Assembly (NCBI RefSeq): GCF_900113935.1
Contig: NZ_FORF01000007.1
Coordinates: 62,001-126,000 of the forward strand
DNA: 64,000 nucleotides
Reading direction: 5' to 3'
Origin: Aquamicrobium aerolatum DSM 21857
Lineage (GTDB): Bacteria; Pseudomonadota; Alphaproteobacteria; Rhizobiales; Rhizobiaceae
The translations under genes were made by a program, and so were the position numbers. Each line of letters begins with the position of its first letter. The stretch's first letter is position 1. The notes under the pieces were generated by a model, which was given only the letters and a program-made list of their open reading frames with translations, searched no databases and was not told the origin of the DNA. Positions 1 to 64,000 of the stretch are shown in pieces.

Positions 1-228
1 CACTACTACCGCAACGTCTGGTACTGGGGCGGTGAGGCGCAGTTGCGCGTCCACGGCGAGAAGATGGAGCAGACGCAGCTTCCGGCCGACGAGTGGGCAC
101 AGGTAACGAAGGATGCCGAAGGCTTCTGGGATGAGATGGCAGCCGGCTCCGACCGCGCGGCTCGCGTCGTGGAAATCTTCAAGCGCTACGCAGCCGACCA
201 GCAAAAGGCTGGCTATCCGTACCGCTGA
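1..228 (+). CDS. TRAP transporter substrate-binding protein, DctP type (C-terminal fragment)
   Basis: The frame is open from the first base of the window and ends at the TGA at 226-228, leaving about 75 residues of a protein whose start lies to the left. The tail, with FWDEMAAGSDRAARVVEIFK followed by a KAGYPYR end, matches the C-terminal helix of periplasmic solute receptors of tripartite ATP-independent (TRAP) transporters for organic acids. Such a protein would deliver substrate to DctQ/DctM membrane partners; none is visible here, so they would lie outside the window. No ligand can be inferred from the tail. Family call fairly sure, substrate unknown. Confidence 0.75.
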   Translation, partial: HYYRNVWYWGGEAQLRVHGEKMEQTQLPADEWAQVTKDAEGFWDEMAAGSDRAARVVEIFKRYAADQQKAGYPYR

Positions 229-240
229 TCGATGTCGTAC

Positions 241-279
241 CTGGAGCGACGCGCGGACTAAGTCCCCGGGTCGCTCCAG
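241..279 (+). terminator. Inverted repeat after the TRAP gene, possible terminator
   Basis: A 10 bp perfect inverted repeat (CTGGAGCGAC at 241-250 with GTCGCTCCAG at 270-279) starts 13 bases after the TRAP stop codon. The loop is long (19 bases) and there is no T-run, so it may be a weak or Rho-assisted terminator, or a 3' stabilising hairpin. Confidence 0.4.
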
Positions 280-376
280 ATCAGCACCGTGCTGGCGGCC
301 CCTTCGGTAATCTTTGCTGCATGATCGGCCACAGGTCAGGCACTCTTTGTGCTGCCTGTCAGTAATTGCACGATCG

Positions 377-1480
377 CTACTTGTAGAGTTGCCAGTTTTT
401 CGTGAAATTGCCGTCTGAAAGGGAGGAGAAGCGGGTTACGCGATTTCTCCCGCCGCTTTTCGCGCTGTAGAGTGCCCGGTCTGCTTTGGTGTAGAGATCG
501 TCCGGGTTCTGCGCCTGTGTAGCCATGCAGGTGCCCACAGATACCGTGATGGGGCCGTAGTTTGCTCCGGAGGCAACGTTGATGAACGGGGCAGTCATGA
601 TTGCCTGTCGGATGTCGTCGCCGAGTTGCGCGCACGCCTCCTCGCCAAAGCCGTCGAGGATCAGGGCAAATTCCTCGCCACCGGTCCGGGCAACGAAAGT
701 GCCGGGCTTGGCAGTTGCGGTAATGATGTTCGCAATGATCTGAAGGATGCGGTCGCCAACCGGGTGTCCAAATCTGTCATTGATCGTTTTGAAGCGGTCG
801 ATGTCGATCATCAGCAGGGCGCTGAATGTGATATTCCGGTTCGATGCATAAATTTCGGTCAGACGACGATCGAAGGCGCGGCGGTTTCTGAGCTGCGTCA
901 GTGCATCTGTTTCTGCAAGGCGCTTATACTCTTCCAGCTTCAGTTTCACATCGTGCAGTTCACTTGACTTGGTGATGATGGATTGGGTGGTCACACCCTG
1001 ATGCTCCAGCGACTTGCGTGTCGCTGCAACCGTCACATTGACGATCTTTTCCAAAAACTCGCTGGTAAATTCCTGCCGAGTGCTGAGCCCGTTCGACGTT
1101 TCGTCGAGAATCCTGCCGTAAGCTTCGATGGCATGGCGTTCTTTTTTCAGAAGCGCCAATATTTCATCCAGCCGGGTGGTGACCTCCCGGTGAGCGTCGG
1201 ATACGAGCTTTTCGGTGCTGCGGCTGAGGAATTTTTCGGCGATTTCATCCAGCTGCTTTTGCGAGGGGCGGCTGCCAAGCGCAGAAAGCGCGTCGGTCAG
1301 CTCTTTCGAGCCGGCAGTCATCGCCTCATAGAAAAGTTCGTAGTTGCGCGGCAGCCCGGCGACGCCAAGCTGACGCATCGCCAGCACAACTGATGTTGCA
1401 GAATCGCTGCGCTGGGCGCGCGGCGGGCTACTCCCGCGGCTTTCATTCTGCTCGGGCATTTTTAGTGTTCTTGCGACCAT
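377..1480 (-). CDS. Diguanylate cyclase (GGDEF domain protein)
   Basis: Makes the second messenger cyclic di-GMP from two GTP. About 367 residues from the ATG at 1480; a TTG at 1498 is in frame but less likely. The N-terminal ~195 residues are soluble and helical, with no membrane segment, and match no sensor domain I recognise. The C-terminal GGDEF domain has the LMIDIDRFKTINDRFGH segment that binds metal and nucleotide, and the catalytic signature appears as GGEEF. The usual inhibitory RxxD site five residues before this signature is absent (KPGT occupies the position), so product inhibition at the primary site is not expected. It stands alone, divergent from the XRE-SulP pair. Confidence 0.9.
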   Translation of the reverse strand: MVARTLKMPEQNESRGSSPPRAQRSDSATSVVLAMRQLGVAGLPRNYELFYEAMTAGSKELTDALSALGSRPSQKQLDEIAEKFLSRSTEKLVSDAHREVTTRLDEILALLKKERHAIEAYGRILDETSNGLSTRQEFTSEFLEKIVNVTVAATRKSLEHQGVTTQSIITKSSELHDVKLKLEEYKRLAETDALTQLRNRRAFDRRLTEIYASNRNITFSALLMIDIDRFKTINDRFGHPVGDRILQIIANIITATAKPGTFVARTGGEEFALILDGFGEEACAQLGDDIRQAIMTAPFINVASGANYGPITVSVGTCMATQAQNPDDLYTKADRALYSAKSGGRNRVTRFSSLSDGNFTKNWQLYK

Positions 1481-1698
1481 ACCAGGCGCATCCCCCAAGT
1501 GCCTGCAAAGCCAAGTCCGCGAGTCGGAAAACGGCCCGCGTTTGCTCTGCAGTCACATCCCCTCCGATTCTGCGTGTACCGCTTGACGGTCTGCAGTCCG
1601 GCAAAGCTAACGCAGCGTCATTAAGCTTGAGTTAAATTAGCAAAGACCGCTTTTGCCTGTCGTCGCAAGGCGAAATGCGCTAAAACTACGCATCACAG

Positions 1699-1727
1699 TT
1701 TACGCCAATCACCTCTCTATGTATGTT
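1699..1727 (+). promoter_or_regulatory. Candidate sigma-70-type promoter for the XRE-SulP pair
   Basis: TTTACG (1699-1704), a 17-base spacer and TATGTT (1722-1727) lie about 35 bases before the XRE start. The 263-base divergent intergenic region is AT-richer than its surroundings and holds nothing else I recognise. Found by eye. Confidence 0.35.
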
Positions 1728-1761
1728 TTAGACATCATTATTCAACGGCAGACAGTTAATC

Positions 1762-2040
1762 TTGATCACAGGAATGCAAATGCGCGCCGCACGGGCTCTT
1801 GTCGGGCTGGACCAGAAAAAGCTGGCGGCGCTCGCCAGCGTGTCTTTGCCGACGGTCCAGCGCATGGAGGCGAGCGACGGTGTTGTTCGCGCGACCGTGG
1901 ATACGCTCATGAAGATTGTCGATGCTCTTGAGCGCGCAGGAGTCGAATTGATTGGCGACAACCAACCCAGCAATGCTGGTGGTCGCGGCGTGCGCCTCAA
2001 GGAGCGCAGCGACAATTCCCGAGAGATCCAGACAAAATGA
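1762..2040 (+). CDS. Small XRE-family helix-turn-helix regulator
   Basis: A 92-residue DNA-binding protein made of a single Cro/C1-type HTH (about residues 6-65) with a short basic tail. The MITG.Q.RAARAL opening and QKKLAALASVSLPTVQRME recognition segment are typical of a small XRE group common in rhizobia. That opening is why the TTG at 1762 is taken as start, although no clear Shine-Dalgarno precedes it; ATG at 1774 or 1780 are alternatives. Its stop codon overlaps the start of the SulP transporter gene by four bases (ATGA), so the two are translationally coupled and it probably regulates that transporter or its own operon. Confidence 0.8.
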   Translation: MITGMQMRAARALVGLDQKKLAALASVSLPTVQRMEASDGVVRATVDTLMKIVDALERAGVELIGDNQPSNAGGRGVRLKERSDNSREIQTK

Positions 2041-3752
2041 GCAAATTTCCTGTGTCGCGAAGTCTCAATCCCGGATCTTCGCCGAATTTCCGTGAGTTGT
2101 TCACCCCAAAGCTGGTGACAGTCTTGCGGGAGGGCTACGGGCTCGCGCAGCTGCGTGCTGACGCGATTGCCGGATTGACGGTTGCGATTGTTGCCTTGCC
2201 GCTTTCGATGGCAATCGCCATCGCTTCAGGTGTCTCCCCGGATCGCGGCGTCTACACTGCGATCGTTGGCGGTTTTCTTGTATCACTTCTGGGGGGCAGT
2301 CGGTTTCAGATCGGCGGTCCTGCCGGAGCGTTTATCATCCTCGTCGCTGCCAGTGTTCAGCGGCACGGCATCGACGGGCTGGTGCTTGCGACGGCAATGT
2401 CCGGCGTCATGCTGATGATCGCCGGCTATTTGCGGCTGGGAACCTACATCAAGTTCATCCCCTATCCGGTGACGGTTGGGTTCACAGCCGGGATCGCGGT
2501 GATCATCTTTGCCAGCCAGCTGCGCGACCTGTTCGGTCTGAGACTGGACGACCCAGAACCCGGCGCGCTGGTCGAAAAGCTCGGTGTGTTGGCGTCCGTG
2601 GCCGACACGCTCAATCCGCAGGCTCTGCTCGTCGCCGTTGGCACAATAGCCATCATCGTTATTACCAAACGCCTTCGGCCGAACTGGCCAGGGATGCTGA
2701 TTGCGATTGCCTTTGTGTCCATCGCGACTACGCTTCTGACGCTGGACGTCGAGACCATCGGGTCCCGCTTCGGCGGTATCCCGCGCACCCTGCCTTTGCC
2801 GGTCTTGCCGGAATTCTCCCTGGCAAAAGCTCAGGCAGTTCTGCCTGATGCCATCGCTTTCACGCTGCTGGGTGCAATCGAATCTCTTCTGTCAGCCGTC
2901 GTCGCGGATGGGATGACCGGTCGTCGCCATCGTTCCAACTGCGAGCTCGTGGCGCAGGGCGTCGCCAATATCGGGGCAGCTTTTGTGGGCGGTGTGCCGG
3001 TCACGGGCACCATCGCCCGAACGGCGACAAATGTACGCTCCGGTTCGGTAGGGCCTGTATCCGGCCTTCTCCATGCGGTGTTCCTGCTGCTCTTCATGCT
3101 GATCGCCGCTCCGCTCGCCTCCTATATTCCGCTGGCGGCGCTTGCCGGGCTGCTCGCGGTGGTGGCGTGGAACATGGTTGAAAAATCTGCGATCTCTTCC
3201 CTGTTGCGCTCTTCATGGGGCGATGCGGCGGTGGTCTCGATCACTTTTCTGCTCGTCATCTTCCGCGACCTGACAGAAGGTATCGTTGTCGGCTTCGCTT
3301 TGGGCGCGCTGCTGTTCATCCATCGCATGGCTACGACGATCGTCGTGGAGGAGGACGTGCCAGACAGTGCCGAGACGACGCCTGCAGTGCACGAGGCGGA
3401 AGCTGCAACGCAGTCGAACACGTCGGTCTATAGGGTGTCGGGCGCGTTCTTCTTTGGAGCAGCGGCGACGGTCGGCACGGTCCTTGACGGCATCATCGGT
3501 CGCGACGGCAATTTCGTGCTGGACTTCAGCAAGACGCCGTTGATTGATTCGACCGCGGCCAATGTCGTTGAAAGCGTAGCACGCAAGGCGCAGCGCGCCG
3601 GCGTGCGGATGTTCATCACGGGCACGTCGCCATCGGTCCGCCAGACCTTGATAGCCAACGGCGTTCGAGCACCGCTTGTGACCTACGAGCCGACGATCGC
3701 GGCCGCGCTCGATCAATTGCGGAATGTCCCGTTGCGGTCTTCTCCCTATTGA
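2037..3752 (+). CDS. SulP-family inorganic anion transporter with STAS domain
   Basis: A 571-residue inner-membrane permease. Residues ~40-425 hold many hydrophobic segments, beginning with the conserved LRADAIAGLTVAIVALPLSMA stretch shortened here to its core GLTVAIVALPLSMAIA, followed by GGSRFQIGGPAGAFI, the SulP signature region. Residues ~465-565 form a cytoplasmic STAS domain (VLDFSKTPLIDSTAANVVE). The family moves sulfate, bicarbonate, dicarboxylates or other anions; the substrate cannot be told from sequence, and no sulfate-assimilation or carbonic anhydrase gene adjoins it. Its start overlaps the upstream XRE gene. Family certain, substrate open. Confidence 0.92.
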   Translation: MSKFPVSRSLNPGSSPNFRELFTPKLVTVLREGYGLAQLRADAIAGLTVAIVALPLSMAIAIASGVSPDRGVYTAIVGGFLVSLLGGSRFQIGGPAGAFIILVAASVQRHGIDGLVLATAMSGVMLMIAGYLRLGTYIKFIPYPVTVGFTAGIAVIIFASQLRDLFGLRLDDPEPGALVEKLGVLASVADTLNPQALLVAVGTIAIIVITKRLRPNWPGMLIAIAFVSIATTLLTLDVETIGSRFGGIPRTLPLPVLPEFSLAKAQAVLPDAIAFTLLGAIESLLSAVVADGMTGRRHRSNCELVAQGVANIGAAFVGGVPVTGTIARTATNVRSGSVGPVSGLLHAVFLLLFMLIAAPLASYIPLAALAGLLAVVAWNMVEKSAISSLLRSSWGDAAVVSITFLLVIFRDLTEGIVVGFALGALLFIHRMATTIVVEEDVPDSAETTPAVHEAEAATQSNTSVYRVSGAFFFGAAATVGTVLDGIIGRDGNFVLDFSKTPLIDSTAANVVESVARKAQRAGVRMFITGTSPSVRQTLIANGVRAPLVTYEPTIAAALDQLRNVPLRSSPY

Positions 3753-3812
3753 GGGGGAGACAACGAGGTTTTATCCGGTCACCATGGCGGGCCCGCGAAC
3801 AGAGGATACGTC

Positions 3813-4955
3813 ATGACCCGCAAAGCGCTGACATCGATTGCCTTCGGCCTTGGCCTCATGTTGGCGACACCTTTGCAGGCGGCAGTCGATGAGGTTTTCA
3901 CGGCTGAAGATGGGCCGATCCGGGTGACGAGCTTTGTCGAGGGGCTGTCTCATCCGTGGGCAATGGCCTTCCTGCCAGATGGCGGATTGCTTGTAACGGA
4001 ACGTGCCGGATCGTTGCGTCATGTGACGTCCGATGGCCAGCTGTCCGCTCCGTTGCGCGGCGTGCCATCGGTCGTGGCGCAGCGCCAGGGCGGTCTGCTG
4101 GATGTCGTGCTTGATCCTGAGTTTGCCCAGAACCGTCTAGTCTACCTCAGCTATGCTGAAGCCGGGATGGGTGGCAGCGGCACGGCGGTTGCGCGTGGGG
4201 TTCTGGAGGAGGGCGCTTCCGCATTGCGGGATGTTCGGGTGATCTTCCGGCAAAAGCCGAAGGTTGTCAGCAGCGGCCACTATGGCTCGCGCCTCGTATT
4301 TTCACCTGAAGGACATCTTTATATCACCATGGGTGATCGCGAATCCTTTCGCGACAACGCGCAGGACCTGACCACCCACATCGGCACCATCGTGCGCATC
4401 AACCCTGACGGCACGGTCCCGCAGGACAATCCGTTTGTGGGCCAAGCGGATGCGCTGCCGGAAATCTGGGCCTACGGCGTGCGCAATTCGCAAGCTGCGG
4501 CGACTCATCCTGAGACTGGCGTGCTGTGGGAAATCGAACACGGCCCGCGCGGCGGCGATGAACTGAACATCATCGAGGCTGGCGGCAATTACGGCTGGCC
4601 GGTCGCGACTTTCGGGGTCGAATATTACGGGCTTCGCATTGGCGAGGGCATCACGTCGGCACCCGGTATGATCGACCCGATCCATCAGTGGACCCCCGTG
4701 ATCGCTCCATCAGGGATGATGTTCTATCAAGCAGATGCTTTTCCTCGCTGGCAGGGGAACCTGTTTGTCGGCGGGTTGGGATCTACCGCACTCGTGCGCC
4801 TTGAGCTTGATGGCGACACTGTCACGCGTGAGGAGCGGCTTCTAGAAAAACTGGGTCTGCGCATTCGTGACGTCGCGCAAGGACCGGACGGCGCGATCTA
4901 TGTGGCGACAGACGAGAAGAAGGGCGAAATTCTGCGCATTGCGCCAGCGGATTGA
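3813..4955 (+). CDS. Exported PQQ-dependent sugar dehydrogenase (Asd/YliI type)
   Basis: A 380-residue periplasmic enzyme of the glucose/sorbosone dehydrogenase beta-propeller family. Residues 1-23 are a signal peptide with likely cleavage after LQA. Family landmarks are HPWAMAFLPDGGLLVTERAG, the GLLDVVLDPEF blade, GHLYITMGDRE, and the EHGPRGGDELNII segment near the cofactor site. The family oxidises aldose sugars with pyrroloquinoline quinone. No PQQ synthesis genes are present in the window, so the cofactor would come from elsewhere in the genome or the environment. GAGG ahead of the ATG supports the start. It appears monocistronic, 60 bases after the SulP gene. Confidence 0.88.
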   Translation: MTRKALTSIAFGLGLMLATPLQAAVDEVFTAEDGPIRVTSFVEGLSHPWAMAFLPDGGLLVTERAGSLRHVTSDGQLSAPLRGVPSVVAQRQGGLLDVVLDPEFAQNRLVYLSYAEAGMGGSGTAVARGVLEEGASALRDVRVIFRQKPKVVSSGHYGSRLVFSPEGHLYITMGDRESFRDNAQDLTTHIGTIVRINPDGTVPQDNPFVGQADALPEIWAYGVRNSQAAATHPETGVLWEIEHGPRGGDELNIIEAGGNYGWPVATFGVEYYGLRIGEGITSAPGMIDPIHQWTPVIAPSGMMFYQADAFPRWQGNLFVGGLGSTALVRLELDGDTVTREERLLEKLGLRIRDVAQGPDGAIYVATDEKKGEILRIAPAD

Positions 4956-4984
4956 TGTTTCCACCGCAGTGATCGCTGGTGACC

Positions 4985-5013
4985 TTGATAAAATAACGGG
5001 ATTGCTTTATATC
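4985..5013 (+). promoter_or_regulatory. Candidate promoter of the rimP-nusA-infB operon
   Basis: TTGATA (4985-4990), a 17-base spacer and TATATC (5008-5013) form a strong-looking vegetative promoter. Transcription would begin near 5020, upstream of the terminator-like hairpin at 5042-5073, giving rimP a leader of about 80 bases. Confidence 0.55.
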
Positions 5014-5041
5014 TCGCTCAAATTCTTGGTCGATATGGCGA

Positions 5042-5073
5042 AGAGTGGGTCCACCCGGTCCCGCTCTTTTTTG
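5042..5073 (+). terminator. Terminator-like hairpin in the rimP leader (possible attenuator)
   Basis: AAGAGTGGG (5042-5050) pairs with CCCGCTCTT (5061-5069), nine pairs with one G-U, and the stem runs into six Ts (5068-5073). It has the form of an intrinsic terminator. It may end the sugar dehydrogenase transcript, but it also lies between a good candidate promoter and the rimP start, so it may attenuate the operon. An alternative short pairing, GGGT with ACCC inside the loop region, would compete with the stem. Confidence 0.6.
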
Positions 5074-5098
5074 TTGGCAGCGACCGTTTGGAGACACG

Positions 5099-5725
5099 AT
5101 GACATCGGCATCTGCTGAAGGAAATAGCGGCGACGATCGCCTGATTCGCGAGACGGGCATTGATGCTCGCGTTGCATCCATCATTCTTCCGGTCATGGAA
5201 ACTGCCGGGTTTCGTCTGGTTCGCGTTCGCCTGTCGGCGCAGAACGGTGCTACCCTTCAAATCATGGCAGAACGCCTCGATGGCACGATGACCGTTGAAG
5301 ACTGCGAAGAGCTGAGCCGGGCTGTTTCGCCGATTCTCGATGTGGAAGATCCGATCGACAAGGCGTATCATCTCGAAGTGTCGTCGCCGGGTATCGACCG
5401 GCCGCTGGTGCGTCAGCGCGACTTTGAGCTCGCTACCGGTCATCTGATCAAGATGGACACCGCGGTCATCGTTGCCGATCGCAAGCGCTTCCGCGGCAAG
5501 ATCGTGTCTGCTGACGACAATGGCGTCACCATTCTGCGCGACCAGGCCAGCTACGGCGACGAGCCGAATGTCACCGTCCCGTGGGATGCGATTTCCGACG
5601 CGCGGCTTATCCTGACTGACGATCTGATCAGCGAAACGCTGAAGCGCGACAAGCAGGCAAAGAAATTGCGTGGCCTCGAAGACGATGAGGCCGACGTTCA
5701 GGACGAAGACGAAAACACTAACTGA
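5099..5725 (+). CDS. rimP: Ribosome maturation factor RimP
   Basis: Assists late assembly of the 30S ribosomal subunit. 208 residues from the ATG at 5099, preceded by GGAG. The N-terminal alpha/beta domain contains [19 protein letters not shown] and [14 protein letters not shown], the family signatures, followed by an SH3-like C-terminal domain and an acidic tail. It opens the classic rimP-nusA-ylxR-infB-rbfA-truB cluster, with nusA starting 47 bases later. An open frame extends upstream to 5045 but would have to begin inside the terminator hairpin and lacks family similarity. Confidence 0.95.
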
Positions 5726-5772
5726 GAACGAGCACCCGGCCAGGGCCGGCGGATTTGCCCGAGGAGACCAAG

Positions 5773-7389
5773 ATGGCAGTCAGTGCAAACAGACTGGAGC
5801 TTCTGCAGATTGCAGATGCGGTCGCACGCGAAAAGTCGATCGACAAGCAGATCGTGATCGCGGCGATGGCCGATGCCATTCAGAAAGCGGCGCGCTCGCG
5901 CTACGGTCAGGAAACCAATATCCGCGCCGACATCAACCCGACCACCGGTGAGATGAAACTGCAGCGCCTGCTCGAAGTTGTCGAGAACGTCGAAGAATAT
6001 GCTCGCGAAATCGCCATCGTCGATGCGCGCACCCGCAACCCTGACGCGCAGATCGGTGACTTCATCGCTGAGCAGCTTCCGCCGATGGATTTTGGCCGTA
6101 TCGCGGCGCAGTCGGCCAAGCAGGTCATCGTCCAGAAGGTGCGGGAAGCCGAGCGTGATCGTCAGTTCGACGAGTACCGCGACCGCGTTGGCGAGATCGT
6201 CAACGGCACCGTCAAGCGCGTCGAGTATGGCAACGTGGTTGTCGACCTTGGTCGCGGCGAGGCGATCATCCGTCGCGACGAACTGATCCCGCGCGAAAAC
6301 TTCAAGTACGGCGATCGTGTCCGCGCATACGTCTATGACGTGCGTCGCGAGCAGCGCGGTCCGCAGATTTTCCTGTCGCGTACCCATCCGCAGTTCATGG
6401 CGAAGCTGTTCACCATGGAAGTGCCGGAAATCTACGACGGCATCATTGAGATCAAGTCGGTGGCCCGCGATCCGGGTTCGCGCGCAAAGATCGCCGTGAT
6501 CTCGCGCGACTCGTCGATTGATCCGGTGGGTGCCTGCGTTGGTATGCGCGGCAGCCGTGTTCAGGCGGTTGTGGCCGAGCTTCAGGGCGAAAAGATCGAC
6601 ATCATTCCGTGGTCGCAGGACGCGGCTGCCTTCATCGTCAACGCCTTGCAGCCGGCTGAAGTGGCCAAGGTCGTTCTCGACGAAGACGCTGAGCGCATCG
6701 AAGTCGTGGTGCCTGACGATCAGCTGTCGCTGGCTATTGGTCGTCGCGGTCAGAACGTGCGTCTGGCTTCGCAGCTGACCGGTTGGGATATTGATATCCT
6801 CACCGAGCAGGAAGAGAGCGAGCGCCGTCAGAAGGAATTCGTCGAGCGTTCCAACCTGTTCATGGACGCGCTGGACGTAGACGAGATGGTCGGCCAGGTG
6901 CTGGCGTCGGAAGGCTTCACTTCGATCGAGGAAGTCGCCTATGTCGAGGCTGAGGAAATCTCCTCGATCGATGGTTTCGACGACTCGACCGCAGATGAAA
7001 TTCAGACCCGCGCCCGCGAGTATCTTGAGAAGATCGAGACCGAGCACGACGAGAAGCGTCGCGCACTGGGTGTCGAGGACGAACTGCGTGAACTGCCGGG
7101 CGTCACCACCGCGATCCTGGTCGCGCTGGGCGAGGACGGCGTCAAGACGGTTGAGGATTTTGCAGGTTACGCAATCGACGATCTCGTCGGTTGGAAAGAG
7201 CGCAAGGACGGAGAGACCAAGTTCTATCCCGGCGTGCTTGCAGATTTCGGCGTCACCCGCGCCGATGCAGAACAGATGGTAGTTGCCGCACGGCTCAAGG
7301 CTGGCTGGATCTCGGAAGATGATCTGGTCGTCGAAGGCGAGGAAGACCTCGCTGAAGAGGCTGTGGCAGAGGACGAAGCCGGCGCATGA
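5773..7389 (+). CDS. nusA: Transcription termination/antitermination factor NusA
   Basis: Binds RNA polymerase and nascent RNA, modulating pausing, termination and antitermination. 538 residues from the ATG at 5773, preceded by GAGGAG; a TTG at 5755 is in frame but is not the likely start. Order: N-terminal polymerase-binding domain (1-~130), S1 domain (~135-200), two KH domains (~230-375, with GMRGSRVQAVV and AIGRRGQNVRLA), then helix-hairpin-helix repeats and a strongly acidic tail ending EEAVAEDEAGA. This is the usual long alphaproteobacterial form. Confidence 0.97.
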   Translation: MAVSANRLELLQIADAVAREKSIDKQIVIAAMADAIQKAARSRYGQETNIRADINPTTGEMKLQRLLEVVENVEEYAREIAIVDARTRNPDAQIGDFIAEQLPPMDFGRIAAQSAKQVIVQKVREAERDRQFDEYRDRVGEIVNGTVKRVEYGNVVVDLGRGEAIIRRDELIPRENFKYGDRVRAYVYDVRREQRGPQIFLSRTHPQFMAKLFTMEVPEIYDGIIEIKSVARDPGSRAKIAVISRDSSIDPVGACVGMRGSRVQAVVAELQGEKIDIIPWSQDAAAFIVNALQPAEVAKVVLDEDAERIEVVVPDDQLSLAIGRRGQNVRLASQLTGWDIDILTEQEESERRQKEFVERSNLFMDALDVDEMVGQVLASEGFTSIEEVAYVEAEEISSIDGFDDSTADEIQTRAREYLEKIETEHDEKRRALGVEDELRELPGVTTAILVALGEDGVKTVEDFAGYAIDDLVGWKERKDGETKFYPGVLADFGVTRADAEQMVVAARLKAGWISEDDLVVEGEEDLAEEAVAEDEAGA

Positions 7390-7398
7390 TGCGTACGG

Positions 7399-8076
7399 AT
7401 GGAAGCAGTACCCTTGAAAGCAAAGAACGAACGCACATGTATAGTGACACGCCAGGTGGGCGAGCCGGACGGCTTGCTGCGCTTCGTGCTGGGTCCCGAT
7501 ATGTCGGTCGTTCCCGATCTCAAGCGGCAGCTTCCAGGGCGCGGTTGCTGGGTCACAGCTGACCGTGCCCACGTCGAGGAGGCAGTGCGAAAGAATTTGT
7601 TCGCACGTGCCTTCAAGGCAAAGGTGACTTTGCCTGAAGACCTCGGTGGAATGGTCGACAGATTGTTGACACAGGCGACGTTGGGGTCGCTTGGGCTGGC
7701 CCGCAAGGCCGGCCAGCTCGTATTGGGCGCTGCCAAGGTGGAAACCAACGTGCGTACCGGCAAGGCATTGTTCGTGCTGCACGCACAGGAAGCGTCGCCC
7801 GATGGCGTTCGCAAGATCGATCAGGCCCGCCGCGCTGTGGTCTGGCAGGAAGGCCCCTCCATCCCGGCCTACAATCTCTTTTCGGAAGCCGAATTGGGTT
7901 TGGCATTGGGGGGCACTAATGTGATACATGCAGCCGTGCTCGCCGGTGATACGGGCAAGGCGGTGCTCAAGCGCGTGGGTGCGCTTAACCGATACAGGGG
8001 CGGTTCCCCCGAAGAGCGGATTGCGGTTGCGGCGACCGGCGATCATGATGACGCCGCAGCAGAGGATACGGAATGA
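7399..8076 (+). CDS. ylxR: YlxR-domain RNA-binding protein with L7Ae-like domain
   Basis: A 225-residue fusion. Residues ~10-90 are the YlxR/DUF448 domain (RTCIVTRQ at the front and LPGRGCWVT in the middle), a nucleic-acid-binding fold always found between nusA and infB. Residues ~95-195 are an L7Ae/L30e-like RNA-binding domain ([20 protein letters not shown]). In Bacillus the two domains are separate neighbouring proteins (YlxR and YlxQ); the fused form is common in alphaproteobacteria. A basic-to-acidic tail follows. The stop overlaps the infB start (ATGA), so translation is coupled. The exact role in transcription or ribosome function is not established from sequence. Confidence 0.88.
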
Positions 8077-10676
8077 GCGATACCAACGACGACGACAAGA
8101 CGCTGAGCGTGAACACGAAGAAGACCCTGACGATGAAGCGTCCCGGCAGTGAGACGGGGACTGTGCGTCAGAACTTCTCGCACGGACGCACGAAAGCGGT
8201 CGTCGTGGAAACCAAGAAGCGCAAGTTTGCGATGCCTGGCGAGAAGCCCGAGGCCGCCGTCCAGCAGCCTGCTGTGACGTTGAAGCCGCGTGCCCCGCAG
8301 CCAGCTGCGCCTCAGGCTCCAGCACGTCCGACGCCGCCGCGTCCGGCGCCGCGGCCTGCTGCGCGCTCCGGAATGGTTCTGAACACCCTGTCGAACGAAG
8401 AGATGGAGGCACGCCGTCGCGCGTTGCAGGATTCTCAGCTTCGTGAGGTAGAAGAGCGCAAGCGCGCTGCTGAAGAGGCAAAGCGCCGCGCCGAGGAAGA
8501 TGCACGCCGCGAGAAGGAGCGCGAAGAATCCGCGCGCCGCCAAGCGGAAGAGGAGCAGCGTCTGCAGGCAGAGACGGAAGCGCGTCGCCGTGCCGAGGAA
8601 GAATCGCGCCGCCGTAACCCTGTCGTCGAGCCGGTGGTCAAGCCTGCGGTCGTTGAAGAGGAACAGGAAGAGCGCAAGCCACGAGGTGCTGGTGCTGCGG
8701 GTGCGCCTGCTGGCGCCGCTATCAAGCGTGGCCCGATCAAGCCTGAAGTTGCAACCCCCAAGCCGAAGGCGAAGGGTGAGGAAGAGCGCCGTCGCGGCAA
8801 GCTGACCCTCACGGCTGCGCTGTCCGGTGACGAGGCCCGTGGTCGTTCGCTGTCGTCGATGCGTCGTCGCCAGGAAAAGTTCAAACGTGCGATGCACAAC
8901 GAGCCGCGTGAGAAGATCGCGCGTGAAGTCGTGCTGCCCGAGACGATCACCATTCAGGAACTCGCCCAGCGTATGGCTGAGCGCGCCGTTGATCTGGTCA
9001 AGTTCTTCATGAAGCAGGGCCAGATGATGAAGCCGGGCGACGTGATCGATGCTGATACCGCCGAGTTGGTGGCGTCGGAATTCGGCCACACCGTCAAGCG
9101 GGTCTCCGAATCCGATGTTGAAGAAGGCATGTTCAACATCGAGGACAAGGCAGAAGATCTGAAGTCGCGTCCGCCGGTGGTGACCATCATGGGCCACGTC
9201 GACCACGGTAAGACTTCGCTGCTGGACGCGTTCCGCAACGCCAATGTGGCATCCGGTGAAGCCGGTGGCATCACCCAGCACATCGGTGCCTATCAGGTCG
9301 AGCAGAACGGTCAGAAGATCACCTTCCTCGACACGCCGGGTCACGCCGCCTTTACCGCGATGCGTGCCCGTGGTGCGCAGGCAACCGACGTCGCCATCCT
9401 CGTGGTGGCGGCTGACGACAGCGTGATGCCGCAGACGATCGAGTCCATCAGCCATGCAAAGGCTGCCGGTGTGCCGATCATCGTGGCGATCAACAAGATC
9501 GACAAGCCGACGGCTGATCCGACAAAGGTCCGCACCCAGCTTCTCCAGCACGACGTGTTCGTCGAGTCGCTTGGCGGTGAGATTCTGGACGTCGAAGTTT
9601 CGGCGACCAAGAAGCTCAACCTCGACAAGTTGCTCGAGGCGGTTCTGCTGCAGTCCGAGATTCTCGACCTCAAGTCGAACCCGGATCGCACCGCAGAAGG
9701 CGTCGTCATCGAAGCCAAGCTCGACAAGGGCCGCGGCCCGGTTGGTACGGTTCTCGTTCAGACCGGTACGCTCAAGGTCGGCGACATCATCGTTGCCGGC
9801 AGCGAGTGGGGCCGTGTGCGTGCGCTGGTCAACGACCGTGGCGAGCAGATCAAGGAAGCAACGCCGTCGACCCCGGTCGAGGTGCTGGGTCTCCAGGGTC
9901 CGCCACAGGCCGGCGATCGTTTCGCAGTGGTCGAGAACGAAGCCCGTGCTCGCGAAATCTCTGAGTACCGTCAGCGTCTTGCACGCGACAAGGCGGTTGC
10001 CCGTCAGGCTGGCCAGCGCGGTTCGCTGGAACAGATGATGTCGCAGCTCCAGACCAGCGGCCTCAAGCAGTTCCCCCTGGTTATCAAGGGCGACGTGCAG
10101 GGTTCTGTCGAAGCCATCGTGGCAGCGCTCGACAAGCTCGGAACCGACGAAGTTCAGGCGCGTATCGTACATGCTGGCGCAGGTGCCATCACGGAAAGCG
10201 ACGTCTCGCTCGCCGAGACTTCGGGTGCCGTGATCATCGGCTTCAACGTCCGTGCCAACAAGCAGGCGCGTGCGGCAGCTGACCACATCGGCATCGAGGT
10301 GCGCTACTACAACATCATCTACGATCTCATCGACGACATTAAGCAGGCCATGTCCGGTCTGTTGTCGCCAGAGCGTCGCGAGACGTTCGTCGGTAATGCC
10401 GAGATCCTTGAGGTGTTCAACATCACCAAGATCGGCAAGGTCGCGGGTTGCCGCGTCACCGAAGGCCGGATGGAGCGTGGTGCAGGCGTTCGTCTTATTC
10501 GCGACGACGTCGTCATTCACGAAGGCACGCTCAAGACCCTCAAGCGCTTCAAGGACGAAGTGTCCGAAGTGCCGGTCGGCCAGGAGTGCGGCATGGCGTT
10601 CACCAACTACGAAGATCTTCGTGCCGGCGACGTCATCGAGGCCTTCCGCGTCGAGATGATCACCCGCTCGCTCTAA
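8073..10676 (+). CDS. infB: Translation initiation factor IF-2
   Basis: The GTPase that places initiator tRNA on the 30S subunit and promotes subunit joining. 867 residues. A long low-complexity N-terminus (residues ~70-215) is rich in Pro/Ala and then in charged Glu/Arg coiled-coil repeats; IF-2 N-terminal domain II lies at ~285-360. The G domain begins with GHVDHGKT at 374-381, followed by DTPGHAAF and NKIDKP; domains II-IV complete the C-terminus. It overlaps ylxR by four bases and is separated from rbfA by a hairpin-containing spacer of 109 bases. Confidence 0.97.
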
Positions 10677-10703
10677 GAGCGGGATCGAAGCAAGTCATCA
10701 CTG

Positions 10704-10726
10704 GGCGGTGGGTTAAACCCGCCGCC
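10704..10726 (+). other. Strong hairpin in the infB-rbfA spacer
   Basis: GGCGGTGGGT (10704-10713) pairs with ACCCGCCGCC (10717-10726), ten pairs with one G-U and a three-base loop. No T-run follows, so it looks more like an RNA processing or 3' stabilising element, or a partial terminator, than a full stop between infB and rbfA. Confidence 0.4.
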
Positions 10727-10785
10727 GGTTTGCGCTTTGAATCGGCGTCGGTCCTATCCCGGCTGCCGCGAGCAAGGAATTTGTC

Positions 10786-11193
10786 ATGTCCCGCAATGCC
10801 AGTTCAGGTCCTTCGCAACGTCAGCTTCGCGTCGGCGAACAGGTGCGTCACGCACTTTCCGAGGTGCTGCAGCGCGGCGAAGTGCAAGACGAGGTGATCG
10901 AAAACGCCGTGATCTCGATCACGGAGGTGCGCATGTCTCCAGACCTGAAGATCGCCACCGCCTATGTCTCGCTTCTGGGGACCGATGATGGTCAGGCGGT
11001 GATCAAGGCATTGGCCAGGAACGCAAAGTTCATTCGCGGCCGAGCCTCAGGCGCACTGCGTCAGATGAAATACATGCCGGAGTACCGTTTCCGGCTCGAT
11101 ACCAGCTACGACAACATGGCCAGGATCGACCAGCTGCTGCGCTCGCCGGAAGTCGCGCGCGATCTGGGCGACGACGACAAAGAAGAGAATTGA
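10786..11193 (+). CDS. rbfA: 30S ribosome-binding factor RbfA
   Basis: A 135-residue KH-type protein that binds immature 30S subunits and helps 16S rRNA 5'-end maturation. [19 protein letters not shown] at the front and [18 protein letters not shown] in the core are family signatures; the tail is acidic. It lies in the conserved infB-rbfA-truB order and its TGA overlaps the truB ATG (TGATG), indicating coupled translation. Confidence 0.96.
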
Positions 11194-12182
11194 TGTCGCG
11201 ACATCGCAAGAAGAAGGGCCGGCCCGTCTCCGGCTGGATCGTGCTCGACAAGCCGCACGGCATGGGTTCCACCGATGCAGTGTCGAAGATCAAGTGGCTG
11301 TATGGCGCCGAGAAGGCTGGCCACGCCGGAACGCTTGATCCCCTCGCCTCCGGAATGCTGCCGATTGCCTTGGGCGAGGCAACCAAGACCGTTCCCTATG
11401 TGCAGGACGGCGCGAAGATCTATCGTTTCACGGTGACCTGGGGCCAGGAGCGTACCACCGACGATCTTGAAGGCGAGGTCACCAAAACCTCTGACCTGCG
11501 TCCCGACGAGGCGTCCATCCGCGCACTGCTGCCCAACTATACCGGGCTCATCATGCAGACGCCGCCACAGTTCTCGGCGATCAAGATTGCTGGCGAGCGT
11601 GCCTATGATCTGGCGCGCGGCGGTGAAGCTGTTGAAATTCCGGCCCGTGAGGTCGAGATTGGCCGTTTCGATCTGCTCGAGATGCCCGATGCGAACACGA
11701 CTGTGTTCGAGATCGAATGCGGCAAAGGCACCTATGTGCGCTCGCTGGCGCGCGACCTCGGACGTGATCTGGGTTGCTACGGCCACATTTCATTCCTGCG
11801 CCGCACGGAAGTCTATCCGTTCACGGCCGACGATCTGGTCACTCTCCCCGAGATCGAAGAAGCGATGGCGAGCGTGCCCATGATTGCTCCCGAGCCGCGC
11901 GAAGGCGACGAGCGTCCGCGCTCACCGCGCCCTGGTCCCGAGCAGTGGAAAGCAATGGATACGCTGGTACTCGACACCGGTGCCGCGCTCGACAGTCTTC
12001 CGCAGGTGATCGTCAACGACGATTCCGCCAGCCGGTTGCGGCTTGGAAATCCGGTGATCGTGCGTGGTCGCGACGCACCTGCCGAAGCCGAGGAGGCCTG
12101 TGCCTTCGCACGTGGTCAGCTGGTTGCGATCGGTGCGATTGAGGCTGGTATGTTCAAGCCGAAGCGGGTGTTTGCCGGCTAA
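11193..12182 (+). CDS. truB: tRNA pseudouridine(55) synthase TruB
   Basis: Makes pseudouridine 55 in the T-loop of tRNAs. 329 residues from the ATG at 11193; a TTG one codon earlier is in frame. The catalytic aspartate lies in [20 protein letters not shown] near residue 50. The middle has [12 protein letters not shown], and the C-terminus carries the PUA-like RNA-binding part. The stop codon TAA (12180-12182) is shared with the first bases of a RIME-like repeat, so the repeat begins exactly at the end of the gene. Confidence 0.96.
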
Positions 12183-12286
12183 AGCATGTCGCTCGAAATT
12201 GGGAACCGGTTTCGGGATCAAGACATGCGTAATAACAAGAACCTAAAGCGCAAGGAGCGGATCTGAAAGATCGCGACGCGCTTTAG
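12180..12286. repeat. RIME-like intergenic palindromic repeat, copy 1
   Basis: A 107 bp element whose second copy is at 46760-46866, the same length and about 91% identical (97 of 107 positions by hand alignment). It holds two palindromes. The first pairs GCATGTC with GACATGC, with CGAAA/TTTCG inside. The second pairs CTAAAGCG with CGCTTTAG, with GATC repeats inside. Two adjacent large palindromes in an element of about 108 bp fit the rhizobial intergenic mosaic elements (RIME). It starts at the truB stop codon and would form a structured 3' end on the truB transcript. Confidence 0.8.
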
Positions 12287-12486
12287 GATATGGGCTGGAG
12301 TGGCAGGGAAACGACGCTCTCCAGCGCCCAAGTCATTGTTTCGACGCAATTTCCCCCGCACAGCTGGTGTGGGCGATCCGGACCTTATGGTCGCGGATGC
12401 ATCGGTGCGATCGGTATGCTTGCGAAAGTGAGGTATTTTCCTTACGTCATCTGGCAGGCATAGTTGGTCGCGAACGAGGGGACACC

Positions 12487-14217
12487 GTGCCGAAGAGAAA
12501 GAGAGCGTCAACTGAGGCTGTGGCGACGGCTTCTGCGCCAATGTCGTCGACGCGTTCCGCGCGCCGCGTCGGTCGCATCTCGATTGTCTCAGTTCTCATC
12601 TTGCTGATGGCCGCAATCGTCGTGCCTGGCATGTTCTTCTCGCTTGTTCTGCTGCAAAGGAACAATCAGGCCCAGCAGACGATGCTGTCGTCGCTGGCAG
12701 AGGTCACCGCCAGCTCCATTACTGAAAGCGTGGACCGTCAGTTGACGGGCATGTTGACGACCCTTCGTGTCCTGGCGACATCACATCACCTCCACTACGA
12801 CAGCTTTGAGGATTATTATCTAAGGGTCGGAGACGCACTGGCCGGCAGTGGTGCCTATCTCATCGTGACCGATGCGAACTTCCGGCAGCTTATGAATACC
12901 CGCATGCCCTACGGCACTGCGCTTGGACCCATCAATGATCTGGAGACCGCCCGGCAGGTCATGACGACTGGCAGGCCCGGCGTTTCGAAGGCGTTTTTCG
13001 GCCGGACGGCGGGAAAATGGGTGTTCAATGTCCTGCTGCCAATTCCCAATCCGCGCGGCCTCGCGCGCCTTCTCATCCTTACGCATGACGCTGAGCATCT
13101 GGCGCCGGTTCTGGCGAGAAGCAGCCTTCGTGGTGGATGGAACGCGGTCGTCACCGATTCTGACGGCGTGGTTCTGTCTTCGTCGGTTTCGGCCGATGAC
13201 ATCGGAAAGCCGTTCTTTCTGAGCCAGGCCTCGACACCGTCACCGGGTGTCCAGAGTCAGAAAATCAATGTTGGTGGCATCGCCTATGAGTTGATCCAGA
13301 CCGCTTCCGCCGTCAGTGGCTGGCGGATTTTCGTCTGGGCGCCGTCCGCAACGTTACAGGCTCCGCTCGCCCATTCGCTGCGCATGCTGGCGCTTGGAGG
13401 CATCGCACTGGTTGCTATCGGCATTCTCCTGGCGTGGCTGTTGGGCCGACAGATCGCGTCGCCGATCCGCCGTCTGGCACGCGATGCGCGCAGTCTGGGT
13501 GCCGGCGAGAAGGTTGAGCCGGTGGATTATCTGGTGACCGAAATCGCCACCGTGTCGCAGGCGCTCGCCCATGCTTCGACTGACAGGCTTGCGGCGGAAA
13601 ACGAGATCCGCTTCCTCATGCGCGAGGTGGCCCACCGCTCCAAGAACCAGCTGACTGTCGTCTCATCCATCGCAAAGCAGACGGCGCGACACGCCCGGAC
13701 CCTTCCGGGATTCCAAGACAGTTTTCTCAAGCGTATTCACGGACTCGCTCGCTCAACCGATCTGCTGATCGCTGGCGGTGTGGCTGGCATTGAGCTGCGT
13801 GAACTCGTTGATGCGCAGCTGGAGCCGTTCCGTCCCGCGGATGGTGATCGGGTCGAGGTCAAGGGCGATTCCGTGCGCCTGTCTCATCAGGCCGCTCAGA
13901 CAATCGGTCTGGCCTTGCACGAGCTGGCAACCAATGCGGCAAAGTATGGCGCGTTCTCGATGCCAGAAGGCAAACTCGCCATCAGCTGGAAAACATCCGG
14001 CACACACCTCGAAATGGTATGGCGCGAATTTGTACCGAAGATGCGCCGACGTAGTCGGACCACCGGTTTCGGCACAGAGGTGATAGAGCGGATGCTAGGC
14101 GGTGCACTTTCCGCTGCCATCGAGCGTATTTTTCATCGCAACGGTCTTGAGTGCCGCTTCTCCATTCCGATGGATCGCTTGCTGCCGGACCGTGAGCCCC
14201 GCGCCGCCGAGGTCTGA
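12487..14217 (+). CDS. Membrane sensor histidine kinase, HWE/HisKA_2 family
   Basis: A 576-residue inner-membrane kinase from the GTG at 12487, preceded by GAGGGG; an upstream open stretch to 12367 lacks similarity. Two membrane segments (~33-56 and ~300-320) flank an extracytoplasmic Cache-like sensing region, then a HAMP linker (~318-370). The phosphoacceptor is His383 in REVAHRSKNQLTVV, followed by the ATP-binding part (ALHELATNAAKYGAFS) and a W-x-E motif (VWREF) characteristic of HWE kinases. No response regulator lies beside it, so it is an orphan; its ligand is unknown. The 200 bases between the upstream repeat and this gene show nothing else clear. Confidence 0.88.
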   Translation: MPKRKRASTEAVATASAPMSSTRSARRVGRISIVSVLILLMAAIVVPGMFFSLVLLQRNNQAQQTMLSSLAEVTASSITESVDRQLTGMLTTLRVLATSHHLHYDSFEDYYLRVGDALAGSGAYLIVTDANFRQLMNTRMPYGTALGPINDLETARQVMTTGRPGVSKAFFGRTAGKWVFNVLLPIPNPRGLARLLILTHDAEHLAPVLARSSLRGGWNAVVTDSDGVVLSSSVSADDIGKPFFLSQASTPSPGVQSQKINVGGIAYELIQTASAVSGWRIFVWAPSATLQAPLAHSLRMLALGGIALVAIGILLAWLLGRQIASPIRRLARDARSLGAGEKVEPVDYLVTEIATVSQALAHASTDRLAAENEIRFLMREVAHRSKNQLTVVSSIAKQTARHARTLPGFQDSFLKRIHGLARSTDLLIAGGVAGIELRELVDAQLEPFRPADGDRVEVKGDSVRLSHQAAQTIGLALHELATNAAKYGAFSMPEGKLAISWKTSGTHLEMVWREFVPKMRRRSRTTGFGTEVIERMLGGALSAAIERIFHRNGLECRFSIPMDRLLPDREPRAAEV

Positions 14218-14362
14218 TCCTTCGATTTCACTGGCAATGTGGGTCGTTTTGCCCTATATGCCGCCCCACATACGCTGACGAGGCGCATGTTTAACGGCCC
14301 CTGCTGGACGACATCCTGGCTGAGGGCGACCTGTTTCCACTCACATACAAAGGAAAAACGCG

Positions 14363-14632
14363 ATGTCGATTACCGCACAGCGTAAATCGGAACTGTTGGC
14401 AGAATTCGCAACCACCAAGGGCGACACCGGCTCGCCGGAAGTTCAGGTTGCAATCCTCTCGGAACGTATCCGCAATCTGACCGAGCACTTCAAGGGCCAC
14501 AAGAAGGACAACCACTCCCGTCGTGGTCTTCTCGCTCTCGTCTCCCAGCGCCGCAGCCTGCTTGATTATCTCAAGCGCAAGGATGAAGCGCGCTACCAGA
14601 CGCTGATCGAAAAGCTCGGCCTGCGCCGCTAA
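14363..14632 (+). CDS. rpsO: 30S ribosomal protein S15
   Basis: The 89-residue primary binder of the 16S rRNA central domain. It shows the whole conserved protein: [16 protein letters not shown], then [20 protein letters not shown], and a [12 protein letters not shown] end. AAAGGA precedes the ATG. It is followed by an intrinsic terminator and then pnp, the conserved rpsO-pnp order. Confidence 0.98.
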
Positions 14633-14639
14633 GCAATCT

Positions 14640-14673
14640 GACCGGCGGGCGTAGCGTTCGCCGGTCATTTCTT
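14640..14673 (+). terminator. rpsO terminator
   Basis: GACCGGCG (14640-14647) pairs with CGCCGGTC (14659-14666), an eight-pair perfect stem followed by ATTTCTT. It lies just after the rpsO stop. Read-through into pnp is likely, as in other bacteria. Confidence 0.65.
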
Positions 14674-14949
14674 CCTATCGGGGTGAACATTTCTCACCCC
14701 TTCCAGGCTCCGCCTTGATAAGGCAAGGCACGGAGCCGCCCCTGGACAGGGTCATGGGGCAGGATTGCAGGGCGCTTTCGGCGGTTGTCCGTCGCCCGCG
14801 CATCATGATCGAAGCGTGTTCGGGTTTCGGCTCTTGATGCACCATTGAAGCGTCCCGTTGTCTTGCCCGTGGCTCGTTCCAAACGAAGCCAGGAGATGGC
14901 CGCGCAGCCCGTTGGCAGCCGACCATGTCTCCGCATTGAAGGACAGAAT
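14674..14949 (+). promoter_or_regulatory. pnp leader region with extended stem-loop
   Basis: The spacer before pnp holds no credible gene. At 14703-14744 an extended hairpin can form: CCAG with CTGG outside, GGCTCCG (14706-14712) with CGGAGCC (14731-14737) in the middle, and GCCTT with AAGGC at the top. In E. coli a comparable double-stranded leader is cut by RNase III and mediates pnp autoregulation; the same role here is inferred from position only. I see no confident promoter in the rest of the stretch. Confidence 0.4.
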
Positions 14950-17100
<2,151 letters not shown>

Positions 17101-17123
17101 TTTTCCTGACTGCTTGAACCGGG

Positions 17124-17159
17124 ACGGGCGCGGCCGCAAGGCCTGCGCCCGTTTCCTTT
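17124..17159 (+). terminator. pnp terminator
   Basis: ACGGGCGC (17124-17131) pairs with GCGCCCGT (17145-17152), with GGCC/GGCC pairing possible inside; TTTCCTTT follows. It lies 23 bases after the pnp stop and ends before the methyltransferase gene. Confidence 0.65.
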
Positions 17160-17177
17160 GCAAGGATAGTATCGACG

Positions 17178-18206
17178 ATGAACGATGGATCGCTGAAGAC
17201 GCTTTTTCATCCCTTTGAGGCCGGATTGCTCGACAGCCCCGGCCTGAATGAACACGTCTTGTTCATCAACGCCCAGCCGGACTTTCGGCTTCCGGAGGGG
17301 TTTCCTTCCACAATCACTCTGCAGCAGGATTTCCGGCCGACGTTCCGCGCACTGGAAGCCACGCCGCACACAGTCCGCCCTCAGCCGGACGGCGAGGGCT
17401 ATGGGTTGGTTCTGGTGCTTGCCGGGCGTCATCGCGGCCAGAATGAACTCTGGATCGCCGAGGCGCTGAAACGCGCCCGCATCGGGGCGCGCATCGTCGT
17501 GGCAGGCGGCAAGACCGATGGTGCCGCAAGCCTGCGCAAGCGCATGGCGTCCCTTTATCCCGTCGATGATCACGCTTCCAAGAACCATGGTGTCGTTTTC
17601 TGGTTGACGAAAACGGATGGCGACGCGCCAGCCCACGCAATCGAGGCACTCGAAAGCGCCAACCCGCCGCTCATTCTCGACGGCGGTTATCTCACGGTGC
17701 CGGGCGTGTTCTCGCAGGAGCACGCGGATGCGGGGTCGACGCTTCTCGTCGCGAACCTGCCATCCAGCCTGAAGGGCCGTGTTGCCGATTTCGGCGCCGG
17801 ATGGGGATATCTGTCAGTTTCGCTTGCGGGGCTGTCGTCGGAGATCGCGGCCATCGACCTGTTCGAGGCGAGCTTTACCGCCTGCATCGCGGCCAAGGCC
17901 AATATGAGCAATCTGGCAGCGAATATCGACTGCCGTGTGCATTGGTACGATTTGCTCAAGGAGCCGGTGGAGCGTCGCTTCGATGCGATCATCATGAACC
18001 CGCCATTCCATCAGGGCAGGGCAGCGGAGCCATCCATCGGCGAAGGCATGATCCGCGCGGCGTCTGCGGCCCTCAAGCCGGGCGGCAAGCTGTTCATGGT
18101 GGCCAACCGGTCGCTGCAATATGAGCCGCTGCTGCAGGCTGGCTTCGCCCGTTCGGGCGAGACCGTCAGAGACGAGCGCTTCAAGGTCCTCTGGGCGGTA
18201 CGCTGA
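17178..18206 (+). CDS. RsmC-type 16S rRNA guanine-N2 methyltransferase
   Basis: A 342-residue class I SAM-dependent methyltransferase. The N-terminal half (~1-165) is a degenerate methyltransferase-like domain, as in RsmC/RlmG. The C-terminal half has the SAM-binding VADFGAGWGYLSVSLAGLS and the catalytic NPPF tetrapeptide in IIMNPPFHQGRAAEP, expected for N2-guanine or N6-adenine methylation. RsmC modifies G1207 of 16S rRNA; that target is inferred from family resemblance. It follows pnp and converges on fabI with a shared terminator. Confidence 0.82.
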   Translation: MNDGSLKTLFHPFEAGLLDSPGLNEHVLFINAQPDFRLPEGFPSTITLQQDFRPTFRALEATPHTVRPQPDGEGYGLVLVLAGRHRGQNELWIAEALKRARIGARIVVAGGKTDGAASLRKRMASLYPVDDHASKNHGVVFWLTKTDGDAPAHAIEALESANPPLILDGGYLTVPGVFSQEHADAGSTLLVANLPSSLKGRVADFGAGWGYLSVSLAGLSSEIAAIDLFEASFTACIAAKANMSNLAANIDCRVHWYDLLKEPVERRFDAIIMNPPFHQGRAAEPSIGEGMIRAASAALKPGGKLFMVANRSLQYEPLLQAGFARSGETVRDERFKVLWAVR

Positions 18207-18210
18207 AAAC

Positions 18211-18250
18211 AAAAAAAGCCGGGAGATCACATTGATTTCCCGGCTCTTTA
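18211..18250. terminator. Bidirectional terminator between the methyltransferase and fabI
   Basis: AGCCGGGA (18217-18224) pairs with TCCCGGCT (18238-18245). A-run 18211-18217 on the left and CTTTAATT on the right give a T-rich tail in both directions, serving the two converging genes. Confidence 0.75.
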
Positions 18251-18262
18251 ATTATTGCTCGA

Positions 18263-19069
18263 TCAGTCCTGATCTGTGCGCTTCAACTCTTCCAGCGTCG
18301 GCATCGAAACGACGTGATAGCCCGAATCGACATAGTGGATTTCACCGGTCACCGCCGACGACAGGTCTGACAGCAGGTAGAGCGCGGAGCGGCCAACTTC
18401 ATCCGGGCCGATGGCGCGACGCAGCGGCGAATTGCGCTGCTGGTAGGTGTACATCAGCCGCGCATCGGCGATTCCTGCGCCTGCAAGGGTGCGCACCGGG
18501 CCAGCCGACAGGCCGTTGACGCGGATGCCGCGTGGGCCATAGTCGTTGGCAAGATAGCGCACGCTGGCTTCCAGTCCGGCCTTGGCAACGCCCATGACGT
18601 TGTAGTTCGGCATCACCCGCACCGAACCCGCATAGGTCAGCGTCAGCATCGAGCCGCCGTCGTTCATCATGCCGGCCGCATGGCGGGCAACTTCGGTGAA
18701 CGAGTAGCAGGAGATCACCATCGTGCGCACGAAATTGTCGCGCGTGGTGTCGGCATAAAGACCCTTCAGCTCGTTCTTGTCGGAGAAGCCGATCGCGTGG
18801 ACGATGAAGTCCAGCGATCCCCACTCGGCCTTCAACGTATCGAACACCGAGGCAACCGAGGCGCTGTCTTCGACATCGCAGGGCAGCACCAGCTTGGTGC
18901 CAATCTTTTCGGCCAGCGGCTTCACGCGGCGGCCAAACGCATCACCCTGATAGGTGAATGCCAGTTCCGCGCCGTGCTTTGCCAGTTCCTGCGCGATTGC
19001 CCAGGCGATCGAGTGGTCGTTGGCAACGCCCATGATCAGGCCGCGTTTGCCCTTCATCAATCCGTCCAT
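18263..19069 (-). CDS. fabI: Enoyl-ACP reductase (NADH), FabI
   Basis: Performs the last reduction of each fatty acid elongation cycle. 268 residues of the short-chain dehydrogenase fold. N-terminal GLIMGVANDHSIAWAIAQ binds NADH, and the catalytic pair is Tyr156 and Lys163 in YNVMGVAK, the Y-x6-K spacing that marks FabI rather than ordinary SDR enzymes (Y-x3-K). The class is the target of triclosan and diazaborines. Last gene of the minus-strand run fabA-fabB-fabI, 15 bases after fabB. A start four codons later (MKGKRG) is possible, but GGGGG before 19069 favours the longer form. Confidence 0.95.
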   Translation of the reverse strand: MDGLMKGKRGLIMGVANDHSIAWAIAQELAKHGAELAFTYQGDAFGRRVKPLAEKIGTKLVLPCDVEDSASVASVFDTLKAEWGSLDFIVHAIGFSDKNELKGLYADTTRDNFVRTMVISCYSFTEVARHAAGMMNDGGSMLTLTYAGSVRVMPNYNVMGVAKAGLEASVRYLANDYGPRGIRVNGLSAGPVRTLAGAGIADARLMYTYQQRNSPLRRAIGPDEVGRSALYLLSDLSSAVTGEIHYVDSGYHVVSMPTLEELKRTDQD

Positions 19070-19084
19070 CTGTAGTGCCCCCGA

Positions 19085-20305
19085 TCAGCCCTGGTAGCGC
19101 TGGAACACCAGCGTCGCGTTGGTGCCGCCAAACCCGAACGAGTTCGACAGGACCGTGTCGATCTTGGCGTTGTCGATGCGCTCGCGCACGACCGGCATGC
19201 CTTCGAATTCAGGGTCGAAATTCTCGATATGCGCGCTTTCGCCGATGAACCCGCCCTGCATCATCAGGATCGAGTAGATCGACTCCTGTACGCCAGCCGC
19301 GCCCAGCGAGTGGCCGGTGAGGGACTTGGTCGAGGTGATAGCCGGCAGCTTGTCGCCGAACACTTCACGGATCGCGCCCATTTCCTTGGAATCGCCGACC
19401 GGGGTCGAGGTGCCATGGGTGTTGATGTAATCAACGTCGCCGGTCACCGTGGACAGCGCCTGGCGCATGCAGCGGATGGCACCTTCGCCGGAAGGCGCGA
19501 CCATGTCGAAGCCGTCTGAGGTCGCACCATAGCCGACGATCTCGGCATAGATGGTCGCGCCACGCGCCTTGGCGTGCTCGAGTTCCTCAAGAACCAGAAC
19601 GCCAGCGCCGCCGGCGATAACGAAACCGTCGCGGTTGAGGTCGTAGGCGCGTGAGGCGGAAGCCGGCGTGTCGTTGTATTTGGAGGACATTGCGCCCATC
19701 GCATCGAACAGGTTCGACATTGTCCAGTCGAGATCCTCATGGCCGCCAGCGAACACCACGTCCTGCTTGCCCCACTGGATCAGCTCATAGGCGTTGCCAA
19801 TGCAGTGCGCCGAAGTCGAGCAGGCCGAGGAGATCGAGTAGTTGACGCCGTGGATCTTGAACCAGGTCGCAAGCGTTGCCGAAGCGGTCGACGACATTGC
19901 CTTGGGCACGGCGAACGGCCCGATGCGCTTTGGGCTGTTGTTCTTCGCGGTGATCTCGGCAGCTTCCACGATGGTCTTGGTGGACGGGCCGCCGGAGCCC
20001 ATGATGATGCCGGTGCGCTCGTTGCTGATGTCGCTGTCTTCCAGACCCGACGAGGCGATCGCCTGCTGCATGGCGACATGGTTCCACGCCCCGCCCTTGT
20101 GCAGGAAGCGCATGGCGCGCCGGTCGACCAGATCGGTCGGGTCCAGCGTCGGCATGCCCCACACCTGGCTGCGGAAGCCGTGCTCGGCAAAGTCATTCGA
20201 GAATGAAATGCCGGATTTTGCGTCCCGCAGGGATGCTTGGACTTCGTTCGCATCATTTCCGATTGCGGAAACGATACCGATCCCGGTTACGACCACTCGT
20301 CTCAT
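19085..20305 (-). CDS. fabB: Beta-ketoacyl-ACP synthase I
   Basis: Condensing enzyme that elongates the unsaturated acyl chain made by FabA. 406 residues from the ATG at 20305, preceded by GGGAG; an in-frame extension to 20338 has no family similarity. The catalytic triad is visible: Cys162 in [14 protein letters not shown], then His in [14 protein letters not shown] and His in [16 protein letters not shown]-terminal [14 protein letters not shown] completes the thiolase fold. It lies between fabA and fabI; with FabA it defines the anaerobic route to unsaturated fatty acids. Confidence 0.96.
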
Positions 20306-20352
20306 GTGAGGCTCCCTTATCTGGGCTTGGCGATGCATGCCTGGGCCGAAGC

Positions 20353-20868
20353 TCAGGCAGCTTCCTGCTTGGAAAGGCCCACGCGCAGGTCGCTGGCCTT
20401 GTAGATCTGTTCACCGTCTGCCTTGAGCCAGCCATCGGCCGTGCCCAGAACCAGACGACCGCGCATGACGCGCTTGAAGTCGATGCCGTACTCGACCTTC
20501 TTCACCGAAGGCGTCACCATGCCCTTGAACTTCACTTCGCCGGTCGACAGCGCCATGCCCTTGCCGGGCTCGCCGAGCCAGCCAAGGAAAAAGCCGGTCA
20601 GCTGCCACATGGCGTCGAGGCCAAGGCAGCCTGGCATGATCGGGTTGCCGGGGAAGTGGCATGGGAAGAACCACAGGTCGGGATGGATTGCGAGTTCTGC
20701 GCGGACAAAGCCCTTGTCGAATTCGCCGCCAGTTTCACTGATTTCCGTGATGCGGTCGAACATCAACATTGGCGGAGCAGGCAACTGGGCGTTGCCGGGA
20801 CCGAAAAGTTCCCCTCTGGAGCAGGCAAGAAGGTCTTCGTATTCGTAGCTCGACTTTTGTTCGAACAT
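20353..20868 (-). CDS. fabA: 3-hydroxydecanoyl-ACP dehydratase/isomerase
   Basis: Dehydrates 3-hydroxydecanoyl-ACP and isomerises trans-2 to cis-3-decenoyl-ACP, the branch point to unsaturated fatty acids. 171 residues, the standard length. The hot-dog-fold active site is His71 in [14 protein letters not shown] and Asp85 in [10 protein letters not shown]. First gene of the fabA-fabB-fabI run, transcribed away from irr across a 252-base divergent region, an arrangement conserved in Rhizobiales. Confidence 0.97.
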
Positions 20869-21019
20869 GGTCCTCGCTCTTTCGTCCCCTGGGGCCGGTC
20901 CTGGCCGTTTGACTGCGACCGCTGGCCGCCTTAGTGGGAATTCCCTACCACAGACTGTTTGGCGCGGGAAACCGTCGAGGGCTGTATTCCGCAGCTATTG
21001 CCAGGTCAATCGGCTGCTA

Positions 21020-21048
21020 TTGATCGATTAAGCCCGAACGAATATATG
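21020..21048 (+). promoter_or_regulatory. Candidate irr promoter
   Basis: TTGATC (21020-21025), a 17-base spacer and TATATG (21043-21048) form a good vegetative promoter. The -10 would cover the in-frame ATG at 21046, which therefore cannot be the irr start and supports the TTG at 21121. The rest of the fabA-irr divergent region (20869-21019) shows nothing I recognise with confidence. Confidence 0.5.
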
Positions 21049-21120
21049 TTGTCATGGTGGACACACCAAGAAATTGGCTCCAAGCGTCAGAAAATCTTTG
21101 GAAAAAGGACGAGTGCCGGC

Positions 21121-21549
21121 TTGATAGAAGCACCCTTTGAGCATTGGGAGAGCACCGAGAAACGCGTGCGCGAGGCTGGACTGCGGCCCACGCGTCAACG
21201 CGTCGCGCTTGCTGGCTTGCTTTTCGCCAAGGGAGACCGGCACCTTTCCGCTGAAGAGCTTCATGAAGAAGCCGTCAGCGCCGGCGTCGCGGTTTCGCTC
21301 GCCACCGTCTACAATACGCTGCACCAGTTCACCGGTGCCGGATTGTTGCGTATTCTGGCGATCGAGGGTGCACGCACCTATTTCGACACCAATACCTCAG
21401 ATCACCACCATTTCTTCATCGAAGGTGAGAATAGGGTGATGGATATCGGGTCTGGTCCCGTTTCGGTGACCAACCTGCCTGAGCCACCAGAGGGCATGGA
21501 AATCGCAAACGTCGATATTATCGTACGATTGCGTCCGAAGTCGAACTGA
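21121..21549 (+). CDS. irr: Iron response regulator Irr (Fur family)
   Basis: A heme-responsive transcription factor of Rhizobiales that represses iron-using and iron-storage genes and activates uptake genes when iron is scarce. About 142 residues from the TTG at 21121, the usual family length; the open frame extends to 20959 but crosses the likely promoter. The winged helix (AGLRPTRQRVALAGLLFAKG and SLATVYNTLHQFTGAGLLR) is followed by YFDTNTSDHHHFF, whose histidine cluster is implicated in heme binding. The N-terminal Cys-Pro heme motif of Bradyrhizobium Irr is absent. Likely targets in this window are the ICE motifs at 46128 and 54724. Confidence 0.9.
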   Translation: MIEAPFEHWESTEKRVREAGLRPTRQRVALAGLLFAKGDRHLSAEELHEEAVSAGVAVSLATVYNTLHQFTGAGLLRILAIEGARTYFDTNTSDHHHFFIEGENRVMDIGSGPVSVTNLPEPPEGMEIANVDIIVRLRPKSN

Positions 21550-21678
21550 CCCACCAGTTCTGATAGGCCAGCTTTCACTTGAAGCTATGTCTCGCAAACC
21601 TGCGATTGACCCCGTGTGCCCGTCATGGTGAAAGCGGCGGGTAATCAATCGCCTGCCAGCAGCATCGGAGGAATCAAG

Positions 21679-23853
21679 ATGACGCAGTATGTCGAAATTC
21701 ACGGTCTGAAAGTCGCACAGGCGCTTCAGCAGTTCGTGGAAACCGAGGCGCTTCCAGGAACGGGTGTAGTCGCGGACGCTTTCTGGTCGGGTTTTTCGGC
21801 CATTGCGCATGAACTCGCTCCGAAGAACAAGGCTTTGCTCGCCAAGCGTGGTGAGTTGCAGGCCAAGATCGACGCCTGGCATCGCGAAAACGGTGCGCCT
21901 TCCGATTTCGGCGTCTATCAGGACTTCCTGCGCGAGATCGGCTACCTCCTGCCGGAAGGCCCGGAGTTCAAGGTGTCGACGGCAAATGTCGATCCGGAAA
22001 TCGCGACCATGGCCGGACCGCAGCTGGTGGTGCCGGTGATGAATGCGCGCTACGCCCTCAACGCCGCCAATGCGCGCTGGGGCTCGCTCTACGATGCGCT
22101 TTACGGCACCGATGCCATTTCGGAAGAAAATGGCGCCGACAAGGGCAAGGGCTACAACCCTGTGCGCGGCGACAAGGTCATCGCCTGGGCGCGCAACTTC
22201 CTCGACACCAGCGCGCCGCTTGAAGGTGCCAGCTGGGTCGACGTGAAAAGCCTTGCCGTTGCTGACGGTCGCTTGTCGGTTGCGCTTGAAAACGGCACCA
22301 CGACTGGCCTTGCCGACGCAGCACAGTTCGCCGGCTACCGTGGCGATGCCGCGACGCCCTCGTCGATCCTGCTACGCAAGAACGGTCTCCACGCCGAAGT
22401 CGTGATCGATCGGGACAGCCCGATCGGCAAGACTGACAAGGCCGGCATTGCCGATGTGATCCTCGAATCGGCACTCTCCACCATCCAGGACTGCGAAGAC
22501 TCGATCGCCGCCGTCGATGCGGAGGACAAGGTCGATGTCTACCGCAACTGGCTCGGCCTGATGAAGGGCGACCTCGCTGAGGAAATCGAGAAGGGTGGCA
22601 AGACGTTCACCCGCAAGCTGAACCCTGATCGCGACTATACCGCGCCGGATGGCTCCAGCCTGACCTTGCCGGGTCGTTCGCTGATGCTGGTGCGCAACGT
22701 TGGTCACCTGATGACCAACCCCGCGATCACCCTGCAGGATGGCAGCGAGATTCCAGAAGGCATCATGGATGCCGCCATCACCGCGCTGATCGCGCTGCAT
22801 GACGTTGGGCCGAACGGCCGCCGCGCCAACAGCCGCGCCGGTTCGATGTATGTCGTCAAGCCGAAGATGCATGGCCCGGAAGAAGTCGCTTTGGCCGTCG
22901 AGCTGTTCGACCGTGTTGAAAAACTGGTCGGCATGACGCCCAACACCATGAAGATGGGCATCATGGACGAAGAGCGTCGCATGACGGTCAATCTCAAGGA
23001 AGCGATCCGCGCTGCCAGCGAGCGCGTCGTGTTCATCAATACCGGCTTCCTTGATCGCACCGGCGACGAAATCCATACCTCGATGGAAGCGGGCCCGATG
23101 ATCCGCAAGGGCGACATGAAGCAGTCGGCCTGGATTGCCGCCTACGAACAGTGGAACGTCGATATCGGCCTCGAATGCGGCCTGTCCGGTCATGCGCAGA
23201 TCGGCAAGGGCATGTGGGCGATGCCTGACCTGATGGCGGCGATGCTTGAGCAGAAGATCGTGCATCCGAAGGCCGGCGCGAACACCGCATGGGTTCCGTC
23301 TCCGACCGCAGCCACGCTGCACGCCACGCACTATCACATTGTGAACGTGCAGGCTGTTCAGAACGAGCTCAAGAGCCGCGAGCGCGCAAAGCTGACCGAC
23401 ATCCTGTCGATCCCGGTTGCCGTGCGTCCAAACTGGACTCCGGAAGAAATCCAGTACGAACTCGACAACAATGCCCAGGGCATTCTGGGCTATGTCGTGC
23501 GCTGGATCGATCAGGGCGTTGGCTGCTCCAAGGTGCCGGACATCAACGATGTCGGCCTGATGGAAGATCGCGCGACGCTGCGCATCTCGGCGCAGCACAT
23601 GGCCAACTGGCTGCATCATGGGGTCGCAACCAGCGATCAGGTGATGGAGACGATGAAGCGCATGGCAGCTGTCGTTGATCGTCAGAACGCGGATGATCCG
23701 CTCTATCGTCCGATGGCGGCTGACTTCGACAATTCGATCGCTTTCCTTGCCGCCTGCGACCTGGTGTTCAAGGGCCGCGAGCAGCCGAGCGGCTACACGG
23801 AGCCCGTGCTCCATGCGCGCCGTCTGGAGCTCAAGGCGCGCGACCGGGGCTGA
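21679..23853 (+). CDS. glcB: Malate synthase G
   Basis: Condenses glyoxylate with acetyl-CoA to malate, allowing growth on acetate, glycolate or fatty acids. 724 residues from the ATG at 21679, which has GGAGG upstream, matching the ~723-residue monomeric G isoform. The TIM-barrel core is shown by [20 protein letters not shown], the [20 protein letters not shown] loop and [20 protein letters not shown], which carry metal and glyoxylate ligands. No isocitrate lyase or glycolate oxidase gene adjoins it. It appears monocistronic; the 129 bases before it hold no clear element. Confidence 0.96.
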
Positions 23854-23871
23854 CACGACCAGGGGGCGCCG

Positions 23872-24519
23872 TTGCGCATTCTCGCCATCGATACGGCAGC
23901 AAGTCTTTGCGCGGCCTGTGTGTTTGACACGCAGGCCGGCGAACTTGGCCGCTCGGTTCTCGACCTTGGAAAAGGTCACGCCGAGCATTTGATGGGCGTG
24001 ATCGACGCGGCGCTCGCCAACGCGAACATTGCGATGGACGACCTCGACGCTGTTGCCGTTTCGGTCGGGCCGGGATCGTTCACGGGTGTGCGTGTCGGCG
24101 TGGCCACCGCTCGAGGGCTCGCCCTTGCACTTGGCAAGCCTGCAATAGGCATCACAACTCTTGAAGCGCTCGCGCTTGGCGCGCGGGATGCTGATGGACC
24201 ACGCCCGACGCTCGTGCGGATCGAGGCGGGCCGTGGACAGGCCTATGTCGCCGAGTTTGCCGCAGATGGTACGCCGACGCGCGCGCCCGTTGCGCTCTCG
24301 CTCGAAGAGGCCGACCGCCTCGTCTCCGATGCCGATGCGCAGACCCTCGTAATCGCAGGCCGCTCCACAAGCGACGTTCTTGCTTATGCGCAATTGGCGG
24401 CGGCCAAACTGGCTGCCAATCCCGGCGCGGTGCCTGAGCGCCCGAAACCGCTCTACCTGCGCGATGCCGATGCCAAGCCTCAGGGGGACTTCGCCCTGCC
24501 GCGAAAGTCCGGCGCATGA
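23872..24519 (+). CDS. tsaB: tRNA threonylcarbamoyladenosine biosynthesis protein TsaB
   Basis: Non-catalytic ASKHA-fold partner of TsaD and TsaE in making t6A37 of ANN-decoding tRNAs. 215 residues from a TTG start at 23872, with GGGGGC upstream. ILAIDTAASLCAA at the front and AVSVGPGSFTGVRVGVATAR in the middle are TsaB signatures. Its stop overlaps the rimI start (ATGA), the widely conserved tsaB-rimI coupling. Confidence 0.93.
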   Translation: MRILAIDTAASLCAACVFDTQAGELGRSVLDLGKGHAEHLMGVIDAALANANIAMDDLDAVAVSVGPGSFTGVRVGVATARGLALALGKPAIGITTLEALALGARDADGPRPTLVRIEAGRGQAYVAEFAADGTPTRAPVALSLEEADRLVSDADAQTLVIAGRSTSDVLAYAQLAAAKLAANPGAVPERPKPLYLRDADAKPQGDFALPRKSGA

Positions 24520-25004
24520 AGCTGCCCTTTCTTGGCGTCGATTTTGTGGTTGAGGCACTTGGCGAAGACGACGTTCGCCACCTTCCGGCACTCCACGCCG
24601 AAGATTTTGTCCGGCCGTGGACGACACATGAATTTGCCAGCCTCCTCGAGCAGGATCCGGTGTTCGGTTTTGCCGTGCGGCAGGTAGGTACACGCAACAA
24701 TGCGCTTGCCGGTTTCGTCCTTGCCCGGCTGGTGGCGGGCGAGGGCGAAATCCTCACCATCGCCGTGGCACGCGCCCACCGCCGCCGCGGTCTTGGCCGC
24801 GACCTGATGGAGGCGGTGCTGCGCGAACTTCACGCCCAGCGCGCCGAGGCCCTTTTCCTTGAGGTCGACGAGACCAATGCTGCGGCCAGCGCGCTCTATC
24901 GCCGCCTTGGTTTCCGTGAGGTCGCGCGCCGTCCTGCCTATTATGAACATACGGGAACAACACGGCGCACCGACGCGCTGGTCATGCGGCGTGATCTGCG
25001 ATGA
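24516..25004 (+). CDS. rimI: Ribosomal-protein-alanine N-acetyltransferase RimI
   Basis: A 162-residue GNAT enzyme predicted to acetylate the N-terminal alanine of ribosomal protein S18. The acetyl-CoA loop is in ILTIAVARAHRRRGLGRDLM, and ALFLEVDETNAAASALYRRL plus GFREVARRPAYY complete the RimI pattern. It overlaps tsaB upstream and the acyltransferase gene downstream by four bases each (ATGA), so the three are translated together. Confidence 0.9.
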   Translation: MKLPFLGVDFVVEALGEDDVRHLPALHAEDFVRPWTTHEFASLLEQDPVFGFAVRQVGTRNNALAGFVLARLVAGEGEILTIAVARAHRRRGLGRDLMEAVLRELHAQRAEALFLEVDETNAAASALYRRLGFREVARRPAYYEHTGTTRRTDALVMRRDLR

Positions 25005-25792
25005 TCGGCTGGCTGCGGCTTGTCCTCGGTCTTGCCATCGTTGCCATCGCCACGCCGCCGATGGCGCTGTGGCAGATGATGGCGCTGCGCACGGGGTGGG
25101 CGGACGAGGGCACCGCGCCCCGCTTGTGGCATCACCTCGTCACCCGCGTCCTTGGCATCCGCATCCATGTCCATGGCCAGATGGCAACCCAGCGCCCTCT
25201 GCTCATTGCGTCCAACCACATCTCCTGGACCGACATCATGGTACTCGGCTCGCTTGCCGATCTGCATTTCATCGCCAAGTTGGAAGTTGGGTCTTGGCCG
25301 CTCCTCGGTCGTCTCGCAAAACTCCAGCGTACGGTGTTTGTCGACCGCGGCGCACGCCGCAAAGCGGGCGCGCAGGTCGGTGAGATCGCCAGTCGCATCT
25401 CTGATGGCGACCCGATGGTGCTGTTCCCCGAGGGCAGCACCGGCGATGGCAACGTCCTGCTGCCGTTCAAATCGACATTGTTTGCCGCAGCGGCGTCAGC
25501 CATGAACGGCGAAGGCGGCGAGCCGCCGGTGATTCAGCCGGTCGCCATCGTCTATACCCGCCTGCAGGGCCTCCCGATGGGCCGCGGGTTGCGCCCGCAC
25601 ATCGCCTGGATCGGCGACCAGACGCTGGTGCCTCACCTCACGTCGCTGCTGCGCACGGGGGCGGTAGACGTCGAGGTGCATTTCGGCACGCCGATCAGCG
25701 TCGGGCCCGGTCTTAGCCGCAAGCACCTTGCCCGCGATGTCGAACAGCAGGTGCGCATGATGATGGCGGCTGCGCTCAGGAACCCGCGCTGA
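25001..25792 (+). CDS. PlsC/OlsA-family lysolipid acyltransferase
   Basis: A 263-residue membrane-anchored O-acyltransferase. One N-terminal hydrophobic segment (~3-27) is followed by the catalytic H-x4-D motif in SNHISWTDIMVL and the FPEGSTGDG substrate motif. The family adds the second acyl chain to lysophosphatidic acid (PlsC) or to lyso-ornithine lipid (OlsA). As I recall, olsA of Sinorhizobium meliloti lies a short distance downstream of rimI, so the position favours OlsA, but no olsB is nearby and sequence alone does not settle it. It overlaps rimI by four bases. Confidence 0.8.
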   Translation: MIGWLRLVLGLAIVAIATPPMALWQMMALRTGWADEGTAPRLWHHLVTRVLGIRIHVHGQMATQRPLLIASNHISWTDIMVLGSLADLHFIAKLEVGSWPLLGRLAKLQRTVFVDRGARRKAGAQVGEIASRISDGDPMVLFPEGSTGDGNVLLPFKSTLFAAAASAMNGEGGEPPVIQPVAIVYTRLQGLPMGRGLRPHIAWIGDQTLVPHLTSLLRTGAVDVEVHFGTPISVGPGLSRKHLARDVEQQVRMMMAAALRNPR

Positions 25793-25961
25793 CCGACCCG
25801 ATATCGCGATCCTGCTCCAGCGTCAGCGGCACGATCTGACGCTCATCGACCGCTGGTGGCAAAGGTGCTGGGCGGGATGCCGGCGCGCGTGGTGCCGTAG
25901 CGCAACCGACCAGCATCGCTACCAGACCGAACACGAGGATCGCCTGCAAATTTCGGCGCAT
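25776..25961 (-). CDS. Small predicted lipoprotein
   Basis: A 61-residue protein with a lipoprotein signal: basic MRRN, a hydrophobic core and the lipobox LVGC at residues 16-19, so Cys19 would be lipidated. The mature part is short and proline-rich (PRAPASRPAPLPP) with no recognisable domain. It lies four bases after dtd on the same strand, and its end overlaps the acyltransferase gene tail to tail by 17 bases. Function unknown. Confidence 0.6.
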   Translation of the reverse strand: MRRNLQAILVFGLVAMLVGCATAPRAPASRPAPLPPAVDERQIVPLTLEQDRDIGSVSAGS

Positions 25962-25965
25962 CCGC

Positions 25966-26409
25966 CTACTTCGCTGCCGTGTCGAGCCAGATCGTCACCG
26001 GTCCGTCATTGACCAGAGCAACCTTCATGTCAGCACCGAAGATGCCGTTCGCGACGGGAACATTCTGCGCCGCAACGACGCCTGAAAAATGCTCATAGAG
26101 CCGCTTGCCCTCATCGGGCGCGGCTGCCGTTGAAAATCCGGGACGGTTGCCCTTGGTTTCGGCTGCCAGCGTGAACTGGCTGACTACCAGCGCCGATCCA
26201 CCAATATCGGCGAGCGAGCGATTCATGCGTCCGTTCTCGTCAGAGAAGATTCGCAGCTTGACGATCTTCTGCGCCAGCCACTCGGACTCCGCTTCGCTGT
26301 CGCCCTGCATCGCACACACGAGGACGAGCAACCCCGCACCGATCTCCCCCACCACTTCCCCGTCAACCGTCACCGATGCCGAGGAAACCCGTTGTAACAG
26401 CGCGCGCAT
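25966..26409 (-). CDS. dtd: D-aminoacyl-tRNA deacylase
   Basis: Hydrolyses D-aminoacyl-tRNAs, a chirality proofreader. 147 residues from the ATG at 26409, with AGAGG seven bases upstream. [17 protein letters not shown], the active-site SQFTL segment ([19 protein letters not shown]) and a C-terminal NDGPVT (the Gly-cis-Pro motif) identify DTD type 1. A small lipoprotein gene follows closely. Confidence 0.95.
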
Positions 26410-26546
26410 GTGCAAGCCTCTTTATGTCAAACGAATGCGGGAGAACCTAACCTTGGCTTGCTGTGAAAGAGCTTAAGACGCCGCGTGCTCGTCACCAGCA
26501 AGTTCAGGCAGTGCCATCCTGCAATTGCGATCTACGTCGAAAACAC

Positions 26547-26584
26547 AAAAGGCCGCGCGAGGGCGTCGCACGGCCTTTTGTCTT
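26547..26584. terminator. Terminator after lepA
   Basis: AAAAGGCCG (26547-26555) pairs perfectly with CGGCCTTTT (26571-26579), with TGTCTTT beyond and an A-rich start, so it can act in both directions. It lies just beyond the lepA stop (minus strand), in the 202-base region separating lepA from the divergent-upstream side of dtd. Nothing else is seen there. Confidence 0.7.
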
Positions 26585-26611
26585 TAATCTTCAAGAAAGT
26601 CGGGCCCACAC

Positions 26612-28420
<1,809 letters not shown>

Positions 28421-28627
28421 TGCCGCGCTTTAGCAGGGGCAGCAAGGGTTAACAAGCGTTGCGATGATCGCAGGGCGCTGGCCGGCGCGATATGCAATTT
28501 AAAGTTGCTTTTTCCTTAAAATACATCTTAAGTTGTAGTGTGTCTGATTGGGGCAGGCATGGGGCGCGCGAATGGCTGTTTGGCGGGGCGGCCATTCGCG
28601 ACAGCCTCGCGTTTGGCGGAGGCAGAC
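28421..28627. other. AT-rich intergenic region ahead of the restriction-modification gene
   Basis: Between divergent lepA and the type IIL gene, the stretch around 28490-28540 is far more AT-rich than its surroundings and contains a short inverted repeat, CTTAA (28515-28519) with TTAAG (28528-28532). It probably holds the promoter of the accessory gene and possibly an insertion junction; I could not define -35/-10 boxes with confidence. Confidence 0.35.
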
Positions 28628-29446
28628 ATGGAGATCGAGGCGTTTATGACGCGCTGGACATCACGCGAAGGTGGTGCCGAGCGTGCGAATTTCCCGATGT
28701 TCGCGACCGAGGTGTGCGATCAGATCGGTGTGGCGCGTCCAGATCCCGCTGGGTTTGAGCGTAAATACAATGACTATGTGTTTGAGCGGGCGGTGCGGCG
28801 GCGCGATTGCACCGATGCCGTGTCGTCGCTGCGCATAGATCTTTACAAGCGCGGTTGCTTCATCATGGAAGCCAAGCAGTCGCGACTGCCGGGCGGGTAT
28901 AAAGCGATGCCGCAGCGCTACGAGACGCTGGCGCATGCGTCGGAGTCCGGCCAATGGGACATGCAGATGCGCAATGCGCGCCAGCAGGCTGAAAATTACG
29001 GCCACCTGCTCGACCCGGATCATCCGGCGCCGCCGTTCATCATCGTCTGCGACGTTGGCCGCGTGTTCGAGCTGTTCGCCGATTTTTCCGGCACCGGGCG
29101 TGGCTACAGTCAGTTTCCGGACCGCAAGAACTTTCGCGTGCCGATTGAGGCGCTGCGTCGGCCGGAAGTGCGCGAGATGTTTGCGCGGATCTGGACTGAT
29201 CCCTACAGTTTGGATCCCGCACGCCAAACCGCTCGGGTGACCACGGCGATCGCCGAGCGCCTAGCGGTGGTCGGCCGTTCGCTTGAAAAGAGATATCCGG
29301 CCGAAGAGGTGGCGCTTTTTCTGATGCGCTGCATCTTTTGCATGTTCGCTGAAGATGTGGATCTGCTGCCGAAAGGAAAGTTCACGGCGCTGCTGGGAGG
29401 AGTGTGGCGGTCGGTCACCGGCAACGCTGGTGCAGATGCTGCATGA
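28628..29446 (+). pseudogene. MmeI-like type IIL restriction-modification enzyme, N-terminal part (frameshifted)
   Basis: First half of a single-chain restriction and modification protein, about 272 residues from the ATG at 28628, which has GGAGG six bases upstream. The nuclease motif D-x9-E-x-K is intact as Asp71, Glu81 and Lys83 (EAK), almost the same positions as D70/E80/K82 of MmeI. A helical spacer begins at ~205. The frame ends at the TGA at 29444-29446, and the protein similarity continues in the +1 frame. Shifting near 29425-29431 restores a continuous TGN-LVQMLHDLW reading, consistent with one extra base. It is an inactivated gene unless this is a sequencing error. Confidence 0.8.
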
Positions 29447-32045
29447 TCTTTGGGGGAAGATGGATAATGCGGATCACAATCAGCGTTACTTCTCGTATTT
29501 TTGCGCCGACGTCCGGCATTTCAACGGAAATCTCTACCGTAACGCCCGCATCCTCGAACTGAGTGGTGAGGAAATCGGCGAACTGGCAGCGGCTGCAAAG
29601 CACAACTGGATCGACGTTGATCCCGCGATCTTCGGCACGCTGCTGGAGCAGGCGCTGGATCCGACGGAGCGGCGCAAGCTTGGAGCCCACTACACACCGC
29701 GTGCCTATGTCGAGCGGCTGGTTGAGCGGACCATCCTTGACGTGCTGCGCGATGAATGGCGTGCGGTGTTAAAGAAGGCCGAAGACGCCAGGGAGTGCGC
29801 CGACGAGCGCAAGGCACTGGCGCTGGTTCAGGCCTTCCATCGCCGCTTGTGCACGACGACGGTGCTCGATCCAGCCTGCGGGACCGGGAATTTTCTCTAC
29901 GTCGCGCTTGAGATGATGACCAAGCTTGAGGGCGAGGGGCTTGAAACTCTCGCAGGGCTCGGCGGCAACGAGGTGCTTGGTCTCGACGACGAAACCGTCA
30001 GTCCACGGCAGTTTTTCGGTCTGGAGAAAAATCCGCGCGCCGCAGCAATTGCCGAGCTGGTGGTTTGGATCGGCTATCTGCAACAGCATTACCGTACCCG
30101 AACCGGGCACCCGAAGGAGCCGATCCTGCGCACGCTCGACACCATCAATTTCGGCCGCCGCACTGGGTATGACGCCGTGCTTGCCGGTGGTTGCGGTGAT
30201 GGGATTGCGCTGGCGGAAAGCGATGCGGAGCCGCGACGACCAGAGTGGCCGGAGGTGGAGTTCATCATTGGCAATCCGCCGTTTCTTGGCGGTAAGGATA
30301 TCCGCGCGCGCTTGGGCGCCGACTATGCGCAAGCTCTTTGGCATGCGCATCCGCAAATCAACAGGAGCGCCGACCTCGTTATGTATTGGTGGGACCGGGC
30401 TGCGGAACTCCTGACGCGCAAGGGCACGAAGCTGAAGCGCTTCGGGTTCGTGACCACGAATTCGATCAGTCAGGTTTTCCAGCGACGGGTGATGGAGCGG
30501 CATCTCAACGCGGACAAACCGGTCAGCATCCTGTTTGCCATACCAGACCATCCCTGGACGAAGGCGACAAAGGATGCAGCGTCGGTCCGCATCGCGATGA
30601 CAGTGGTGGAAAAGGGAACGCGGGAAGGGCAGCTCTACACGGTGAGCCATGAGCAAGGACTGACGAGCGATACACCGACAATCGACTGCATTGTCCGCAA
30701 CGGAGTTATCAATGCTGATCTTTCGGTTGGTTTGGAGTTGACGCGAGCGGGTGCCCTGAAAGCCCAAACAGGGCTATGTTCAAGGGGCGTTCAATTGATG
30801 GGTGCTGGTTTCATCGTGGACGCTAGCCGACTGGAGCAGCTTGGCTTCGGTAGCCGCCTTGGGTTTGATGACTACGTTCGTCCTTATCGCAACGGCAAAG
30901 ATCTCACCGACCGTCCGCGGAACAAGATGGTGATCGATCTGTTCGGTTTATCCGCACAGGAGGTCAGAACCAGATTTCCGGAAATCTATCAGTATCTCAC
31001 CGAGCGGGTCCGCTACGATTTGGGGGCTGACGGCAAACCCAAGACTGACAAGGATGGGCGCAGGACTGGACGCGAGTGGAACAATCGCGCGTCATATCGG
31101 GAGACATGGTGGAGCTTCGGGGAGCCGCGCAGAAACCTGCGACCGGCATTGGAGGGGCTTGAGCGTTACATCGTCACCGTAGAAACGGCAAAGCACCGAG
31201 TGTTTCAGTTTTTGGATACCAGTATACTGCCTGACAACAGGCTGGTGTGTTTTGCAACGCAGGACGCCGCTCATCTGACGGTGCTATCGTCGCGAGTACA
31301 TCTGATTTGGGTGCAGGCCAACAGTGGACTGCTAGAGGATCGACCGATCTATACGAAGTCCCGCTGCTTCGATCCGTTTCCCTTTCCCGACCCGTCTTTC
31401 GTTCTGCGCCAGCACCTGCGTTCGGCGGGCGAAGAGCTTGACGCGCTGCGCAAGCGGGTTCTGGACGAACATGCCGATCTCACCCTGACAGGGCTCTACA
31501 ATGTCCTGGAGAAGGTGAAGGCGGGAGCAGCGTTGTCTGCCAGGGAGGAGGCTGTGAAGCAGCGCGGTTACGTGCTGATCCTGAAGGATTTGCAAGAGAC
31601 GATCGACCGCCTGACGGTCGCTGCCTATGGCTGGCCGCAGGATCTTTCCGATCATGACGTGCTGACACGGCTGGTTACGCTCAACGCTGAACGTGCGCGC
31701 GATGAGGCCGAGGGCCGCGTACGATGGCTGCGGCCGGACTATCAGATGCCGCGTGCGAAAATTCTGGTCGCGAAAACGCAGGAACTGCCACTGGAAGCAA
31801 TCGTCATCTCGATCGATCGCGGCAAGCCGGTGTTCCCTCGAGATCGCCACGAACAGCCGCTGGCGGTCGAAGCCGTGCTGGCGGCAAGCGGGGGAGCGCT
31901 GGACGCGCTGGCTGTCGCGCGGTTGTTCAAGGGCGGCGGGGCGCGGATCGAGCCGAGGGTCGCACAAATCCTGCTGACGCTGGCGCGCTATGGCCATATT
32001 TCCGCGCTGCCCGACGGGCGCTTTGTGATGAGGCTGGTCGCATAG
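29436..32045 (+). pseudogene. MmeI-like type IIL enzyme, methyltransferase and target-recognition part
   Basis: Second half of the broken enzyme, about 869 residues if read from the ATG at 29436. It carries a gamma-class N6-adenine methyltransferase: SAM motif DPACGTGNFLYVALEMM and catalytic NPPF in FIIGNPPFLGGKDIR, preceded by LGAHYTPRAYVERLV. A target-recognition domain (~440-700) and C-terminal helices follow. This half is open to its end, so the methylase might still be made, from the ATG that overlaps the preceding stop by 11 bases, but no good Shine-Dalgarno precedes it. Whether the part without the N-terminus methylates DNA is unknown. No other defence genes adjoin. Confidence 0.78.
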
Positions 32046-32095
32046 TCCAGAATTGCGTTTGCGGTACCTAAGACAGGGTGTCCCTCATCTCCACC

Positions 32096-33340
32096 CTACT
32101 CCCCATCCTCCACCACATGCAGCCGCAGCCGCCCGTGCGCGGCGGTGTCGGTGGCGGTAGCGCGGGACTCCGGTGCGGTGGGAGCCGGCTCCCCCAGTTC
32201 CAGCGCTTCGATCTTCGCGCCGCGCCTGGTGACCTTTTCCGACGACGTCAGGATCAGGTCGATGTCGCGGTTGGCTTGCAGGAAATGGCCCTGCAGCTTG
32301 CGCACCCGTTCGTCCAAGCGGCCGACATCTTCCATCAGCCGTGACACCTCGCCCTGGATCAGATGCGCCTGCTCGCGCATGCGCGCATCCTTGAGCACGG
32401 CCTGGATCACCTGAATCGACAGCATCAACAGCGACGGCGAGACGATGACGATGCGGGCGCGGTGGGCGCGCTGGACGAGCGCCTCGAAGTTCTCGTGGAT
32501 CTCGGCGAAAATCGACTCCGACGGCACGAACATGAAGGCCGTTTCCTGCGTTTCGCCGGTGATCAGATATTTGTCGGCAATCGCCTTGATATGCACCTCG
32601 ATATCGCGGCGGAACGCCTGCGCGGCGATCTTCTGCGCCTCGGGCCCGCCTTCTTCGGCGGCCGCACGAATGGCGTTGAAGGATTCCAGCGGGAATTTTG
32701 CGTCGATGACGAGGTCGGGCGCGCCATTGGGCATGCGCACGAGGCAGTCTGGCCGATTGCCGTTCGAGAGCGTCGCCTGGAACTCATAGGCGCCATGCGG
32801 CAGCCCGTCGGCGACGATCGCCTCCATGCGGCTCTGGCCGAACGCACCGCGCGTCTGCTTGTTGGACAGAATGTGCTGGAGCTGGACGACCTGGCCGGCG
32901 AGCGACTGGATGTTGTTCTGCGCCGTGTCGATGACCGCCAGCCGCTCCTGCAGTTTGGCAAGGTTCTCGTGGGTGGATTTGGTCTGCTCGGTGATCGAGT
33001 GGCCAAGGCGCGAGGTCATGCCGTCGAGACGTTCGCTGAGCGCCTTGGTCAGTTCCGCCTGCCTGCTGCCGAAGACTTCCGCAATCGTGCCGATGCGCCC
33101 CTGCATCTCAGCCTGCGCGCGCATGATCTCGGCCATGCGCTCTTCGGCGAGGCGGGCGCGGGACGCTGCCTCCTCGGCAATCTGCGCCTGCGCGCGGGCG
33201 GCGCGGCGCATCGCCATGACAGGGATCGCAATGACCAGCGCGAGGCCGATCAGCGTAACGGCCAGCACGTGACCGAGCGTGAAAATGCTCGCGCCAAGCT
33301 GCGCCACGGGCTGGGAAAGGAGGGAGCCGAAATCGTTCAT
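32096..33340 (-). CDS. rmuC: DNA recombination protein RmuC homolog
   Basis: A 414-residue protein from the ATG at 33340. An N-terminal membrane segment (~22-45) is followed by a long coiled coil (~48-165) and the RmuC domain (~170-360) with PDLVIDAKFPLESFNA, a nuclease-like core, and EIHENFEALVQRAHRARIVIVSP. RmuC limits inversions between short repeats and has recently been linked to restriction of plasmids or mobile DNA in some bacteria. The reading frame stays open to 33898, but that part is the antisense of def. Converges on the type IIL locus 50 bases away. Confidence 0.92.
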   Translation of the reverse strand: MNDFGSLLSQPVAQLGASIFTLGHVLAVTLIGLALVIAIPVMAMRRAARAQAQIAEEAASRARLAEERMAEIMRAQAEMQGRIGTIAEVFGSRQAELTKALSERLDGMTSRLGHSITEQTKSTHENLAKLQERLAVIDTAQNNIQSLAGQVVQLQHILSNKQTRGAFGQSRMEAIVADGLPHGAYEFQATLSNGNRPDCLVRMPNGAPDLVIDAKFPLESFNAIRAAAEEGGPEAQKIAAQAFRRDIEVHIKAIADKYLITGETQETAFMFVPSESIFAEIHENFEALVQRAHRARIVIVSPSLLMLSIQVIQAVLKDARMREQAHLIQGEVSRLMEDVGRLDERVRKLQGHFLQANRDIDLILTSSEKVTRRGAKIEALELGEPAPTAPESRATATDTAAHGRLRLHVVEDGE

Positions 33341-33454
33341 CGCGTCAGGATAGTCGATTCGGGGGCACGATAGTAGACCAAACCGTGAACAAATGTGAAG
33401 GGACGGTTGCAAAACCCGTTGACGGGTCCGGGCGGACCTATTACCTGACCTTCC

Positions 33455-33982
33455 ATGATCAGACCCCTCATCATTCTCCCCGATCCGGTCCTGCGCCAGC
33501 TGTCCAAGCCGCTGGAGCGCGTTGACGATTCCGTGCGCAAGCTCGCCGACGACATGCTCGAGACGATGTACGACGCGCCGGGCATCGGCCTTGCCGCGAT
33601 CCAGATCGGCGAGCCAGTGCGCATGCTGGTGATCGACCTTGCCAAGGAAGACGAGCCGAAGGCGCCGCAGGTGTTCATCAACCCGCAGGTCGTGGCCACC
33701 GGCGACGAAGCCTCGGTTTATGAGGAAGGCTGCCTGTCGATCCCGGATTATTATGCCGAGGTCGAGCGTCCGGCGACGCTGACGGTCAGCTATGTCGACC
33801 GTGACGGCAAGGAGCAGACAGTGGAGGCCGACGGCCTCCTGGCGACCTGCCTGCAGCACGAGATCGACCATCTCGACGGCGTGCTGTTCATCGACCACAT
33901 CTCCAAGCTGAAGCGCGACATGGTCATGCGCAAGTTCAAGAAGCTGGCCAAGGACAAGGTTCCCGGCCGGCTCGTGGGCTGA
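33455..33982 (+). CDS. def: Peptide deformylase
   Basis: Removes the N-formyl group from nascent proteins, using Fe2+ bound in the active site. 175 residues with all three motifs: GIGLAAIQ (43-50), EGCLSIP (91-97, ligand Cys93) and QHEIDHLDG (134-142, ligands His135 and His139, catalytic Glu136). fmt starts two bases after its stop: the conserved def-fmt pair. The 114-base region divergent from rmuC contains a small GGTCC/GGACC palindrome but no clear promoter. Confidence 0.97.
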
Positions 33983-33984
33983 GG

Positions 33985-34920
33985 ATGGCGCTGCGCGTCA
34001 TCTTCATGGGCACGCCGGAATTTTCGGCTGCAACTTTGCAGGCCGTAGCCGACGCTGGCCATGAGATCGTCGCCGTCTATTCGCAGCCACCGCGCCCTGC
34101 GGGCCGTCGCGGGCTGGAGCTGACCAAGTCGCCGGTGCACCTGCTGGGCGAGAGCCTTGGCGTCGAGGTGCGCACGCCGACCTCGCTGAAGGGCGAGGAC
34201 GAGCAGGCCGCGTTTGCGGCGCTCAATGCCGATGTCGCCGTGGTGGTGGCCTACGGGCTGCTGTTGCCGAAGGCGATCCTCGAAGGCACGCGGCTTGGCG
34301 CGTTCAACGGTCACGCATCGCTGTTGCCACGCTGGCGAGGCGCCGCGCCGATCCAGCGCGCGATCATCGCGGGTGATGCCGAAACCGGCATGATGATCAT
34401 GAAGATGGATGTCGGGCTCGATACGGGTCCGGTGGCGCTGACTGAGCGCGTGGCGATCGGTCCGGACATGACGGCAGGCGCGTTGCACGACGCGCTGATG
34501 GGCGCGGGCGCAAGCCTGATGGTCGAGGCGCTGGCACAGCTGGAAGCCGGAACGCTGACGCTGACGCCTCAGGACGAGGACGGCGCGACCTACGCCAAGA
34601 AGATCGACAAGGCCGAAACGCGCATCGACTGGTCGCAAGCCGCAAGCGACGTGCACAACCGCATCCGCGGCCTGTCGCCATTTCCGGGTGCTTGGTGCGA
34701 GATGGAGTTTGGCGGCAAGGCGGAGCGTGTAAAGCTACTGGGCTCGACGTTGGCTGACGGGAACGGCGCGCCGGGGACGGTGCTGGATGATGCGCTGACG
34801 ATTGCGTGTGGGACAGGGGCCGTGCGGCTGACGGAATTGCAGCGCGCCGGTGGCAAGGCGCTGGTCGCGACGGACTTTCTGCGCGGGGCCAAGCTGGCCA
34901 AGGGCGAGGTGCTGTCATGA
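33985..34920 (+). CDS. fmt: Methionyl-tRNA formyltransferase
   Basis: Formylates Met-tRNA(fMet) with 10-formyl-THF. 311 residues: N-terminal Rossmann-like catalytic domain (1-~205) with the family signature [16 protein letters not shown], and a C-terminal OB-like tRNA-binding domain. Two bases separate it from def, and its stop overlaps the start of the GNAT gene (ATGA). Confidence 0.97.
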
Positions 34921-35420
34921 GCGGGCTGACGATCCGCGCGGCGCGCGATGGCGATCGCGAAGCGATCCGCTGGCTGTGCGAGGAAGCCTTCGGGCAGCCA
35001 AGCGAAGGCAAGCTGGTCGACGCATTGGTCGCCGATGGCGATGACGTCTTGGAACTCGTGGCCGAAAAGAACGGGCAGATCGTCGGGCACGTGCTGTTTT
35101 CGACGTTGATGGTGGAAAGCCAGAACCGCAGCTACTCCGCCGTGGCGCTGGCACCGCTCGCGGTGAGCCCGACGGTGCAGAAGCAGGGCATCGGCAGCGC
35201 GCTGGTGGACGAAGCGCATCGCCAGTTGCGACTTGCGGGCGAGACGCTGAGCGTCGTTCTGGGCGATGCGGCTTATTACGGGCGGTTCGGATACACCCAC
35301 GCGCGCGCGGCAAGCTTTGACTGCGAATGGCAGGGCGAGCATCTGCAGGCACTCGACTGGAGCGCCGATGCGCCGACCAAGGGCAAGCTCGTCTACGCTG
35401 CCGCATTCTCGGCGCTCTGA
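34917..35420 (+). CDS. GNAT N-acetyltransferase (YhbS-like)
   Basis: A 167-residue acetyltransferase from the ATG at 34917. The acetyl-CoA-binding segment is in [20 protein letters not shown], and [12 protein letters not shown] is typical of YhbS-like proteins. The substrate is unknown. It is inserted between fmt and truA and coupled to fmt by a four-base overlap, so it is part of this translation-related operon. Confidence 0.85.
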
Positions 35421-35422
35421 CG

Positions 35423-36169
35423 ATGCCCCGCTATCGCATCGACATCGAATATGACGGACGCGGTTATGCCGGGTGGCAGCGGCAGGCAGCGGACCAGCAC
35501 TCGATCCAGGCGGCAATCGAAAAGGCGATCTTCGCCTTTACCGGCGAGATGGTGACGATCCGGGGTGCCGGGCGCACGGATGCGGGCGTCCATGCGATCT
35601 GCCAGGTGGTTCACGTTGATCTTCAAAAGGAGATGGACCCGGACAAGGTGATGGGCGCGCTCAACGCCCATCTGAAGATTGCCGGGGAGACCGTCTCCGC
35701 GCTGCGCGCCGAGCGCGTCAGCGAGGAATTCGACGCCCGGTTTTCAGCCAAGGCACGGCATTATCTATATGTCATCCTCAACCGGCGCGCGCCGGCGGCG
35801 CTGATGGGGGGCAATGTCTGGCATGTCCCGCGTGAACTGGACGCCGAGGCGATGCACGAGGCGGCGCAGCGCCTTCTCGGCAAACATGATTTTACGACGT
35901 TTCGCTCGGTCCAGTGTCAGGCCGCAAGTCCTGAAAAGACGCTGGATCGTCTCGATGTCGTGCGCAATGGCGATCTGATCGAAATCACGACCTCGGCGCG
36001 CTCGTTCCTGCACAATCAGGTGCGTTCGATGGTCGGTTCGCTCAGGCGTGTGGGCGAGGGCGGGTGGAACGCAGACGATCTGGAAGCCGCGCTGAAGGCA
36101 GCGGACCGTTCCCGCTGCGGGCAGGTCGCCCCTGCCGACGGGCTCTATCTGGTACGCGTCGATTACTGA
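35423..36169 (+). CDS. truA: tRNA pseudouridine(38-40) synthase TruA
   Basis: Isomerises uridines 38-40 in the tRNA anticodon arm. 248 residues from the ATG at 35423, two bases after the GNAT stop. The catalytic aspartate lies in [16 protein letters not shown] near residue 54; [12 protein letters not shown] opens the protein and [14 protein letters not shown] near the end is a further signature. It overlaps the following minus-strand gene by seven bases tail to tail. Confidence 0.96.
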
Positions 36170-36759
36170 ACCGGCGTGATGCCGAAGAGGTCTTGCAGCA
36201 GGAACAACAACAGGATCGCGAAGAACAGCGCGCCGACGAAGACGCCGCTCGCCATCATCGGTCCCTTGTTGAGTGCCGCATTGGTCAGACGCCACGACAG
36301 GACCAGCGTTCCAAGGAAAATCAGCAGCGATAGGCTGATCGTCAAATCCGCCGCGCCGGGAAAGATCAGGTTCAGCAGCGAGGCCGGCAGCATGAACCAG
36401 GCAAACAGAGCATTGCCCCAGTTGGTGGCGACGACATAGGGCACGAACCGGTCTTTGACCCCGATCACGCCCGCGACAAGCGCCAGCGCCGCCATCGGCA
36501 ACACCCAGACGCTGAGATCGACCATCGCGAGACGGACGATGAACGACACCCGCTCGCCCAAGTTCGACGCCGTACCATAGGCTTCATTCGCTATCGGCAC
36601 CCAGCCGACCACAAGCACTGGCAGCGCCACCACAATGGCAAAGAAGGAATTCCAGAAGCCGTCGACAGACAGGTCAAGGAGACGGATGCCGTCTCGCTTG
36701 CCGAGCATCATCTGCCACGCGCCGTATAGATGCCGCTGGATCTCCTCCGACGGGGGCAT
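36163..36759 (-). CDS. Integral membrane protein of unknown function (Yip1-like)
   Basis: A 198-residue protein with five likely membrane segments (roughly 35-58, 76-98, 105-128, 132-155 and 170-192). The soluble N-terminus ([20 protein letters not shown]) has the look of small Yip1-like proteins found beside dapE in rhizobia; that family link is by impression. It starts one base after the dapE stop on the same strand, so it is cotranscribed with dapE. Function unknown. Confidence 0.7.
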
Positions 36760-36760
36760 G

Positions 36761-37954
36761 TCAGACGAACCAGTCCTGCAGGAAGCGCTGGTAAATTCTG
36801 GTCAGGGTCTCTAGGTCATCTAGCGCCACGCGCTCGTCCACCATGTGCATGGTCTTGCCGACCAGGCCGAATTCGACCACCGGGCAATAGTCCTTGATAA
36901 AGCGGGCATCCGATGAGCCGCCGGAAGTGGAGAGTGCAGCCCGGCGTCCCGTGATTGCCTCTACGGCGGCGCCCATGTGTTCGATCAGCTTTTCGCTGCG
37001 GGTCAGAAAGACAGGACTTGGTCTGCCGGTCCAGATCAGTTCATAGACAATCGGCTCGGACCGGCCTTGGCGCAGACGCGTCGAGCCAGCCGCCTTCTCA
37101 AGCCGTTTCTCGATCTCGGCTTGGAGATTCTCGGCGCTCCAGCTGTCGTTGAAGCGGATATTGAACGCGGCCTCGGCGCGCGCCGGGATCACATTGACTG
37201 CGGGGTTGCCGACGTCGAGCGTCGTGACCTCCAGATTGGTCGCCTGAAACTCGGCGGTTCCTTCATCCAGCGCAGGATGCAGGAGTGCGTCAACCAAGGT
37301 GACAATGCCGGGAACGGGATTGTCGGCAAGATGCGGATAGGCGGCGTGGCCCTGGCGGCCGTGAACGATCAGGCGACCGGAGATCGAACCACGCCGGCCG
37401 ATCTTGATCATGTCGCCGAGCGTCTCGGGATTGGTCGGCTCACCGACGATGGCAGCATCCCATTTCTCGCCACGTGCAGCGGCCCATTCGAGCAGCTTGA
37501 CCGTCCCGTTGATCGCGGGGCCTTCCTCGTCGCCGGTAATCAGAAGGGAAACTGAGCCCTTCAGCGGGCCGTTTTGTTCGACATGGCGTGCAACAGCAGC
37601 CACGAAACAGGCAATGCCGCCCTTCATGTCGACCGCGCCGCGCCCGTACATCATGCCATCGGCGATTTCCGCGCTGAAGGGTGGGTGCGTCCAGGCCGCT
37701 TCGTCGCCAACCGGCACGACATCGGTGTGGCCGGCAAACATCAGGTGAGGGCCATTGCCGGACAGGCGGGCGTAGAGATTCTCGACGTCGGGCGTGCCTT
37801 CTTCGGAAAATGTCTGCCGATCAACGGCGAAACCCAGGGGATTCAGCATCTCTGCCAATGAAGTCAATGCACCGCCTTCCGTCGGGGTGACGGATTGGCA
37901 GCGGATCAGGGTGGCAAGATTGGCGGCGGGGTCGGTGGGGAGTGTGGTCATCAT
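36761..37954 (-). CDS. dapE: Succinyl-diaminopimelate desuccinylase
   Basis: Hydrolyses N-succinyl-L,L-diaminopimelate in the lysine/peptidoglycan precursor pathway. 397 residues of the M20 metallopeptidase fold. Zinc ligands and catalytic residues sit in [25 protein letters not shown] and [28 protein letters not shown] near residue 350 is DapE-specific. The dimerisation insert is present. A second Met follows directly, so the start may be one codon later. The divergent gap to the EAL gene (144 bases) shows nothing clear. Confidence 0.95.
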
Positions 37955-38098
37955 GAGCAGGATGGATAATCGAATCTGTGCCGCCTGTCACCGGTCGCAT
38001 CGACGCCATCGCCTGAAGGCCGAATTTTGGAAGAATATTGCGACGTTAACCGGAATTTGAGGTCTTGCTGCTTGGATATTCGTGGTTTGGGGGCTTCC

Positions 38099-39712
38099 AT
38101 GGCGAAATTCGCCCGCATTTTCATTGTGCCGAAACATCGGCTCTGGCTGAATATTCTGATCAGTTTGCTGACGTTTGGAGCCATGGTGGTTTCGGCCGCA
38201 TGGTATTCCATTCATAGCTCGGTCGAGACCATGGAAATGGAAATGGTCGAAGCCGAAGAGCACTTCGCCGAGCTGCGGCAGCGCCTCACCGATACTTTTG
38301 CCATTGTCGAGCGTGATGTGACTGCAACGCCCTGCAGCGCTCCGTTCATGGCCCAGCTGCGACGTGTTGCATTCCTGCCAGATGGCTTGAGCGAGTTTCT
38401 CTATGCCCCTCGGGGTAAGGTGGAGTGCTCCACGGCGAGCCATCGGTTTGAGCAAGCGATTGATTTCGGCAAGCCCGACATTGTCCGCACATATGGCAGG
38501 CTTTGGGTGAACCGCGACCTCGGCGTCCTCGGCCTTGACGGCGAGCGCGGAACGATCGTGCTGAGAGGCAATATCGCGGTTGTGGTGCCGATATCCGCCG
38601 CCCGGTTTTCGAAGCCGGATTGGCTTGATGTGGAAGGCGTGATCCGTGCGGACACCGGCCAGTGGTGGCATCGCGGCGGAGACGAGGGCATCTATGAGCA
38701 GGTGAAGGCAGGCGGTGAGCATTGGCTCCTGTCTGGCATGCTCAGCAATTTTTCCTGTGGGCCGTTGGGCCTGCATTGCGTTGCCGTCAGAATCAACCTG
38801 CCAGCGCTGATCAGCAGCCAGCGACCGCTCATCGACGCAGTTGTGGTGATGATGGCGGTGCTGTCTTTGTTTCTGACCCGCGAATTTGACAAGATGATGC
38901 AGCGCTACTGGTCGTTCGAATCGCGTTTGCGCCGCTCGCTCGATGCCAATTCAGTGATGTGTGTCTACCAGCCGCTGATGTCACTGGAGCACAACGAGAT
39001 CGTCGGATGTGAGGTGCTGGCGCGATGGCGGGACATCGACGGCAGCACGGTCTACCCTGATCGCTTTCTGCCGCTGATCGAGCAGGAAGCGGCGACGCTG
39101 AAATTCACCGAGCTTGTTGCAAGGCGCGCTTGCGATGAGCTGTCCCGGATGTTGCCGGCAGGGCGCAGGCTGCAGGTGAATTTCAACATCTTCCCGTGCG
39201 ATCTCGATCACAAGAAGCTGCTTGCCGTCTATGCCGGGTTTCTCGCACAGCCTGAGCGGTTCGACGTAGTCCTCGAAATCATCGAGAGTGAGGAGATCCC
39301 GCCCAACGCGCAGCACGAAATCGAGATGCTGCGTGCGGCCGGGGTCAAGACCTTCATCGATGATTTCGGCTCGGGCTATTCCACCATGCAGAGCCTTGCG
39401 GCGCTCTCGGTCGACGGCGTGAAGCTGGATCGTTCCTTCGCCATGGCGGCGGATGACACCATGATGGGACGAATGCTGCACCATGCGGTCGAAATGATCC
39501 ACGCCACAGGCCGGGTGATGGTCATCGAAGGCGTGGAAACGCAGGAGCGACTGCGGCTTTTGAGGAAGATGAAGACGCAGATCGACCTGGTGCAGGGCTA
39601 CTATATCTCCCACCCGCTGCCGATTGCCTGTTTCATCGACTATCTGGAGGCGCGCGCAGTCGAGCCTGTCCAGCCACGTCGGCGCAAGAAGCCGGCAGTG
39701 GTTGCAGCCTGA
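38099..39712 (+). CDS. Membrane cyclic di-GMP phosphodiesterase, CSS-EAL type
   Basis: Degrades cyclic di-GMP. 537 residues from the ATG at 38099, preceded by GGGGG. A membrane segment (~13-35), a periplasmic CSS-motif domain (~36-255, with a CSAPF segment and further cysteines in CGPLGLHC), a second membrane segment (~260-278) and a cytoplasmic EAL domain (~295-525). The EAL signature itself reads EVL (GCEVLARW), a common active variant. Catalytic landmarks are present: NFNIFPCD, EIIESEE, FIDDFGSGYS, VKLDRSF and VIEGVET. CSS domains sense periplasmic redox/disulfide state in characterised relatives. Opposes the cyclase at 377-1480. Confidence 0.88.
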   Translation: MAKFARIFIVPKHRLWLNILISLLTFGAMVVSAAWYSIHSSVETMEMEMVEAEEHFAELRQRLTDTFAIVERDVTATPCSAPFMAQLRRVAFLPDGLSEFLYAPRGKVECSTASHRFEQAIDFGKPDIVRTYGRLWVNRDLGVLGLDGERGTIVLRGNIAVVVPISAARFSKPDWLDVEGVIRADTGQWWHRGGDEGIYEQVKAGGEHWLLSGMLSNFSCGPLGLHCVAVRINLPALISSQRPLIDAVVVMMAVLSLFLTREFDKMMQRYWSFESRLRRSLDANSVMCVYQPLMSLEHNEIVGCEVLARWRDIDGSTVYPDRFLPLIEQEAATLKFTELVARRACDELSRMLPAGRRLQVNFNIFPCDLDHKKLLAVYAGFLAQPERFDVVLEIIESEEIPPNAQHEIEMLRAAGVKTFIDDFGSGYSTMQSLAALSVDGVKLDRSFAMAADDTMMGRMLHHAVEMIHATGRVMVIEGVETQERLRLLRKMKTQIDLVQGYYISHPLPIACFIDYLEARAVEPVQPRRRKKPAVVAA

Positions 39713-39784
39713 GCGCGGCATATCTAAATCCCGCAAATCGGTTTATAGACTTGCAGCTATCAGAAGACGGCCAGATCGGCATGC

Positions 39785-42598
39785 ATGGCGAAAATTTCCC
39801 TCAAGCTTGACGAGATCATCGATGCTGCGGCGCTACGCCGGCAGTTGAGCGATCTGACAGCGCCGACAGGCGGCGACGGATCCGGTGCGCAGGTGCGCCT
39901 GAAGGTGCTCGCACTCTTGAAGAAAACGCTGGCCGATGGTCGAGCCGCGACTCAGACCCTATTGATGGAAGATGGTGGCGGGGCCGCCTGTGCGGCACGG
40001 CTGTCGCATCTGATGGACGAAACCATCAGTGCGCTCCACGCCTTCGCCTGCGCCCATGTCTGCGTCCGCAGCAACCCCTCATCGGCCGAGCGGATGACGG
40101 TCGTGGCAACTGGTGGCTATGGTCGTGGCACGCTCGCGCCGGGCTCCGACATCGACCTGCTTTTCGTGCTGCCCTACAAGCAGACGCCGTGGGGCGAGCA
40201 GGTCGCGGAATATATCCTCTACATGCTGTGGGATCTTGGGCTGAAGGTTGGCCACGCAACCCGCAATATCGATGAGTGCGTGCGGCTGTCTCGCACCGAT
40301 GTCACCATCTGCACATCCATCCTCGAAGCGCGGTTCCTGACCGGAGATCGGGAACTGTACGACACGCTGCTGCAGCGCTTTGACGAGGAAGTGGTTCAGC
40401 AGACGGGGCCGGAATTCGTCCATGCCAAGCTGGCGGAACGTGACACGCGTCATGCCCGTGGCGGCGAAAGTCGCTATCTCGTCGAACCCAATGTCAAGGA
40501 AGGCAAGGGTGGGCTTCGCGACCTGCAGACGCTGTTCTGGATCGGCAAATATGTCTACCGCGTGCCGACCGCCGAGCAACTGGTCGGCAAGGGCGTCTTT
40601 ACGCGCCGGGAATATCTGCAATTTCGTAAGGCCGAGGATTTTCTCTGGGCCGTGCGCTGTCACATGCATTTTCTGACCGGCCGCGCGGAAGAGCGGCTGC
40701 ATTTCGACATCCAGCGCGAGATTGCGTCGCGGCTGGGCTATACCAGCCACCCGGGCCTGTCCGATGTCGAGCGTTTCATGAAGCACTATTTCCTGACCGC
40801 CAAGACGGTTGGGGATCTGACGCGTATTTTCTGCGCGGCGCTGGAGGAGGAGCAGGCCAAGCATGTTCCCGGCTTCAGTCGCATCCTGCCGACCTATTCT
40901 CGCCGCAAGCGCAAGCTGGCAGGCACCAGCGATTTTATCGTCGACAACCATCGTATCAATATCGCCGACGACCAGGTGTTCGAGCGCGATCCTGTCAACA
41001 TGGTGCGGCTGTTCTGGTTTGCCGACCGCCACGGCCTTGGATATCACCCCGACGCGCTGAAGCTTCTGACGCGCTCGCTCAAGCTGGTTGACCGGACGCT
41101 GCGGCGCAACGCCGAGGCCAACCGCCTGTTCATGGATATTTTGACCTCGGATCGCGATCCCGAGCTCAATCTTCGGCGGATGAACGAGGCGGGGCTGCTC
41201 GGCCGTCTGATTCCCGAATTCAACAAGATCGTCGCGATGATGCAGTTCAACATGTATCATCACTACACGGTCGATGAGCATCTGATCCGCTGCGTCGGTG
41301 TGCTGGCGCAGATCGAACATGGCGAGGCGGAGGATATTCACCCGCTGACGCATGCGCTGCTTCCGGATTTGCGTGCCCAGCGAGACATTCTCTACGTGGC
41401 GGTGCTGTTTCACGACATCGCCAAGGGTCGGCCGGAGGAGCATTCGCAAGCCGGCGCCAAGATTGCGCGGCGGCTGTGTCCACATATGGGTTTCAGCGCC
41501 GCCGATACCCAAACCATTGCATGGCTGATCGAGAACCATCTCGTAATGTCGCTGGTGGCGCAGACGCGAGACCTCAACGACCGCAAGACGATTCAGGATT
41601 TTGCCGACACGGTGCAATCGGTGGAGCGGCTGAAAATGCTGCTGATACTGACAGTGTGCGATATCCGAGGTGTCGGGCCCGGCGTGTGGAATGGCTGGAA
41701 GGGCCAGTTGCTCCGCACGCTCTACTTCGAGACGGAATTGCAGTTGACCGGAGGCTTTTCGGAAGTTGCACGATCGGAACGTGCCCAGATGGCGAAAAGC
41801 GAGCTGGAGCAGGCGCTGGCGGATTGGCAGCCTCAGGATCGCAAGGCCTATCTCGCTCTGCACTACGAAAACTATCTGCTGACGGTCGATCTTGAAGATC
41901 AGGTGCGCCATGCGGTGTTCATTCGCGACAGCGACAAGGCCGGCAAGCCGCTGGCAACGATGGTGCGCCCGCACGAATTCGAGGCGGTGACGGAAATTAC
42001 CGTGCTGTCGCCGGATCACCCGCGGCTCTTGTCGGTGATCGCCGGGGCATGTGCTGCCGCCGGCACCAACATCGTTGACGCCCAGATCTTCACGACGGTG
42101 GACGGGCGGGCGCTGGACACCATTCTCATCAGCCGAGAATTCGAACATGACGACGATGAATTGCGCCGGGCGCAACGGGTCGGCAAGCTGATCGAGGATG
42201 TCTTGTCGGGGCGCTCCTATCTGCCGGAGATGATTGCCAAGCGCACCAAGCCAAGACGCGGTGCCAAGGCGTTCCAGGTTCAGCCCAGAGCTGAGGTCCG
42301 CAACGCGCTGTCGAACCGTTTCTCGGTGATTGAGGTCAAGGGTCTGGACCGGCCAGGCCTTTTGTCCGAGATCACCGGAGCAATCTCGGATCTGTCGCTC
42401 GACATCGCTTCAGCTCATATCACCACTTTTGGTGAAAAGATCATCGATACGTTCTATGTCACCGACCTCACCGGGCAGAAGATCGACAGCCCGACCCGGC
42501 AGGAAAGCATCCGCAAGCGGTTGATTGCCGTGATGGAGGGCGATACCGAGCGCAATGGCAAGCGAACGAGCCGCATTGCCAGAGTGACAGCAGGATAA
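39785..42598 (+). CDS. glnD: Bifunctional PII uridylyltransferase/uridylyl-removing enzyme
   Basis: Primary nitrogen sensor; adds UMP to PII proteins (GlnB/GlnK) under nitrogen limitation and removes it when glutamine is high. 937 residues. Nucleotidyltransferase domain with [17 protein letters not shown] (~residue 110), HD domain with [16 protein letters not shown] (~541) for uridylyl removal, and two C-terminal ACT domains (~735-810 and ~850-925) that bind glutamine. All are intact. murJ follows 12 bases later, the conserved rhizobial order. Confidence 0.97.
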
Positions 42599-42610
42599 CG
42601 GACAGGCGCG

Positions 42611-44209
42611 ATGGGATTGATCAGGAAATTCGCGACGGTCGCGTCCGGCACGATGGCGAGCCGCGTGCTTGGGTTTACACGTGAGATGCTGATGGCGGCT
42701 GCGTTGGGCACTGGCCCGGTGGCCGGCGCGTTCTATGCCGCGTTCCTGTTTCCCAACACCTTTCGCCGTCTGTTTGCCGAAGGCGCCTTCAACGCCGCCT
42801 TCGTGCCGTTGTTTGCCAAGGAAATCGAAGTCAATGGCATGGACGGGGCCCGGCGCTTCTCCGAAGAAGTGTTCGGCGTGCTGTTTTCAGTCCTCGTGGT
42901 GCTGACGCTGGCGATGCAACTGGCGATGCCGGTTTTGGTGGCGACGATCATTGCACCCGGCTTTGCCGCCGATCCTGAAAAATACGATCTGACCGTCGCG
43001 CTAGCGACGATCATGTTTCCCTATCTGATGTGCATGTCGCTCGGCGCGATGATGGCCGGCATGCTCAATTCACTGCGGCGCTATTTTGCGGCTGCCATTG
43101 CGCCCGTCTTCCTCAACATCATCCTCATCATCGTCTTGGCCTGGGCGTGGTGGAGTGGTCGCGACGAGATGCAGATCGGCTATGATCTGGCCTGGGGCGT
43201 GCTCGCATCAGGACTGGTACAATTGGCGATCGTCTGGATTGCTGTGCGCAAGGCCGGCATCCGCGTCGGCTTCAAGCGTCCGCGCCTGACGCCGAACGTC
43301 AAGCGTCTGTTGTGGCTTGCAGCGCCCGCCGCGATCACCGGCGGCATCACCCAGATCAACACGCTGATCGGCACGGCAATCGCCTCGGGCCAGGACCGCG
43401 CGGTTCCTGCTCTGGCACAGGCCGACCGGTTCTATCAACTGCCGCTCGGCGTGGTCGGCATCGCCGTCGCCATTGTGCTTTTGCCGGAACTGGCGCGTGC
43501 CCTGCGGGCCGGCAATGACGGCGAAGCGGCCAACTTGCAGAACCGTTCGGTGGAGTTCGTCCTGTTCCTGACCTTGCCGGCAGCGGCAGCGCTGCTGGTG
43601 ATCGCCGAACCGATCATCCGCGTCCTTTATGAACGCGGCGCTTTCACCGCCGACGATACGACGCTGGTGGCGTCGATCCTGTCGATCTTCGCGCTCGGCT
43701 TGCCCGCCTTCGTGCTGATCAAGGCATTCACACCCGGCTATTTCGCCCGTGAGGACACCCGCACGCCGATGTATTTTGCGGGGGTGTCGGTGGCGGTCAA
43801 CATCACACTGGCGCTGACCTTGTTTCCCTCGATGGGCGCGCCGGGCATCGCGGTCGCATCGGCTGTTGCAGGCTGGATCAATGCGCTGCTGCTGTTTGCC
43901 GTGCTGGTCAAGCGCGGCCATTGGGGGCGCGATGCCGGTCTGATGAAGCGCGCGCCCTTGCTGGTGCTATCCTCAGCGCTGATGGGGATCGCGCTGCACT
44001 TCGGCATGCAGTTGTTCGCGCCGTGGCTCGGATCGCAGGCCAGCCTTGTCGAACAGCTTGGCGCGCTGGCACTCCTCAGCCTTGCCGGCATGGCGCTCTA
44101 TTTTGCGCTGGCCTTCATCACCGGCGGCGCAAACCTGCGCTCGGTTTTGCAGAGCCTGAAGCGTAGGCCGGGACAGGCAACCTTGCCTGCCGACGATTCA
44201 GCCTCCTGA
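42611..44209 (+). CDS. murJ: Lipid II flippase MurJ (MviN)
   Basis: A 532-residue polytopic membrane protein (about 14 segments) of the MOP superfamily that flips lipid II across the inner membrane for peptidoglycan synthesis. ATVASGTMASRVLGFTREML at the front and the conserved LFAEGAFNAAFVPLF loop identify it. It follows glnD and is probably cotranscribed. Confidence 0.95.
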   Translation: MGLIRKFATVASGTMASRVLGFTREMLMAAALGTGPVAGAFYAAFLFPNTFRRLFAEGAFNAAFVPLFAKEIEVNGMDGARRFSEEVFGVLFSVLVVLTLAMQLAMPVLVATIIAPGFAADPEKYDLTVALATIMFPYLMCMSLGAMMAGMLNSLRRYFAAAIAPVFLNIILIIVLAWAWWSGRDEMQIGYDLAWGVLASGLVQLAIVWIAVRKAGIRVGFKRPRLTPNVKRLLWLAAPAAITGGITQINTLIGTAIASGQDRAVPALAQADRFYQLPLGVVGIAVAIVLLPELARALRAGNDGEAANLQNRSVEFVLFLTLPAAAALLVIAEPIIRVLYERGAFTADDTTLVASILSIFALGLPAFVLIKAFTPGYFAREDTRTPMYFAGVSVAVNITLALTLFPSMGAPGIAVASAVAGWINALLLFAVLVKRGHWGRDAGLMKRAPLLVLSSALMGIALHFGMQLFAPWLGSQASLVEQLGALALLSLAGMALYFALAFITGGANLRSVLQSLKRRPGQATLPADDSAS

Positions 44210-44214
44210 CCATC

Positions 44215-44313
44215 TCAGGCCGCGTCGACGTCGGGCAAGGACGGACGCGGCACAATCTTGTTCAATTCATCGCCGACTGGCAGCCACTTGATCCGCGCCG
44301 CGCCATCCGTCAT
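44215..44313 (-). CDS. Possible small protein between murJ and trpS
   Basis: A 32-codon frame on the minus strand (MTDGAARIKWLPVGDELNKI and on to a DVDAA end) in the murJ-trpS gap. Its in-frame continuation upstream reaches a TTG at 44346. Codon third positions are mostly G/C as in real genes here, which is why it is listed. It has no clear ribosome site and no family I recognise. An inverted repeat within it (GCCGCGTC 44219-44226 with GACGCGGC 44244-44251) could instead be the murJ terminator. Low confidence. Confidence 0.25.
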   Translation of the reverse strand: MTDGAARIKWLPVGDELNKIVPRPSLPDVDAA

Positions 44314-44374
44314 AAGCGCCAACGCATTGTCCTCGCCTTGAAACAAGGCCCTCCACCAGCCCCGGACCAGTCAC

Positions 44375-45442
44375 ATGAACAGTTTCAAGCCTCTCGTTTT
44401 CTCGGGTGTCCAGCCCACCGGAAATCTGCATCTCGGCAATTATCTCGGCGCGATCCGCAATTTCGTCGCGCTGCAGGACCATCACGATTGCATCTATTGC
44501 GTCGTCGACATGCATTCGATTACCGCGCAACTTGTCCAGCCGGATCTGCCTTCGCAGACGCGCTCGATTACCGCTGCTTTTCTGGCAGCCGGCATCGACC
44601 CCAAGAAGCATATCGTCTTCAACCAGAGCCGCGTGATGCAGCACGCCGAACTGGCGTGGATCTTCAATTGCGTCGCGCGTATCGGCTGGATGAACCGCAT
44701 GACGCAGTTCAAGGACAAGGCCGGCAAGGACCGCGAGAACGCCTCGCTGGGTCTGCTTGCCTATCCGAGCCTGATGGCCGCCGATATCCTGCTTTACCGT
44801 GCAACGCATGTGCCGGTGGGCGAGGACCAGAAGCAGCATCTGGAACTGACCCGCGATATCGCCGCCAAGTTCAACAATGACTTTTCGACAAAGATTGCCG
44901 AACTGGGCGTGGGCGTCGAAATGGAAGTCGGCCAGGAGACTGTCCATGGCTTCTTCCCGATCACCGAGCCGCTGATCGAAGGCCCGGCAACGCGGGTGAT
45001 GAGCCTGCGCGAAGGCACCAAGAAGATGTCGAAGTCCGACGCCTCGGACCTGTCGCGCATCAACCTGACCGACGACGCCGACACCATCGCCAAGAAGATC
45101 CGCAAGGCCAAGACCGATCCGGCGCCATTGCCGTCGGAACTGGATGGGCTCAAGGATCGCCCGGAAGCGGACAACCTCGTCGGCATTTACGCCGCCCTTT
45201 CGGGACGCAGCCGCGAGGACGTCATCAGCGAGTTCGGCGGCCAGCAGTTCTCGGTGTTCAAGCCCGCGCTTGTTGACCTTGCGGTGAACAAGCTTGCGCC
45301 GATTGCCGACGAGATGCGCCGTCTGGAGGCTGATACGGCCTATATTGACAGCGTCCTGCGCGACGGTGGCGAGCGGGCTGGCGCGATTGCGGAGGCCAAC
45401 ATGAAGACGGTGCGCGAAATCGTCGGCTTTCTGTCGAATTGA
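44375..45442 (+). CDS. trpS: Tryptophanyl-tRNA synthetase
   Basis: Class Ic synthetase charging tRNA(Trp). 355 residues. The HIGH-like motif is [16 protein letters not shown], and the KMSKS loop is intact in [18 protein letters not shown]. The bacterial-type tryptophan pocket region [14 protein letters not shown] is present. No attenuator or T-box-like element is visible in the 165 bases upstream. Confidence 0.97.
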
Positions 45443-45527
45443 GCCTGCACGAAAACCGCGCGGCGGCGACTTGCCCGCTGCGCGGTCGGATGGCAGATTG
45501 CGGATTCCAACGAGGGCAGGAGTCCAT

Positions 45528-46019
45528 ATGGTTTCCAAACGTCTGAGCCGCGAGGAAGGTCACCGGCGCAAGTTTCTTGCGATCGTCGACGACACGCCGG
45601 AATCGGAGCGCGCCATCGCCTACGCCGCCCGCCGTGCCCGTTCGACTGGCGGAGCGGCGGTGCTGCTCTATGTCATCGAGCCCGGCGATTTCCAGCATTG
45701 GCTGGGTGTCGAGCAGATCATGCGTGAGGAGGCGAGCGCAGCCGCAGCCGCCGCACTGGCAGCGCAGGCGGCAAAGGTGCGCGAACGCGTCGGTATCGAG
45801 CCGGAACTGGTCGTGCGTGAAGGAAAGCCATCCGAACAGATCCACAAGCTGATCGAGGAAGACCAGGACATCGCGATTCTGGTGCTGGCGGCGGGTAACG
45901 CCAAGGAAGGCCCAGGGCCACTCGTTGCGTCGATAGCTGGCAAAGGCGCAGCCTTCCCGATCCCCGTCACGGTGGTGCCGATGAGCATCTCGGACGAGGA
46001 CATCGAAAGCTTCACCTGA
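45528..46019 (+). CDS. Universal stress protein (UspA family)
   Basis: A 163-residue single-domain Usp protein from the ATG at 45528, with GGAG upstream. KFLAIVDDTPESERAIAYAA opens the fold, and ILVLAAGNAKEGPGPLVASI takes the position of the nucleotide-binding G-x2-G-x9-G(S/T) loop in degenerate form. Such proteins respond to stress and often bind ATP. Conserved beside nfu in rhizobia. Confidence 0.88.
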   Translation: MVSKRLSREEGHRRKFLAIVDDTPESERAIAYAARRARSTGGAAVLLYVIEPGDFQHWLGVEQIMREEASAAAAAALAAQAAKVRERVGIEPELVVREGKPSEQIHKLIEEDQDIAILVLAAGNAKEGPGPLVASIAGKGAAFPIPVTVVPMSISDEDIESFT

Positions 46020-46127
46020 TTGTTTTCATGGCTGCTGATCCCCATATGTAGGAGACAGGCAGGGTGGCGGCATGCGCGCCGGTCACTTGCGCGCGATTGC
46101 ACTTGCAGTCGGCCGCCGAAAGCCGTA

Positions 46128-46144
46128 TTTAGAATTATTCCAAA
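46128..46144 (+). promoter_or_regulatory. ICE-like Irr-binding site upstream of nfu
   Basis: TTTAGAATTATTCCAAA matches the iron control element consensus TTTAGAA-N3-TTCTAAA with one mismatch. It sits 22 bases before the nfu start and overlaps a plausible -10 (TTGCAG at 46103-46108, 17 bases, TATTTA at 46126-46131), a placement that suits repression by Irr in low iron. The site at 54724 differs at only one central position. Confidence 0.6.
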
Positions 46145-46165
46145 CTAGTTTGAGGGAGAACGTCG

Positions 46166-46747
46166 ATGTTCATCCAGACAGAAGCCACACCGAACCCCTC
46201 GACCCTGAAGTTCCTGCCGGGCAAGGTCGTGTTGCAGGAGGGCACTGCAGATTTCCGTGACGCCGAAGGCGCACGCGAGACATCGCCTTTGGCTGGTCGT
46301 CTGTTTGACGTGCCCGGCGTGACCGGTGTCTTCTTCGGCTATGACTTCGTCACCGTCACCAAGGAAGACGGCCCCGACTGGCAGCACCTGAAGCCGGCCC
46401 TGCTGGGCTCGATCATGGAGCACTTCATGTCCGGCCAGCCGGTCATGGCTTCGCAGGCTGCGACCGATGCCCGTGAAGCCGCCGAAGCCGATGAAGAGTT
46501 CTACGACAAGGCGGATGAGGAGTTGGTTCTGACGATCAAGGAACTGCTCAATACACGCGTGCGTCCGGCCGTGGCGCAGGATGGCGGCGACATCACCTTC
46601 CGCGGCTATGAGAACGGCACCGTGTTCCTTCACATGAAGGGTGCATGTGCCGGTTGCCCGTCATCGACGGCAACGCTCAAGCACGGCATTCAGAACTTGC
46701 TGCGCCATTTCGTGCCGGAAGTTCAGCAGGTCGAACAGATCGTCTGA
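46166..46747 (+). CDS. NifU-like Fe-S scaffold protein (Nfu family)
   Basis: Carries assembled Fe-S clusters to target proteins. 193 residues: an N-terminal Nfu_N domain (1-~88, MFIQTEATPNPSTLKFLPG) and a C-terminal NifU domain (~115-190) with the cluster-binding C-x2-C in KGACAGCPSSTATLKHGI. GAGGGAGAA precedes the ATG. An ICE-like motif lies in its promoter, linking it to Irr-controlled iron homeostasis. It is followed by RIME-like repeat copy 2 and a terminator. Confidence 0.93.
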   Translation: MFIQTEATPNPSTLKFLPGKVVLQEGTADFRDAEGARETSPLAGRLFDVPGVTGVFFGYDFVTVTKEDGPDWQHLKPALLGSIMEHFMSGQPVMASQAATDAREAAEADEEFYDKADEELVLTIKELLNTRVRPAVAQDGGDITFRGYENGTVFLHMKGACAGCPSSTATLKHGIQNLLRHFVPEVQQVEQIV

Positions 46748-46759
46748 TTGGTCTTGAGC

Positions 46760-46866
46760 TAAAGCATGTCTCCCGAAAGTGGGCACCGGTTTCGGGATAA
46801 AGACATGCGTAAAAACAAAGAGCTAAAGCGCAAGGAGCGAATCTGAAAGATCGCGACGCGCTTTAG
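46760..46866. repeat. RIME-like intergenic palindromic repeat, copy 2
   Basis: Second copy of the 107 bp element at 12180-12286, with 10 differences and no gaps. Several differences lie in the loops; the outer arms GCATGTC/GACATGC and CTAAAGCG/CGCTTTAG are unchanged. It sits 12 bases after the nfu stop and directly before a terminator, again in a gene 3' region. Confidence 0.8.
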
Positions 46867-46871
46867 ATGAG

Positions 46872-46902
46872 AAAAAAACCGGGCATCTAGCCCGGTTTTT
46901 TA
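46872..46902. terminator. Bidirectional terminator between nfu and the L,D-transpeptidase gene
   Basis: AAAAACCGGG (46874-46883) pairs with CCCGGTTTTT (46891-46900), with extra A-T pairs possible and T-runs on both strands. It serves both converging genes. Confidence 0.85.
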
Positions 46903-46937
46903 TTGCGACGTCAGTTGTTGCCCAGACGGCTCGCAGT

Positions 46938-47555
46938 CTATTTCACGATCACCTTGGCGCCATTCTCAGCGCGCTCGTAAAGGTCGATGATGTCCTGATT
47001 CATCAGGCGGATGCAGCCAGATGACGTGGCCTTGCCGATGGAGTTCCATTCCGGCGTGCCATGCAGGCGATAGCCGGTGTCGCCGCCCTTGTTGAACAGG
47101 TAGAGCGCACGGGCGCCCAGCGGATTGCTCAACCCGCCCGGCTGTCCAGTACGCCACTTGGCCAGTTCCGGCTGGCGCTTGATCATTTCGGAAGGTGGCG
47201 TCCAGGTCGGCCATTCGCGCTTCATCGCGATCCGCGCGCTACCCTGCCATTCGAAGCCCTCGCGCCCGACGCCGATGCCGTAACGCATGGCCCGGCCTTC
47301 GGGCATCACGAAATAAAGAAACTTTTCCTTGGTATCGACGATGATCGTGCCGGGCTTCTCGTCGGTCCGGTAGGCAACGACCTGACGGTGATATTTGCGC
47401 TCGACCTTCTCGATCGGGATCTTTGGAAGCTGGTAGCCAGCGTCCTTCACCGACACATAGGAGGAGGTGAAGATCTGTTCGCTGCTGGTGGTGCAGCCGG
47501 CCAGCGCGGCCATGGCGCCAAGCGCCGCAATCATGAGAATTCTGTTGGGTCGCAT
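46938..47555 (-). CDS. L,D-transpeptidase lipoprotein (YkuD domain)
   Basis: An envelope enzyme that cross-links peptidoglycan or attaches proteins to it. 205 residues from the ATG at 47555. Lipoprotein signal with lipobox LAGC at residues 17-20, then a YkuD domain (~70-200) with the active-site block HGTPEWNSIGKATSSGCIRL, containing the catalytic His and Cys. In rhizobia and Brucella such enzymes tether outer-membrane proteins to peptidoglycan; that particular role is inference. The 263 bases divergent from the MerR-type gene hold no recognised element. Confidence 0.88.
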   Translation of the reverse strand: MRPNRILMIAALGAMAALAGCTTSSEQIFTSSYVSVKDAGYQLPKIPIEKVERKYHRQVVAYRTDEKPGTIIVDTKEKFLYFVMPEGRAMRYGIGVGREGFEWQGSARIAMKREWPTWTPPSEMIKRQPELAKWRTGQPGGLSNPLGARALYLFNKGGDTGYRLHGTPEWNSIGKATSSGCIRLMNQDIIDLYERAENGAKVIVK

Positions 47556-47818
47556 GCGTTCCAAACCGGAGGTGTGTTGCCTGAACGAAAGCTGGCAAAC
47601 CGGTTTCGCTCCGATTCATGCCATCATTTCGACATGATTTTGACGCGCCCGGCAAGGTTTGCCAAGAGTGCTTCTGCGACGAAGCTTTCGTAACGTCACG
47701 ATTGTCTGGTGCAATATGGTAATTGCGCAACATCTGTCGCACCGGAGAAGTATCGCGCTTTGCGACTGCTTGAAACTGTCGTCAAGGTGGACGACTTGAA
47801 AGGCAAAGGAGCCATGCC

Positions 47819-48223
47819 ATGAATGTTTCAGCTGCCGCGCGTCGGTCTGGCCTGCCGGCAAAGACCATCCGCTATTATGAGGAGGTAGGGCTTCTCAAGC
47901 CGCTGCGCGCCGAGAACGGCTATCGAGATTACTCTGACGACGATGTGCACATGCTGGCGTTCCTGAAACGCGCGCGGGGTCTCGGCTTCAGCATCGAGGA
48001 TTGCCGCCAGCTGGTGTCGCTCTATCGCGATCGCTCGCGCACCAGCCACGATGTGCGCGAAATTGCGGTCGCTCATGTTGACATTCTGGGCGAGAAGATC
48101 CGCGAGATGCAGGCAATGCAGCGCACCTTGAAGACGCTGATTTCCGCATGCCATGGTGACCACCGGCCGGACTGCCCGATCCTTGAGGACATGGCAGGAG
48201 TGTTGCAGCCGCACACGCACTGA
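47819..48223 (+). CDS. MerR-family regulator, CueR-like copper sensor
   Basis: A 134-residue activator. The HTH is in AAARRSGLPAKTIRYYEEVG, then the dimerisation helix. Near the C-terminus Cys111 and Cys119 (CHGDHRPDC) form the C-x7-C metal loop of CueR, and a serine at 76 lies where monovalent-metal sensors carry Ser rather than Cys. It should therefore sense Cu(I) or Ag(I). No copper ATPase or multicopper oxidase adjoins it, so its target is elsewhere. Confidence 0.85.
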   Translation: MNVSAAARRSGLPAKTIRYYEEVGLLKPLRAENGYRDYSDDDVHMLAFLKRARGLGFSIEDCRQLVSLYRDRSRTSHDVREIAVAHVDILGEKIREMQAMQRTLKTLISACHGDHRPDCPILEDMAGVLQPHTH

Positions 48224-48261
48224 GGCTTCACGGGGCTGCCGGCAAATGGCAATGTCCAGCC

Positions 48262-48762
48262 ATGGCAATCATTTCACCGATTCCGATCAATCCGCTTCAT
48301 GACGGGCGTCAATCCGAGCGCGCCATGGTCGTGCGCCGCGGCGTGCAGCGCCTTCTCCTGGCGATGGGCGCGGTCGTCCTGCCGGAAATCTCGCTGTCGA
48401 CCGGGCGGCGTGCCGACCTCGTGGCGCTGACCCGCAAGGGCGACATCTGGATCATCGAGATCAAGTCGTCGGTCGAGGATTTCCGCGTTGACCGCAAATG
48501 GCCCGAATACCGGCTGCATTCTGACCGCTTCTTCTTTGCCACTCACCCCGACGTTCCCGCCTCGATCTTCCCGGAGGAGTGCGGTTTCATCCTGTCGGAT
48601 GGCTATGGCGCGGAGATCATGCGCGATGCGCCCGAGCACCGGCTTGCCGCCGCCACGCGCAAGGCGCTGATGCTGCGGATTGCGCGTGCTGGCGCGGCGC
48701 GGCTGACGGCCGCCGAACTGGCTGGCGTTGCTATTCCGGCCCTCGACGGCGAGAGCGAGTAG
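48262..48762 (+). CDS. mmcB: MmcB-family DNA repair protein
   Basis: A 166-residue protein of the alphaproteobacterial MmcB family, which is damage-inducible and implicated in DNA repair. The fold is nuclease-like: RRADLVALTRKGDIWIIEIK carries Asp and an E-x-K, as in PD-(D/E)XK enzymes, and SDRFFFATHPDVP follows. It starts 38 bases after the MerR gene and converges on actR. No obvious LexA box was seen before it. Confidence 0.82.
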   Translation: MAIISPIPINPLHDGRQSERAMVVRRGVQRLLLAMGAVVLPEISLSTGRRADLVALTRKGDIWIIEIKSSVEDFRVDRKWPEYRLHSDRFFFATHPDVPASIFPEECGFILSDGYGAEIMRDAPEHRLAAATRKALMLRIARAGAARLTAAELAGVAIPALDGESE

Positions 48763-48769
48763 GCTTCAA

Positions 48770-49336
48770 TCAGCGCGGGGCGCGCTTGGCGAGGATGCGT
48801 TGCAGGGTGCGGCGGTGCATGTTGAGACGGCGCGCCGTTTCCGACACGTTGCGGTCGCACATCTCGTAGACGCGCTGGATGTGCTCCCAACGCACGCGAT
48901 CCGCCGACATCGGATTTTCCGGCGGCACAACACGCTCGGTCGAGGTGCGGATGAGCGCTGCAAACACATCGTCGGCGTCGGCAGGTTTGGACAGATAGTC
49001 GATTGCGCCAAGCTTGACCGCCGTGACTGCCGTGGCAATGTTGCCATAGCCCGTCAGAATGACCGCGCGCGCATCCTCGCGGCGCTCGCGGATGGCAGCG
49101 ACGACGTCGAGGCCGTTGCCATCGCCAAGGCGCATGTCGACCACCGCATAGGCGGGTGGCGTGATCTTGATGCGGGCAATCGCTTCTTCGATCGACTCGG
49201 CGGTTTCAACTTCGAAGCCGCGTCCTTCCATGGCGCGCGCGAGGCGGGTCAGAAAAGGCTTGTCATCTTCAACGATCAGCAACGAGCGATCCGCACCAAT
49301 CAGGTCCGCGGCGTCGTTGGAAATTTCCTCGGTCAT
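48770..49336 (-). CDS. actR: Redox response regulator ActR (RegA/PrrA type)
   Basis: Partner of ActS, controlling redox- and acid-responsive genes (CO2 fixation, respiration, nitrogen metabolism). 188 residues from the ATG at 49336, with AGGAAAA upstream; an in-frame extension to 49399 is less likely. Receiver domain (~15-130) with the phosphoacceptor Asp in AYAVVDMRLGDGNG, and a short Fis-like DNA-binding domain (NVSETARRLNMHRRTLQRIL), the RegA signature. It lies just after actS on the same strand. Confidence 0.94.
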   Translation of the reverse strand: MTEEISNDAADLIGADRSLLIVEDDKPFLTRLARAMEGRGFEVETAESIEEAIARIKITPPAYAVVDMRLGDGNGLDVVAAIRERREDARAVILTGYGNIATAVTAVKLGAIDYLSKPADADDVFAALIRTSTERVVPPENPMSADRVRWEHIQRVYEMCDRNVSETARRLNMHRRTLQRILAKRAPR

Positions 49337-49402
49337 CCGTGTTTTCCTGCTGCTTTTTTTCCTTATTAGGCAACTTTTGTCCGGATTACCAATGCTCAAG
49401 CT

Positions 49403-50716
49403 TCAGTAGCTGATTTCAGTTGGCACTCCGAACGCCAGAAACGCCTCACGCGGCCACGACACCTTGACGCGCGCGCCCTTGCCCGGCTCGCCGGCATTGG
49501 AAAAGGTGACGTTCGCACCCGAGCGCTCCAACAGCGTCTTGGCGATGAACAGGCCGAGACCGAGGCCGCCGCCGCTCTCGCCGGGGGGGCGCTTGGACAT
49601 ATAGGGCTCGCCGATCCGGTCGATGATCTCGACCGGAAAGCCGGAGCCGTCATCGACCAGGGTCAGCTCGATCTTGTGATCGTCCCACGACCAGTGAATC
49701 ACCACGGATGAACGGGCGAAGTCGACCGCGTTTTCGATCAGATTGCCGAGGCCGTAGATCACGCCTGCATTGCGCCGGCTGATCGGCTCCGGGCCTTCGC
49801 ATCGTCCCGGCGCAAGCTCAATCTGGATGCCGAAGTCGCGATGCGGTGCGATCACTTCCTCGATCAGCGAGGTGAAGGGCAGGCGCGCCAGATGGGCCTC
49901 GCCTTCGCTGGAAAGGCTGGTCAGTCGTTTCAGGATTTCGCGGCAGCGTTCGGACTGCGAGCGTAATAGGGTGACGTCTTCCTTGTAGCGCGGGTCGTTT
50001 CCAAGTGCGCGCTCCATCTCCTTGGAGACAAGCGTGATGGTGGCGAGCGGCGTGCCAAGCTCGTGCGCGGCAGCGGCGGCAAGGCCATCGAGCGCCGACA
50101 GATGCTGTTCGCGCTGCAGGATCAGTTCGGTTGCGGCAAGCGCATTGGCGAGTAGCCGCGCTTCCTCGGCAACACGATAGGCATAGACGGCGGTGAAGGC
50201 GATGGACGACACCACCGCCAGCCACATACCCGCGATGTAAAGGAAAGGCAGCCGCAGATCCGTGCCAGGATACCATGGCAGCGGCAGGTGGAAGAAGGCC
50301 AGAATGCTTGCAACCGCAACCACGGCAAGGCCCAGGAGCATCGTCCAGCGCGCCGGCAGCGAGGTGGCGGAAATCACCACCGGCACCGTCATCAGCAGCG
50401 AGAACGGGTTGGTCAGCCCGCCCGTCATGTAGAGCAGGCCGCCCAGTTGCAGCGCGTCGAACAGGAGGATGCCGAGCGCGAACATTGGCGGCAGGCGATG
50501 CGTCGCCGGATAGCGGAAGGCAAGGAACAGGTTGAGCCACGCCGACAGCGCAATGAGCGCAAAGCACAGGCTGATCGGCAGCGGGAATTGCAGCCAGTAG
50601 GCCACGATCAGCACGGCGGCACTCTGGCCGACAATCGCCAGCCAGCGCAGCCGGATCAGCGTGTTGAGCCGCAGATGATGGATTTCCTGCGATGCAGGCT
50701 GGATCAGTTCCGTCAT
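49403..50716 (-). CDS. actS: Redox sensor histidine kinase ActS (RegB/PrrB type)
   Basis: About 437 residues from the ATG at 50716; an in-frame ATG at 50785 would add 23 residues not seen in relatives. Six membrane segments contain the quinone-binding heptad GGLTNPF. Cytoplasmic part: phosphoacceptor His in AAAAHELGTPLATI, the redox-active Cys of SERCREILKRL just after it, and the ATPase motifs (GLGNLIENAVDFA, GGGLGLGLFIAKTLL). All RegB hallmarks are intact, so it should respond to quinone and thiol redox state. Follows hrpB and precedes actR. Confidence 0.93.
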   Translation of the reverse strand: MTELIQPASQEIHHLRLNTLIRLRWLAIVGQSAAVLIVAYWLQFPLPISLCFALIALSAWLNLFLAFRYPATHRLPPMFALGILLFDALQLGGLLYMTGGLTNPFSLLMTVPVVISATSLPARWTMLLGLAVVAVASILAFFHLPLPWYPGTDLRLPFLYIAGMWLAVVSSIAFTAVYAYRVAEEARLLANALAATELILQREQHLSALDGLAAAAAHELGTPLATITLVSKEMERALGNDPRYKEDVTLLRSQSERCREILKRLTSLSSEGEAHLARLPFTSLIEEVIAPHRDFGIQIELAPGRCEGPEPISRRNAGVIYGLGNLIENAVDFARSSVVIHWSWDDHKIELTLVDDGSGFPVEIIDRIGEPYMSKRPPGESGGGLGLGLFIAKTLLERSGANVTFSNAGEPGKGARVKVSWPREAFLAFGVPTEISY

Positions 50717-50803
50717 CGTGCTTTTATGGGCTGCGTTTGGGCGCGCGCCAAGCGTTAAAGCGTTCCACAATTTCTGAATTCTCATGATTTGGGGTGGCCT
50801 GCT

Positions 50804-53257
50804 TCAGGTGCCCCGTGGTTTGGCGCGATTGGTCGCCTGAGCCTCGCGCGGATTTTCAGGCCAGACATGGCGCGGATAGCGCCCGCGCATGTCGGAGCGG
50901 ACGTCAGCCCATGAACCACGCCAGAAGCCGGGTAGATCACGCGTCGTCTGGATCGGACGGTGCGCGGGCGACAGCAGCTCCAGCGTCAGTGGAACGGTGC
51001 CATTGGCGATGGAAGGGTGCGTATCGAGGCCAAACAGTTCCTGAACCCGGACCGCCAGAACCGGCTGGTCTTCCTCATAGCGGATCGGCACGGAGCTGCC
51101 GGACGGCGCCGAAAAATGCGTCGGGGCAAGCGCGCCGATCTTGCGCTGCATCTCGTGTGGCACCAGCGACATCAAGCCGTTGCACAAGGTTTCGCTGCCG
51201 ATGCGTGCCAAACTGGTCTCGCCCGACAGGAACGGCAGCAGCCAGTCATCGAGGCTGGCAAGAAGAGCGTCGTCATCCATCGCTGGCCAGGGCTCGCCCA
51301 AGCCTTTGTGCAGCCATGCGAGACGTCGGCGCAGCGTCGCGGCTGGCTTGTCCCAGTCGAGAATATCCAGTCCATGCTCGCGGATCGCGGCGATCACGGC
51401 CCGGTCGGCATCGCCGCCTTTCGGTGCGGGCAGCTGTCGCTCCGACAAGCGGATTGCGCCAAGCCGCACGGTTTCTCGCACGCGCACGGCGCGACGTTCG
51501 GGGTCGAACTGCGCTTCGGTCCGGGTCTGGAAACGTTCGCCGAGTTGAATGCGGATGTCGTCTTCGCTGACGGCGGCGGCAGCGGCGATGCGTGCGCCCT
51601 GCGCCTTGCCTTGCAGGTCGGCGACGACGAGGAACTGCTCCTTCGCCAGTTGTTCGGCGGCATCGACCATCGCGCCGCGCCCGTTGGCCAGCACATAGCG
51701 GCCGTAGTCGCCGCGCGCCTTTGCGACGCGATCTGGATAGGCCAACAGCAACAGCGCGCCGGGGGAGGCGGTGTTGCTGGCGCGTAGGGCTCTGCCCGCT
51801 GATTGCGCCAACCGTTCGGCCATCTTGCGCGCGGCGACTGCACGCGGCGAACGGTCGGCGCGAAAGCGCGACAGGCGCTGGTCGAGGTCGATGGAGGTGC
51901 CGCCAAGGCCGCGCTCGGTCAACAGGATCGCCAGTTCGGCAGCAGTTAGGGGGTCGCCGGCGGCGGCGACCATATGGGCAAGGCGCACCGGCAGCGACAG
52001 CTTGCGCATCGCCGCACCAGTCTCGGTCAGGCGTCCGTCCGCATCAATCGCACCAAGTTCGTGGAGCAGGGCCCTCGCTTCGGCAAGGGCAGGGGCGGGC
52101 GGCGGGTCGAGGAACGACAGGGTCGTGGGGTCGGACACACCGAAAACGGCGCAGTCCAGCACGAGGCCGGACAGATCTGCCTCGACGATCTCAGGAGGTG
52201 TGAAGGCGGGCAGGCCGGCAGTCTGTTCGGCACGCCACAGCCGCACGGCAACGCCGGGCTCGGTTCTGCCTGCGCGGCCCGCACGCTGGTCGGCGGAGGC
52301 GCGGCTGGCGCGCACCGTCTCAAGCCGCGTCAGGCCCGTGGCGGGTTCGTATCTCGGCAGGCGCGAGAGGCCTGAATCGATCACCACCCGCACGCCATCG
52401 ATGGTGATGGAGGTTTCGGCGATGGAGGTGGCGAGCACCAGCTTGCGTCGTCCTTCCGGCGCCGGGCGGATGGCGGCGTCCTGCGCCTTGCCGTCGAGAC
52501 CGCCAAACAGAGGGACGATGTCGACATTGGCCGGGATGCGGCCTTCAAGCTGCTCTGCGGTGCGCTCAATCTCCCGCTGGCCGGGCAGGAACGCAAGCAG
52601 GCTGCCGGGCTCCTGCGCCAGCAGGTCGCGGCAGGCCGAGGCCATCGCATCCTCGATGCGCTGATCGGCAGGACGATCACGGTGCCGCAGTTCGACCGGG
52701 AAGGCACGGCCCTCGCTTTCGATGACAGGGGTATTGCCAAGCAGGGTCGCGACGCGCGCGCCATCGAGGGTTGCCGACATCACCAGCAGCCGTAGGTCGG
52801 GGCGCAGGGCACCCTGAACGTCGAGAGCAAGGGCAAGGCCGAAATCGCCATCGAGCGAGCGTTCGTGAAATTCGTCGAACAGTATCGCCGCGATGCCGGA
52901 CAGTTCGGCATCGTCGAGGATCATCCGCGCCAGAACGCCTTCGGTGACGACGAGGATACGGGTGCGGGCTGAAACGCGTCTCTCCATGCGCATGGCATAA
53001 CCAACCGTTTCACCCGGTTCTTCGTTCAGCAGCGAGGCCATGCGTCGGGCAGCGGCACGGGCGGCGAGGCGCCGTGGCTCGAGCAGCAGGATGCGGCCAT
53101 CGCCGCGCCAGGGCTGGTCGAGCAGCGCCAGCGGCACCAGCGTGGTCTTGCCTGCGCCGGGAGGGGCGACAAGGACGGCGCTGTTGCCCGCGCCAAGCGC
53201 CTTGAGCAAGGGCGGCAAAGCTTCGCTGACCGGCAGTGTCGGCAGGACCGGGTTCAT
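50804..53257 (-). CDS. hrpB: ATP-dependent RNA helicase HrpB
   Basis: An 817-residue DEAH-related helicase of unclear physiological target. Walker A is VAPPGAGKTTLVPL, motif II reads DEFHERSLD, motif III is VMSATLDG, and motif VI QRAGRAGRTEPG. The C-terminal HrpB-specific domain ends with FWRGSWADVRSDMRGRYPRH, the family's typical close. Full length. It lies between opgC and actS on the same strand. Confidence 0.95.
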   Translation of the reverse strand: MNPVLPTLPVSEALPPLLKALGAGNSAVLVAPPGAGKTTLVPLALLDQPWRGDGRILLLEPRRLAARAAARRMASLLNEEPGETVGYAMRMERRVSARTRILVVTEGVLARMILDDAELSGIAAILFDEFHERSLDGDFGLALALDVQGALRPDLRLLVMSATLDGARVATLLGNTPVIESEGRAFPVELRHRDRPADQRIEDAMASACRDLLAQEPGSLLAFLPGQREIERTAEQLEGRIPANVDIVPLFGGLDGKAQDAAIRPAPEGRRKLVLATSIAETSITIDGVRVVIDSGLSRLPRYEPATGLTRLETVRASRASADQRAGRAGRTEPGVAVRLWRAEQTAGLPAFTPPEIVEADLSGLVLDCAVFGVSDPTTLSFLDPPPAPALAEARALLHELGAIDADGRLTETGAAMRKLSLPVRLAHMVAAAGDPLTAAELAILLTERGLGGTSIDLDQRLSRFRADRSPRAVAARKMAERLAQSAGRALRASNTASPGALLLLAYPDRVAKARGDYGRYVLANGRGAMVDAAEQLAKEQFLVVADLQGKAQGARIAAAAAVSEDDIRIQLGERFQTRTEAQFDPERRAVRVRETVRLGAIRLSERQLPAPKGGDADRAVIAAIREHGLDILDWDKPAATLRRRLAWLHKGLGEPWPAMDDDALLASLDDWLLPFLSGETSLARIGSETLCNGLMSLVPHEMQRKIGALAPTHFSAPSGSSVPIRYEEDQPVLAVRVQELFGLDTHPSIANGTVPLTLELLSPAHRPIQTTRDLPGFWRGSWADVRSDMRGRYPRHVWPENPREAQATNRAKPRGT

Positions 53258-53309
53258 GCGACCGGCTCAGGAATGGCGAGCGCGCGCGCTGGCAGGGGAA
53301 AGGAATGCA

Positions 53310-53342
53310 CCATGGCCGCGCAATATCATCGCACGGCCATGG
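53310..53342 (-). terminator. Inverted repeat between opgC and hrpB
   Basis: CCATGGCCG (53310-53318) pairs perfectly with CGGCCATGG (53334-53342). On the minus strand it follows opgC and is followed by a C/T-rich stretch (TTCCTTTCCCC), so it may be a weak opgC terminator ahead of hrpB. Confidence 0.4.
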
Positions 53343-53369
53343 CTTGCAATGATGAGGGGCGCGCAGCTG

Positions 53370-54551
53370 TCAGACGGACTTGGCTTCCTGCTTGATCCGG
53401 GGCGGAAGACGGCGTTGAGCCGGGGTTGCGGTCGCGGCGCCGGCCCGCGCGGAAGCCTCGTTGGCGCGGCGGACGATGCCGCGATACCACTCGATATAGT
53501 AGGCCAGCGCGAACTGCGCGATCACGCCGGTGACAACGATGGTGATGTCGCCAAAGAAGCCGATCTCATGCGTCATGCGGAATGCCTGCGCGGCCATTGA
53601 AAGAATCGTGCCGACCACGAACACCGGCAGCGCGTGACGGCCCATGACCGCCAGCGGATTGCTTGCCGAAAGGCGGGCCAGATTGGACACTGCCGGCAGC
53701 GCCACGATCAGATAGGCAAGCGACAGGACGTGGGCGAGGCGTGGCAGCGACAGATAGGTCTTGTCGAAGCCGGTGAGCACCGATGGCAGGCCCATCGACA
53801 CGTCGATCCCCCACAGCGGCACCTTGACCCAGGCCAGCGACAGCGCGAGGTAGAACCCGGCGGCGCCGACGAGCCAACGATTGACTGGCAGGCTGCCGCC
53901 ACGGCGCACATGCACCATCACGGCAAGGCCGATCACGAACAGGAACTGCCAGGACAGCGGATTGAGGAACCACACCCCGTTGTTGGGGAAGTTGGGCGGA
54001 CCGATGCGCCACAGGCCTGCAGCAAGCCAGATCGCGCCCGAAACGCCGACCATTGCGCTCAGACTGTAGCGGCTGATCAGCAAGAGGGCGGGCAGCAGAA
54101 GCAGGACGACGGCGTACATCGACAGGATGTTGTTGTAACCAAGCTGGTGGCCGAATGTCACGATTCCGATCAGGGCCTCGGGCGTCATCGCCATCACCGG
54201 CCCGATATTGATCTTGCCGAGCAGGTCCGGCGCTGCAAACTGAAGCGCAAAGAAGGAAAACAAAGCCAGCGTCGCCATCGTCGTGCCAAGCTGGGCAATG
54301 TAGAGCACGCCAGCGCGCCGCCACACCTTAAGGGTCGTGGCCAATGCGCCGGCACCATGGAACTTCAGCCCATAGGCGAATGCGGCCGACACGCCGGAGA
54401 TGAGAACGAAAGCCTCAGCTGCGTCCGAGAAGCCGAAATTCTTGGTCGTGAACTGCTCGAACGGGTTGCCCGGCACATGGTTGACGAAGATCGTGACCAG
54501 GGCGATGGCCCTGATGACGTCAATCCTGGTGTCTCGAACAGTCTGGGTCAT
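53370..54551 (-). CDS. opgC: OpgC-family membrane acyltransferase (periplasmic glucan modifier)
   Basis: A 393-residue protein with about ten membrane segments. The opening RIDVIRAIALVTIFVNHVPG with its conserved NHVPG, and FSDAAEAFVLISGVSAAFAY, are OpgC signatures. OpgC adds succinyl groups to osmoregulated periplasmic glucans; Brucella Cgm is the equivalent for cyclic beta-1,2-glucans. ndvA and ndvB within 5 kb support that role here. The basic cytoplasmic tail (RLPPRIKQEAKSV) is unremarkable. Confidence 0.88.
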   Translation of the reverse strand: MTQTVRDTRIDVIRAIALVTIFVNHVPGNPFEQFTTKNFGFSDAAEAFVLISGVSAAFAYGLKFHGAGALATTLKVWRRAGVLYIAQLGTTMATLALFSFFALQFAAPDLLGKINIGPVMAMTPEALIGIVTFGHQLGYNNILSMYAVVLLLLPALLLISRYSLSAMVGVSGAIWLAAGLWRIGPPNFPNNGVWFLNPLSWQFLFVIGLAVMVHVRRGGSLPVNRWLVGAAGFYLALSLAWVKVPLWGIDVSMGLPSVLTGFDKTYLSLPRLAHVLSLAYLIVALPAVSNLARLSASNPLAVMGRHALPVFVVGTILSMAAQAFRMTHEIGFFGDITIVVTGVIAQFALAYYIEWYRGIVRRANEASARAGAATATPAQRRLPPRIKQEAKSV

Positions 54552-54723
54552 TTTTCGTCATTCTCGGATGGTCACGTATCGTAAAGGCCTGGGCGCCCTT
54601 TCGGTTCCGTGCAGCTACCATGCTGAAGCCATTGTAAGGCTTCACAAATTGTAGCTTTTGATGACGATGCACAATTTCGAGTGCTTGGCATCTGACCGAC
54701 TGATGCCGCGCCATCCATTGCTT

Positions 54724-54740
54724 TTTAGAATAATTCCAAA
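54724..54740 (+). promoter_or_regulatory. ICE-like Irr-binding site upstream of the bfd-bfr group
   Basis: TTTAGAATAATTCCAAA matches the Irr iron control element (TTTAGAA-N3-TTCTAAA) with one mismatch and nearly equals the site before nfu. It covers a possible -10 (TAGAAT) and lies 26 bases before the first small reading frame. Irr is known to repress bacterioferritin genes in low iron. The other ~190 bases of this divergent region from opgC show nothing clear. Confidence 0.65.
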
Positions 54741-54766
54741 GAGTTAATTCCTTGAAGGTGATTGTC

Positions 54767-54871
54767 ATGTTTGAATTGACAAACCCCTTCGCGACCGTAT
54801 TTAACGAGAGGGCACCGACTGACGGTGCGTCCTTTGATGGCTGGGCCTTGAACCCTTTCGATTGGAGGTAA
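54767..54871 (+). CDS. Tiny 34-residue reading frame after the ICE site
   Basis: Encodes 34 residues (MFELTNPFATVFNERAPTDG then a W-A-L-N-P-F-D-W-R end). GAAGGTG lies about seven bases before its ATG. Its last codons contain GGAGG, which serves as ribosome site of the next gene, whose ATG follows this stop codon directly. That tight coupling and the position just after an Irr site argue it is translated, either as a small protein or as a coupling leader. No family recognised. Confidence 0.45.
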   Translation: MFELTNPFATVFNERAPTDGASFDGWALNPFDWR

Positions 54872-55102
54872 ATGGTGGTTGATGATGCTGGGCGACGGTC
54901 GGTCGCCAGGAACTTCCCCTCAAAACGGCTCGCACGCGCGGTCGCTTCCGTATCGCCGCTGGCGTTTACCGCGCTTCTGACAGCTGCGGTGTTTGTCCTG
55001 CCTGCTCCTGGAGAGATGGGGTCGGCGCATGCGTCGGCCACGGGGAAGGCGCTGTCGTTCGACATCGTACAGGATGGTCGGACGGGTTCTGTCCAACGTT
55101 AA
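54872..55102 (+). CDS. Small exported protein of unknown function in the bfd-bfr group
   Basis: A 76-residue protein: a basic N-terminus (residues 1-22), a hydrophobic segment (~26-47, AFTALLTAAVFVLPAP) and a possible signal peptidase site after AHA at ~53, leaving a mature part of only ~23 residues that ends GRTGSVQR. It could be a small periplasmic protein, a single-pass membrane protein, or the remnant of a longer one. GGAGG four bases upstream supports translation. bfd starts 50 bases later. No family recognised. Confidence 0.5.
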   Translation: MVVDDAGRRSVARNFPSKRLARAVASVSPLAFTALLTAAVFVLPAPGEMGSAHASATGKALSFDIVQDGRTGSVQR

Positions 55103-55152
55103 GTGCATAGCCCGGTCGCCAACGCCCGGCGACCAAGCCAAAGAGTGTTTCG

Positions 55153-55464
55153 ATGCTGGTTTGTCACTGCAACCTGATTACTCAGAAAGAAATCGAGAGC
55201 ACCATCGTGGAGCTTCTCGATCAGGATGCGTGGCAGCTCATCGTGCCCGCAAAGGTGTATCATACGCTGAAAAAGCGAGGCCGTTGTTGCGGCTGCTTTC
55301 CAAATGTGGTGGAAACGATCATTCGGGTGACCGAAGACTATCACCGGCGACTGGGTGCCGGCGAGGCAGAGATCTTACCATTTTTGGATCGCGTGCGTGG
55401 ATTGCGCAGCCAATTCGGGAGTATACACCATGAAGGGCGAAGAACGGATTATCGAGCGGCTTAA
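55153..55464 (+). CDS. bfd: Bacterioferritin-associated ferredoxin
   Basis: A 103-residue [2Fe-2S] protein that reduces and releases iron stored in bacterioferritin. The cluster ligands are Cys4 and Cys6 (MLVCHC) and Cys45 and Cys48 (RCCGCFPNV), the BFD arrangement. It ends inside the start of bfr, overlapping it by 35 bases in another frame, which implies coupled expression of store and release proteins. Confidence 0.93.
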
Positions 55465-55915
55465 CGAAGCCCTGTTTCTGGAGCTTGGCGCGGTCAACCA
55501 GTATTGGTTGCACTATCGCCTTCTCGACGACTGGGGCTACAAGAAGCTCGCCAACAAGGAGCGTGCCGAATCCATCGAGGAGATGCAGCACGCCGACAAG
55601 ATCATCGAACGCATCATTTTCCTTGAAGGTCACCCCAACCTTCAGAAGGTGGGTCCGCTGCGGATCGGGCAGAATGTCCGTGAAGTTCTGGAAGCAGACC
55701 TGGCCGGCGAATATGACGCGCGCGCTTCCTACAAGAAGTCGCGCGAGATCTGCAACGAACTCGGCGATTACGTGACGCAGAAGCTGTTCGAAGAACTGCT
55801 CGCAGACGAGGAAGGCCATATCGACTTCCTCGAAACGCAGCTCGACCTGATGAACAAGCTCGGCGAAGAGAAGTACGGCCTGCTCAACGCAACTCCGGCT
55901 GACGAAGCAGAGTAA
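55430..55915 (+). CDS. bfr: Bacterioferritin
   Basis: Iron-storage protein forming a 24-subunit heme-containing shell. 161 residues from the ATG at 55430 (GGGAG upstream). All diiron ligands are present: Glu18, Glu51, His54, Glu94, Glu127 and His130, as is the heme ligand Met52, so both ferroxidase and heme sites are intact. It ends the putative Irr-controlled group and is followed by a strong terminator. Confidence 0.97.
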
Positions 55916-55937
55916 GACTCACATACTCAAGCAATAA

Positions 55938-55975
55938 AAACGGCCCGTCAGCATTGCGCTGGCGGGCCGTTTGCC
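55938..55975. terminator. Bidirectional terminator between bfr and ndvA
   Basis: AAACGGCCCG (55938-55947) pairs perfectly with CGGGCCGTTT (55963-55972), with an A-run at the left (AAAAA) giving T-rich tails both ways. It separates the two converging genes. Confidence 0.8.
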
Positions 55976-55999
55976 TTGGGAGGCAATCTATCAGCCGGG

Positions 56000-57790
56000 T
56001 CAGGCGGCTTCTGGCGACAGCTCAGGCGCGTCGACCAGTGGGACAGCCTTGAGGCGATCTTTCTGATCCAGCAGGCCACCGGCGCGCAGCAGCGAGGCAA
56101 AGCGGCCCTTGTCGCGCATGGCCAGTTCCTGGAAACCACCCAGCTCCACGATCCGGCCGCGTTCCATGAAGATGACGATGTCAGCATCGGAAACCGTCGA
56201 CAGGCGGTGGGCGATGACAAAGGTGGTGCGGTTGGCACGCAGTTTGTCGATCGCTTCCTTGACCCTTAGTTCGGTCTCCACGTCGAGCGCGCTGGTCGCT
56301 TCATCCAGCACAAGGATCGGCGCGTCCTTCAGCACTGCGCGGGCAATCGCGATGCGCTGGCGTTCGCCGCCTGAGAGCTGGCCGCCACGCTCGCCGACCA
56401 CCGTGTCATAGCCGTCGGTCTTGGCGAGGATGAAGTCCTGCGCAGCCGCGGCGGTGGCGGCGGCATGCACTTCGTCATAGTGGGCTTCTTCGCGTCCAAG
56501 GCGAATGTTTGCCTCGATGGTACGATTGAGCAGGCCGGCATCCTGAAACACCGTAGCGATTTGGTCGCGCAGCGACTTGCGTGTGACGGTGCGCGTGTCG
56601 ATGCCATCGACGCGGATGCTGCCGCATTTGGGATCATAGACCCGCTGCAGGAGGTTGATCAGTGTCGTCTTGCCAGCGCCGGTCGGGCCGACGATGGCGA
56701 CGGTCTTGCCTGCGGGGATATGGAAGGAGATGTCTTCGACACCGACGCCTGAATCGGGGAAATGGAAGCTGACATTTTCAAACGTGACGTCGCCGCGCAG
56801 GCGGCCCACTGGACGTGCGTCCGAAGACTCGGTGCGCTCGGCCACTGCATCTTCAAGCGCATAGAACGGCTCCAGCTTTGCCCGTGCCTCGAACACCTGG
56901 TTGACGAAGCCGGTGATCTGGTCGAGACGACCGATCAGCAGCGTGGCAAAGCCGGTGAAGGCGACGATATCGCCAATGCGCAAATGGCCGTTCTGCACTA
57001 AGAGCGCGCCGATGATCAGGACAATCATCATCGACAGCGTTGCCGCCAGACGATGCAGCGCGGTTGCCAGCGCCCACCAGTTCAGAACCGGAAACTGCGC
57101 GTCGATCAGGTCGGCGGTATAGCGGCGCAACGCTTCGGTTTCCTGCGCCAGACGTCCGTAGCTCTGCAGCACCGAGACGTTGCCGATGGAATCGCTGACA
57201 TGCGAGAACACACGGTGATAATGCTGTTCGACGGCAGCCTGACCTTCCTTGGTCCGGGCCATCACCGCGCGGCTGATCGAGAGATAGCAGACGCCAAGGC
57301 ACAGCAAGACGCCAGCCATGCGCCAGTCCATCGCCAGCGCGGTCGGGATCAGCAGCATCAGCGCGATCGCGGTCGACAGATGCTGGCGCATGAATTCCAG
57401 CCATAGCGAAAACAGCGTTTCAACCGCGCGCAGCAGCGTATGCAGCGACTGCGAGGTGCCATGGCGATGGTGCCATGACAACGGCATCGTGATGACCTTC
57501 TCGAAGGAATCGGACAGCACTTCGGTGCGGCGGCGATGGGCGAGGCGATCTGCCCCGCGCGCCACCAGAACCACGGCAACGATATTGAAAATGCCGAGCG
57601 CGGCCCACAGCCCGACTTCCCACACCACGTCGCCTTGCGCGGCGATGGCCTGAATGATCCGCCCGAACAGAACCGGCTCTGCGATCATGGCGACAGCAAG
57701 AGCGACATTGGCCGAGCAGAGCAGAATCGTACGGCGTCGTTCGACCGCAAGATACTCCAGAGCTCTCCAATAGATTTGTAGAAGGGACAC
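56000..57790 (-). CDS. ndvA: Cyclic beta-1,2-glucan ABC exporter NdvA
   Basis: A 596-residue half-transporter, membrane domain fused to ATPase, that exports cyclic beta-1,2-glucan to the periplasm (ChvA in Agrobacterium, Cgt in Brucella). Six membrane segments (~20-310) precede the ATP-binding domain with Walker A GPTGAGKTT, signature LSGGERQRIA and Walker B ILVLDEATSALD. MSLLQIYWRALEYLAVERRR is typical of NdvA. It lies directly after ndvB on the same strand, 188 bases away; exporters of this size work as homodimers. Confidence 0.95.
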   Translation of the reverse strand: MSLLQIYWRALEYLAVERRRTILLCSANVALAVAMIAEPVLFGRIIQAIAAQGDVVWEVGLWAALGIFNIVAVVLVARGADRLAHRRRTEVLSDSFEKVITMPLSWHHRHGTSQSLHTLLRAVETLFSLWLEFMRQHLSTAIALMLLIPTALAMDWRMAGVLLCLGVCYLSISRAVMARTKEGQAAVEQHYHRVFSHVSDSIGNVSVLQSYGRLAQETEALRRYTADLIDAQFPVLNWWALATALHRLAATLSMMIVLIIGALLVQNGHLRIGDIVAFTGFATLLIGRLDQITGFVNQVFEARAKLEPFYALEDAVAERTESSDARPVGRLRGDVTFENVSFHFPDSGVGVEDISFHIPAGKTVAIVGPTGAGKTTLINLLQRVYDPKCGSIRVDGIDTRTVTRKSLRDQIATVFQDAGLLNRTIEANIRLGREEAHYDEVHAAATAAAAQDFILAKTDGYDTVVGERGGQLSGGERQRIAIARAVLKDAPILVLDEATSALDVETELRVKEAIDKLRANRTTFVIAHRLSTVSDADIVIFMERGRIVELGGFQELAMRDKGRFASLLRAGGLLDQKDRLKAVPLVDAPELSPEAA

Positions 57791-57963
57791 AGCTTCCTCG
57801 CGATTGTGCGGCGCATCAACGGGGCGCGACGCTAAGCTTAGGCATGTCCCTTCACAATGGACAAATTGTGATTCGGTTGCAGTTCCGTCAACAAGAAGAA
57901 AGACACGACGATACGTTTCGTGATCGTGTAACAGGCTGAAATATAACGTAAAATGGCAAGTTT

Positions 57964-57993
57964 GTGACGGCGCCCATCCTAGGGCGTCGTCAC
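57964..57993 (-). terminator. Strong hairpin spanning the ndvB stop codon
   Basis: GTGACGGCGCCC (57964-57975) pairs with GGGCGTCGTCAC (57982-57993) over 12 positions with one mismatch, around a six-base loop that contains the ndvB stop TAG. No T-run follows directly. It may stabilise the ndvB mRNA end or limit read-through to ndvA. Confidence 0.5.
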
Positions 57994-60900
57994 AACGACC
58001 TCATAAGTGCCGCTATGTTGCAGTGCAACATGATTTTGGGCGGCGCCATCGACCTCAAGCGCTTGGGTCTGGCCGCGCCGAACCCGGATGTTGTAGTCCG
58101 CTTCGCCGATTTTCAGGTGCGCTGCAAAATCGTTCCAGGACGATGGCAGGGCAGGTTTGAACGTCAGCATGTCGGCTTCGCGGCGCAGTCCGAGAATGTT
58201 CTCGACCGCAACACGGTAGAGCCAGCCAGCCGAACCCGTGTACCAGGTCCAGCCGCCGCGCCCGCCACGCTCGCTTTCGGAATAGACGTCTGCGGCGACC
58301 ACATATGGCTCGACCCGGTAGCGGTCGGCCGACTCGCGATCGACCGCGTGACTGACGGGATTGAGCATGGAGAAGAGCTCCCATGCCTCGTCCGCGCGTT
58401 TGCTTTCCGCCAGCGCTGCGACGAGCCAGGTGGCGGCGTGGGTGTACTGGCCACCATTTTCGCGCACGCCGGGCGGGTAGCTCTTGATGTAGCCGGGCTC
58501 CTTGGGCGTTTTTTCGAAAGGCGGCGTGAACAGCCGTGCGATCCGCAGATCCTTGTCGACGAGGGTCTCCATCACCTTGTCGAGCGCCTGTTGCGCGCGC
58601 TTCTCATCGCCAGCTCCCGACAGCACGGCCCATGATTGTGCAATGGAATCGATGCGGCACTCCTCTGATGAGGCGGAACCGAGCGGCGTGCCGTCGTCGA
58701 ATGTGCCGCGGCGATACCATTCGCCGTCCCAGCCTGCGCTTTCGAGCGCCTTCTTGAGCTGCTTGGCATGGTTCATCCACGCGAGCGCACGGTCGAAGTC
58801 GCTCCTGTCTTTGGCGATGGTGGAGAAATCCCGCAGCGCCTTCAGAAGGAACCAGCCGAGCCAGACGCTGGTGCCGCGTCCTGCCTCGCCCACGCGGTTC
58901 ATGCCGTCGTTCCAGTCGCCGCCAAGGATCAGCGGCAGGCCGTTGGCTCCGGTACGTTTGATCGCCAGATCAAGCGCGCGCGCGCAATGTTCGTAGAGCG
59001 ATACTTTTTCGGGCAGGATTTCAGGAGTGAAGAAAGCGTCGTGCTCGCCATCCTTCAACTGGGGCCCCTGAATGAAGGCGATGACCTCGTCGAGAATCGA
59101 CGTGTCGCCAGTGACCTTGACATAGTGATGTGTGCCATAGGCAAGCCACACCACATCATCGGAGATGATCGTGCGTACGCCGGCGCCGGTCCCCGGCAGC
59201 CACCAATGCTGCACGTCGCCTTCGGGAAACTGGCGCGAGGCGGCGTTGATGATCTGCGCGCGGGCCAGCGACGGATCGTGCAGCAAGAGCGCCAGCGTGT
59301 CCTGCAATTGATCGCGGAAGCCGTAGGCGCCACTGGCCTGATAGAAGGCGGAGCGAGCGCGGATGCGGCAGGCATAGGCCTGATAGGGCAGCCAGACATT
59401 GACCATCGCGTTGAATGCCGGGTCGGGGGTCTGAACCTGCAACGCGCTGGCGAAACGGTCCCATCGTTCCTTGTTGGCACGCAGGCGGGTGTTGAAGTCC
59501 CGTGCGAAGTGCTCGCCGACAAGCTTTCCGATGTCCTCCTGCGCGCCGGCATCGCCAAGCAGCAGATGCAGCTCGGACCTGGCTCCAGGTTCCAGTGTCA
59601 CGTCGACGGCGATGGCGGCGCATGGATCGCGTCCGGCATCCACCGTGTTGGACAAAGGCAGCCCTCGGCTGACGATGCGCGGGGCAACGCTTGCGCCGCC
59701 GGCCCCGAGAAATTCGGCCCGGTCACAGGTGTAGCTCTGCTCGCCGGCATCGCAGGCAAGGAATGCGACCCGGTCGCCAAATTCGAGATGGTAGGGATTG
59801 CGCGCGGTCAACGCTCCGGTCGCCGGTTCGCGGCCCGGCACGATATAGGGCGCGGATTTGGCGCGATTGTTGCCCAGCACCCATTCCGCATAGGCGTAGA
59901 TGCGCAACCTGACCGTGCGGCCGGTGTCATTGGTCAGGCGTAGTCGCTGGACCTTGATCGCTACATCGGGATCCACCAGCTGGATCAGTTCCGTTGTCAG
60001 CCCGCCGCTTTGCGCAGTGAAGGTCGATGCGCCGCGCTCATGGCGGGCTTCATAGACGATGCCGGACGAGCGGAACACACAGGCGAGCGGCGAGAATGTC
60101 TCTCCGGATTCCAGATCGTGAATGTAGATTGCCTCGCCGGGCCGGTTGGTCACCGGATCGTTCGACCATGGCGTCAGCTGATAGTCGCGGCTGTTTCGGC
60201 TCCACGTCCATGATGCGCCCTCCGAAGAGGTATGGAACCCGAATGTTTCGTTGGCGATGACATTGACCCATGGATGCGGTGTCACGGTATCGCCGGACAG
60301 GCGCACGACATATTTGCGTCCTTCGTCGGAAAAGCCGCCATAGCCATTCCAGAACGACAAATCATCGCCGTGCGCGTTGACCGCGGGGGCGGACCAGGAC
60401 GACTGCGGCTGCGCGCTGAGGCGTGCCGGCAACGGTTCGGCCAGGAAGGTGGCGTTTTCGGCGCGTTCGATCTGCGCCAGGATGGGGCCGTTGCGGGTGT
60501 GCATCACGACATGGGCGGCACCGATCAGCGTCTGGTAGGACGCATCGTCCATCAGGTCGCGGCGTACCGCGAAGATGTGCTGACGCGGCCCCAGTTCGCT
60601 GCCGCGCAGGCGGGCATTGTCACAGAGCAGTTCGATCGACTGCTGCAAGTCCTGCACATAGGACGCGGCCTGCTCGTTGACGATCACCAGATCTGCCATC
60701 AGGCCGTGGGCGCGCAGATATTCCTGCATTCGCAATGCCGACGCAACGATTGGAAGATCGGCGACGTCGCTGATGCGCAAGGCGAAGATCGGGAAGTCGC
60801 CGGAGATCGCCATCGGCCACAAGGCGGATTGGCGTCCCAGACCGGACGCGATGGTCTCGGCGGGCGCGCGCAGTGCCGGATCGGAAAACAGCAGATAGCG

Positions 60901-63900
60901 GGCCAGCTTCTGAACCACGGCCGCTTCCCACAGGGTGATGCCGACATGGCGGGTCTGAACCTGCGAGCGGGTCCAGGCCAGTGTTTCCTGCCGCTCATAG
61001 CTTTCGCTGTGAACGAAGCGGCGGGTGGCCTCCTCGACATCGGCCCGGTTGGCGGCGACCAGTGTCCAGAAGGTAAGCGTTACCTTCTTTCTTGCCGGAA
61101 CCCGCACCTTGGCGCGCAACGCCATGATCGGGTCGAGGGTGAAGCCGCGCGAGCCGGTGAGTTGCGCGCCGGGCTCGAAGGCGGCGGCATTGGCGATGGA
61201 GCGTCCGCGCCCGATGAATGCGCGCCGGTCCGTCTCGGCCTGAACGTCGCGCGTGACCCCGGCTGTCGACGTCACGAAATGCGCCAGCGCGATGGTCGGA
61301 TCGCCACTGCTGCGCTGGCGGCGTTCCGCAAAAATGGTTGCGCCGTCGTCGCCGCTGATGTCGGTTTCGACGAACATCTTCGAGAAAGCCGGATGGGCGT
61401 TGTCGGCGGCCTCGTAGTTCAGCGCCAGTTCGGCAAAAGACGTCACCTCGATCTGGCGGTCCTTGTCGCCATCGTTCCAGATGGTGATGTGGCGCGCCTC
61501 GCCATTCGCCTCGGAGACGACGATGCATTCGACCTGTGAGCGCAAGGTGCCGACCGTCTTTGAGAAGGTCGCCTTGTCGTCGCAGAAGAAGGCGCGGCTG
61601 GTCTCGCCCGGTGCTCGTTTTGGCTCGGCTGTCGCCGACCACCAGTCGCCTGTGTCGGGCTCGGAGATGAACAGGAAGGTGCCGCTGCGGTTTTCGGTGG
61701 CGTCGGCATTCCAGCGCGTCACAGCAGTCTGGTCAGCGCGGCTGTATCCGGTGCCGGTGGCCGTGACCATGACGTTGTAGTGGCCGTTCGACATGATGTT
61801 GGTGGCGATCGGGCTTTCGAGCGGGTCGAGGATCAGGCGCGAGTCGGGCCGGTCCTCCACGTCCTTTGGCTGCAGCCGGTCGCCGGTTTCGGCGCGCAGC
61901 GGCATCGCCGGCACTTCACGCGGCGCTTTCTCCTGCAGCAGCAATTCTGCCGCTTCGATCACCGGATCGGAGTGAAAGCGGTCGCGCATGCGACCTTCGA
62001 AGATCGCGTTGGCGACAGCGACAATCGACATGCCATGGTGGTGCGCCATGTAGTTGTAGACGACCGCACCTTTTTTCCCGTCCGGCACGCGGGCAGGGGT
62101 GTAATCGACAGCATCGTGGAAGCCATAGCGTCCGAGCGCGCCCTCGCGCTGGAGGCGCCGCAGATTTGCCACCGCTTCCGCGGGACGGAACTGCGCCGCC
62201 AGCAGGCTGGCATAGGGCGCAATCACCGTGTTCTGCGCCAGCCCGCGCTTGAGCCCGAGCCCAGGTACGCCGAAATTCGTGTACTGGTAGGTCATGTCGC
62301 GGTCGCGGGCATGGTAAGCCGCTTCGGAAATGCCCCACGGCACATTTTTCTCGCGGCCATAGGCGATCTGGCGCTGGATGATCAGATTGCTGGTCTGGTT
62401 GAGGATGCCTCCCAGCGGCTCCTTCATCACCAGTGGTGGCATCAGATATTCGAACATCGAGCCGGACCACGAGACCAGCGCGCCGCCGAAGCCGATCAGT
62501 GTCACCGGACGGCCAAGGCGGAACCAGTGCTCGGTTGGCAAGTCGCCCTTGGCGATGCCGAACAGACTTGTCAGGCGGGCTTCCGAAGCCAGCAGATCGT
62601 AACAGCTTTCATCGAGCTGGTTTTCCGACACGCGATAGCCGATCGACAAAAGCTTGCGCTCCTCACGCAAGAGGAACGAGAAATCCATCTCGAACGCGAA
62701 TTTGCGTGCCCGCTGGCTGAGCGTGGTCATGCGTTCGCGCAGGTTTGCACCGCTTTCAACATGCGAATCCGCCAGATGCGCTTCGCAGACCGCTTCGATC
62801 TTGCGCGCCCACAAGGCAAGCTGATCGCTGATTGGCGAGCGAATTTCCTCATGCAGCGCGGTGGCGAGCTTGGTGATGTCACGCGCCGCGACGGTGAGGT
62901 TTATCGTGCGGATCGCGGCCGTTTCCGGCTCGCTCATGATCGTGTTGACGGTGCGGTGCATCCCTTCGATCCGTTCGACCAGACGGCTGCGCAGCGGGCG
63001 CAGTGAACGGCGGTCGTCGGGAAGGGCTGCCAGCGTTTCCTGCACGATGGTCGTGGCGTCGAGAATGCCGTTATAGTCGCCCTGAAGATAAGCGGCGGGG
63101 GCTTCGGCCCATTTGCCACAGGCAGCGGCAACCGCGATCAGATGGCCCGCAAGGTTGCCACTGTCGACCGCTGAGACGTAGAGCGGATGGAGCGGACGAA
63201 GTGTCCGCGTTTCGTACCAATTGTACAGATGGCCGCGATAGCGCTCCATCTTCTCGAGCGTGCCCAGCGTCTGTTCAAGTCGCTGAAGCGTTTCCGACAA
63301 GGACAGCCAGCCGAAGTCGCGTGCGCTGATCACCGACAGCATGTAGACGCCGACATTTGTGGGCGAGGTGCGGGCGGCGATCACCGGAACCGGCACTTCC
63401 TGAAAATTGTCCGGCGGGAGCATGTTGTGCTCCTCGGTCACGAATGTCTCGAAATAGAGCCAGGCGCGCCGCGCGATGGTGCGCAGCGCGACCGCGTCTT
63501 CGGCGCGCATCTCCAGCCGGTCTTCCGTTTCGGCGGAGCGGCTGATGAGCCATGCAAAGGCTGGCGATCCTGCCCAGAACAGAGCGAAACAGACCGCAAC
63601 GAAGGTGCCGGTGGTATCGGTCATCAGCGGTATGAGCAGACCGGCAGCGGCGACCGGCAGAACGCCCCACATGGTGCGGTAGTGTACGCCAAGACCGTCA
63701 CCACCACGCGCTGCCTGCGAAGCGGTGCGCCATTCCAGGAGGTTCTGGCGGCTGACGAAGAGCCGGTAAAGCGTACGCACGATGGCATCGCCCGTAGACC
63801 ATGCCTGATGCGCAATCAGCACCATCTTGGTCGCTACCTGGGCGCTGGCGAAGGCGAAGTCGCGTGCAAACGCTGCCATGTGGTTCTTCAGCGTCGCTTC

Positions 63901-64000
63901 CGGATCACCCGGAAGGATCGAGTTGACGATGCCGAAGGTAAGGGACAGGAAAAGGCTCAGCACCAGCAGCGCCTGCCATTGCGCGGCCTGGGTAAAGGGT
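57979..64000 (-). CDS. ndvB: Cyclic beta-1,2-glucan synthase NdvB (C-terminal ~2,000 residues)
   Basis: The frame is open to the right edge, so the start lies outside; the family is about 2,800 residues long, leaving roughly 800 (including the GT84 synthase domain) unseen. NdvB starts, extends and cyclises beta-1,2-glucan chains in the inner membrane. Visible are two membrane segments near the visible N-terminal end, a large middle region with EEHNMLPPDNFQEVPVPVIA, two sugar-binding repeats, and the C-terminal GH94-type phosphorylase domain, which controls chain length, with its catalytic aspartate in LILGGDWNDGMNRVGEAG (near 58,910). No break is seen in the ~6 kb. ndvA follows. Confidence 0.96.
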   Translation of the reverse strand, partial: PFTQAAQWQALLVLSLFLSLTFGIVNSILPGDPEATLKNHMAAFARDFAFASAQVATKMVLIAHQAWSTGDAIVRTLYRLFVSRQNLLEWRTASQAARGGDGLGVHYRTMWGVLPVAAAGLLIPLMTDTTGTFVAVCFALFWAGSPAFAWLISRSAETEDRLEMRAEDAVALRTIARRAWLYFETFVTEEHNMLPPDNFQEVPVPVIAARTSPTNVGVYMLSVISARDFGWLSLSETLQRLEQTLGTLEKMERYRGHLYNWYETRTLRPLHPLYVSAVDSGNLAGHLIAVAAACGKWAEAPAAYLQGDYNGILDATTIVQETLAALPDDRRSLRPLRSRLVERIEGMHRTVNTIMSEPETAAIRTINLTVAARDITKLATALHEEIRSPISDQLALWARKIEAVCEAHLADSHVESGANLRERMTTLSQRARKFAFEMDFSFLLREERKLLSIGYRVSENQLDESCYDLLASEARLTSLFGIAKGDLPTEHWFRLGRPVTLIGFGGALVSWSGSMFEYLMPPLVMKEPLGGILNQTSNLIIQRQIAYGREKNVPWGISEAAYHARDRDMTYQYTNFGVPGLGLKRGLAQNTVIAPYASLLAAQFRPAEAVANLRRLQREGALGRYGFHDAVDYTPARVPDGKKGAVVYNYMAHHHGMSIVAVANAIFEGRMRDRFHSDPVIEAAELLLQEKAPREVPAMPLRAETGDRLQPKDVEDRPDSRLILDPLESPIATNIMSNGHYNVMVTATGTGYSRADQTAVTRWNADATENRSGTFLFISEPDTGDWWSATAEPKRAPGETSRAFFCDDKATFSKTVGTLRSQVECIVVSEANGEARHITIWNDGDKDRQIEVTSFAELALNYEAADNAHPAFSKMFVETDISGDDGATIFAERRQRSSGDPTIALAHFVTSTAGVTRDVQAETDRRAFIGRGRSIANAAAFEPGAQLTGSRGFTLDPIMALRAKVRVPARKKVTLTFWTLVAANRADVEEATRRFVHSESYERQETLAWTRSQVQTRHVGITLWEAAVVQKLARYLLFSDPALRAPAETIASGLGRQSALWPMAISGDFPIFALRISDVADLPIVASALRMQEYLRAHGLMADLVIVNEQAASYVQDLQQSIELLCDNARLRGSELGPRQHIFAVRRDLMDDASYQTLIGAAHVVMHTRNGPILAQIERAENATFLAEPLPARLSAQPQSSWSAPAVNAHGDDLSFWNGYGGFSDEGRKYVVRLSGDTVTPHPWVNVIANETFGFHTSSEGASWTWSRNSRDYQLTPWSNDPVTNRPGEAIYIHDLESGETFSPLACVFRSSGIVYEARHERGASTFTAQSGGLTTELIQLVDPDVAIKVQRLRLTNDTGRTVRLRIYAYAEWVLGNNRAKSAPYIVPGREPATGALTARNPYHLEFGDRVAFLACDAGEQSYTCDRAEFLGAGGASVAPRIVSRGLPLSNTVDAGRDPCAAIAVDVTLEPGARSELHLLLGDAGAQEDIGKLVGEHFARDFNTRLRANKERWDRFASALQVQTPDPAFNAMVNVWLPYQAYACRIRARSAFYQASGAYGFRDQLQDTLALLLHDPSLARAQIINAASRQFPEGDVQHWWLPGTGAGVRTIISDDVVWLAYGTHHYVKVTGDTSILDEVIAFIQGPQLKDGEHDAFFTPEILPEKVSLYEHCARALDLAIKRTGANGLPLILGGDWNDGMNRVGEAGRGTSVWLGWFLLKALRDFSTIAKDRSDFDRALAWMNHAKQLKKALESAGWDGEWYRRGTFDDGTPLGSASSEECRIDSIAQSWAVLSGAGDEKRAQQALDKVMETLVDKDLRIARLFTPPFEKTPKEPGYIKSYPPGVRENGGQYTHAATWLVAALAESKRADEAWELFSMLNPVSHAVDRESADRYRVEPYVVAADVYSESERGGRGGWTWYTGSAGWLYRVAVENILGLRREADMLTFKPALPSSWNDFAAHLKIGEADYNIRVRRGQTQALEVDGAAQNHVALQHSGTYEVVVTTP

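Follow-up and report, generated by a model that had tools for sequence, protein, structure and literature searches.

In animals, the ferritin and transferrin-receptor mRNAs carry the IRE, which has a CAGUGN loop and a bulged C five pairs below it on the 5' side, and which is bound by IRP/aconitase. RNA thermometers such as fourU and ROSE occlude the Shine-Dalgarno sequence, and in RyhB-type small RNA regulons post-transcriptional control extends over a whole iron regulon. Iron control in the Alphaproteobacteria has been explained mainly by transcription factors (Irr, RirA, Fur/Mur and IscR).

Within the window (i.e. the whole 64,000-nucleotide stretch of DNA that was analysed), an iron operon ending in bfd and bfr is preceded by a 38-nt hairpin, which is well supported as a conserved RNA element predicted to pair the Shine-Dalgarno sequence. 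By analogy, its anatomy may work like that of the animal IRE without being one. In both, a short hairpin has one bulged base and an apical loop that is strongly conserved, is common to the mRNAs of several iron genes and, in 5' leaders, is placed where it would block translation; the IRE loop and bulge themselves were not found in the element, as its loop is CCUUGAA (7 nt) rather than CAGUGN and its bulge lies on the 3' side, and it differs further in being bacterial, in covering the Shine-Dalgarno sequence and in having no known binding protein. Like the RNA thermometers, it holds the ribosome site in an imperfect hairpin with wobble pairs, but it has a conserved loop and neck, iron-linked genes and no Rfam match. 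Post-transcriptional control over a whole iron regulon (here proposed) is shared with the RyhB-type regulons, whereas the conserved part lies in this case in the target mRNAs. In the open-access literature that was searched, no description of the element was recognised.

The iron operon and its two short reading frames

The coordinates and the plus-strand order given in the earlier note (ICE-like motif, 34-codon frame, 76-codon frame, bfd, bfr) were confirmed, together with the GGAGG inside the end of the 34-codon frame, the ATG directly behind its stop and the overlap of bfd with bfr, which amounts to 35 nt (Table 1). The reading of the group as an iron operon with an Irr-type, ICE-like site and with bfd-bfr at its end is also supported. 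Bfr was identified with the NCBIfam bfr model (3e-57) and Bfd by a weak match to Pfam Fer2_BFD (19.1 bits vs. a cut-off of 26). We compared the window's genome (G000) with seven more genomes of its genus (n = 8): the bfd match lies ahead of bfr in all eight, and the dN/dS of bfd is ~0.09-0.24 over the 28 pairs. The strong terminator that had been claimed behind bfr corresponds to a hairpin of -30.1 kcal/mol (z -5.7), absent from the list of the terminator scanner. Around bfd-bfr the window holds an OpgC-type gene (53370-54551), a ChvA-type glucan exporter (56000-57790) and a very large ORF (57979-63963), and the OpgC-type frame stands beside the element, on the opposite strand, in 8/8 genomes of the genus.

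Table 1. Features of the operon and its leader (positions within the window)
Feature	Position	Strand	Remark
ICE-like (Irr box type) palindrome TTTAGAATAATTCCAAA	54724-54740	+	1/12 mismatch to TTAGAAnnnTTCTAA
34-codon frame	54767-54871	+	chance ORF spanning the promoter and the RNA core; TAA 54869-54871
Predicted -35 hexamer TTGACA	54776-54781	+	inside the 34-codon frame; TTGAC here in 8/8 genus genomes
T-rich, -10-like stretch TATTTAA	54798-54804	+	placed by spacing from TTGACA; TTTAT-type sequence in several relatives
5' hairpin P1 (GCACCG/CGGTGC)	54812-54828	+	variable sequence, optional; seen in the 54810-54873 fold
Conserved 38-nt RNA core	54831-54868	+	CCUUUGAU strand, GGG-CCUUGAA-CCC hairpin, 1-nt bulge, AUUGGAGG strand
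Shine-Dalgarno GGAGG	54864-54868	+	pairs with the core 5' strand in the MFE and centroid of 54810-54873
76-codon leader ORF	54872-55102	+	ATG at 54872, directly after TAA; probable imelysin signal peptide remnant
bfd, bacterioferritin-associated ferredoxin	55153-55464	+	weak Pfam Fer2_BFD match; low dN/dS in genus
bfr, bacterioferritin	55430-55915	+	NCBIfam TIGR00754
Terminator-type hairpin	55938-55972	+	fold z -5.7

The two short frames had been taken for unrecognised tiny genes with coupled translation. Both products (34 and 76 aa) are without a recognised family, as claimed (no Pfam or NCBIfam match), yet the two-gene reading found no support, since the conserved part is an RNA structure that stands before many iron genes. 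The persistence of the 34-codon frame in relatives, by which the earlier note had itself proposed to judge it, was not observed: an ATG is present at the place of its start in five of the eight genus genomes (in frame with the rest in three, i.e. the window's own, G004 and G007), the stop after DWR is found in three (own, G003 and G007), the frame continues past DWR in five, and start and stop are kept together in only two (own and G007). Moreover, its ATG (54767) precedes by ~40 nt the transcription start that the TTGACA hexamer predicts; as it lies ahead of the hexamer itself, it is therefore upstream of any transcript start from that promoter. In a comparison with chance, the ICE-like site stood above expectation, the block at 54831-54868 stood very far above it, and the 34-codon open frame did not exceed it. 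That a 34-codon peptide is translated and coupled to the 76-codon peptide, bfd and bfr is hardly credible given a frame that spans the promoter and keeps both its ends in so few relatives, although the ATG after the stop and the GGAGG inside the frame would fit such coupling. A leader peptide read in this frame was rejected on the same counts. Judged by comparison with relatives, the 34-codon frame is not a gene; it overlies the predicted promoter and the RNA hairpin.

The 76-codon frame appears to have another history. At most of the Mesorhizobium loci seen, the element is followed in order by imelysin, bfd and bfr; imelysin is missing from this place in the window's genus, and Pfam imelysin had no match anywhere in four of the eight genus genomes (own included). 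A blastp comparison against four sequences only gave an alignment of 59 residues between the 76-aa product and the leader/signal peptide of Mesorhizobium-type imelysin (E 2e-6). A counterpart of the frame exists in all eight genomes, with a variable N-terminus and only the hydrophobic core kept (degenerate in G007); its dN/dS is ~0.25 for G002-G005 and 1.1 for G003-G007, the other 26 of the 28 pairs having a dS >1.2 or undefined. The frame is probably the decayed remnant of the signal peptide region of a lost imelysin, and we read it as still giving ribosomes a landing ORF ahead of bfd.

The 38-nt hairpin

In each of the eight genus genomes, the pattern GGGCCTTGAACCC..T.GATTGGAGG has a single match (<=3 mismatches), which lies just ahead of the next start codon. 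With a covariance model of the 41-nt core, built on these genomes, copies were then recovered from many of the order's families. When the copies are aligned by their loops, a single geometry is common to most of them: ~8 nt, 7 nt, the 7-nt loop, 8 nt ending in a one-base bulge, and AUUGGAG(G). The loop is exactly CCUUGAA in 49 of 69 distinct cores, the others being close variants (e.g., CCUUGAC, CUUUGAA, CCUUUAA), and the neck differs between copies in both length and sequence, with compensatory changes (GGG/CCC, AGG/CCU, CAGGG/CCCUG, CCAGGG/CCCUGG, AUGGGG/CCCCAU, GGCGGGG/CUUCGCU).

Covariation was assessed on the 69 distinct cores from 79 matches (10 with identical 38-mers were left out), in an alignment that favours the structure under study, having been drawn from models built on that assumed structure. 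Both-side changes were present in 11 of 15 pairs (6.6 in shuffles), compensatory cells numbered 63 (vs. 23.5) and paired cells made up 84.3% (vs. 79.1%); none of the 500 shuffles reached the observed value on any of the five measures, and every slid version of the core alignment scored lower on covariation. Covarying base pairs, one of the marks of a structured cis-regulatory RNA, were therefore observed.

The fold of 54810-54873 has the hairpin as both MFE and centroid with GGAGG paired, at a z of only -1.26; the fold of 54808-54890, which includes the start of the 76-codon frame, yields another structure (z -0.42). The pair probability of the neck exceeds 0.5 in 87 of 110 distinct cores and is 0.17 for the window's copy with 20 nt of downstream sequence. 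Given the alternative longer fold and this low value, the structure rests on covariation and not on stability. The 5' hairpin P1 is less constant: its place is taken by other self-complementary sequences in the genus genomes (as read by eye), and no hairpin of its type was seen in several distant copies (e.g., L051, L053, L059).

The same data bear on whether the block acts as DNA or as RNA. Its place just downstream of the predicted start and the near invariance of GGGCCTTGAACCC would suit an operator, that is, a transcription factor binding site downstream of the promoter; however, an operator would not be expected to show compensatory changes, to contain many G-U pairs or to keep a near-fixed register with the start codon. 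The lower stem is rich in G-U (U-G in 49 and 41 of the 69 cores at two adjacent pairs), and since such pairs make sense only as RNA, we hold an operator to be very unlikely.

As a riboswitch, the 38-nt hairpin would bind iron, heme or an iron-linked small molecule directly, and the Shine-Dalgarno sequence would be exposed or masked as a result. This would agree with the cis location at the 5' end, with the Shine-Dalgarno sequence in the stem and with the iron-linked gene set, and very small riboswitches are known. The conserved part is, however, a simple hairpin with a 7-nt loop and a 1-nt bulge; it has no junction, and no pseudoknot is possible throughout, as pairing of the loop CCUU with GAGG fails in copies with the Shine-Dalgarno sequence GGAGA (for which reason a loop-to-Shine-Dalgarno pseudoknot was rejected). 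We thus regard a riboswitch as unlikely, and favour an RNA element read by a separate factor.

Two further candidates were set aside: a four-codon mini-ORF (AUG-N-GGG-CCU-UGA) of the close copies, whose AUG or UGA is absent elsewhere (e.g., L209 GAUACC, L049 UUGCACC), and an intrinsic terminator/attenuator, for which the U-run after the hairpin is missing (by eye). Rfam 15 gave no match for the whole window at the gathering score nor for 54650-54950 at E<=10, and over 18 related loci at gathering it returned only a tRNA and a serC leader elsewhere.

Distribution and downstream genes

The hairpin was found before iron genes in many soil and plant-associated bacteria. Model R2 matched 113 of 397 genomes of the order (50 of 142 genera) at E<=0.01, leaving 284 of the 397 without a match at this threshold, and model R3, with wider training, matched 132 of 397 (55 of 142 genera) at E<=0.02. 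Within the window's own family, no R2 match was obtained in 11 listed genomes that belong to five other genera. Samples of the class, among which are the own genome and a few members of the order, gave one other genome out of 385 with R1 at E<=0.001, by a match without the CCUUGAA loop, and two others out of 289 with R2 at E<=0.1 (best 0.014). Among the matches listed, carriers include Mesorhizobium, Phyllobacterium, Ochrobactrum/Brucella species, Pseudochrobactrum, Tianweitania and Pseudaminobacter, as well as Methyloligella, Methylobrevis, Afifella, Faunimonas, Chthonobacter and Propylenella. One carrier contig (L085, JAHREI010000001.1) is titled Bacillus subtilis SK6B4 and has the core and marker spacing of Pseudochrobactrum; the assembly is probably mislabelled.

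The genes behind the element were surveyed at 152 places (150 among the R2 matches listed, the own sufB copy and one hemP copy). An iron, heme or Fe-S marker, or a linked unnamed family, lies downstream on the same strand within 2.3 kb at 151 of the 152; since these loci themselves served to define the markers, of which single examples were named afterwards by an HMM or PDB match, the count is a measure of uniformity and no blind test. The first marker is an fbpA-type Fe3+ binding protein at 59 places, the unnamed family at 41, imelysin at 20, bfd at 14, sufA at 5, a cupredoxin at 4, the heme-degrading HmuQ at 3, FeoA at 2, and a FecB-type protein, sufB and hemP at one each. FTR1 follows the cupredoxin in 4/4 places and FeoB follows FeoA in 2/2. 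The imelysin example was named by Pfam; the fbpA-type example matched Pfam solute-binding families and, as best PDB matches, ferric-ion-binding proteins (E to 7e-107), and had no NCBIfam model over the cut-off, with phosphonate and thiamine binding proteins below it.

Placement is equally regular. Within 900 nt, a marker stands downstream on the same strand at 70 of 72 testable places, upstream on the same strand at none and upstream on the other strand at two. In all 59 fbpA cases, the gene begins at a start codon 3-15 nt behind the element, and a small ORF often intervenes before imelysin, the unnamed family or bfd. A fixed place before functionally linked genes, as is typical of a structured cis-regulatory RNA, is thus what was observed. 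The own genome holds a second copy six bases before sufB, with SufC- and SufD-like frames behind; this sufB copy recurs in three more genus genomes, and other copies in the genus precede fbpA and Grx4 glutaredoxin genes. A pattern scan of the genus returned 26 rows, or 22 distinct places, 19 before iron or Fe-S genes and three not.

Two loci deserve separate mention. The sole element-like match without an iron marker behind it (L282:3001-3038, minus strand, E 6.6e-4) may be a chance hit or have another target. In L254, two back-to-back copies (2494-2531 on the minus and 2722-2759 on the plus strand, 190 nt apart) are located between divergent operons, both of which carry the unnamed family.

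This family comprises proteins of ~150-190 aa with invariant W and G residues and a CxDEC motif (CRDECLA in most), as judged from 16 aligned members (e.g., L039:832-1341, L265:1437-1949). It had no match in Pfam (two members), NCBIfam (16 members) or, as a profile, among PDB sequences. Where it comes first (41 places), imelysin, fbpA, bfd or hemP stands behind it in 25, and it is alone in 16. We consider it a candidate new iron protein.

The uniform gene set also bears on a constitutive leader, in which the hairpin would only stabilise the mRNA or lower its translation, with no switch. 5'-terminal hairpins can stabilise mRNA, and the regulation we propose is itself inferred from the element; nevertheless, the loop is far more conserved than stability needs (CCUUGAA in 49/69) and the element is confined to iron-linked genes (151/152), and we find such a leader quite improbable. 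Across the order, the element stands ahead of genes for iron uptake, iron storage/release, heme and Fe-S assembly, and its most likely role is therefore that of a shared post-transcriptional switch.

Promoter, proposed mechanism and significance

The sequence ahead of the element was assessed for 150 distinct upstream regions, each 150 nt or longer, with expectations taken from mononucleotide shuffles. Palindromes resembling the ICE motif (the consensus of which we take to be TTAGAAnnnTTCTAA), with at most 2/12 mismatches, occur in 102 of the 150 (1.7 expected), a close ICE being absent from 48. In 132 (12.4 in shuffles), TTGAC precedes the core by 25-110 nt. The distribution of gaps between ICE and TTGAC has its peak at 25-26 nt; a second group, to which the window (36) belongs, lies at 35-37 nt. 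Helical phasing of the ICE was considered and dropped: the 25-26 nt peak is real, and periodicity beyond it is not significant (p ~0.25), so that the argument for activation by Irr is one from position alone. A sigma-70 scanner had no match in the region; the -10 is putative, and the transcription start is predicted near 54810 from the spacing. An ICE-like site near the promoter, such as an Irr-regulated promoter would have, is present, and Irr is predicted to bind it.

One paper gives the ICE as the Irr site, associates ICE sites over the transcription start with repression, and states that in every species investigated up to that time Irr acts as a repressor when iron is depleted (PMC3413700). 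The same paper reports that bfd and bfr of Rhodobacter sphaeroides are induced by iron limitation (PMC3413700), which makes a bfd-bfr operon expressed at low iron plausible as far as that source goes. The loci described here resemble the Irr/ICE promoters of rhizobia in the ICE-like sites upstream of 102/150 distinct elements; they differ in that the paired ICE sites are mostly located ahead of TTGAC and not over the start, and in that the element, unlike the ICE, sits in the transcribed leader. An ICE upstream of the -35 suggests activation by Irr at low iron, the sign of this control being a prediction.

We propose that the region comprises the promoter of an iron operon together with its 5' leader. 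The TTGACA promoter would start transcription near 54810, and Irr at the upstream ICE-like site would activate it when iron is short. The mRNA would open with the 5' hairpin, followed by the 38-nt hairpin, in which, as comparison of the copies shows, the lower stem pairs the Shine-Dalgarno GGAGG with CCUUUGAU and the GGG/CCC neck presents the strongly conserved CCUUGAA loop. An iron-linked factor, likelier to be a protein or a small RNA that recognises the loop and the neck than a small ligand, would then lock or open the hairpin, and in this way set the translation of the first gene. That the element is an iron-regulon mRNA structure which occludes the ribosome site, and whose hairpin is released or locked by an iron-linked factor, is in our judgement probable; we infer the switching, iron status as the signal, the reading of loop and neck by a protein or small RNA, and the sign of the control. 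More tentatively, and with more doubt than confidence, we can picture a bacterial counterpart of the IRE/IRP system in the Hyphomicrobiales, in which one CCUUGAA hairpin, reused across the uptake, storage, heme and Fe-S genes, would be read by a single iron-sensing RNA-binding factor that would set the translation of the whole iron regulon atop Irr.

Taken at this strength, the element suggests that iron control also operates on mRNA, at a level not described so far. It also offers a sharp criterion by which iron genes may be predicted, the unnamed family beside imelysin being one case. If the proposal is true, an RNA element acting across the regulon would give iron control an additional, translational level, would provide a ready-made bait for finding its sensor, and would represent an independent evolution of IRE-like logic in bacteria.
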